Program-made: the position numbers and the translations under genes
The notes under the pieces: generated by a model
Databases searched by the model: none
What the model saw: only the letters and a program-made list of their open reading frames with translations
Told to the model about the DNA's origin: nothing
DNA from: Deltaproteobacteria bacterium
Lineage (GTDB): Bacteria; Desulfobacterota; Binatia; HRBIN30
DNA length: 37,615 nucleotides
Direction: 5' to 3'
NCBI GenBank assembly: GCA_017860575.1
Contig: JAGDMS010000006.1
Location: forward strand, 1 to 37,615
Part shown: piece after piece, positions 1-37,615 of the stretch
Layout: each line of letters begins with the position of its first letter
Numbering within the stretch: the first letter of the stretch is position 1

Positions 1-323
1 CGCGACGCTCCCGTGCGTTGCATGTTGCGCGAAATTACGATGACCCGTGCCGGCCCTTGAGCGGGCGCGGTCACGTCCGGTCCAGTCGTTCCAGCGTCGG
101 AGTCTACGATCCGTGGCGTACTCTCCGGCCCCTGCAGCAGACGCGTGGAAGGGATGGACATATCGCGCGTCTCCGCCTTGACGTTCGGTGGCGGAGAGTC
201 GGCAAAGTGCACCACACCACGGTCGTCAGTCCACTTGTATGCAACTTGCGCCGTGACCGCGGAACAGCAAACCACGAAGAGGCTCCACCCAACAACGAAC
301 AACGGGGCTCGGCACTCAATCAT
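1..323 (-). CDS. DUF4124-like secreted protein, 3' end beyond the window edge
   Basis: Manual minus-strand translation from ATG at 323: MIECRAPLFVVGWSLFVVCCSAVTAQVAYKWTDDRGVVHFADSPPPNVKAETRDM..., open to position 1. Signal peptide followed by the YKWTDDRGVVHFADSPP motif typical of DUF4124. Not in the ORF track because no stop lies inside the window. Confidence 0.75.
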   Translation of the reverse strand, partial: MIECRAPLFVVGWSLFVVCCSAVTAQVAYKWTDDRGVVHFADSPPPNVKAETRDMSIPSTRLLQGPESTPRIVDSDAGTTGPDVTAPAQGPARVIVISRNMQRTGAS

Positions 324-359
324 AGTTGGTAAGGACCGTCACCTCCCGTTGGCAACGCC

Positions 360-809
360 TTAGTTCGCCACGGGCTTGCCCGTCGGATAGATCGTAACGG
401 TTTTGAAGTCCCCGGCGGGGTCCTGGAGCCTGAACGTGACAGTCGTGGGCGGATTCAGTAGCCCGCGCGCATCGTAGGTCACGGTGATTGGATTGTCGCT
501 CGCGATGGCGATGCCGGGACCGTAGGTGTCTAGGTTTTCGGTGTAGTAGGTCGTCGATCCACTCAAGTCGGTCACCTGAATTGACGCGGGTGGGGTAAAC
601 ACCATGCGTCGCGGCGTATTGCTGGCGATTGCCCCGCCACGGGTCCGGTAGAGCGCGCTTATCACCTCGCGCTGAGCGCTGACCAGGCTGGCTTTATTAC
701 GCAACGTGCTCACCGCCGGCACGGCAATGGTATAGAGCACTCCAACAATGCCGAGTGTGGCGACAACCTCGACCAGCGAAAAGCCGTGACTTGACCGAAG
801 GGGCTGCAT
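360..809 (-). CDS. Type IV pilus minor pilin, FimT/GspH-like
   Basis: Class III prepilin leader HG/FSLVEVVATLGIVGVLYTIAVPA; about 150 aa; in operon with other minor pilins. Confidence 0.85.
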   Translation of the reverse strand: MQPLRSSHGFSLVEVVATLGIVGVLYTIAVPAVSTLRNKASLVSAQREVISALYRTRGGAIASNTPRRMVFTPPASIQVTDLSGSTTYYTENLDTYGPGIAIASDNPITVTYDARGLLNPPTTVTFRLQDPAGDFKTVTIYPTGKPVAN

Positions 810-810
810 G

Positions 811-2109
811 CTAGCGAAACTGTTGGAAGGTGAGTAACTGCAGCGGCATGACCGCCGCGGCGTACCGGTTTAGGTTGGTGGTGCTGTACTGCATCAGCGA
901 GTTCCCGCCGCCATCGTCCTTGTACGATGGGATGCCCACGTATTCAGGATTCGTGGCCCAGGGTGTCTTGATGTTGGCCACCAGCGTGGTGCCGCGCATC
1001 CATCCCGGACCGTTGCCGGTGTGTTCGTAGCTTCCCGTACCGATGGCCAGCATCAAGCCGTCGTACTGAAACCCGCCGTTGAATTTCAGCGCGCCGGTCA
1101 CCAATATGATGCCCGCCCCGGTCCAGTTGTTGGGGAACGACGCATCACCATCGATCGCAATGATCTTCGGATTGCTGGTGCTGCCGCCGGTAAAGCCGGG
1201 GTCACTCAAGGAATGGAAATCGGCGGCTTCCGTGACGCTCTTGACGAGCTGTTTGAGGTACTTCACTCGAATCAAGCGTGGATCGCCGACGAGCAGCGGC
1301 ACATTGGCGCTCACCGGATCGTAGGGGTTGTCGGCAGTCGGCAGGAAGTTCTCCGTTGCGGTGCCCGTAAACGGAAGACAGCTCTGGTAGGAGGTGGGTC
1401 GCTTGTCGACGATAGCGGCATCAACGAGCGCTCGCGCAGCGTTCGTGGTGACGGCGACCGTCGGAAAGCATCCACTTCCACCGACGTCAACTCCGGTCAC
1501 CTGGCGCGCGTTGCTGCTGAAGGTGCCAAAATTTACGGACGGGCCGGGCAACACGAGCACGCCCGGCATGCTGCGTCCCGCCAGAAAGGCATCAAAGACC
1601 TTGAGCTGTTCCTGCACGGCGGCGAGCGCCCCGCCCGGCATGCTGGCAACCGACGTAATCATGATCCGGTTGTTTGTGTCGGTTTTCGATTTGACGCTGG
1701 CCGCTTGAGTGAGTGCGCCGGGTTCCGTGCGGTCATTCGTGAGGAAGACCTGGAAGGTGCCCGACGCGAAGCTCGTAGGAGCGATCAGTGGCTTGTTCGT
1801 GGTCGCGTTGGAAAGGCCGGTCGAGCCGTTCAAGGCGGAGTAAACGGTGGCATCGATGAGGTCGCCGTTGTTCGCCGCGTCCAGAAGTTTCTGATTGAGC
1901 GTTGCGCCCGCGCGGAGTTGGGCACGCAGGGTTTCGCGTGCATACTCAGCACCGGCTGCCGCGACCGACCGTGCGCCCTTACTGAGCCGATCCATACCGG
2001 ACACCCGCAGGCTCGCGACCGAGTTCTGTAATACCGCGAGTCCGAGAACGGTCAGCAGCACGAAGGCGAGCAGCGCAAAGACCAAGGCCGCGCCCTGCTG
2101 ATCCGTCAT
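811..2109 (-). CDS. PilX-like pilus assembly protein
   Basis: N-terminus MTDQQGAALVFALLAFVLLTVLGLAVLQNSVASLRVSGMDR typical of PilX_N; ATG at 2109 preceded by GAGG; the ORF-track start at 2166 overlaps the upstream gene. Confidence 0.75.
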   Translation of the reverse strand: MTDQQGAALVFALLAFVLLTVLGLAVLQNSVASLRVSGMDRLSKGARSVAAAGAEYARETLRAQLRAGATLNQKLLDAANNGDLIDATVYSALNGSTGLSNATTNKPLIAPTSFASGTFQVFLTNDRTEPGALTQAASVKSKTDTNNRIMITSVASMPGGALAAVQEQLKVFDAFLAGRSMPGVLVLPGPSVNFGTFSSNARQVTGVDVGGSGCFPTVAVTTNAARALVDAAIVDKRPTSYQSCLPFTGTATENFLPTADNPYDPVSANVPLLVGDPRLIRVKYLKQLVKSVTEAADFHSLSDPGFTGGSTSNPKIIAIDGDASFPNNWTGAGIILVTGALKFNGGFQYDGLMLAIGTGSYEHTGNGPGWMRGTTLVANIKTPWATNPEYVGIPSYKDDGGGNSLMQYSTTNLNRYAAAVMPLQLLTFQQFR

Positions 2110-2122
2110 CAATTGCCTCGGC

Positions 2123-2770
2123 TTACGAACAGGTGGGAAGGACATTGGCTTGCCTCGTTCCGACATCGCCCTTGAGGGTTCTGGTGACGACGCTTCCCTT
2201 GTAGGTGCCGGTGCCGGTCAATCGGGTTGAGATGTACGTCGTGGTGCCGGTGGTCAGCACCTCCTCCGCCGTCTGTTTGGTGATGACCGCAGTGCACGGA
2301 TCCACGCGATAAAAGGTGAGTGAGAATCCCGTCACCCCGGCTGCCACCGGCTGCGGGGTCGCCGGAGTCCATCCGCCCACACCGCTCCACGCCTCCTGCG
2401 TTCGCATCAACTTGCCATCGACTACCGCATAGCTGATGCGCTCGGAGACGTTGTCAGCGTTGACGTCGCCGACAAACACAATGCTATCCGCCTGCGTGTC
2501 GGCAACCAGCCCTTGAAAAACCGGCTGGGACACGCCGTCGGTGATATAGCCCGCCGCCCGCAGGTCATCTTGCAGGAGAACGATCGCGGTCGCGACATCG
2601 AGCTGAGCATCGACCATCCGAGACTGGTAGCCGACCGAGTTGAAGGTGCCGCTCACCAGCGCCGTGGTGGCGGCACCGACAACGGAGAACAGGACAACGC
2701 TCACCATTACCTCGCTGATGCTCATGCCACGCTGATTGTCGATGCGTCGGGGTATCATCGCGAGCGCCAT
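2123..2770 (-). CDS. PilW-like minor pilin
   Basis: QRG/MSISEVMVSVVLFSVVGAATTALVSGTFN prepilin helix; ATG at 2770 overlaps the upstream stop (ATG/TGA), so translational coupling is likely; the longer ORF start at 2911 is unlikely. Confidence 0.8.
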   Translation of the reverse strand: MALAMIPRRIDNQRGMSISEVMVSVVLFSVVGAATTALVSGTFNSVGYQSRMVDAQLDVATAIVLLQDDLRAAGYITDGVSQPVFQGLVADTQADSIVFVGDVNADNVSERISYAVVDGKLMRTQEAWSGVGGWTPATPQPVAAGVTGFSLTFYRVDPCTAVITKQTAEEVLTTGTTTYISTRLTGTGTYKGSVVTRTLKGDVGTRQANVLPTCS

Positions 2771-3243
2771 CAGAACCCGACAGCCCGGATCGTCGAAAAA
2801 ACGACCCGGTGCTGCAGGTTGTATTTGGTCCAGCTCACTCGGACGGCGATGGTCTTCGTGAACGGAAGCGGAGTGTTGTCCGATATCTTCCAGGTGCGAG
2901 TGTATCCGCACTTCTCACCGCTACAGGTGGTGCCGTCCGGCGCCAGCGGATTGGCATTGCTCAAGGTCGCGCTGGGCGCCACATAATCGGAGGTCGCAGC
3001 GAGACGGGGATCGCTATAGGGGATGGCGTTGACCTTATCTGCCAAGTCCATCGCCAGTGCCGAGGCCGCGAGGAATCCGTACGACCGGACACCGTTACGC
3101 ACGCCACTGCTTTGAACGTAGGCCAGGGGCATCAGAGCCAGGCTCAGCAGAGAGACAGCGATGAGCACCTCCAGCAACGAGAGGCCCGCCTGGCCGCTCA
3201 GCCGCTGGGAAGACGAGGCTGGCATCGGCGCCCGCACGAGCAC
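2770..3243 (-). CDS. PilV-like minor pilin
   Basis: QAG/LSLLEVLIAVSLLSLALMPLAYVQSSGVRNG prepilin motif. Confidence 0.85.
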   Translation of the reverse strand: MLVRAPMPASSSQRLSGQAGLSLLEVLIAVSLLSLALMPLAYVQSSGVRNGVRSYGFLAASALAMDLADKVNAIPYSDPRLAATSDYVAPSATLSNANPLAPDGTTCSGEKCGYTRTWKISDNTPLPFTKTIAVRVSWTKYNLQHRVVFSTIRAVGF

Positions 3244-3246
3244 ACC

Positions 3247-4254
3247 TTAGATGTCGCGGATAACGCTAGCGACCGCAGTGGGCGTGCCGCCGAGCGTCAC
3301 GCTGCCGGTGGGGCGCAGCGAGTTCGGCTTGAGTTGATAGAAGACCAAGCTGCCGCTGCCGTAGTTGGGAATGAGAAGCGAGTTGCCATGTGGTGTGACG
3401 TTGAGTTCGTACGGCGATGCCGTTGCACCCATGCTGATGGTACGATCCAGTGAGCCACTCTTTCGGAGGAAGGAGACGGTACCGTCGTCGGAATTTGTGA
3501 CATACACCGCATCGACCGTCGGGTCCGGATTCACGAGCACCGCCCAAGGTGCCGTCCCGACAGTGGTCGTGCCGGAGATTGTGCCGGTCGCCGTCGCTAC
3601 GACTGTTACCACACTGTTGTTGACGTTGCTGACGTATGCGATGCTGCCGTCAGGAGAAAGAGAGACATACCAGGGGAAGTCGCCGACCGGGATTTCTCCC
3701 GTCACCGTGAGCGAGGTCGCATCGATGACCGAGAGGGTCCCGGAGGCCCGGTTCGTCACATAGATTGGCGTGCCCCCCGGGGCAACGGCAATGTGCCCGG
3801 GGAAGCTGCCTACCGCAACCGTCGCGCGGACGCTCCGACTGGCCGTGTCAACCACGGAGACGCTGTTGGAAAACGTGTTGGCGACGTACAGGGTGGCGCC
3901 GTCCGGGCTCAGCGCGATACCCTCGGGCGCCCCGCCTACCGGAATATTGGCAACCGTCGCATTCAAACTCGTCGCGATCACCGAGATCGAATTCGATCCC
4001 CGATTGCTGACATAGAGGGTTGTCGAATCAGGCGACGCTTCAATGTCCACAGGCGTGTTTCCCACCGGAATCGCCGTTAGAATATTGATAGTGTCGATAT
4101 CAACGACCTGGACCACGTTGGTCGTTGTGTTGGTCACATAGGCAACGGTTCGAAGGGTGGCGTGAGCGGCTCCAAGTGGAGCGATGCCCATGGCAAGACC
4201 CACCATCATGAGTGTCCACCGAGATGCATCCCGCTTGGAAGGCGACGTATTCAT
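3247..4254 (-). CDS. YVTN-family beta-propeller secreted protein
   Basis: Repeated AYVTN...VVDIDT..., LYVSNRGSNSISVI..., LYVANTFSNSVSVVDTASR...; signal peptide; GGAGAGGAG ribosome-binding site ahead of ATG at 4254 (MNTSPSKRD). Confidence 0.9.
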   Translation of the reverse strand: MNTSPSKRDASRWTLMMVGLAMGIAPLGAAHATLRTVAYVTNTTTNVVQVVDIDTINILTAIPVGNTPVDIEASPDSTTLYVSNRGSNSISVIATSLNATVANIPVGGAPEGIALSPDGATLYVANTFSNSVSVVDTASRSVRATVAVGSFPGHIAVAPGGTPIYVTNRASGTLSVIDATSLTVTGEIPVGDFPWYVSLSPDGSIAYVSNVNNSVVTVVATATGTISGTTTVGTAPWAVLVNPDPTVDAVYVTNSDDGTVSFLRKSGSLDRTISMGATASPYELNVTPHGNSLLIPNYGSGSLVFYQLKPNSLRPTGSVTLGGTPTAVASVIRDI

Positions 4255-4383
4255 TGTAGGCTCCTCTCCCTTCGGCACTGCCCACCTTCGACAAAAGCAA
4301 TCGACATGCCGCTATCTCAGGGCGTACGAAGGTGTGATGGCGGCAGCCGTCAAACTTGCACCCCTGATGAATCGTCGCCGGAG

Positions 4384-4551
4384 CGACAAGACTATGACGC
4401 TTTTGCTGGATCGACGATGCGCCGACGCTTTTCTCTGAACAACGACAATGTGACGCTTTCTGCGGAGCGACAATACTCTACCGCTCTAGCCTGCCCGACA
4501 ATACACTGCCTCCATTATCTGAGTGACGATACGATGACGCAGCTATGCGGT
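4384..4551. repeat. Degenerate ~28-bp direct repeat array, about 6 copies
   Basis: Copies begin at 4384, 4412, 4443, 4468, 4496 and 4524 (spacing 28, 31, 25, 28, 28). Loose consensus CGACAATNNNNTGACGCTTTTNCTG; the second box lies at +12 in five of six copies. Confidence 0.65.
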
Positions 4552-5025
4552 TTGCCTGGCAATTCGGCTGGGCAGTTGGTGGATTCAATCGGGTTTTCTC
4601 TTGCGACAACACGAAGCGACGCCGCGGCCAAGCACTGATCCAAGGCAACCCGCTTCCGAGAGTTCCGACGAACAGCCGTGGACGCGCCGTCGGCGTCGCG
4701 GGCTCACGGCATAGGCACGCCGTGTGAGCGCCTCGTGCAAGCGCCGTTCAACATCGTCGCTCGGGTTGACGAATACGTCGCGTAGCTGGTGTCACCAGCG
4801 TACCCCTTCGCGCCGCAGGGGATTGGTGTCACGACGCATCCCCGCCTGCGCCGAGGTTGGTGTGGTACAAGACACGCTACGCTGTCGCCAAGATGCGTAT
4901 GACGTTCCAGGTTGCGGGCGCGCCCATCACGGTGTCCGACAAGACCGGAACCGTCCAGGGTGGCATGAACTTCTCGGAAGACGCTGCCATCCAGAGCCCT
5001 GCCCCTGCTGAACCGGAGGTCGACG

Positions 5026-6585
5026 CTATCCTCCGCGTCGTGTGCGCGTCGGCGTTGGAGTTCGGGTCGGCGTTCTCGTCGGGGTTAGTGTCCGGGTCGG
5101 CGTTGGGTTACCCGTCGGCGTTGCCGTAGACGTAGGTGCCGGGGTCGGCGGAAAGGTGGACGTCGGCGTCGTCGTCGCAGTAGGTGTCCGCGTAGGCGTT
5201 GGGGTGGCTGACGCCGGTGCCGTAGGTGTGGGTGAAGGGGTCGGCGAAGGTGCGGACGTCGGCGTCGTGGTCGCCGTTGGTGTCCGGGTCGGTGTTGGGG
5301 TGTTCGTCGGAACCGACGTGGGGGTCAAGGTCGGAGTAACGGTTGCCGTCCTCGTTGGTGTTGACGTCACGGTCGGGGTACGTGTCCTCGTAGGTGTTGC
5401 CGTTATCGTCGGTGTCGGCGTCGGTGGATTCGGGCAACACACGAACCCTGCGCTCCATGCGGGAAGGGTTGTCCCGAACAACGTGCCGGTGTGCCCGTTC
5501 CCGCTCGCGTCCGCCGCCGTGGCACCACTCCCATCGTCCAGTTTCCAGTGGGCGAGCAGACCCCCGGCCGTATCGTCGCACTGCCCCGACCCGCCGCTGA
5601 AAATGGCTGCGACCTGGCTAGCGCTCAGTCCAATCGCGTAGACCCGTACGTCGTCCAGCGTCCCGGTCAGCCACGCGGGATCGCCCGGCGCCCACCCCAG
5701 CGTGACGTCCGTCGTGCTGCGGTAAATGAGCGCTCCCGCAGGCCACGTTACGGCACTGCCATCGGCGACACCGTCGATGTAGACTTGCAGCGTGCTCCCG
5801 TCCAAGGTGCCTGCAACGTGGTGCCATTGCCCCGCCATCAGTGGGAGGCCGCTTGATGCGGTGTGGACGCCAAAGGCGTTGTCATTCACCGTAAAGGCAT
5901 AACCGTTCGCTGAGACGGACAATTCCCACGCGGTGCGGTTGATCCCGCCGCTCTGCCCCGCAATGAAGTAGTGACCGGTCGTCGGCACATAGACCCACGC
6001 CGCCACGGACATCGTATTACCGGTGAACCACCACAGCCCGGTATCGACATACTGACGCTGCGAAGCCGTGAAAGTCAGGCCCACTTGCGTTCCGTTGGCG
6101 CACGCCGGCGCTGCAGGCGGCGTGCGCGTGGGCGTGAGCGCCGGTGTCACGGTCCGTGTGGGCGTACTGGGTCGCGTGGCCGTCGGCAGCAATGTGGCGG
6201 TCGTGCTGCTCGTTGGTGGCGGCGGGGGCAAAGTCGGTGTGACAAGTGGTGAGGCTGTGGGCGTTGTCGTTGCTGCCGCAGTTGGCGTCAATGCCACGTA
6301 GCAACCTTGGAGGGCCCAATTTACCATCGTCAGGATCTCATCCACGGTCACTTGGTCGTCATCATTGATGTCTCCCGGACACGCTTGCGCTAGCGCACCA
6401 TTGCTGACGGGACAGCCCTGCAGAGCGACATTCACAACTGTGAGGATTTCGTCCACGGTGACTCGCTGGTCGCCGTTGATATCACCCGGGCACACTTGCG
6501 CGACCGCATTATCGGCGACGAAGACTGCCGATGCTGCCTGCAACACTAGTGTCAGCAGCATTGCCGCTACGGGTTGCTTGTTCAT
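5026..6585 (-). CDS. Secreted protein: two dockerin-like EF-hand repeats, Thr/Pro-rich linkers and a LamG-like domain
   Basis: [28 protein letters not shown] and [28 protein letters not shown]; concanavalin/LamG-like region ([20 protein letters not shown]...[19 protein letters not shown]...[20 protein letters not shown]); TPTRTPT tail; ATG at 6585 preceded by GGAGGGAT. Confidence 0.85.
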
Positions 6586-6588
6586 GCA

Positions 6589-6618
6589 ATCCCTCCGTTG
6601 CCCCACCAAAGGAGGGAT
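6589..6618 (-). promoter_or_regulatory. Hairpin sequestering the Shine-Dalgarno of the dockerin/LamG gene
   Basis: ATCCCTCC-N14-GGAGGGAT perfect 8-bp inverted repeat; on the minus strand the 3' arm is the SD (GGAGGGATTGCATG). Confidence 0.55.
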
Positions 6619-6712
6619 ATCCGTAGGGTGGATCGTAAACGGGTTCGCGTTGTCACACCAGGGACGCAGGAAGATACTGCGCCTTCAACTCGCACATATC
6701 TACTTGGAGGAG

Positions 6713-7099
6713 CTAGTTGGCCCTTAAACCCACCGCGAGGCTTGTTTCCCTCGGCAAGCGTTGCGGTAGCGGAGAACTGTGCCCGCGCTGTCGAACCGGG
6801 GTAGCGTCCCCATTGGACCGGTCTTCGTCTGTCTCCAGCGCACAGCGAAGGCAATACGCCGCGGCGTCATTACTCGTTTCGTAGCAGACGGTCGTGCTGG
6901 CACGCCCGCAACGGGTACAACCGTAGCAATCTACGGTCCGTTCCGCCATCCACCGTTGATCGGCACGCAGAATTTCTACGTTTGGTTTTGAATGCAGGAG
7001 GTGGGCAACGTAATCCACGAGGTCCTGTCGGTCCGCCGGCCCATCGTTCGGTAGGAAAATCCCGCCGCCAACAAATGAGAGATGCACAACATCCGTCAT
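6713..7099 (-). CDS. Small cysteine-rich (zinc-binding-like) hypothetical protein
   Basis: CYGCTRCGRAS...VCYET...YCLRCAL cysteine pattern; GGAGAGGA ribosome-binding site ahead of ATG at 7099. Confidence 0.55.
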   Translation of the reverse strand: MTDVVHLSFVGGGIFLPNDGPADRQDLVDYVAHLLHSKPNVEILRADQRWMAERTVDCYGCTRCGRASTTVCYETSNDAAAYCLRCALETDEDRSNGDATPVRQRGHSSPLPQRLPRETSLAVGLRAN

Positions 7100-7326
7100 G
7101 TCAAAATTCCTCTCCGCCTACCTGTCGCTGCTGGGCTCTGGCACGCGGTCGCCGAAGCGCGCGAACCTGCAAAGGTAGCGCCCATGACTAGACGGTCGGG
7201 AACTAACCGTCAATATAGGGTTTTCCCTAGTGAAGCCTTCTCCTGTGAAAAATCCCGCTGCGCCCTAATCATCCGCCAGAACACGACGCCAACGGTCGCT
7301 CACGCGGAAGCACAAGGAGTTAGCGC

Positions 7327-7534
7327 ATGGGAAAGCTCCCATTCGTGAGCGGGGCAAGCGCGATCCTGCTCGCACTCATCGGTTCTCTCGCTGTCGCAGG
7401 TGCCGGTGGTACGTGCCCTCAGCTCGGTGACGCGCGTTACAGCGCTCGGTTTGTGGTTCAGGGGAGCAGCCCCCCACCGGTGCTAACCGGTCTCGTGCAG
7501 CCGGGTCAGAACTGCGGCAAACGCCGTCGTCCCC
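7327..7534 (+). pseudogene. Possible truncated secreted-protein gene (signal-peptide fragment)
   Basis: AAGGAG ribosome-binding site; MGKLPFVSGASAILLALIGSLAVAGAGGTCPQLG signal peptide; the frame then reads antisense through the convergent dockerin gene and loses protein-like composition. Confidence 0.4.
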
Positions 7535-8764
7535 TTATGGGCCGATGGTCTCGCTCACACCCGCCGGAGCCGGCGTCGGCACTCGTAGCACGATGCTCTT
7601 CGGGTCGCCCAGGTTGCCGGCAAGATCCCGCACCCGGACCGTCAGTAGCGTGTCCCCCGCATCCAGGGCCAACTCCGACCCGATCGGCTCGGGGGAGATG
7701 TATTGCCGCAAGCTGGCAGGCGGATTCACAAACCGCGGAATTTGCGGCGTCGGCTCCGTGATCGCCTCGTCCGAGGAGAGCTTGACCACGAACCGACAGC
7801 CGAAGTCATTCAGCGCATCGGTGATGTATTGCTGGTTCGTGGTGGAGGCATTGATCGGGGGTACACCGCCGGGGGTAATCGTGGGCGTCGGCCCAGGCCC
7901 GACTGGCGCCGCATCACACACCAGCAGGCTGCCGTCGCCCAGTTTCCGGTCCGCCTGGATCTGCAGATCAGGCCGGCCCGTAGGATCGGAATTGATGGTC
8001 ATGGTCCCCGGCAGCGAACCGGACGAGCCCGATCCCGCCTCGACCACGATATAGAAACCGCGGCCATTGGCATTCGGGGGTTTCGTGAAAATGGGGTTGC
8101 CCTCCACGTCCGCACCAACGGTCGGCAGGGGGCCCCTATCCTGCCCCGCAAGACCGAAGTACGTGATCAGCGGACCCATCGACACCGGCGATGTCGGCTT
8201 CGGAGTGACGGTTGGCGTGGAAGTCGAGCCGGCCGTGGGACTGCTGGTGTGCGTCGGGGTTCCGGTCGGTATGCCGCTCGGCGTCGATGTCGGGCTGGCC
8301 GTGGGGGCTCCGGTCGGCGTCGACGTTGCCGCAGGGGTCGGGCTTGGCGTCGCCGGCAGCGCTTCGCACCCATTCAACGCGCTGTTGACGGCGGTGATAA
8401 TCTCATCGATGGTTATCTGGCTGTCGTGGCTCACGTCGCCCGGCGGGCAGCTGACAACGTCGACCTCAGCCAGGGCGATACTGGTCAGCAACAAAATCTC
8501 GTCAACAGTCACCGCACCATCGCTATTGCAGTCGCCGCTACAAGGTATTGGAGCCGCAACAACGCGACTGCTTGCAACGCGCGCGTCAACTTGGGAAGCC
8601 ATCGCCGACCCACCGCAGCACACGAAAAAAGCGAGCGAACCTGCAACAGCAGCCACTGGGCGACGCATGAACTGCCAGGTCGCGCACCAATGGACCCCCT
8701 GTAGCCCCGTCACCAACCAGCGCCGCAGCGTAAACGGCTCAACCTGGCTCATGGCCATCTTCAT
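7535..8764 (-). CDS. Secreted dockerin-like EF-hand protein with Thr/Pro-rich linker and C-terminal domain of unknown type
   Basis: CSGDCNSDGAVTVDEILLLTSIALAEVDVVSCPPGDVSHDSQITIDEIITAVNSALNGC; TPTG linker; signal-like segment AVAGSLAFFVCCGGSAMA; ATG at 8764 preceded by GGGAG. Confidence 0.75.
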   Translation of the reverse strand: MKMAMSQVEPFTLRRWLVTGLQGVHWCATWQFMRRPVAAVAGSLAFFVCCGGSAMASQVDARVASSRVVAAPIPCSGDCNSDGAVTVDEILLLTSIALAEVDVVSCPPGDVSHDSQITIDEIITAVNSALNGCEALPATPSPTPAATSTPTGAPTASPTSTPSGIPTGTPTHTSSPTAGSTSTPTVTPKPTSPVSMGPLITYFGLAGQDRGPLPTVGADVEGNPIFTKPPNANGRGFYIVVEAGSGSSGSLPGTMTINSDPTGRPDLQIQADRKLGDGSLLVCDAAPVGPGPTPTITPGGVPPINASTTNQQYITDALNDFGCRFVVKLSSDEAITEPTPQIPRFVNPPASLRQYISPEPIGSELALDAGDTLLTVRVRDLAGNLGDPKSIVLRVPTPAPAGVSETIGP

Positions 8765-8924
8765 CGCCAACTCCCGAGACACTTTCTGTACCTGAAGCGG
8801 CTGGATCGCGGAAGACCTTTTGCGCAGGAATGTAAAGTTCCCGCCCACCGCCGCTTTCCAGTGCGATCCGCACGGCGATCTCTGTCGCGCGAGCCGCCCG
8901 ACGGTGCCGGAGGAATAGCACGCC

Positions 8925-8975
8925 AAAAAAAGGAAAGCGCAGGGGAAAAACTCAACTTCCACACCCTGCGCTTTC
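8925..8975 (-). terminator. Rho-independent terminator (minus strand)
   Basis: Perfect 12-bp inverted repeat GAAAGCGCAGGG (8933-8944) / CCCTGCGCTTTC (8964-8975); on the minus strand the stem is followed by CTTTTTTT. Confidence 0.75.
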
Positions 8976-9231
8976 ACCGGAGGCTCTTCACCGGCGCACA
9001 TCCGAGAAAGCTTCGGTCGGCTCCTTTCCGACCTCTGCTCGCCTTTCCTCGCCGGCGGTCCACTCCCGGCAAGACCAATTTAACCAGCTGTCCCCCTGCC
9101 GCAACCGGCACAGAGGATGTTCTCGGAAAAATTCTACACGTCGTCGCAGTTGCACGGCGCGCAGACCACGGCGACGTTCGCGCTTTTCGCGATTCTGTTT
9201 TATGAATCGTCCTTTAAGCAAAGGAGATCGC

Positions 9232-10707
9232 ATGGCTACCACGAAACGCACTCGCCCGTCCGCCGTCCGGAACGCACGCAACGTCGGCAGGTGGGATCTA
9301 GAGGCGGACGTCGTGGTTGTCGGATATGGTTGTGCCGGCGCCTCTGCCGCGATCGAAGCGGTGGAAGCCGGGGCGGACACACTGATCGTCGAACGGGCCA
9401 GCGGTGGCGGCGGCACCTCAGCAAACGCCGGCGGGCTCCTTTATATGGGCGGCGGAACCCCGGTGCAGCGGGCCTGCGGCTTCGAGGACACGCCGGAGGA
9501 GATGTTCAAGTTTCTGATGGCGGCGTGCGGACCGGATCCCGACGCAGCAAAGATTCGGGTGTATTGCGATGATAGCGTGGCGCATTTTCACTGGCTGGTC
9601 GCGCATGGCGTGCCCTTCAAGAACAGCTTCTATCCGGAGCCGTGGGAGCCGCCCACCGATGACTGTCTAACGTATTCCGGCGGCGAGAATGGCTACCCGT
9701 TCAACCGGATCGCCAAGCCGGCACCGCGGGCGCACAAGCCGCAGTGTGTCGGGTCAGCCGGCGGCCTCCTCATGCAGAAGCTCACGGCAGCCGCGGACGG
9801 CAGCGGCGCACGCATCGAGTGCGACGCACGCTGCGAAGCCTTGGTCGTCGATGATGCGCGCAGGGTTGTTGGTGTCGTCGTCTGGCAAGATCGGACGGAG
9901 CGCCTGGTACGTGCCCGGCGCGGGGTGATCCTGACGGCAGGTGGCTTCGTGAACAATCCCGAGATGGTGCAGCGCCACGTTCCCCTGCTCGCGCGTTGTG
10001 CCGTCAAAACCGGCACTGAAACCGACGATGGCCGCGCCATCCGGATGGCGATGAGTGCGGGCGCCGATGTCATTCGCATGCATGCCGCCGAGGTCGCGTA
10101 CCCGCTCGCCCCCCACCGCCTGATGCGCGGTATTTTGGTCAACCGCTACGGCCAGCGCTTCATCAACGAGGACACCTACTTCGGCCGGTTGGCACAGGAG
10201 GGCCTGTTCCGCCAGGATGGCGAGATGTTCCTCATCGTCGACACGGCCATCTACGAGCCAACCGCCTTCGGCATGCAAGCCGCCTTTGTGGAGGAGAGCA
10301 TGGCTGCACTCGAACGCGCCATCGGTCTCCCGACGGAATCGCTACAAGCCGCAGTGGCATACTACAATCGTTTTGCGGCACGCGGGGAAGATCCGCTGTT
10401 TCACAAGACCGCAACGTTGCTGCAGCCACTGTCGACGCCACCCTATGCCGCGTTCGACTGCCGCTTGAGCACGCAAGACGTCTCGGTCAATGCCACGTTC
10501 AGCGGCTTCACGCTCGGCGGCCTGCATACCCTGCCGACCGGTGAGGTACTGGACCCCGACGGCCAAATCATTCCCGGTCTCTATGCCGCCGGTCGCACCA
10601 CGTCCGGGGTAGCCGCGGGCGGTTACTGTAGCGGCCTCTCGCTTGGGGATGGCACCTTCTTTGGCCGCAAGGCCGGCCGTAGCGCCGCGATGGCGCCCGC
10701 GGTCTGA
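9232..10707 (+). CDS. FAD-dependent oxidoreductase, fumarate reductase/3-ketosteroid dehydrogenase-like
   Basis: DVVVVGYGCAGASAAIEAVEAGADTLIVERASGGGGTSANAGG Rossmann motif; C-terminal GLYAAGRTTSGVAAGGYCSGLSLGDGTFFGRKAG; AAAGGAG ribosome-binding site ahead of ATG at 9232. Confidence 0.85.
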   Translation: MATTKRTRPSAVRNARNVGRWDLEADVVVVGYGCAGASAAIEAVEAGADTLIVERASGGGGTSANAGGLLYMGGGTPVQRACGFEDTPEEMFKFLMAACGPDPDAAKIRVYCDDSVAHFHWLVAHGVPFKNSFYPEPWEPPTDDCLTYSGGENGYPFNRIAKPAPRAHKPQCVGSAGGLLMQKLTAAADGSGARIECDARCEALVVDDARRVVGVVVWQDRTERLVRARRGVILTAGGFVNNPEMVQRHVPLLARCAVKTGTETDDGRAIRMAMSAGADVIRMHAAEVAYPLAPHRLMRGILVNRYGQRFINEDTYFGRLAQEGLFRQDGEMFLIVDTAIYEPTAFGMQAAFVEESMAALERAIGLPTESLQAAVAYYNRFAARGEDPLFHKTATLLQPLSTPPYAAFDCRLSTQDVSVNATFSGFTLGGLHTLPTGEVLDPDGQIIPGLYAAGRTTSGVAAGGYCSGLSLGDGTFFGRKAGRSAAMAPAV

Positions 10708-10738
10708 CCCGGTGGTCTGTTGGGGACTCCGCATCCGC

Positions 10739-10768
10739 ACCGACCGCCGCTCAGCGCGGCGGATCGGT
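10739..10768. terminator. Terminator-like hairpin between convergent genes
   Basis: ACCGACCGCCGC-TCAGC-GCGGCGG(A)TCGGT: 12-bp stem with one bulge; the stop codon of the APH-family gene lies in the loop; no T-tract. Confidence 0.4.
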
Positions 10769-11875
10769 CCAGCGGTACGGGATCTCGAGAATATCGGCGA
10801 GCAACTGCGTCGCGACGTTGTTGATCGACATGTTCATCTCAGGCGGCACTCGGCCGGATGCGGTGAGACGTTCGCCGAGGGGGATGAACACGGTCGTGTA
10901 CCGCAGCGCCGCGAACGCCTCGAAGTAGGTCATCTTCCTCAAATGACGGCCCGTCAGTGCGTTGTAGTACGCAACCTGTTCCTCGCGTGTCGGCAATCCC
11001 TCCGGGCGTGGAATGCCATAGCCCTCGTGGGCGGCGCGGTCTTGCGACAGCCACCAACCGACATCGACCTCCGGAGGCGCCAACGCAACCGCCTCCCAGT
11101 CGGTGACGGCTGCGCACGTATAGTCGGCAAAAATCATGTTGCCGATACGCGCATCACCCCAACTGATGACGAGGTCGCTTTCCACCGGGAAATTGTCTTC
11201 CAGCCAATCAAAAGCACGCTCGAGGATTGCATGCGTGCGGCCATGCAGTTCACGCCGCGCATAGTCGCGGTAGAGCTCCAGTTGCCACCTGAGGCCAGGG
11301 GTTCTCCCCTCCGGCACCAGCCACGCAAGTTCCGCCGCCTTCCAATCGATGCGGTGAATCCGCGCCAGCGCCTCGAGCCCGCTCTCCACCAACCGGCGCC
11401 GCTGCGCCGGTGTCGCCTCTTCAACCAGAAAGCCCGACTGGCTGTAGGGCGGCACGTCGGACGGCACCCGGCCATCCACGTATTCCATGACGAAGAACGG
11501 CCGTCCGAGCACGCTCGAGCGGTGTTCATATCCGATCAACGGGGCGATCGGTACGGTGCTGTGCTGCGCAACCGCCGCCATGGCCCGATACTGAATCTCC
11601 ACCGAAGGCAAGCGCTCCGCCGTTTGCGGCGGGAATATCGGCGGGCTCATCGGCTCGATGCGCATGACGTAGCGCCCCTCGCGCCGTCGCCCTGCCTCCC
11701 GCCACGCCGCACGAAAGATGACGGTCTCATTGGAAAATCCCGTCTCCTTTGGCGTGATCAGATCGTGGATATCTACCCCCTGAGCCCCAGGCCAACGGGC
11801 TTCCAGCCAGCCGGCAAGGAGCCGCGGGAGCTCATCGTGAGCCAGCACTGTACCGACACTGTCTGCTTGATCCAT
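10751..11875 (-). CDS. Phosphotransferase, aminoglycoside phosphotransferase (APH)/choline kinase-like family
   Basis: GFSNETVIFRAAW, FFVMEYVDG, LARIHRIDW, VISWGDARIGNMIF, AAVTDWEAVALAPPEVDVGWW. Confidence 0.85.
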   Translation of the reverse strand: MDQADSVGTVLAHDELPRLLAGWLEARWPGAQGVDIHDLITPKETGFSNETVIFRAAWREAGRRREGRYVMRIEPMSPPIFPPQTAERLPSVEIQYRAMAAVAQHSTVPIAPLIGYEHRSSVLGRPFFVMEYVDGRVPSDVPPYSQSGFLVEEATPAQRRRLVESGLEALARIHRIDWKAAELAWLVPEGRTPGLRWQLELYRDYARRELHGRTHAILERAFDWLEDNFPVESDLVISWGDARIGNMIFADYTCAAVTDWEAVALAPPEVDVGWWLSQDRAAHEGYGIPRPEGLPTREEQVAYYNALTGRHLRKMTYFEAFAALRYTTVFIPLGERLTASGRVPPEMNMSINNVATQLLADILEIPYRWTDPPR

Positions 11876-12047
11876 CCGGTGTCACCTAACCTTTCCAGAG
11901 CGATCGCTTGCCCGAACAGACGAGAACGCACCAGCGCAACCGTACGAAAATGTCAGCCACTTATCACGCAGGGCGTATTGCTTGCTAATGCCGCGCGTCG
12001 TTGCAGGTGGCATGCGAGTTGCTGCCCTCCAGCGGTCGGGGGGATTG

Positions 12048-14498
12048 ATGGCCGACACAAACGGCGATCTAGCGTTGCTGCGATTCTTGGCGCGGACCGG
12101 CGTGCTCACCAATGATCTGGCGCAGGTTGCCGAAGCGCAGCTCCCAAATCTCGCGAACGGCAGAAACCTGATCGACGTCCTCCGCGACAAGGGCGTGCTG
12201 CAGGAGGACGATTTAGCCAAGACGCTCGCCAGCAAGCTGCAGCTGCCGTTTGTCGACTTGCCGACCGTGGCGTTGGACTCGACCATCGGCGCCTTGCTCA
12301 AGGAGGAGTTGGCCATGCACTACAAGGCCGTCCCCACAGGTGTCGACGGCCCAACGTTGACCATTACGATGGCGAATCCGCTCGACCACGCGGCCATTCG
12401 CGCCATCGAATTCGCCACGGGCAAGCGCGTGCAAATCGGCGTCGCGGCACAAACGGCGGTACGTGATGCTATCGATCATCTCTACCATCTGGAGGAAGCG
12501 CTCGACACCTACCTGAAGGGGATTCCCGGGGACGGCGACGCCCCGATCGCCGAACTGCGGGAGGGCTCCGCAGCGGACATCCGGGGGCTGGAGCGCGACT
12601 GCCCCGTTGCCCCCGTGGTCAAGCTGTTCAATTCGATTCTGCGCGAGGCCTTGCGCACCGGCGCCAGCGATATCCACATCGAGGCGACCAGCACGGGGCT
12701 TCGCGTCCGCAACCGCGTCGACGGACTGCTGGAGGAGTTTTTGCGGCTGCCGAAGTGGGTGCAAGACCCTCTCATCGCACGATGCAAGGTGCTCGCCAAA
12801 CTCGACATCACCGAGCGCCGCGTCCCGCAGGATGGCCGTATCAAAATTCGCTACGGCGACTCCGTCGTGGATCTGCGGGTGTCGAGTCTTCCGACACAGT
12901 ACGGTGAGAAGGTCACGATGCGGGTGCTCGACTCCGGCACAGCGCCCGCCAACCTGGAAAAGTTCAGTTTTGCCGAGCGTGAACTCGGCTGGATTCGCCA
13001 CGCCATCAAACGGCCTGAGGGACTCGTTCTGGTCACCGGCCCGACCGGCAGCGGTAAGACCACCACGCTCTACGGCATGATCGCTGAGGTGGTCGCGCCT
13101 GAGCGCAACGTCGTCACCATCGAGAATCCGATCGAGTACCAGATGGAGGGCGTCAATCAGGTCGAGATCAACGATAGGCAGGGACTCACGTTCGCCAGCA
13201 CCCTACGTTCGATCCTCCGGCAGGATCCGGATGTCATTCTAGTGGGGGAGATCCGGGACACAGAGACCGCGGAAATCGCGCTGCGGGCGGCGCACACCGG
13301 GCATCTGGTGCTCAGCACGCTGCACACCAATGACGCGGTGGCCACGATCACACGGCTGCTCGATCTGGGAATCGAACCGTACCTGTTGGCCTCGGCGCTG
13401 AATCTGGTCATTGCGCAACGCCTGGTGCGGCGGGTGTGCGCACACTGCGCCGCACCCGACGAACCGGATGTCGCCGCGCTGCGTCGACTGGAGATCCACG
13501 ACGGCAACCATCAGTTTCGCCGCGGCCGCGGCTGCAAGCAGTGCCGTGGTTCAGGCTATGCCGGTCGGATCGGCATTTTCGAGGTGATCCCGATTACCGC
13601 TCGCATGGGTCGATTGATCGAGAAACGTGCCCTGGAAAGCGCGATGCGCGCGCAGGCGCGGGCCGATGGTACTGTCTTCCTGTCCACCCACGCCGCGCAC
13701 AGGGTGTGCGCCGGTATGACCACCGCGGACGAAGCCCTCCGCATTGTGGATGTCGGTAACCAGCAGCCTCGTTGCCCGTCATGCAACCACTCGGTCGAGG
13801 ATACGTTCGCCGTCTGCCCCCATTGTGCGACCGTCCTGCGCCGGAACTGCGGGAACTGCGGCGTGCAGCTCGATGAGGAGTGGCGGATCTGCCCGCACTG
13901 TGCCACGCCGGTGCGGCAACGGATATCCGCCCCCGCGCCGGTCCAGGAACCCAAGGCTCCCGCACCCGGACCCCCGGCCACACTCCAACCTCTCCCCGCG
14001 CTCGGCCCCGTCGTCACCCCGTCGACCACGGCGCGTCAGTTCCGCGCTCTGGTCGTTGACGATCACGCCGACATGCGCCGCTTGATTTCCCTGGCACTGG
14101 AGCGCAGCGGGCTTCCGATCCTGGTCAGCACCGCTGAAAATGGGATTCAGGCGCTCGAGCAAGCCGGCCACGATCCACCCGACCTCGTACTACTCGACCT
14201 CATGATGCCGGGCATGGATGGCTTCGAGGTCTGCCAACAATTGCGCGGAAATGTCCGCACCGCCTTCGTGCCCATCTTGATGCTCACGGCGCGCAATGAT
14301 GCGGCCAGCCGAGCCCGCGGCTTCCTCGTCGGCACCGACGACTATGTCAGCAAGCCGTTCGCGCGCGCCGAGTTGGTCGCACGGGTCCGCCGGCTGATCG
14401 AGCGAACGTACGGAACGGTCCTGACCACAGGATCCGACGTCGTGCCCACAGCGGCTGACGACACCGTCACACGCCCGCTCGGCGTCTCACTGCAGTAG
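12048..14498 (+). CDS. GspE/PilB-family secretion/pilus ATPase fused to double zinc ribbon and response-regulator receiver domain
   Basis: MshEN-like N-terminus; Walker A GPTGSGKTTTLY; Walker B DPDVILVGEIRD; CAHC/CKQC zinc motif; then RCPSCNH..CPHCATVLRRNCGNCG..CPHC; Pro-rich linker; REC domain (ALVVDDHADMR..DLVLLDLMMPGMDG..LMLTAR..YVSKPF). GGGGGG ahead of ATG at 12048. Confidence 0.9.
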   Translation: MADTNGDLALLRFLARTGVLTNDLAQVAEAQLPNLANGRNLIDVLRDKGVLQEDDLAKTLASKLQLPFVDLPTVALDSTIGALLKEELAMHYKAVPTGVDGPTLTITMANPLDHAAIRAIEFATGKRVQIGVAAQTAVRDAIDHLYHLEEALDTYLKGIPGDGDAPIAELREGSAADIRGLERDCPVAPVVKLFNSILREALRTGASDIHIEATSTGLRVRNRVDGLLEEFLRLPKWVQDPLIARCKVLAKLDITERRVPQDGRIKIRYGDSVVDLRVSSLPTQYGEKVTMRVLDSGTAPANLEKFSFAERELGWIRHAIKRPEGLVLVTGPTGSGKTTTLYGMIAEVVAPERNVVTIENPIEYQMEGVNQVEINDRQGLTFASTLRSILRQDPDVILVGEIRDTETAEIALRAAHTGHLVLSTLHTNDAVATITRLLDLGIEPYLLASALNLVIAQRLVRRVCAHCAAPDEPDVAALRRLEIHDGNHQFRRGRGCKQCRGSGYAGRIGIFEVIPITARMGRLIEKRALESAMRAQARADGTVFLSTHAAHRVCAGMTTADEALRIVDVGNQQPRCPSCNHSVEDTFAVCPHCATVLRRNCGNCGVQLDEEWRICPHCATPVRQRISAPAPVQEPKAPAPGPPATLQPLPALGPVVTPSTTARQFRALVVDDHADMRRLISLALERSGLPILVSTAENGIQALEQAGHDPPDLVLLDLMMPGMDGFEVCQQLRGNVRTAFVPILMLTARNDAASRARGFLVGTDDYVSKPFARAELVARVRRLIERTYGTVLTTGSDVVPTAADDTVTRPLGVSLQ

Positions 14499-14499
14499 C

Positions 14500-14515
14500 C
14501 GTCAGCCGACTGACG
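14500..14515. terminator. Short hairpin between convergent genes
   Basis: CGTCAG-CCGA-CTGACG immediately after the ATPase gene. Confidence 0.3.
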
Positions 14516-14533
14516 ACCCGAGGACCGCGGGCG

Positions 14534-16237
14534 TCAGCGAATCTCCACGACCTCCGGCATCAGGGTCAACCAACTCCCTTCGGAAAACGGCGGCAGCAGC
14601 CGCTGCAGCACGTGTTGCCATGTTGGCGGGAGTTCCACCGCGGCATGGCCCGACAGAAACCCACCAATGCGATCAAGGAAACCGTGTGCCTGCGGGTAGT
14701 AGGCGAGCTCGACCTCCTGCGTCGCCGCGATCCCCGCCGCGGCCTTGGCGGCTCGGATCGCCACCTGGAATCCACCCAGTTCGTCGATCAGACCGTTGTC
14801 CTTGGCTTGGGCACCTGTCCACACCCGCCCGCGACCGATCTCATTCACCCGCTCGGCCGTCATCTGGCGACCGCTCGCGACGCGACTGACGAAGACACTG
14901 TAGATGTGGTCCAGTTCGGCAACAAGTTTCTGGCGACCGGCCGCCGTCAACGGCTCCGTCATCGCCTCCAGATCGGCAAACTTGCCCCGGCTGATGGTCT
15001 GCGTGTTGATGCCCATACGGGCCAGCAGTCCGCGGACGTTGGGCCGCGCCATCAGCACACCGATCGAACCGGTCAACGATGCCGGCTGGGCCACGATGCG
15101 ATTGGCGCCGGCGCCGATGTAGTAGCCACCAGACCCGGCAATGTCGGACATCGACACGATGACCGGTTTCTTGGTGCGTGCCTGTTGGGTGGCACGCCAG
15201 ATCACGTCCGAGGCCAGGGCCGAACCGCCCGGACTGTCGATGCGTAGGATAATGGCGCGGGCATCGGCGTCACCGGCCGCCTCGTTGAGCGCCTGCGACA
15301 GCGTGTCGGCACCAACGGTCTCCCCCTGCACGGAGGTGCCCCCCTCGCCCATGGCGATCGTCCCCGCCGCGTACACCACCGCGATTTTCGGTCCCTGCCC
15401 CAAGCCCAAGCTCTGTGGCGTCACCTGGACATAGTCACGCATGGGTACCAACGGCGTGTTCTCTGCGCCGAGTTCCTCGTGGATGTCGTCCAGGTGCTTG
15501 GTGCCGTCGCTCAACTGTGCCCTCTCGAACTCGGCTGGCGAGACGGGCGCTTGCTCGATCAGCGCGGCAATTCTCTCGGGGGCCATTCCGCGACCACGGG
15601 CGAGACCGTCGACGAACTGCGCATTGAGGCTGTCGAGCAGCGCGTCCGCCATTTCGCGATGGGCCGGGGTCATCTCCTTGCCGGCAATCGCATCGCCGGC
15701 GGTTTTGTATTCACCGATCTTTTCGACATCCATCTGGATGTCGACCTTGTCCCAGAGACCACCCAGAAACAGGAACTGTGACACCAGACCGGTCAGCGGT
15801 GTGGTGACATCCGGGGACAGGTAGATCCGGTCGGCGGCCGTCGCCAAGTAGTATTCCTGGTTGCCGCCCCCTTCCTGCTGCAGCAACGCCAGCAGCGGCT
15901 TTCCGGATTGCTTGTACTCGAGCAACGCGTCACGGATCTCCTGCGTCTTGGCCCAGCCGACCTCCAGCGCGGAGATTCTCACGATCACGCCCTTCAGTCG
16001 CTGATCAACCCGCGCCTCACGAATGATGCCCAGCAGATCGATCAAGGTTCGCATCCGCCGGCGCAGCAACCGGCCGAACAGGTCCTGTGGAGGGGCCTCC
16101 GCATAATTGCCGCCAACTTCCAAGACAAGGTAACTGTTGGCGGGAATCGTCGGCCCGCGTAAGGCTCGTCGCCCGACGAGCACTGCCACCACCACGAGGA
16201 TGACCACAATCAGAAGGTAACGTCTGCGTCTGCGCAT
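14534..16237 (-). CDS. sppA: Signal peptide peptidase SppA (S49 family, long form)
   Basis: N-terminal [78 protein letters not shown] at 16237. Confidence 0.9.
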
Positions 16238-16420
16238 ACCCGCCTCCACTGCCGCGATGTATTGACGGTTCTCTACCCCACGACCCGACAGGTGCCAAGC
16301 GCGGAGCGCGCGGTGAAGCACTTCAGCGGACTGGCTGTGCCATCCGCGTGCCTCTCTGGGCGCGGTGCTTGCGGTCTCGGTCGCACTCTCGTAGCCTCCG
16401 ATCGAGAGAGTGCATCTGCG

Positions 16421-17341
16421 ATGACGCCACTGCTGACCAGCCTGCTCCAATCCACGGTGACGATGGCGGTACCGTTACTGCTGGCGGCGCTGGGAGAACT
16501 GTTGGCGGAGCGAGCGGGCGTCATCAACATCGGACTCGAAGGACTGCTGCTCATGGGGGCGTTCGCCGGGATGGTGGCAACCTACGCGACAACGGTGCCG
16601 CTTTGCGGGCTGCTGGCCGCCTGGGTGTGCGGACTCGCGCTCGCGCTGCTGTTCGCCTACGTCGTGATCGTTCATCGCGCCAATCAGATCGTCGTAGGAA
16701 CGGCGCTGAATCTGCTCGCGCTGGGCATTACCGGCGTGGCCTATCGGGCCGTTTTCGGAGTCACCGGGGCCACGCTGACGGTTGGCGGCTTTGCACCTGT
16801 GCCCCTGCCCGTGTTGTCGTCGCTGCCGATCCTCGGACCCGCCGTGTTTTCACAGACGCTGCTGGGGTATCTCGCCTTCCTGCTCGTACCGCTCGTCTGG
16901 TTCGGCCTCTACCAAACCATTCCCGGGTTGCAGCTGCGCATGGTCGGTGAGAATCCCGCTGCCGCGGCGGCGCAGGGTGTCCCCGTACGGCGCACCCAGC
17001 TGCTGGCGCTGCTCGGATGCGGGCTTCTAGCCGCAACCGCCGGCGCCTACCTGGCCATTGCCTACGCCCACACGTTCATCGAGGGCATGTCGGCTGGTCG
17101 CGGCTTTATTGCGTTGGCGATCGTGATTTTCGGTCGCTGGTCGCCGTGGGGCATCGTGGGCGCGGCACTCCTCTTCGGTCTGGCCACCGCGCTGCAGTTC
17201 CACGTCCAGGCACTGGGCCTGCCGATCCCGTATCAGTTCCCCCTGATGCTGCCGTATGTGTTGACATTGCTCATGCTGGCCGGCAACGCCGGTGTCACGA
17301 ACGCACCGGCCGCGTTGGGTGCCCCGGTCGACGGAAACTGA
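16421..17341 (+). CDS. ABC transporter permease, nucleoside/simple-sugar type (BPD_transp_2, YufQ-like)
   Basis: PLLLAALGELLAERAGVINIGLEGLLLMGAFAGMV is characteristic of the family; multiple TM helices. Confidence 0.85.
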   Translation: MTPLLTSLLQSTVTMAVPLLLAALGELLAERAGVINIGLEGLLLMGAFAGMVATYATTVPLCGLLAAWVCGLALALLFAYVVIVHRANQIVVGTALNLLALGITGVAYRAVFGVTGATLTVGGFAPVPLPVLSSLPILGPAVFSQTLLGYLAFLLVPLVWFGLYQTIPGLQLRMVGENPAAAAAQGVPVRRTQLLALLGCGLLAATAGAYLAIAYAHTFIEGMSAGRGFIALAIVIFGRWSPWGIVGAALLFGLATALQFHVQALGLPIPYQFPLMLPYVLTLLMLAGNAGVTNAPAALGAPVDGN

Positions 17342-17389
17342 GCCGCAGCCTGGGCCGCCAGCGGCCTGACGCGATTGCCGCACGGTCGG

Positions 17390-17884
17390 TCACCGCTGGC
17401 CGGCGGGTGGCTCGTCGCGCACTACCAGCGAGTACACCACCAGGATCGCCATCCCGACGGTGATGCAGGAGTCGGCCACGTTGAAGGTGGGCCAATGATA
17501 GTCGCGCCAGTAGACGTCGAGGAAATCGGTCACCTCTCCCGACGTCATCCGATCAATCAGGTTCCCCAGCGCGCCGCCTAGAATGGAGCCGAGTGCTACG
17601 AGCAGCCACCACTGCCCGGGCTGTACGCGGCGCACGAACATGAGCAGTACGACGATGGCCACGCACGACGCCATCAAGAAGAAGGGCAGGCGCCAGGCGC
17701 GCGCGCCCTGATTGAGCAAGCCGAAGGCGCCGCCCGCGTTACGCGCGTGGGTGATCCGGAAGAAGGAATCGATGACGCTCAGGGACTCGTACAGGGCGAA
17801 GTGCTGACGGATGTACCACTTGCTGATCTGGTCGACGATCACGGCGACCCCGGCGAGGCTGAGGACCACCGCGTACTTGTTCAT
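17390..17884 (-). CDS. lspA: Lipoprotein signal peptidase (signal peptidase II)
   Basis: DQISKWYIRQHF, ARNAGGAFGLL, GALGNLIDRM, VTDFLDVYW, TFNVADSCI; start overlaps the ileS stop. Confidence 0.95.
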   Translation of the reverse strand: MNKYAVVLSLAGVAVIVDQISKWYIRQHFALYESLSVIDSFFRITHARNAGGAFGLLNQGARAWRLPFFLMASCVAIVVLLMFVRRVQPGQWWLLVALGSILGGALGNLIDRMTSGEVTDFLDVYWRDYHWPTFNVADSCITVGMAILVVYSLVVRDEPPAGQR

Positions 17885-20700
17885 GCGCCCATCACCTTCA
17901 TCACGTCGGCACAGCGCTCGCATAGTCCTGGATGCACACTATCGCGGCCGACCGCTTCACTGTAGTTCCAACAGCGCTCGCATTTGCCCCCCAGCGCAGG
18001 CGCCACCTGAACGCTCAACTCCGCAAGCAGTGGACTGACCGTGTGCCCCGGAAGATCGTCGACGAGTTGCACCTGGGAAACGATGAACAGCGCCGGCAGA
18101 TCTCGCACCTCGCCCTCGAGCAGCGCGCGCAGGCCGTTCCGCGCGCTCAGGTGCACGCGCGCATCGAGTGAATGGCCAATCGATCCCGACTGGCGCGCCT
18201 CCTCCAGGGCTTTGGTGACGGCGGCGCGTACCGCCAGCAGCCGCTCCCATTTCGCGGCCAACTGCGCGTCCTGCCGAGCCGGCTCCGGAAGCCCTGCCAG
18301 AAACACGCTCGGCGGCCGCCGGTCGGCCGGCAAATGCGTCCAGATCTCCTCGGCGGTGAAAGACAAGATCGGCGCCATCAAGCGCGTCAGCGCCTCGACA
18401 ATCTCCCGCAGCGCCGTCTGCGCGGAGCGGCGTTCCGGCGCCGTCGCCACCGAACAGTACAGCCGATCCTTGACGATATCGAGGTACAACGCGCTCAGGT
18501 CGACGGCACAGAAGTTGATCAACTGCTGCACCACGAGATGGAAACTGAAACTGTCGTAAGCCTTGCGCACCCGGCTGATGAGTTCGGCGGTGCGCTGCAG
18601 GATCCAGCGGTCCAGCTCGAGCAACGCGTCGCCTGACACCGCGTCACGCTGGGGGTCGAAGTCGAACAGGTTCCCGAGCAGGAAGCGGCAGGTATTGCGG
18701 ATTTTCCGGTAGGACTCCAACAACGGCGGCAGCAGCTTCTTCGAAAAGCAGGTGTCCGCCGTGTAATCGACCGAGGCAAACAGCAGCCGCAGGATCTCCG
18801 CCCCGTTGGCCTTGATGACCTCCTCCGGAGCGACGACATTGCCGAGTGACTTCGACATTTTCTTCGCCGCTTCGTCAAGGATGAGTCCGTGTGTCAGCAC
18901 ATTGTGGTATGGCGCCTGACCGTGAACCGCTACCGATGTGATCAGCGACACCTGGAACCAACCGCGGTGCTGGTCGACCGCTTCCACGTACAAGTCCGCG
19001 GGCCAGGCCAGCTGGGGACGCTGACGTAGGACCGCTTCGTGCGAACAGCCCGCATCGAACCACACATCGAGGATGGTGTTGTCCTTCTCGAACTCCTCGC
19101 TGCCACAGGCGCAGCGGAAGCCCGGCGGGAGCAGTTCCCGGCTCGGCAGCTCGTACCAGGCGTCCGATCCGCGCGCGGCGAACACCCCCTCGACCTGCCG
19201 GATCACATCCGGCGTGTACGCCACCGCGCGACACTGCCGGCAGTGAAAGGCCGGGATGGGCACTCCCCACGCCCGCTGGCGTGAGAGGCACCAGTCGGGG
19301 CGGGTTTCCATCATGTGATGGATGCGGTCATGGCCCCACGCGGGCAGCCACGACACGCGATCGATCTCGATCAGTGCCTGGCTACGCAGGTCGGCATGGT
19401 CCACGCGTAAAAACCACTGCTCGGTCGCGCGGAAGATCAGCGGACTCTTGCAACGCCAGCAGTGGGGGTAGGAGTGCTGCAACTGTTCGACCTGCACCAA
19501 CGCGCCGTGCGTGCGCAATTCGTCGACAATCGCATCGTTGGCTTCGAAGACCGGACGACCCGCGTAGGCGCCGGCCTCCGCGGTGAACCGACCGGCCGCG
19601 TCGACGGGAGTCAGCACCGGCAGACCGTACTTCTGTCCGACCGCGAAATCCTCGTATCCGTGACCCGGCGCCGTATGCACACAGCCCGTACCGACGTCGG
19701 CGGTGACGTGGGACTCAAAGACGAGCCGCGCCGGACGCTCGATGAACGGGTGACGGAACACATCACGCCCGTCGAGCGCAGCGAGATTGACGGGGATGCG
19801 CCGTCCCGTCTCCCGGCAGCCCGTCGCCTTCAGGAACGCATCCGCCAGGCGCGCCGCCACCACGTAATCAGCGTGCTCCACCTGGACCGCGACGTACTCG
19901 AGATGTGGGTTCAGACACACCGCCAGGTTGGCCGGCAGGGTCCAGGGCGTTGTCGTCCAGATGACCGCCGCCAACCGCTGGTAATGCTGCGCGAGTTCCG
20001 CCGCGTCCTCCGGCAGCAGAGCGATCGCCGCGGCCTCCTCGGCCGTCCCGCAAAACGGGAAGCGAACGTAAATCGATGGAGAGGTGTGGTCGGTGTATTC
20101 AACTTCGGCTTCCGCCAACGCCGTCGCGCACACCGGGCACCAGTGCACCGGCCGCAGGCCGCGATAGATAAAGCCACCTTCGACCAACTGACGAAACACG
20201 GTGATGATCGCTGCCTCATAGGCCGGCGCCATTGTCAGGTAGGGCTGCTCCCAGTCCCCGATGACGCCGAGCCGGCGGAATTCCTCCCGCTGAATGCCAA
20301 AGTACTTCTCGGCGTACGCACGGCAACGACGGCGAATCTCCAACTGGCTCAGTTGCCGTGCCTTCGCACCCAGATCTTTGGTCACCTGGTGTTCGATCGG
20401 CATGCCGTGACAATCCCAGCCCGGAACGTACGGGGCCTGGAATCCGCTCATGGACTTCACCTTGACGATGATGTCCTTGATGATCTTGTTGAGTGCCGTG
20501 CCAAGATGGACGTGACCGTTCGCGTAGGGCGGCCCATCGTGCAACACGTACTTCGGTTTGCCGGCATTGGCCTGCAAGAGTTGTTGGTAGAGACCGATCT
20601 CGTCCCAGCGCGCGATGATCGCCGGTTCCCGTGCCGGCAGATTAGCCCGCATGGGAAAATCGGTCTTGGGAAGACTGAGCGTGTCCTTGTAATCCATCAC
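17881..20700 (-). CDS. ileS: Isoleucyl-tRNA synthetase
   Basis: LHDGPPYANGHVHLGTALNKIIKDI, PYVPGWDCHGMPIEHQV, KKMSKSLGN, C-terminal CERCWN..CERCADV zinc motif. Confidence 0.97.
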   Translation of the reverse strand: MMDYKDTLSLPKTDFPMRANLPAREPAIIARWDEIGLYQQLLQANAGKPKYVLHDGPPYANGHVHLGTALNKIIKDIIVKVKSMSGFQAPYVPGWDCHGMPIEHQVTKDLGAKARQLSQLEIRRRCRAYAEKYFGIQREEFRRLGVIGDWEQPYLTMAPAYEAAIITVFRQLVEGGFIYRGLRPVHWCPVCATALAEAEVEYTDHTSPSIYVRFPFCGTAEEAAAIALLPEDAAELAQHYQRLAAVIWTTTPWTLPANLAVCLNPHLEYVAVQVEHADYVVAARLADAFLKATGCRETGRRIPVNLAALDGRDVFRHPFIERPARLVFESHVTADVGTGCVHTAPGHGYEDFAVGQKYGLPVLTPVDAAGRFTAEAGAYAGRPVFEANDAIVDELRTHGALVQVEQLQHSYPHCWRCKSPLIFRATEQWFLRVDHADLRSQALIEIDRVSWLPAWGHDRIHHMMETRPDWCLSRQRAWGVPIPAFHCRQCRAVAYTPDVIRQVEGVFAARGSDAWYELPSRELLPPGFRCACGSEEFEKDNTILDVWFDAGCSHEAVLRQRPQLAWPADLYVEAVDQHRGWFQVSLITSVAVHGQAPYHNVLTHGLILDEAAKKMSKSLGNVVAPEEVIKANGAEILRLLFASVDYTADTCFSKKLLPPLLESYRKIRNTCRFLLGNLFDFDPQRDAVSGDALLELDRWILQRTAELISRVRKAYDSFSFHLVVQQLINFCAVDLSALYLDIVKDRLYCSVATAPERRSAQTALREIVEALTRLMAPILSFTAEEIWTHLPADRRPPSVFLAGLPEPARQDAQLAAKWERLLAVRAAVTKALEEARQSGSIGHSLDARVHLSARNGLRALLEGEVRDLPALFIVSQVQLVDDLPGHTVSPLLAELSVQVAPALGGKCERCWNYSEAVGRDSVHPGLCERCADVMKVMGA

Positions 20701-20899
20701 ACCCCGGTGAGTTTTCCGAGCCCGTTCTCATAGCAGCAGGACCCGGCCCATTCAAATTGCCCCTCCCGGCCCGCAAGGGCCGCAGCAACGAGGAGACGCA
20801 CAAAATCGCGGGCGCGGGTTGATCGCACTATCGCTCCGGAGCTAGTCTCACCGATACCTATGGCTCGAGACGCGATTCGGCACCGACCGGAGGTCACCC

Positions 20900-22384
20900 G
20901 TGACCAATTATGAGCGCTTAAGCGCCCTGGACGCGTCATTTCTGGAACTCGAGGACGAGAACCTCCACATGCAAGTTGGTGGGGTCATGATCTTCGATGC
21001 CGGACCTTTGAGCAGGGATGGCGGCGGCATCGACATCGAGCGGATCCGCGGCACGATCGCATCGCGCCTGCATCTCGTGCCGCGTTTTCGGCAACGCCTG
21101 GCGTACATTCCTTGGGAGCACCTGCCCATCTGGGTCGACGATGAACGCTTTCGGCTGGACTATCACGTCCGTCACGCGTCTCTTCCGCGGCCGGGAGACG
21201 GTCGCCAACTGAAACGGCTGGTCGGCCGGATCATGTCACAGCCCCTCGACCGCACCCGCCCCTTGTGGGAGATGTGGCTGATCGAGGGATTGGACGGGGA
21301 CCGCTTCGCCCTGCTGTCAAAGTGTCATCACTGTATGATCGACGGCGTATCCGCCGCCGACGTGATGTCGTTGATCCTGCGGCCGACCCCTGACACCGCG
21401 ATTGCGCCTCCGCGTCCGTGGGTGCCACGTTCGCATCCGAGCGAGGCACGTCTGGTCCTGGACGAACTGCAACGCCGCGCCACGCAGGCCACCACGGTCT
21501 GGCAGTCCGTACGCGACGCTATGAGCCAGCCGGAGAAAGCGGCGCGCAGACTGGGAGCATCGCTCGCCGGGGTGTTGGAAGCCGTCGTCCCCGCCCTGAG
21601 TCGGGTGTCCGACACGCCAATCAACGTCAAAGTCGGATCGCACCGGCGCTTCGACTGGTTGGACATGGACTTGCGCGATCTGAAGACGGTCACCGACGGG
21701 CTCGGCGGAACAGTCAACGATGTCGTGCTCGCCACCACGAGCGGTGCCCTACGCGCATTTTTCGAGCAGCATGGCCTGGCTGCCGATGGGCTTGAAATCC
21801 GGGCGATGGTACCCGTAACCGTCCGCACCGACGAGGAGCGCGGGCACCTGGGGAACCGGTTGACGGAGATTGTCGTACCGATCCCGGTGCACCTCGCGGA
21901 TCCGGTCGCGCGCCTGCGGGCCATTCAGCGGACCACCGCCGATCTGAAGCGATCGCGGCACGCGCTGGGAGCGCAGGTACTCACGACCGTCAGCGAATGG
22001 ACGCTCCCGACGTTACTGGTCCAAGTGGTCCGTTTCGCTTCGCGGACGGGAGCCTGCAATCTGGTCGTGACGAACGTCCCCGGTCCCCAGGTGCCGCTCT
22101 ATCTCTGCGGCGCGCCGATGCGGTCTGTTTACCCTGTGGTCCCGCTCTTCGAGAACATGGGAGTGGCGGTTGGACTGTTCAGCTACAATGGCGGCCTTTT
22201 CTGGGGCGTCAACGGCGACTGGGAAGCCATGACGGACCTGCACGAATTCGTGGAGGCGATCGACGCGTCGTTTCGCGCGTTGCAGCGTGCGGCGGAACAC
22301 GCACGACGGCCACGCGTCTCGCCACGCCAACGCCGGCGCCCGCTGCGGGCCGCCAGGGAAGCGCGGCCGTTACGAGCCAGTTAG
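20900..22384 (+). CDS. Wax ester synthase/diacylglycerol acyltransferase (WS/DGAT)
   Basis: LSALDASFLELEDENLHMQVGG start; HHCMIDG catalytic motif; NVPGPQVPLYLCGAPM C-terminal motif. Confidence 0.92.
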   Translation: MTNYERLSALDASFLELEDENLHMQVGGVMIFDAGPLSRDGGGIDIERIRGTIASRLHLVPRFRQRLAYIPWEHLPIWVDDERFRLDYHVRHASLPRPGDGRQLKRLVGRIMSQPLDRTRPLWEMWLIEGLDGDRFALLSKCHHCMIDGVSAADVMSLILRPTPDTAIAPPRPWVPRSHPSEARLVLDELQRRATQATTVWQSVRDAMSQPEKAARRLGASLAGVLEAVVPALSRVSDTPINVKVGSHRRFDWLDMDLRDLKTVTDGLGGTVNDVVLATTSGALRAFFEQHGLAADGLEIRAMVPVTVRTDEERGHLGNRLTEIVVPIPVHLADPVARLRAIQRTTADLKRSRHALGAQVLTTVSEWTLPTLLVQVVRFASRTGACNLVVTNVPGPQVPLYLCGAPMRSVYPVVPLFENMGVAVGLFSYNGGLFWGVNGDWEAMTDLHEFVEAIDASFRALQRAAEHARRPRVSPRQRRRPLRAAREARPLRAS

Positions 22385-22474
22385 ACGATCCCCACCTCGC
22401 CGGCGCCCGCCACTCGCCGCAGCGTGTCGCCCGCACCGGAACGAAGGGCCGGGAAACCGTCCGCAACCCGACCG

Positions 22475-23356
22475 TTATCCGAGCAGCGCCGGGGCCAACT
22501 CACGCCACTGGCGCAGCGGCAGGGCGCGCGCGTCCGCATCGAGCACCTGGACGCCGACGTGATCGGCACCGGCGTCGTGATGCGCCTTCACCCGCCGCAC
22601 AATCGCGTCGACGTCGCCCCACGCCACAATGGCGTCCACCAGGCGATTGCTGCCGCCGTTGGCAACGTCATCATCGGTGAAACCGAGCCGTTTGAGGTTG
22701 TTCACATAGTTGGGCAGACCCAGGTAGGTGATCATGTGGGCCCGGGCGATGTCGCGCGCCGTGCTAGCGTCGGTCTCGAGCACCACCGCCTGTTCCGGAC
22801 AGAGGAGCGGGCCCGGTCCCATGATTCGGCGGGCGTCAGCGGTGTGCTCCGGCGGGACGAAGTACGGGTGTGCGCCCGCGGTGCGCTCCGCCGCCAGCTT
22901 CAACATCTTCGGGTGCAGCGCACCGATCACACGCACCGGCGCCGTGGTCGGCGCCGCGCCCGTGTACGGCGCCGCATCCATGGCATCGAGGTACTTGCGC
23001 ATGGTGGTGAGGGGCTTTTCGTACCGGTGACCGCGCACCATTTCCACCAAGGGCGCATGGCTCACACCGATGCCCAGCAGAAAGCGATCCGGGTACGCCT
23101 CGGTCAACGTTTTCTGCGCCGCCGCCATGGTCACCGGGTCGCGGGCGAAAATACTGGCAATGCCGGTAGCCACTGCCAGGCGGCGCGTCCCCGCCAACAG
23201 CAAGCCGGCGTGGCTGAACGCCTCACGCCCCATCGCCTCCGGGATCCACACGACCTTGAATCCCAGTGCTTCGATCTCGGCCGCAGCCTCCTGGGCTTGC
23301 CGCGCCGGAAGCAGTTCCAACGTGAAGTTCCAGATACCCACCCGTCCGATGTCCAT
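22475..23356 (-). CDS. LLM-class F420-dependent-type oxidoreductase
   Basis: Luciferase-like fold signatures: EIEALGFKVVWIPEAMGREAFSHAGLLLAGTRRLAVATGIASIFARDPVTMAAAQKTL; LLGIGVSHAPLVE. Confidence 0.85.
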   Translation of the reverse strand: MDIGRVGIWNFTLELLPARQAQEAAAEIEALGFKVVWIPEAMGREAFSHAGLLLAGTRRLAVATGIASIFARDPVTMAAAQKTLTEAYPDRFLLGIGVSHAPLVEMVRGHRYEKPLTTMRKYLDAMDAAPYTGAAPTTAPVRVIGALHPKMLKLAAERTAGAHPYFVPPEHTADARRIMGPGPLLCPEQAVVLETDASTARDIARAHMITYLGLPNYVNNLKRLGFTDDDVANGGSNRLVDAIVAWGDVDAIVRRVKAHHDAGADHVGVQVLDADARALPLRQWRELAPALLG

Positions 23357-23498
23357 GGTTCACCCCTCTTCGACTTGAGACCGCTCAACGCTCATCTTCG
23401 CCGGCGAAGTGTACCCGAGATTCTCGCTGATACAAGCACCACCGATGCGAGCACCCGGTGCTCACGCCCCTGACCGAGTCCGCCTCCGCAGACCGACA

Positions 23499-24422
23499 TC
23501 AGGGCGTCCAATAGAGCAACAGCGCCGCGGTCACGATCCACAGCAACACGTCGAGAAGCAGCGGCTGGTCGGACAGCAGCAGTTGGGTCGGATTGCCGCC
23601 CTCTTCGCGCTGATGCACCAGGTAGAGGTAGCGGAAGATCCCGAAGAGCACGAAGGGGATGGTGAGGTAGAGTTTGTCCGTTCCGAGCTTCTCGCGAACT
23701 TCGGGCGAGACGGTATAGATGGCATAAGCCACCACCGTCGACGCGGTCACCACGGCAATCATCTGGTCGAGGAAATACGGGCTGTATTCCTTGAGGCTTG
23801 CACGATGGTCGATGGCGCGGGCTTCGAGCAAGATCAGCTCATGGCGCCGCTTGGAGAAACCGAGAAACAGCGCCAGCAGGAACGTGCAGATGATGAGCCA
23901 AGGCGATACCGGCACGGCGATGATGACGCCGCCGGCCACGGCACGAATGACGAAGCCGGAGGCGATGGCCATCACGTCGAGGATGACGACCTCTTTCAAC
24001 CAGAAGGTGTACGCCAGTTGCAGGAGGAAATAGAGGCCAGCAAGCACACCGAACCACCGGCTGAGCAGGGCCGTTCCCGCGAGCCCGACCACCACAAGAC
24101 CAACAGCCATCGCCACTGCGGTCCCGCGCCGCACACGTCCGGACGGGAGCGGGCGTAACGATTTCAGGGGATGCTCACGGTCGCGGTCGCAATCCCACAG
24201 ATCGTTCATCACATACGTGCCGCTTGCGAGCGCACAGAACGCAACGAATCCCAGCGACACCACCACGACGGCGTCGAGATTGAAGAGATGCTTGGAGAAC
24301 ATCAGCGCCGCGAACAACACGGCGTTCTTACTCCACTGTGTCGGCCGCAATAGGGACACCACGTCCCGCAACGACGAGGGTCGTTCTTGCATCCTTGCGA
24401 TCTGGGGCACCCCCGTCTTCAC
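23499..24422 (-). CDS. UbiA-family prenyltransferase, decaprenyl-phosphate phosphoribosyltransferase-like
   Basis: LLRPTQWSKNAVLFAALMFS; YVMNDLWDCDRDREHPLKSLRPLPSG; FLGFSKRRHEL. Confidence 0.88.
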   Translation of the reverse strand: MKTGVPQIARMQERPSSLRDVVSLLRPTQWSKNAVLFAALMFSKHLFNLDAVVVVSLGFVAFCALASGTYVMNDLWDCDRDREHPLKSLRPLPSGRVRRGTAVAMAVGLVVVGLAGTALLSRWFGVLAGLYFLLQLAYTFWLKEVVILDVMAIASGFVIRAVAGGVIIAVPVSPWLIICTFLLALFLGFSKRRHELILLEARAIDHRASLKEYSPYFLDQMIAVVTASTVVAYAIYTVSPEVREKLGTDKLYLTIPFVLFGIFRYLYLVHQREEGGNPTQLLLSDQPLLLDVLLWIVTAALLLYWTP

Positions 24423-24439
24423 GGCACTACCTCCGCACC

Positions 24440-24976
24440 CTACTTGCGCCAGCGTGCGAGCAGCGCCCCCAACAGCGGCGTGCGCTGCTCGGCAGTCTCC
24501 GTGGCGTTCGACGGCGCCGCCGGCGCGGTCTCATCCCACCATTCGACTGCGCTCGTAGTGATCCCCGAGAGCCTGAACACCGCCGGGAGCAACCGATCCC
24601 TGACGAATGCGTTGTTCACCTCCGTTGGCTCGCGTAGCATCACGTCCACCTGCCGGACGTAGTTCTCCCCGCCATGGATCATGACGGGGATCGGAACCAC
24701 GGCTGCGACAGCCGGAAGTGCCGCCTGCATCGCGGCGTCCTCGATCCGATTCAACGCCGAGTCGGCCGCCGCTCGGCTCTTCTCGTCGGGCGCATCCACC
24801 ATGAAAGTGAGCGACAGGTAGCGCATGCCGGCAGCAGCGCCCTTCTGCTTGGAGATACGGCACAGTCCCGCGGTCCCGGTCGGTCCCCCGATGCGGAACT
24901 CGAAGAAGGCCAGCATCTCCTCCTGTTTATAAAGGTCGACGAATTCCTGGATGAGATCGATTCGTTTTTCTGCCAT
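24440..24976 (-). CDS. Hypothetical protein
   Basis: MAEKRIDLIQEFVDLYKQEEMLAFFEFRIGGPTGTAGLCRISKQKG...; protein-like composition and same-strand position upstream of the UbiA gene; no family recognised. Confidence 0.55.
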   Translation of the reverse strand: MAEKRIDLIQEFVDLYKQEEMLAFFEFRIGGPTGTAGLCRISKQKGAAAGMRYLSLTFMVDAPDEKSRAAADSALNRIEDAAMQAALPAVAAVVPIPVMIHGGENYVRQVDVMLREPTEVNNAFVRDRLLPAVFRLSGITTSAVEWWDETAPAAPSNATETAEQRTPLLGALLARWRK

Positions 24977-25261
24977 CGTTTTCCCGACGTGTCCGTGCCG
25001 AGGCTGGAGCGCATGGAGTTCAACCGGTTCCCCCCACACCCGCGACCACGATCACTATACGTTTCCCTTGCACGCCGCTACACCGTTGCCCACCGTCACT
25101 CCGATCTGAAGCATCGCGGGACACGTTCGCCTACTGATACCGCAGGAGCCAACCGCATACCATTATCGGAACGGGGCGCAAAGTATACCCACCGTACCCC
25201 GTCATGCTACCGTGCCCGTGCGATGCGACCCACCGGACGTCGTCGCACTGCAGGCTTGCTT

Positions 25262-25304
25262 GATCCCGTTGCCGCGCCGATGTACCAAGCCCGGCAACGG
25301 GATC
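25262..25304. promoter_or_regulatory. 13-bp perfect inverted repeat in leader of the molybdoenzyme gene
   Basis: GATCCCGTTGCCG (25262-25274), 17-nt spacer, CGGCAACGGGATC (25292-25304); no T-tract follows. Confidence 0.6.
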
Positions 25305-25346
25305 TGGACTTGCGAATCACCGCGTAGAGCGAGGAAAGGACGAGCG

Positions 25347-28316
25347 ATGAGTGACGGGAGCAAACGGCAGGACGACCGATTCTCTTCGCGCACCAATGCC
25401 GGTTTCGCGAATGGGGAACGTTTCCTCAATGGGGCGCTGACACGAAGGGGCTTTCTGCAGGCCACGGCCAGCACGCTGGCACTGACACTCCTGAATCTCC
25501 ACCGCGGCGAGAGCCAGAGTCCGGGCCAGCCAGATACACCGCAGAGCCTCAACTCACCCGGTAATATCGAGTACCGTGGTGTCGAGGATATTTACCGCAA
25601 GAAGTGGACCTGGGACCGTGTGGTGAGAGGGACCCATCACTCCAACTGCGGGTACCAGCGCTGCGCCTGGAACGTGTATGTCAAGGATGACATCGTCTGG
25701 CGCGAAGAGCAGGTCGCGCACTACCCGCAGACCAACCCCGATCTGCCGGATTTCAATCCGCGCGGGTGCCAGAAAGGGGTCTGCTACAGCGACCGCATGT
25801 ACGATCAAGCCCGTCTGAAGGTGCCGTTGAAACGGGCTGGCGCGCGCGGTGAGGGCAAGTGGACGCGGATCAGCTGGGACCAGGCGCTCACCGAGATCGC
25901 CGACAAGTTCATTGACGCGATGATCTCGAAGGAGCATGGACCCGGCTCGATCTACTGGGACCTGGGCTCGTCATCGAGCAATGGGTGTCATGCCCTGGGC
26001 CTGACGCGTAGCGGCTATCTGCTCGACACCCCGCTCCTCGAGGACACCACCGAGATGGGTGACCATGCCCCCGGTGTCGCTGTCACAACCGGGAAGGTGC
26101 TGTTCACCAGTTCGATGGATGATCTGCTCTACAGTGACCTGATCCTGATCTGGGGCGGCAATCCGATCTACACCCACATTCCCAACGCCCACTTCATTTA
26201 CGAGGCCCGTTACAAGGGGGCCTACCTCGTCACCATCGCGCCGGACTACAGCCCTTCCGCGTTCCATGCCGACGAGTGGGTGCCGGTCAATATCGGTACG
26301 GATGCCGCTCTGGCCCTGTCGATGGCGCAGGTCATGGTCGAGGAGAAGCTGTACAAGCCGGACTTCATCGCGGAACAGACCGACATGCCGTTCCTGGTCC
26401 GCCTCGATACCGAACGCTTGCTGCGCGGGAGCGATATGTCCTCCGGGGGTGCGGACGATGACTTCTATATGTTCGATACCGTGCAGAAGAAGATCGTCCC
26501 GGCGCCCAAGCGCAGTCTGCAGCTGGATGGCGTCAAACCCGCGCTGGAGGGCATCTTCGACGTCAAGACACGTAATGGGTCAGTGAAAGTCACCACGGTG
26601 TTCGAGCGTCTCAAGCGGCAACTCCAGCAGTACGCACCGGAACAGACCGAAAAGATCACGGGCGTGGCAGCCTCCGTCGTGCGCAACTTGGCCCGGCGCA
26701 TCGCGAAGGCGCGGGCGTGCGCCAACATCACGCAGACCAACTTCGGCAAGTTCTACAATGGCCTGGAGGCGGAACGGAGCATCCTGCTGGTCTTTGCGTT
26801 GGCTGGCCAGTTCGGCAGGCACGGTGCGGGCTACTCGGCGGTTCCGATGCTGTCCGTCTCCGGTGCCGAGCCGCTGAACCTGGCCAGCGGCAAGTACGCC
26901 CCCAAGATCGGTATCGGCATGCTGGCGGCGCAGAACGCGCTCGAGATGCTCAAGATGAAGATGGCGGGGTATACCAACGAGATGATGGTGTACGAGCTTG
27001 CGCGCCAGGATTATGCGCGTGGGAACGTGATCCCCCCCACCTTGCTTTACTATCAGCACTGCGGCCTCAAGGAACTGTACGGCAGTGCCAAGCGCTGGGA
27101 TCCGAGCCTCAAACGCGAGTTTGATGAGTACCTCCAGGAGGCGGTGAAGAAGGGCTGGCAGTTTGTTCCGCAAAAAGCGCCACGCATCTTTTTCTCTGTC
27201 GGGGGCAACACCTTCCGCCGCGTACGCGGCTACCACAAGCTGCTCGAACACATGCTGCCCCAATTGGATCTTCTGGTCACGCTCGATTGGCGCATGAGCA
27301 ACACCGCCCGCTACAGCGACTATGTCCTGCCGGCGGCGGGCTATTACGAGCGGAACGACATCGCGTGGAGCACCGCGCTTGCGCCCTTCAGCCACCCGAC
27401 CGTTGAGGCGGTGAAACCGGTGGGCGACTCGAAGAGCGATTGGGTGTTCCACTGTCTGTTGCTGAAGACGATTCAGGAGCGGGCCAAAGCGCGCGGCATC
27501 ACGACGTATGCCGATCGCCACGGTGAGCAGCGGCGTTTGGACGAATGTTACGATGACTTCACGTTCCAGGGTCGCTTCACCGAGGACAACCCGGAGGATC
27601 TGCTGCAGGAGATCCTGGCGCTATCCGACAATTTGAATGGCAAGAGCTGGAAGGAATTGAAGGAAAAAGGCTTCGAGCGCTTTACCGGTGTGGGCATGGG
27701 GGTGACGCACATCGGCAACGCTGCGGATATCGATCCGCACGAGCCGATCGTGGCCAATAGCTGGTATGTCCAGAAGAAGATGCCCTGGCCGACGCTGACG
27801 CGGCGCATGCAGTTCTACATCGACCACCCCTTCTACCAGGAGCTGGGGGAGGTGCTGCCGGTGCACAAGCCTCTTCCGGCCATCGGCGGTGACTACCCGC
27901 TGCAGTTGACGAGCGGGCACAACCGCTGGTCGATCCACGCGGCGTGGCGTGACAACAAGAAACTGCTGGGATTGCAGCGCGGGCAGCCGGCCATGTTCAT
28001 GAGCAGCGACGATGCCAAAAGACGCGGCATTGCCGATGGCGACATGGTGCGCCTGCATAACGATATCGGTGACTGCATGATTCAAGCCCAGGTATCACCG
28101 GCGGTGAAACCGGGCCAGGTCATCATCTACCACGCGTGGGAACCGTTTCAGTTCAAGGACGGGCGTTCGGATCAGGTGCTGACGCCCAGTCCGTTGAACC
28201 CGATACAGCTGGCAGGCGGGTATTTCCACCTGCAGGGCCGGATCATGATTGGAACGCCGGGCGGCACCGATAGGGGAACGAGAGTGGAGGTGGAGAAAGC
28301 CCAGGCGGTCGCCTGA
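25347..28316 (+). CDS. Molybdopterin oxidoreductase catalytic subunit, type II DMSO-reductase family (EbdA/NarG-like), TAT-exported
   Basis: TAT motif LTRRGFLQATAST; HHSNCGYQRCAWNVYVKDDIVWREEQ...NPRGCQKG Fe-S region; WGGNPIYTHIPNAHF; C-terminal molydop-binding domain QLTSGHNRWSIHAAWRDNK. GAGGAAAGGAC ribosome-binding site ahead of ATG at 25347. Confidence 0.88.
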   Translation: MSDGSKRQDDRFSSRTNAGFANGERFLNGALTRRGFLQATASTLALTLLNLHRGESQSPGQPDTPQSLNSPGNIEYRGVEDIYRKKWTWDRVVRGTHHSNCGYQRCAWNVYVKDDIVWREEQVAHYPQTNPDLPDFNPRGCQKGVCYSDRMYDQARLKVPLKRAGARGEGKWTRISWDQALTEIADKFIDAMISKEHGPGSIYWDLGSSSSNGCHALGLTRSGYLLDTPLLEDTTEMGDHAPGVAVTTGKVLFTSSMDDLLYSDLILIWGGNPIYTHIPNAHFIYEARYKGAYLVTIAPDYSPSAFHADEWVPVNIGTDAALALSMAQVMVEEKLYKPDFIAEQTDMPFLVRLDTERLLRGSDMSSGGADDDFYMFDTVQKKIVPAPKRSLQLDGVKPALEGIFDVKTRNGSVKVTTVFERLKRQLQQYAPEQTEKITGVAASVVRNLARRIAKARACANITQTNFGKFYNGLEAERSILLVFALAGQFGRHGAGYSAVPMLSVSGAEPLNLASGKYAPKIGIGMLAAQNALEMLKMKMAGYTNEMMVYELARQDYARGNVIPPTLLYYQHCGLKELYGSAKRWDPSLKREFDEYLQEAVKKGWQFVPQKAPRIFFSVGGNTFRRVRGYHKLLEHMLPQLDLLVTLDWRMSNTARYSDYVLPAAGYYERNDIAWSTALAPFSHPTVEAVKPVGDSKSDWVFHCLLLKTIQERAKARGITTYADRHGEQRRLDECYDDFTFQGRFTEDNPEDLLQEILALSDNLNGKSWKELKEKGFERFTGVGMGVTHIGNAADIDPHEPIVANSWYVQKKMPWPTLTRRMQFYIDHPFYQELGEVLPVHKPLPAIGGDYPLQLTSGHNRWSIHAAWRDNKKLLGLQRGQPAMFMSSDDAKRRGIADGDMVRLHNDIGDCMIQAQVSPAVKPGQVIIYHAWEPFQFKDGRSDQVLTPSPLNPIQLAGGYFHLQGRIMIGTPGGTDRGTRVEVEKAQAVA

Positions 28317-28365
28317 CAGCCGCTCGAAATACGCTGCCCCCGGCTCGTGTTCGACCGCACAGCCG

Positions 28366-28402
28366 TCGCGAAGTCCGGGGCCGCGCAGCCCCGGACTCGC
28401 GA
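28366..28402. terminator. Stable hairpin between convergent genes, probable bidirectional terminator
   Basis: TCGCG(A)AGTCCGGGGC-CGCGCA-GCCCCGGACTCGCGA: 15 bp with a single A bulge, between a plus CDS ending 28316 and a minus CDS ending 28409; no clear T-tract. Confidence 0.55.
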
Positions 28403-28408
28403 TCAGGA

Positions 28409-28807
28409 TCAGCGTTCGCCGTCGTGTTCACCCGCCGCCGGGTTCCATTCAGCTCCGGCGATCTCGTCCTCCGTGATCGTGCCGTTGAGATACATGAAGG
28501 AACCGACCAGCCATAGCGCGCTCCCGATGCCGAGCACGACGAGGGTCGCCCTGGCAAACGGCACGACATTGTCGAAGAGAATCGCTGCCAGACCGGCATC
28601 AACCCCGCCCGCAAAGCAGGCGACACAATACAGGATGACGCCCACGACCGTGAGCACGAAGCCGGCGAGGATCAGCCTGTCGCCAGCCTTTTGCTGCATT
28701 CGTGCGCGTGCCACGCGATCGGCGTGCGTCGCCCGTGCCTCTTGGATGGGAACCCGTCCCGCTGACGCGGCTCCGACGGAACCGGAAGTTGAGTGCGTGC
28801 TCATCAT
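28409..28807 (-). CDS. Small two-TM membrane protein, hypothetical
   Basis: Two hydrophobic helices (LILAGFVLTVVGVILYCVACFAGG; ARATLVVLGIGSALWLVGSFMYL); 4-bp overlap with the upstream transporter gene. Confidence 0.65.
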   Translation of the reverse strand: MMSTHSTSGSVGAASAGRVPIQEARATHADRVARARMQQKAGDRLILAGFVLTVVGVILYCVACFAGGVDAGLAAILFDNVVPFARATLVVLGIGSALWLVGSFMYLNGTITEDEIAGAEWNPAAGEHDGER

Positions 28808-29958
28808 GATGTCTGCCCTCCTATAAGAGATTCGCGAACGCTAGAGCGTTCGGTTAATTGCAGCGATTGCGCAACGGATCGCACCGTCAGCACCAGCAAG
28901 TACACACCGTTGCTCAACAGACCAAAAAACGTCAGCAGCCAGGCCGCCAGCGCCACCATCGCGAAACCGCGGGAAACCCAGATCAGAAAAGACAGCTCGA
29001 AGGTGGCGACCAGCCGGAGGGTGCAGACGGAGTACATTCCGAGCGGAAACACCAGGCCCCAGTACAGCGGGTCGTACGTCAACGGAATGCGCCGCACAAA
29101 GTGACGCCAGATGCCGAGGACGAGCAGCATCGGGATCCACCAGGTAGCTGTAGCCCAGTAGAGTATGGTGAAACCCTGCACGAACGGCTTGATCGACGCG
29201 ATGAGCGCCGTGTCGCCCAGGTCACCGAGAAGGGCGGTCCCGGCGAGCGTCGAGATCGCAACCGCCCCCATGTTGATCCAGTAGGGTGGCATCAGATCCG
29301 ACGGCAGGAAGCGGAAGAAGGTATACCGGTAGAAGATCAGCGAGATCATCCAAATGTAGAGCATGCCGCCGCACAGCCAGCACGCCGTCAGAACGAACGC
29401 CACGGCGTTGCGATCGGCCACATAGTGCGGCAGTACCGCACACCCGAGTACGCAGACGGACTGGGTTGCGACGACGGCCAGCAGCCAGCCCCCGTTGATA
29501 CCGTCGGCGAGCGACGGCTTGTCTTCCCGGATGCTCAACGCCACGAAAATCGCGTACGTGCAGATCATCCAGAGGGTCGCCGCCAGGCACCAGAGGGCCA
29601 TGGCGACGACCCGATCGTCGCGCAGCAATAGAAACTGCAGCCCGACGACGCAGGTGGCGGCCACCGATGTGAAGAAGCCCGGTCCGCGCGCGTGGCTGGT
29701 CCAGTCGCGCAGGAAGGCGTCGCGGTAAAAGACCGCCCGCGCGATGGTCGCCAGCCACACCAAGCAGTAGCAGGGGATGTTCACCCAGAACAGCAGGTCG
29801 GCAACGGCCAGCAAGCCAAGCCGCCAGCAGGCGATCGAGACGATGCCGGTCGCCATCGCCGCGGCGAAATACGAAGGGTGCAGTGTCTCGATGCTCCGCT
29901 CGACGCGTTGCGTGACGCGCCCGAGGGTCGCGTGCGATTCCGATTGCCGCTTGATCAT
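28804..29958 (-). CDS. Tellurite-resistance/dicarboxylate transporter (TDT/SLAC1-like) family protein
   Basis: LHPSYFAAAMATGIVSIACWRLGL; about 10 TM helices; WWIPMLLVLGIWRHFVRRIPLTYDPLYWGLVFPLGMYSVCT. Confidence 0.85.
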   Translation of the reverse strand: MIKRQSESHATLGRVTQRVERSIETLHPSYFAAAMATGIVSIACWRLGLLAVADLLFWVNIPCYCLVWLATIARAVFYRDAFLRDWTSHARGPGFFTSVAATCVVGLQFLLLRDDRVVAMALWCLAATLWMICTYAIFVALSIREDKPSLADGINGGWLLAVVATQSVCVLGCAVLPHYVADRNAVAFVLTACWLCGGMLYIWMISLIFYRYTFFRFLPSDLMPPYWINMGAVAISTLAGTALLGDLGDTALIASIKPFVQGFTILYWATATWWIPMLLVLGIWRHFVRRIPLTYDPLYWGLVFPLGMYSVCTLRLVATFELSFLIWVSRGFAMVALAAWLLTFFGLLSNGVYLLVLTVRSVAQSLQLTERSSVRESLIGGQTS

Positions 29959-30017
29959 GCGGTCTCAGGATCGCCTGAAACTGCACGCTTGTGTATCCGT
30001 CTCGGTCCGACCGATGC

Positions 30018-30056
30018 GTAGGACACAGAAAAAAGATGTGTCCGCCTCTGTCCTAC
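30018..30056. promoter_or_regulatory. Nested dyads, candidate response-regulator operator upstream of the TDT transporter
   Basis: GTAGGACA (30018-30025) / TGTCCTAC (30049-30056), and GGACACA (30021-30027) / TGTGTCC (30037-30043) around GAAAAAAGA. Confidence 0.5.
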
Positions 30057-30060
30057 AGAA

Positions 30061-30690
30061 TCACGCGACCAACCCGTGCCGGACCGCGTACTGAATGACT
30101 TCGGCGTTGGATCGGAACGACATCTTCTCGAGGATGCGGGTTCGATAGGTGCTGACCGTTTTCACGCTCAGACCGAGGCGTTCGGCAATCGTCGAAACAG
30201 AGAGCGCCGATGCGAGGAGCAAGAAGACCTCGAGCTCTCGCGGCGACAACGCCTCGTGAGGCTCGCCCACGGTATCCATCGCCAAATGGTCGGCGAGCTG
30301 CTCGGCCAGCGCCTCGCCGATGTAACGGCGGCCGGCAAGTACGGTGCGCACCGCCAAAAACAGTTCGTCCGGCGGCCGCCCCTTCGTCAGGTACGCCGAG
30401 GCCCCTGCGCGCATGGCTTCGACGACGAACGGCCGCTCTCCGTACATGCTCAGCACGATGACCGGCAGGGCCGGCCGCAACTGCTTCAGCGCCGGCAATT
30501 CGTGCAGACTGTTCCGCTCTCCCAGGGAAATATCCAGGATCAACACGTCCCAGGGCGAGGACCGAACCTGTTCGCGCAATTCCTTGCAGCTTGCAACCTC
30601 GCCAATAACGACGCCACGGAACTCGTCCTCGAGGATTCGTCGCAATCCCGAACGGAACATGGCGTGGTCGTCGGCAAGCAGGATCCGCAT
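30061..30690 (-). CDS. NarL/FixJ-family response regulator
   Basis: MRILLADDHAMFRSGLRRIL, DVLILDISLG, YLTKG; LuxR HTH LSPRELEVFLLLASALSVSTIAERLGLSVKTVSTYRTRILEKM. Confidence 0.93.
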   Translation of the reverse strand: MRILLADDHAMFRSGLRRILEDEFRGVVIGEVASCKELREQVRSSPWDVLILDISLGERNSLHELPALKQLRPALPVIVLSMYGERPFVVEAMRAGASAYLTKGRPPDELFLAVRTVLAGRRYIGEALAEQLADHLAMDTVGEPHEALSPRELEVFLLLASALSVSTIAERLGLSVKTVSTYRTRILEKMSFRSNAEVIQYAVRHGLVA

Positions 30691-30692
30691 CG

Positions 30693-32513
30693 CTAGTCTC
30701 CGTTCCCCAAATGATCCGGCGGTTGCCGCGGCACACGCACCACCACCGTCGTGCCCTTCCCCACCGCTCCCGAGATTGTACATGATCCGCCGACCAATTG
30801 GGCGCGCTCCTTCATTCCCAATATGCCCAAGGAGTGCTTGCTCTCGGTCATGCTCGGGTCGATTCCACGCCCGTTGTCCTGCACGGTGAGCACGAGTGCA
30901 TCTTCGCTGCCAACAAGGTCGATCTTCACCTCCGTCGCCGCCGCATGGCGCACCACGTTGGTGAGCGCCTCCTGCGCGACACGGAACAGGGTCATGGCAA
31001 CGGTGCTGTTGCACGGCTCCTCGACCTGGCGCAGGTCGAGGATGACTGCGAGCCCGGACTGCGCTTCGAATTCGCTCGCCAACCATTGCAAAGCGGCCGC
31101 GATCCCCAGACGGTCGAGCACCGTGGGACGCAACTCGGACGCCAGCCGGCGTACAAATTCGATCGCGCCTTCCACCCGCTTTATCATGTCGGCGACGGAC
31201 TGTTTCATGGCGTGGGCGCAGTCGTGGTTGCTGTCGGGCGCGCAAATTCTCTGCAGCCGCGTCAGCTCGATCGTCACACTCGTCAGCACCTGGCCAAGCT
31301 CATCGTGCAGCTCACGCGCGATGCGTCCAGCTTCGGTATCCCGAGCGACTTGAAGTCGCTGCGACAGGGCCCGGAGTCGCTCTTGAGCCGCACTCGCCTC
31401 CCGATGCCGTGCGGCGAGCGCATCCGCCATGCCGTTGAATGCCTCAGCGAGATCACGCAACTCGCCTTGGCTACCGGGAAGCGTCGCCCGAGCCGAAAGG
31501 TCGCCAGCGCCGAAGCGGCGCGCCGTGTGGGACAGGCCGCGCAGCACGCGCAGGACGGACACTTCGGCCGCCGCGATACCCACCGTCACCGTGAATAACG
31601 TCAGAAACAACAGGCCGATCATCGTCCGGTAGAAGGCCCTGTTCGCCTCGGCTTGTACGCGTTCGTAAGGCAGACCGACCACCGCAAACACGCCGCTGAT
31701 ATCCTCTATCGGCGTCGCGACGACGAATCGTCTCACGTGCCGCTCGCCGATCTCCAGGACCGCTCCCTCCACACGATGCAGCACGTGTCGGAGCCCGGGA
31801 ATCGTGGGCGGCCCGCCCGGGGTTCCGGCTTCCACATCGCCGGACCGAGCCAGGATCCGACCTTCCCGATCGGTGATGAGCAGGGCGTAGTCCTGGGGCA
31901 GCTTGGCCTGCTGCGCCAGCCGGTCGAGCCACCGCAAGTCGAGGGCGACGAAAGCGACCTTGCATGGTTCCCCACCCGCATCGCGCACCGCGTAGGCTAC
32001 CCGCAGCACGGGCCGACCGACGATCGGCCCGAAGACGTAGGATCCGACCTCGGGGTTCTCCGATGCCAGCGCGCGCTCGAAGGCGGGATCGCCGGCGATG
32101 TTGAGCGGATGGTCGACACCGACCGCGCTGCAGAGCAGTCCGCCATGAACGTCGAGCACCGCGATGGTCGCGAACTGCGGCAGTCCCGCCAGCAGCGCCG
32201 GCAGATAGTCCGGACAAGGTGGTGCGGCCGTGCCGGCAGCGTCGCAGGCTAGCGGTTCCCGGAGACGCAGCAGGAGATCCCTGGCGCCCTGCAGCTGGTG
32301 CGCATGCTCCCGCGACGCGAGGCCGCCGAGCTGACGCGCCTCGGTCTCCATCCGTTCCATGGTCGCCTGACGCTCTCGGGCGGCGACATAGAAGATGAAC
32401 AATAGCGCCGGGACGGTGGCGAAACAGACGAGCAGTATCAGGCGCCCCCGCAACGTGACGAAAAGGGACAAATAGCGGCGCGCAACCGAACTGGTGGTCG
32501 CCAGTGGCGTCAT
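30693..32513 (-). CDS. Sensor histidine kinase (NarX/DegS-type HisKA_3) with extracytoplasmic sensor domain and HAMP
   Basis: TM RLILLVCFATVPALLFIFYVAA; HAMP; RIARELHDELGQVLTSVTIELTRLQ; HATPase NVVRHAAATE, VQDNGRGI, GILGMKERAQLVGG; ATG at 32513 (MTPLATTSS). Confidence 0.88.
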   Translation of the reverse strand: MTPLATTSSVARRYLSLFVTLRGRLILLVCFATVPALLFIFYVAARERQATMERMETEARQLGGLASREHAHQLQGARDLLLRLREPLACDAAGTAAPPCPDYLPALLAGLPQFATIAVLDVHGGLLCSAVGVDHPLNIAGDPAFERALASENPEVGSYVFGPIVGRPVLRVAYAVRDAGGEPCKVAFVALDLRWLDRLAQQAKLPQDYALLITDREGRILARSGDVEAGTPGGPPTIPGLRHVLHRVEGAVLEIGERHVRRFVVATPIEDISGVFAVVGLPYERVQAEANRAFYRTMIGLLFLTLFTVTVGIAAAEVSVLRVLRGLSHTARRFGAGDLSARATLPGSQGELRDLAEAFNGMADALAARHREASAAQERLRALSQRLQVARDTEAGRIARELHDELGQVLTSVTIELTRLQRICAPDSNHDCAHAMKQSVADMIKRVEGAIEFVRRLASELRPTVLDRLGIAAALQWLASEFEAQSGLAVILDLRQVEEPCNSTVAMTLFRVAQEALTNVVRHAAATEVKIDLVGSEDALVLTVQDNGRGIDPSMTESKHSLGILGMKERAQLVGGSCTISGAVGKGTTVVVRVPRQPPDHLGNGD

Positions 32514-32616
32514 ACCCTTGCTTTCGTGTACCCCGCATCGATAGAACACGCCGCGCAACAGCGTCAAGCGCGCAGCGCGCAAGACGCATTGCGTACCCGG
32601 TGCGCCTCGTAGGAGA

Positions 32617-33060
32617 ATGCCAGAGACGGAACGAGGGATGAGCCAGCTGCAGATCGTCGTGAAAAACGAGCTTGCCGAACTCGAACGGGTCAGCCATGAG
32701 GTTGAGGCGTTCGGGGCGGCACATGGGTTCGCACACAAGGTGATCTTCCAACTCAACCTGGCGTTGGATGAGATTCTGACCAACGTGATCTCGTATGCCT
32801 TCACGGATGGCGCCGCGCATGACATCGTGCTGCGCCTTGCCGTGTCCGCCGGGGAAATCACGGTGGAAGTCGAAGACGACGGGCAAGCGTTCAATCCGCT
32901 AGATGTCGCCCCGCCGGCGTTGGACGCCCCGCTCGTCGAGCGGTCGGTCGGCGGTCTCGGCCTACATCTCGTGCGCCAAGTGGTCGACCGGTTGGCGTAC
33001 CGGCGCGAAGAGGGTAAGAACGTCCTGGTGTTGAAAAAGGCCGTGGCAACCAACCCCTAG
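32617..33060 (+). CDS. RsbW-like serine kinase/anti-sigma regulatory ATP-binding protein
   Basis: HATPase_c_2 signatures: LALDEILTNVISYAF, VEVEDDGQAFNPL, VGGLGLHLVRQVVDRLAYRRE. Confidence 0.88.
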   Translation: MPETERGMSQLQIVVKNELAELERVSHEVEAFGAAHGFAHKVIFQLNLALDEILTNVISYAFTDGAAHDIVLRLAVSAGEITVEVEDDGQAFNPLDVAPPALDAPLVERSVGGLGLHLVRQVVDRLAYRREEGKNVLVLKKAVATNP

Positions 33061-33092
33061 CGAGGCAGGCTGGCGAACGGCAGAAGGCGGAC

Positions 33093-33428
33093 ATGGAGAT
33101 CACGGAGAGCAAGAGGAACGGGGTTGTCGTTCTCGGTATCGCGGGACGGATTGACGCCACCAACGCCGGGGCATTTGAAGGAAAGCTGCTCGGCTTGATT
33201 GCGGCGGGCGAAAGGCGTTTTGTGGTGGAGTGCAGCCGGCTGGATTACATCAGCAGCGCCGGCCTGCGCACCCTGCTCGTGGCCGCCAAGCGGTTGGCCC
33301 CCACGGACGGCAAGCTCGCTCTGTCGGCACCCAAGGAACTCATCAAAGAGATTCTCGACATCGCCGGTTTCTCATCGATCTTTCCGATCTACCGTACGCA
33401 CGAGGACGCCCTCACCGCGCTGCGGTAA
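33093..33428 (+). CDS. STAS-domain anti-sigma factor antagonist (RsbV/SpoIIAA-like)
   Basis: VVVLGIAGRIDATNAGAFEGKL; conserved phospho-site region CSRLDYISSAGLRTLLVAAK. Confidence 0.9.
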   Translation: MEITESKRNGVVVLGIAGRIDATNAGAFEGKLLGLIAAGERRFVVECSRLDYISSAGLRTLLVAAKRLAPTDGKLALSAPKELIKEILDIAGFSSIFPIYRTHEDALTALR

Positions 33429-33526
33429 CGACGCCGTACCGCAATCGTGCGGGACAGCTGGCGCGCGGGCACCTGGCGCACGGCAGAGCGGGGCGTCCCC
33501 GGTCGCGAGCAGCGGGCCGGTGATCC

Positions 33527-34339
33527 CTACACGTACGCGCGGCGGAGCATTTCGGCGGCCGACTCGTCCAGCTGCTCGCCCCGGCGGACCTCCTCGAACC
33601 GTGCCAGCAAGTCGTCCGCACGCAATCGTCGCTTCTCCGCACCGAGGAAGTCGTGGATGATCCGCCCCCGATGCATCATCACGAGCCGGTCTCCAAGATT
33701 GGCCGCCTGTTGCATCGAATGCGTGACCATCATGGTGGTCAGCTGATCACGCGCAACGATCTCTTCGCTCATGCGGATGACCTGATCGGCGCTCTTGGGA
33801 TCGAGCGCCGCCGTGTGCTCGTCGAGCAACAGCAACTGCGGCTTCAACCAGGTCGCCATCAGCAGCGTGATGGCCTGCCGCTGTCCGCCGGACAATGTCC
33901 CCATCGCATTATCCAGTCGATTTTCGAGGCCCAGGCCAAGCCGCCGCACGCGCTCGTGCATCGCGTCGGCGAGGTCACGTCGTAGCGCCCACCCCAGACC
34001 GCGCCAGCACCCCCGCCGCGCCGCCAGCGCGAGGTTCTCCGCAATCGACATGTCCGGTGCAGTGCCGCTGAACGGGTTCTGAAAGACCCGGCCAACGAGG
34101 GTCGCACGTCGATGCTCCGGCCACCGCGTCACGTCGTGTCCGGCCAGCCGGATCGATCCGGCGTCGACGAAAAAGCCGCCGGCGACTGCGTTCAACAACG
34201 TCGACTTGCCCGAGCCGTTGGTGCCAATCACGATGACGAACGAACCGGGATCGACGGTCAGGCTGACTTGCTGCAGCGCGCGCACCTCGTTGGGGGTACC
34301 GGCGCTGAACGTCTTCGAGATGTTCGCAACCTCAAGCAT
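33527..34339 (-). CDS. ABC transporter ATP-binding protein (COG1101-like)
   Basis: Walker A GTNGSGKST; signature LSGGQRQ; Walker B LLLLDEHTAALD. Confidence 0.92.
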   Translation of the reverse strand: MLEVANISKTFSAGTPNEVRALQQVSLTVDPGSFVIVIGTNGSGKSTLLNAVAGGFFVDAGSIRLAGHDVTRWPEHRRATLVGRVFQNPFSGTAPDMSIAENLALAARRGCWRGLGWALRRDLADAMHERVRRLGLGLENRLDNAMGTLSGGQRQAITLLMATWLKPQLLLLDEHTAALDPKSADQVIRMSEEIVARDQLTTMMVTHSMQQAANLGDRLVMMHRGRIIHDFLGAEKRRLRADDLLARFEEVRRGEQLDESAAEMLRRAYV

Positions 34340-35270
34340 GGTCGGCCCGTGCCCCCTTCGGTCGCACGCGCGCCAGGAAATCCGGCAAAATGAGGGCCGC
34401 GAAGACGAAGGCGGCGGTGATCAACTTGAGGTCGTTCGGGTTCAGACCAGCACGCAACGCGATGGCGACCAGCAGCCGAAAGAGCACCGACCCCATCAGC
34501 GCGCCGGTAATCACCAACCCGAGTTGTGTTGACCCGACCAGCGCCTCGCCGATGATGACGCTTGCCAACCCCCACACCACCATACCAATGCCCATCTGCA
34601 CGTCGGCAAAGCCTTGATATTGGGCCAGTAGCGCGCCTGCCAGGCCGATCAGGCCGTTCGACAGCGCCAGGCCCAACACGATCATGTTCCCGACGTTGAC
34701 CCCGAGCGCGCGAATCATCTGCGGATTGTTGCCGGTCGCCCGCATCGCCGTTCCCAGGTTGGTGCGGAAAAACGCGTACAACGCACTGCTCACCACCGCG
34801 ATGATCAGGATCACCAGGATGAGCACTGACGCGTCCCGGACGGCAATTTCCCAATTCAACAGGTGCAACACTTCGCTGGCACCGAACAGGCGCTGGCCGA
34901 CGGCCTCGGCCGCCTGTGGGAAGGTCTTCACCGCCAGCAGCGGGACGTTGCTCTTGCCCATCACGTGCAAGTTGACCGAATACAGGGCCGTCATCACCAG
35001 GATGCCGGACAGCAAGCCGTTGATCCTGAACTTGGTGTGCAGCACCCCGGTCGTCGCCCCTGCCAGCACGCCGCCGCAAAAAGCCGCCGCCGTCGCCCAC
35101 AGCGGACTGATCCCCTTCACCAACAGGACCGCGGCAATCGCCGCCCCGAAGGTGATGGAACCGTCCGCCGTGATGTCCGGGAAATCAAAGACGCGGAAGC
35201 TGATGAAGACGCCCAGCGCCAGCAGGGACAGAATCAGCCCGATCGTCCAGGCACCGAGGAGCAGCGTCAT
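34332..35270 (-). CDS. ABC transporter permease (COG4120-like)
   Basis: MTLLLGAWTIGLILSLLALGVFISFRVFDFPDITADGSITFGAAIAAVLL; 8-bp overlap with the ATPase gene; ATG at 35270. Confidence 0.88.
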   Translation of the reverse strand: MTLLLGAWTIGLILSLLALGVFISFRVFDFPDITADGSITFGAAIAAVLLVKGISPLWATAAAFCGGVLAGATTGVLHTKFRINGLLSGILVMTALYSVNLHVMGKSNVPLLAVKTFPQAAEAVGQRLFGASEVLHLLNWEIAVRDASVLILVILIIAVVSSALYAFFRTNLGTAMRATGNNPQMIRALGVNVGNMIVLGLALSNGLIGLAGALLAQYQGFADVQMGIGMVVWGLASVIIGEALVGSTQLGLVITGALMGSVLFRLLVAIALRAGLNPNDLKLITAAFVFAALILPDFLARVRPKGARADHA

Positions 35271-35271
35271 G

Positions 35272-36516
35272 TCAGTCTCTTTCCAGCGCAACGTCCGTAA
35301 CCGGTGCGATCCAGCAGGCGCCACGCACGAACTCGCTCTGCCCGGTGCCGACGATTGCGCGGTCGTCATTGAGCAGATGCAGCACGCCTTGGAGGGTCTC
35401 GGCCTCGAATAGCGCCGCCACCGTCGGCCGCAGGTTGATCCGTCCTTTCTGGAGCGGCCGGTACGAGAACGCCGCGGCATGGAAGTGCCCGGCCGGCCAG
35501 GGTGCCGTTCCCAAAGGACGCAGCAATGGTGTCAACTCGGGACGGTCGGCTCGGGTCACCACACCAACGACCAGGGCCACGCTGCGCGGAAAGGCGCGCT
35601 CCGGCGTGAAGGACAGCCACTCGCGCACCTGGGGATGGGTGAAGGGAGCCGCCGCAACCGCTTCGAGCGCCGGTGACCGGCGGAGCGCCGCACCCATCAG
35701 GCCCGCGGATTCGCCGACCAGCACGACACCCGCGGTGTCCGACGCCGCGATGTCGAGAGCCGCATCGGCCAAGTCCGCGAGCGTCAACGCTCTCCCTCCC
35801 CCCTTCGCCTCGAAGCGTGTCAGCCAGGCAAAGCTGCCCTCGCACACCAACCCGTACAGCATGTTCAGCTCCGGCACGAGGGCGCCGGCCGACACCACAT
35901 AGTCCGGCACATTGGTCCCGTCGGTCGGGAGATACGCGGCGGCTCCGGCGGCCACGACGAACTCCCCGAAGCGGGCGCGGCAGTCGGTAAAGTCCCCTCC
36001 GAACGCGCCGAGCCCGACCCCGAAGGTGGATTCGGGAAACGCGCGGCGGTGGCAGTGGCGCGCCTCGAATCGCGCCCCCGAGAGCGGCTCGGGACTGCCG
36101 ACGACGTGACAGCGCACCCCACCCGCCGCGGTGACGTCGAACACCTCGAATGCCGCGGTGTCACGCTCGAGCATCCGCGCACGCGGCCGCTCCGCCGCAG
36201 AGGCCGCCGTCGGCGCCGCAGCTGCGAGCAGCGATTCGAGGCCCGCCAACGCCAGCACCGTCTTCACGGCGTCCGACGGATTGGAGACCACAAACGAACC
36301 ATTCAAACGCTGCAACTGCTTGTGGAATTTCAGCAGCACCCGGATGCCGACCGAGCTCATGTACGAGACGTCGGCCATGTTCAGCCGGATGCGATCGGCA
36401 CCATCCCGGATGACTTCTTCCAGTCCGCGGGTGAGATGGTCTGCCCAATAGGCATCCAGGCGCCCCTTGACCCGCACCTCGACGACGTCACCCGCCTGCT
36501 GCTTGGAAATCTCCAC
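35272..36516 (-). CDS. STAS domain fused to a ~300-aa C-terminal domain of uncertain family
   Basis: N-terminal STAS (VEVRVKGRLDAYWADHLTRGL...IRLNMADVSYMSSVGIRVLLKFHKQL); C-terminal region with FGVGLGAFGGDFTDCRARFGEFVVAAGAAAYLPTDGTNVPDYVVSAGALVPELNMLYG; operonic with ABC genes. Confidence 0.85.
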   Translation of the reverse strand: MEISKQQAGDVVEVRVKGRLDAYWADHLTRGLEEVIRDGADRIRLNMADVSYMSSVGIRVLLKFHKQLQRLNGSFVVSNPSDAVKTVLALAGLESLLAAAAPTAASAAERPRARMLERDTAAFEVFDVTAAGGVRCHVVGSPEPLSGARFEARHCHRRAFPESTFGVGLGAFGGDFTDCRARFGEFVVAAGAAAYLPTDGTNVPDYVVSAGALVPELNMLYGLVCEGSFAWLTRFEAKGGGRALTLADLADAALDIAASDTAGVVLVGESAGLMGAALRRSPALEAVAAAPFTHPQVREWLSFTPERAFPRSVALVVGVVTRADRPELTPLLRPLGTAPWPAGHFHAAAFSYRPLQKGRINLRPTVAALFEAETLQGVLHLLNDDRAIVGTGQSEFVRGACWIAPVTDVALERD

Positions 36517-36534
36517 GTTCCCCTTCTCCGATAC

Positions 36535-37615
36535 TCATTGGTTGGTCACGACGACACCGGGCCGCTGCAGCAGTGATTCCGGCAGCGTCAGCCTGGTCGC
36601 CCGCGCCGCCACCGGGTTGATGATGATGCGCGTCTTGTCGAGCGGTTGGAACGGAATCGTCCGCGGATTCTCGCCCCGCATGATGCGCGCCGCGATCTTT
36701 CCCGCGTCGCGACCGCCGTCGAAGTAATCACGCGCCACCACCACGCCGGCACCGGACAGGCTGTCACTGCTCAGTGAGCCGAACAGGGGCATGCGAGCCC
36801 GGCGCGCAGCCTGCGTGAGGCTGGCAAACGACGCGGTAGTCAGGTTGCCCGCAATCTGCACCACCGCGTCGATCCGCTGATTGCAGAGCGCCGCCGCCGC
36901 ATCGGACATTTCGGCGCTGGTGTTGGCCGCCACCGCCACCACCTCGATCCCCTGTTGGCGGGCCGTCTGCGTCAAGCGGTCCTTGTTGTAGACTGAGTTC
37001 ACTTCCGCGGGTACGAATAACGTCCCGATCCGGCGCACGCCCGGCAGGCACTCCCGAACCGTGGCAATCAGTTCGCCGTATGCGCTCGTCGTCGGCACTC
37101 CGGTCACGTTGGGCAGATGGTCCTCGTTGCTGCGGCCCGCTCCTGCCGCGATCGCGTCGGCAACGAACGTAAAGACGATCGGCAGATCACGCGTCCGCTG
37201 CACCGCCGCCTGCAACGTCGGCGTCGACAAGGTCATGATGAGATCGGTGCCGTCGCTTATGGCCGCGTCCACCAGGGCCCCGAGTGTCGGCATATCCCCC
37301 TGCGCATTGCGTATCCGAATGTGGTAGTCCCGCCCTTCCACCAACCCGGATTCCCGCAACCCCTCGCGGATGCCCTTCTCCCCCTCCTCCACATCCAGCA
37401 CGTTGATGTATTCCAGCACGTCCACCTTCCATGGCTTCGCCAGCAACCGCTGGGCGACCGTGAGATTCAGCGCCACCGTCTTCGTCGCGACGTTTGCAAT
37501 CGGCACGTCCTTCGGCTTCGCACCCAGCAAGACGCGGGCGGCCATCTCGCCCGCGGCGTATCCGGGCTGGTAAAAGCCGATGCCGACGCACGCCAGCACA
37601 CCTTTTTCCGCGATC
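36535..37615 (-). CDS. ABC transporter substrate-binding protein (COG2984-like), apparently tandem-domain; 5' end beyond the window
   Basis: Frame open to the right edge (...IAEKGVLACVGIGFYQPGYAAGEMAARVLLGAKPKDVPI). First ~55 aa resemble the C-terminal end of a binding domain, followed by a second full domain ending GVVVARDYFDGGRDAGKIAARIMRGENPRTIPF. Confidence 0.85.
   Translation of the reverse strand, partial: IAEKGVLACVGIGFYQPGYAAGEMAARVLLGAKPKDVPIANVATKTVALNLTVAQRLLAKPWKVDVLEYINVLDVEEGEKGIREGLRESGLVEGRDYHIRIRNAQGDMPTLGALVDAAISDGTDLIMTLSTPTLQAAVQRTRDLPIVFTFVADAIAAGAGRSNEDHLPNVTGVPTTSAYGELIATVRECLPGVRRIGTLFVPAEVNSVYNKDRLTQTARQQGIEVVAVAANTSAEMSDAAAALCNQRIDAVVQIAGNLTTASFASLTQAARRARMPLFGSLSSDSLSGAGVVVARDYFDGGRDAGKIAARIMRGENPRTIPFQPLDKTRIIINPVAARATRLTLPESLLQRPGVVVTNQ

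Follow-up and report, generated by a model that had tools for sequence, protein, structure and literature searches.

The stretch of DNA analyzed here (the window; 37,615 nucleotides) contains, at positions 12048–14498 of the forward strand, a single open reading frame of 816 amino acids without an internal stop. It encodes a PilB/GspE-type extension ATPase followed by a double zinc ribbon and a response-regulator receiver (REC) domain, an assignment that draws on Pfam, sequence motifs, and orthologues of the same architecture. An alternative in-frame TTG is found upstream at position 11982. A G-rich stretch lies shortly before the ATG at position 12048, and the orthologues align from this codon. 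The gene stands alone: it is flanked by a gene for an APH-family phosphotransferase on the upstream side and by SppA on the downstream side, and both neighbors lie on the strand opposite to it. When the window was annotated, no kinase or Hpt gene was found beside the motor gene, and no set of CheA, MCP, CheW, CheR, and CheB adjoins it. No gene for the inner-membrane platform protein (T2SSF) lies beside it, and structural genes for a pilus or a secretion system were not seen next to it.

Two other regions of the window were noted, both on the reverse strand. Prepilin-like genes (N_methyl, GspH-, and PilX/GspK-like) lie next to a gene for a beta-propeller protein at 360–4278, about 8 kb from the motor gene, with a LamG-domain reading frame further on; this cluster is a possible minor-pilin cassette. 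At 30693–37599, a dCache-HAMP-HisKA_3 histidine kinase is encoded in the vicinity of a STAS-domain protein and of ABC transporter components (substrate-binding protein, permease, and ATPase); from what could be seen, this region has no connection with the motor gene.

The protein begins with an MshEN-like domain (residues 64–151, positions 12237–12500; Pfam PF05157, E = 1.7e-17), which is followed by the T2SSE ATPase domain (residues 188–565, positions 12609–13742; PF00437, E = 3e-127). The double zinc ribbon (residues 576–622, positions 13773–13913) matches DZR at residues 576–618 (2.2e-7) and Zn_Ribbon_1 at residues 601–622 (1.8e-7); the scores of these short ribbons are modest, yet above cut-off. 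It contains four CxxC knuckles, at Cys-576/579, 590/593, 601/604, and 615/618. A Pro/Ala-rich linker (residues 626–660, positions 13923–14027) leads to the receiver domain (residues 668–781, positions 14049–14390; PF00072, E = 1.5e-29). The AlphaFold2 model has a mean pLDDT of 87, with the individual domains predicted confidently and the REC domain mostly above 95. The linker has a pLDDT below 50 and is predicted to be disordered and flexible, and the pTM of 0.61 makes the relative placement of the domains untrustworthy.

The ATPase domain contains a Walker A motif, GPTGSGKT (residues 331–338, positions 13038–13061), a Walker B motif, ILVGEIRD (residues 397–404, positions 13236–13259), an Asp box, DIHIE, at residue 208, and a His box at residue 416. 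The tetracysteine zinc site formed by Cys-464, Cys-467, Cys-496, and Cys-499 (positions 13437–13544) is kept in all aligned REC-bearing homologues. The best solved match for the motor core, by fold as well as by sequence, is Geobacter PilB (5TSG/5TSH). The receiver domain, whose nearest solved sequence relatives are the receivers of PleD, RpaA, and PhoP, carries the residues of a response regulator: the acidic pair Asp-671/Asp-672 (positions 14058–14063), the predicted phospho-acceptor Asp-717 (14196–14198), the switch residue Thr-747 (14286–14288), and Lys-769 (14352–14354). The layout proposed in the initial annotation, a continuous frame comprising an ATPase with Walker motifs and a tetracysteine site, four CxxC knuckles, a Pro-rich linker, and a receiver with acidic pocket, phospho-acceptor, and lysine, was recovered in every part by Pfam, the motif scan, and the model.

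By these motifs and domains, the protein is a motor of the PilB/GspE extension/secretion kind with a predicted intact ATPase. It scores below the curated cut-offs of both NCBIfam equivalog models, with 563.2 bits for PilB (TIGR02538; cut-off 675.65) and 536.5 bits for GspE (TIGR02533; cut-off 630.25). In a tree of motor domains, the REC-bearing proteins of the class to which the window genome belongs form one clade (support 99/91), separate from the PilB (contig C482) and the GspE (contig C509) encoded in that genome. The window motor is, on this phylogeny, a paralogue distinct from the housekeeping PilB and GspE. With PilB, the extension ATPase of type IVa pili, it shares the MshEN-like N terminus, the T2SSE core, the Walker, Asp, and His motifs, and the tetracysteine, but it has in addition the double zinc ribbon, the linker, and the receiver. 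Fold and motifs are likewise common to GspE/EpsE, the ATPase of type II secretion, but the window motor lies outside any gsp operon.

An MshEN-type domain also precedes the motor in the c-di-GMP-binding ATPases of the MshE type. The canonical c-di-GMP motif of this domain, RLGxx[LVI][LVI]xxG[LVI][LVI]x4Lx3LxxQ (PMC10333796), is absent from the N-terminal region of the window motor in both strict and relaxed scans. The motif scan also found it absent from the REC-bearing motors, whereas many REC-less relatives keep it. Its loss would fit a switch of motor control from c-di-GMP to phosphorylation, but it may simply reflect shared ancestry.

Among 148 genomes from this class, 17 encode a motor with a C-terminal REC domain, at 21 loci in at least eight families, and the homologues share about 40–66% identity. 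An RpoB tree places the class near Desulfobacterota sensu lato, beside a 'Proteobacteria bacterium' Centralia MAG, and the class may be Binatia; the rows for Azospirillum and G112 in this tree have extreme branch lengths, probably through extraction in a wrong frame, and are disregarded. No 16S gene was found in the window genome. Most copies have the double zinc ribbon; those of G041, G021, and G517 and copy b of G003 have one ribbon or none. The same C-terminal fusion occurs in two of 199 Acidobacteriota genomes, among the loci fetched, and neither of these proteins has zinc ribbons. No match was obtained at strict cut-offs, which weaker fusions could escape, among 299 genomes of Pseudomonadota and 201 of Chloroflexota, and a scan of the contigs of named genomes matched only unrelated REC domains, none fused to T2SSE. 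A single clade uniting all C-terminal fusions, Acidobacteriota included, is allowed by the motor tree (support 89/55); such a clade may exist, and the tree neither demonstrates nor rejects it. Motors that lack REC and end in a double zinc ribbon occur commonly in other parts of the phylum, so the REC domain seems to have been added to a motor that already had zinc ribbons.

The initial annotation had named a sequencing or assembly frameshift joining two genes as one of the findings that would undo its reading. The assembly of the window genome is indeed fragmented (601 contigs, with 6% contamination), but the same fusion recurs in many independently assembled genomes, in several families and in another phylum. 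A chimera or frameshift is ruled out by this recurrence, and we give virtually no credence to an error at this locus.

Several variants of the architecture were encountered. In a genome of the same phylum (G112; L223, 7229–9667, reverse strand), the REC domain is placed at the N terminus of an MshEN-T2SSE-DZR motor, and a HisKA/HATPase kinase gene lies directly upstream. A motor from the clade of the class's REC-bearing proteins (G012; L136, 9013–11418, forward strand) has one zinc ribbon and, where REC would stand, a GHKL-type HATPase_c_2 domain (7e-7); it may be a motor equipped with an anti-sigma-factor-like kinase module. In family f10 (L124, L125, L129, and L130), the motor, zinc ribbon, and REC are followed by a tail of about 650 residues that is rich in Ala, Glu, and Arg and resembles a coiled coil, with a C-terminal end that is conserved in three of the four members. 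The motor-REC genes of G001 (L122) and of G003 copy b (L134) are interrupted by an in-frame stop and are either pseudogenes or the result of sequence errors in the assemblies.

Although the window copy stands alone, genes for phosphotransfer lie beside the motor-REC gene in a number of relatives. An Hpt gene is located 24 bp downstream of it in G002; in G001, of the same genus, there are two Hpt genes, the first 9 bp downstream. Copy b of G010 is followed by two Hpt genes, the first at 12 bp, and then by hybrid PAS kinases. The motor gene of G008 (L119/L149) heads a full chemosensory cluster in the order motor-REC, Hpt, Hpt, CheA, MCP, CheW, CheR, CheB-REC, and CheY-like, with a 4-bp overlap between the start of the first Hpt gene and the motor stop. 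At these four loci the first Hpt thus starts between −4 and +24 bp from the motor stop. Other neighbors are a HisKA kinase after copy a of G010, a hybrid kinase with three REC domains and Hpt in G541, a divergent kinase at G003 copy b, and a convergent PAS kinase at G016 copy c. A hybrid kinase comes immediately after the motor in the two Acidobacteriota copies, in one of them with Hpt.

Counted together, a kinase or Hpt gene lies within 1.5 kb of 10 of 23 REC-bearing motor genes and of none of 51 REC-less ones (Fisher's exact test, p = 1.6e-6, a value that overstates independence because the loci are related by descent). The motor tree provides only three independent pairs, all in the same direction, too few for a sign test to become significant. 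The Hpt genes of these loci were also the source of the Hpt model behind the count, and Pfam independently confirms them. The linkage is missing at the remaining 13 of 23 REC-bearing loci. Because the types of kinase and Hpt differ between loci, the pattern suggests that signaling genes joined the motor-REC gene repeatedly and are not one inherited operon.

The conservation of the receiver pocket bears on what the domain does. The DD/D/T (or S)/K pocket is complete in 19 of 21 aligned copies and is partly lost in G016 copy b and in G021, with the residue equivalent to Asp-717 present in every aligned REC-bearing homologue. The ATPase motifs are intact across the aligned copies except for one Lys-to-Arg change in Walker A, in a copy whose receiver pocket is also damaged. 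We consider it likely, from sequence comparison, that the motor is also a response regulator, with a phosphorelay acting on Asp-717 and thereby altering the motor, so that cells would probably steer it by direct phosphorylation of the built-in receiver. A histidine kinase, often via Hpt, would phosphorylate Asp-717 of the tethered receiver; in G008 this kinase would probably be a CheA-based chemosensory array. The phosphorylated receiver would then change the activity of the hexamer or its docking on the pilus or type II secretion platform, which would make the ATPase a direct output of the phosphorelay. The phosphotransfer, an activating or inhibiting effect of it, and the driven machine are what we infer here.

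The long disordered linker of the model would also suit a tether, and the receiver could instead be a tag by which the motor is docked or localized at a pole or hub without regard to phosphorylation, in the manner of the degenerate FimX REC, which is without its Asp yet affects localization (PMC11656802). The loss of pocket residues in two copies agrees with such a role, but a pure tag would need neither the full pocket kept in 19 of 21 copies nor the linkage to Hpt and kinase genes, and we regard it as unlikely. Hpt genes placed directly after the motor gene are compatible with transfer in either direction, and further REC domains occur at some Hpt-linked loci. The receiver could also be an upstream relay or sink that passes phosphoryl groups to a downstream Hpt and on to another regulator, the motor reporting to the signaling system. 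It is hard to see what a mechanical ATPase would gain from a relay REC if the motor were neither the input nor the output, and the window copy is without a linked Hpt; this direction of flow seems improbable to us.

Direct histidine-kinase control, as the initial annotation had proposed it, draws support from the comparative genomics of the relatives and from the pocket, but not from the surroundings of the window copy, which is unlinked. The orphan kinase for which it had suggested a search was not found adjoining the window copy; kinase or Hpt genes do lie beside the motor-REC gene in relatives, where Hpt proteins and kinases of the phosphorelay or chemosensory type are linked as often as a simple orphan kinase. 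Under the phosphorelay reading, the window motor would probably take its phosphoryl group from an unlinked kinase or Hpt. The window genome, which is about 94% complete, encodes one stand-alone Hpt elsewhere (contig C528; L145, 1564–2010, reverse strand), which is a candidate partner and nothing beyond that.

The machine that is driven is a guess, because no structural gene for a pilus or secretion machine was seen next to the motor. A conserved neighborhood that would name one machine was sought and rejected, as the motor neighborhoods are not conserved apart from the signaling genes and pointed to no dedicated pilus operon. Three T2SSF loci were found in the window genome: one with PilB/PilT-type ATPases (contig C482), one with type II secretion genes (contig C509), and one beside a more distant ATPase, probably of the Tad type (contig C592). 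Because each of these loci has its own ATPase, the window motor probably shares a type IV pilus or type II secretion platform.

Receivers that act on pilus motors in trans have been published, and each domain of the window protein is already known. The single-domain response regulator EmvR of Xanthomonas oryzae binds PilB and lowers its ATPase activity by about 40% in a non-competitive manner, an effect that requires Asp-15, Asp-59, and Thr-87, the phospho-acceptor Asp included (PMC11973254). As in the window protein, a receiver with a phospho-acceptor Asp is paired with a PilB-type ATPase, but EmvR acts in trans, whereas the window receiver is covalently part of the motor. In the Pil-Chp system, PilG and PilH act on PilB, and the separate CheY-like receivers mainly affect its localization (PMC12632253). 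A CheA-type kinase there controls pilus extension via receivers, and the motor gene of G008 likewise heads a full Che cluster; the receivers are separate in Pil-Chp, whereas the motor-REC proteins carry their own, with stand-alone Hpt genes beside the motor gene in relatives. In Synechocystis, a phosphomimic form of Rre6 binds PilT2 (PMC7656254).

The initial annotation had found the architecture unfamiliar, and no paper on T2SSE with zinc ribbon and REC, no report of a PilB/GspE motor with its own REC, and none of a chemosensory operon headed by such a motor was found in a library of open-access papers. The architecture may well already stand in domain databases.

A wider scheme is plausible, although we would lean slightly against it: the motor class would act as a terminal response regulator in which a CheA or hybrid kinase passes phosphoryl groups via Hpt to the motor REC, phosphorylation of each subunit gates extension without diffusible CheY or c-di-GMP, and the C-terminal module is varied within the lineage, where REC is replaced by a GHKL-type ATPase or followed by a coiled-coil-like tail of about 650 residues. 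For the question of how a chemosensory system acts on a pilus motor, a built-in receiver would leave a single purifiable protein to study, on which the state of phosphorylation and the ATPase activity could be measured side by side. If the proposed control is true, a mechanical motor joins the list of response-regulator outputs.
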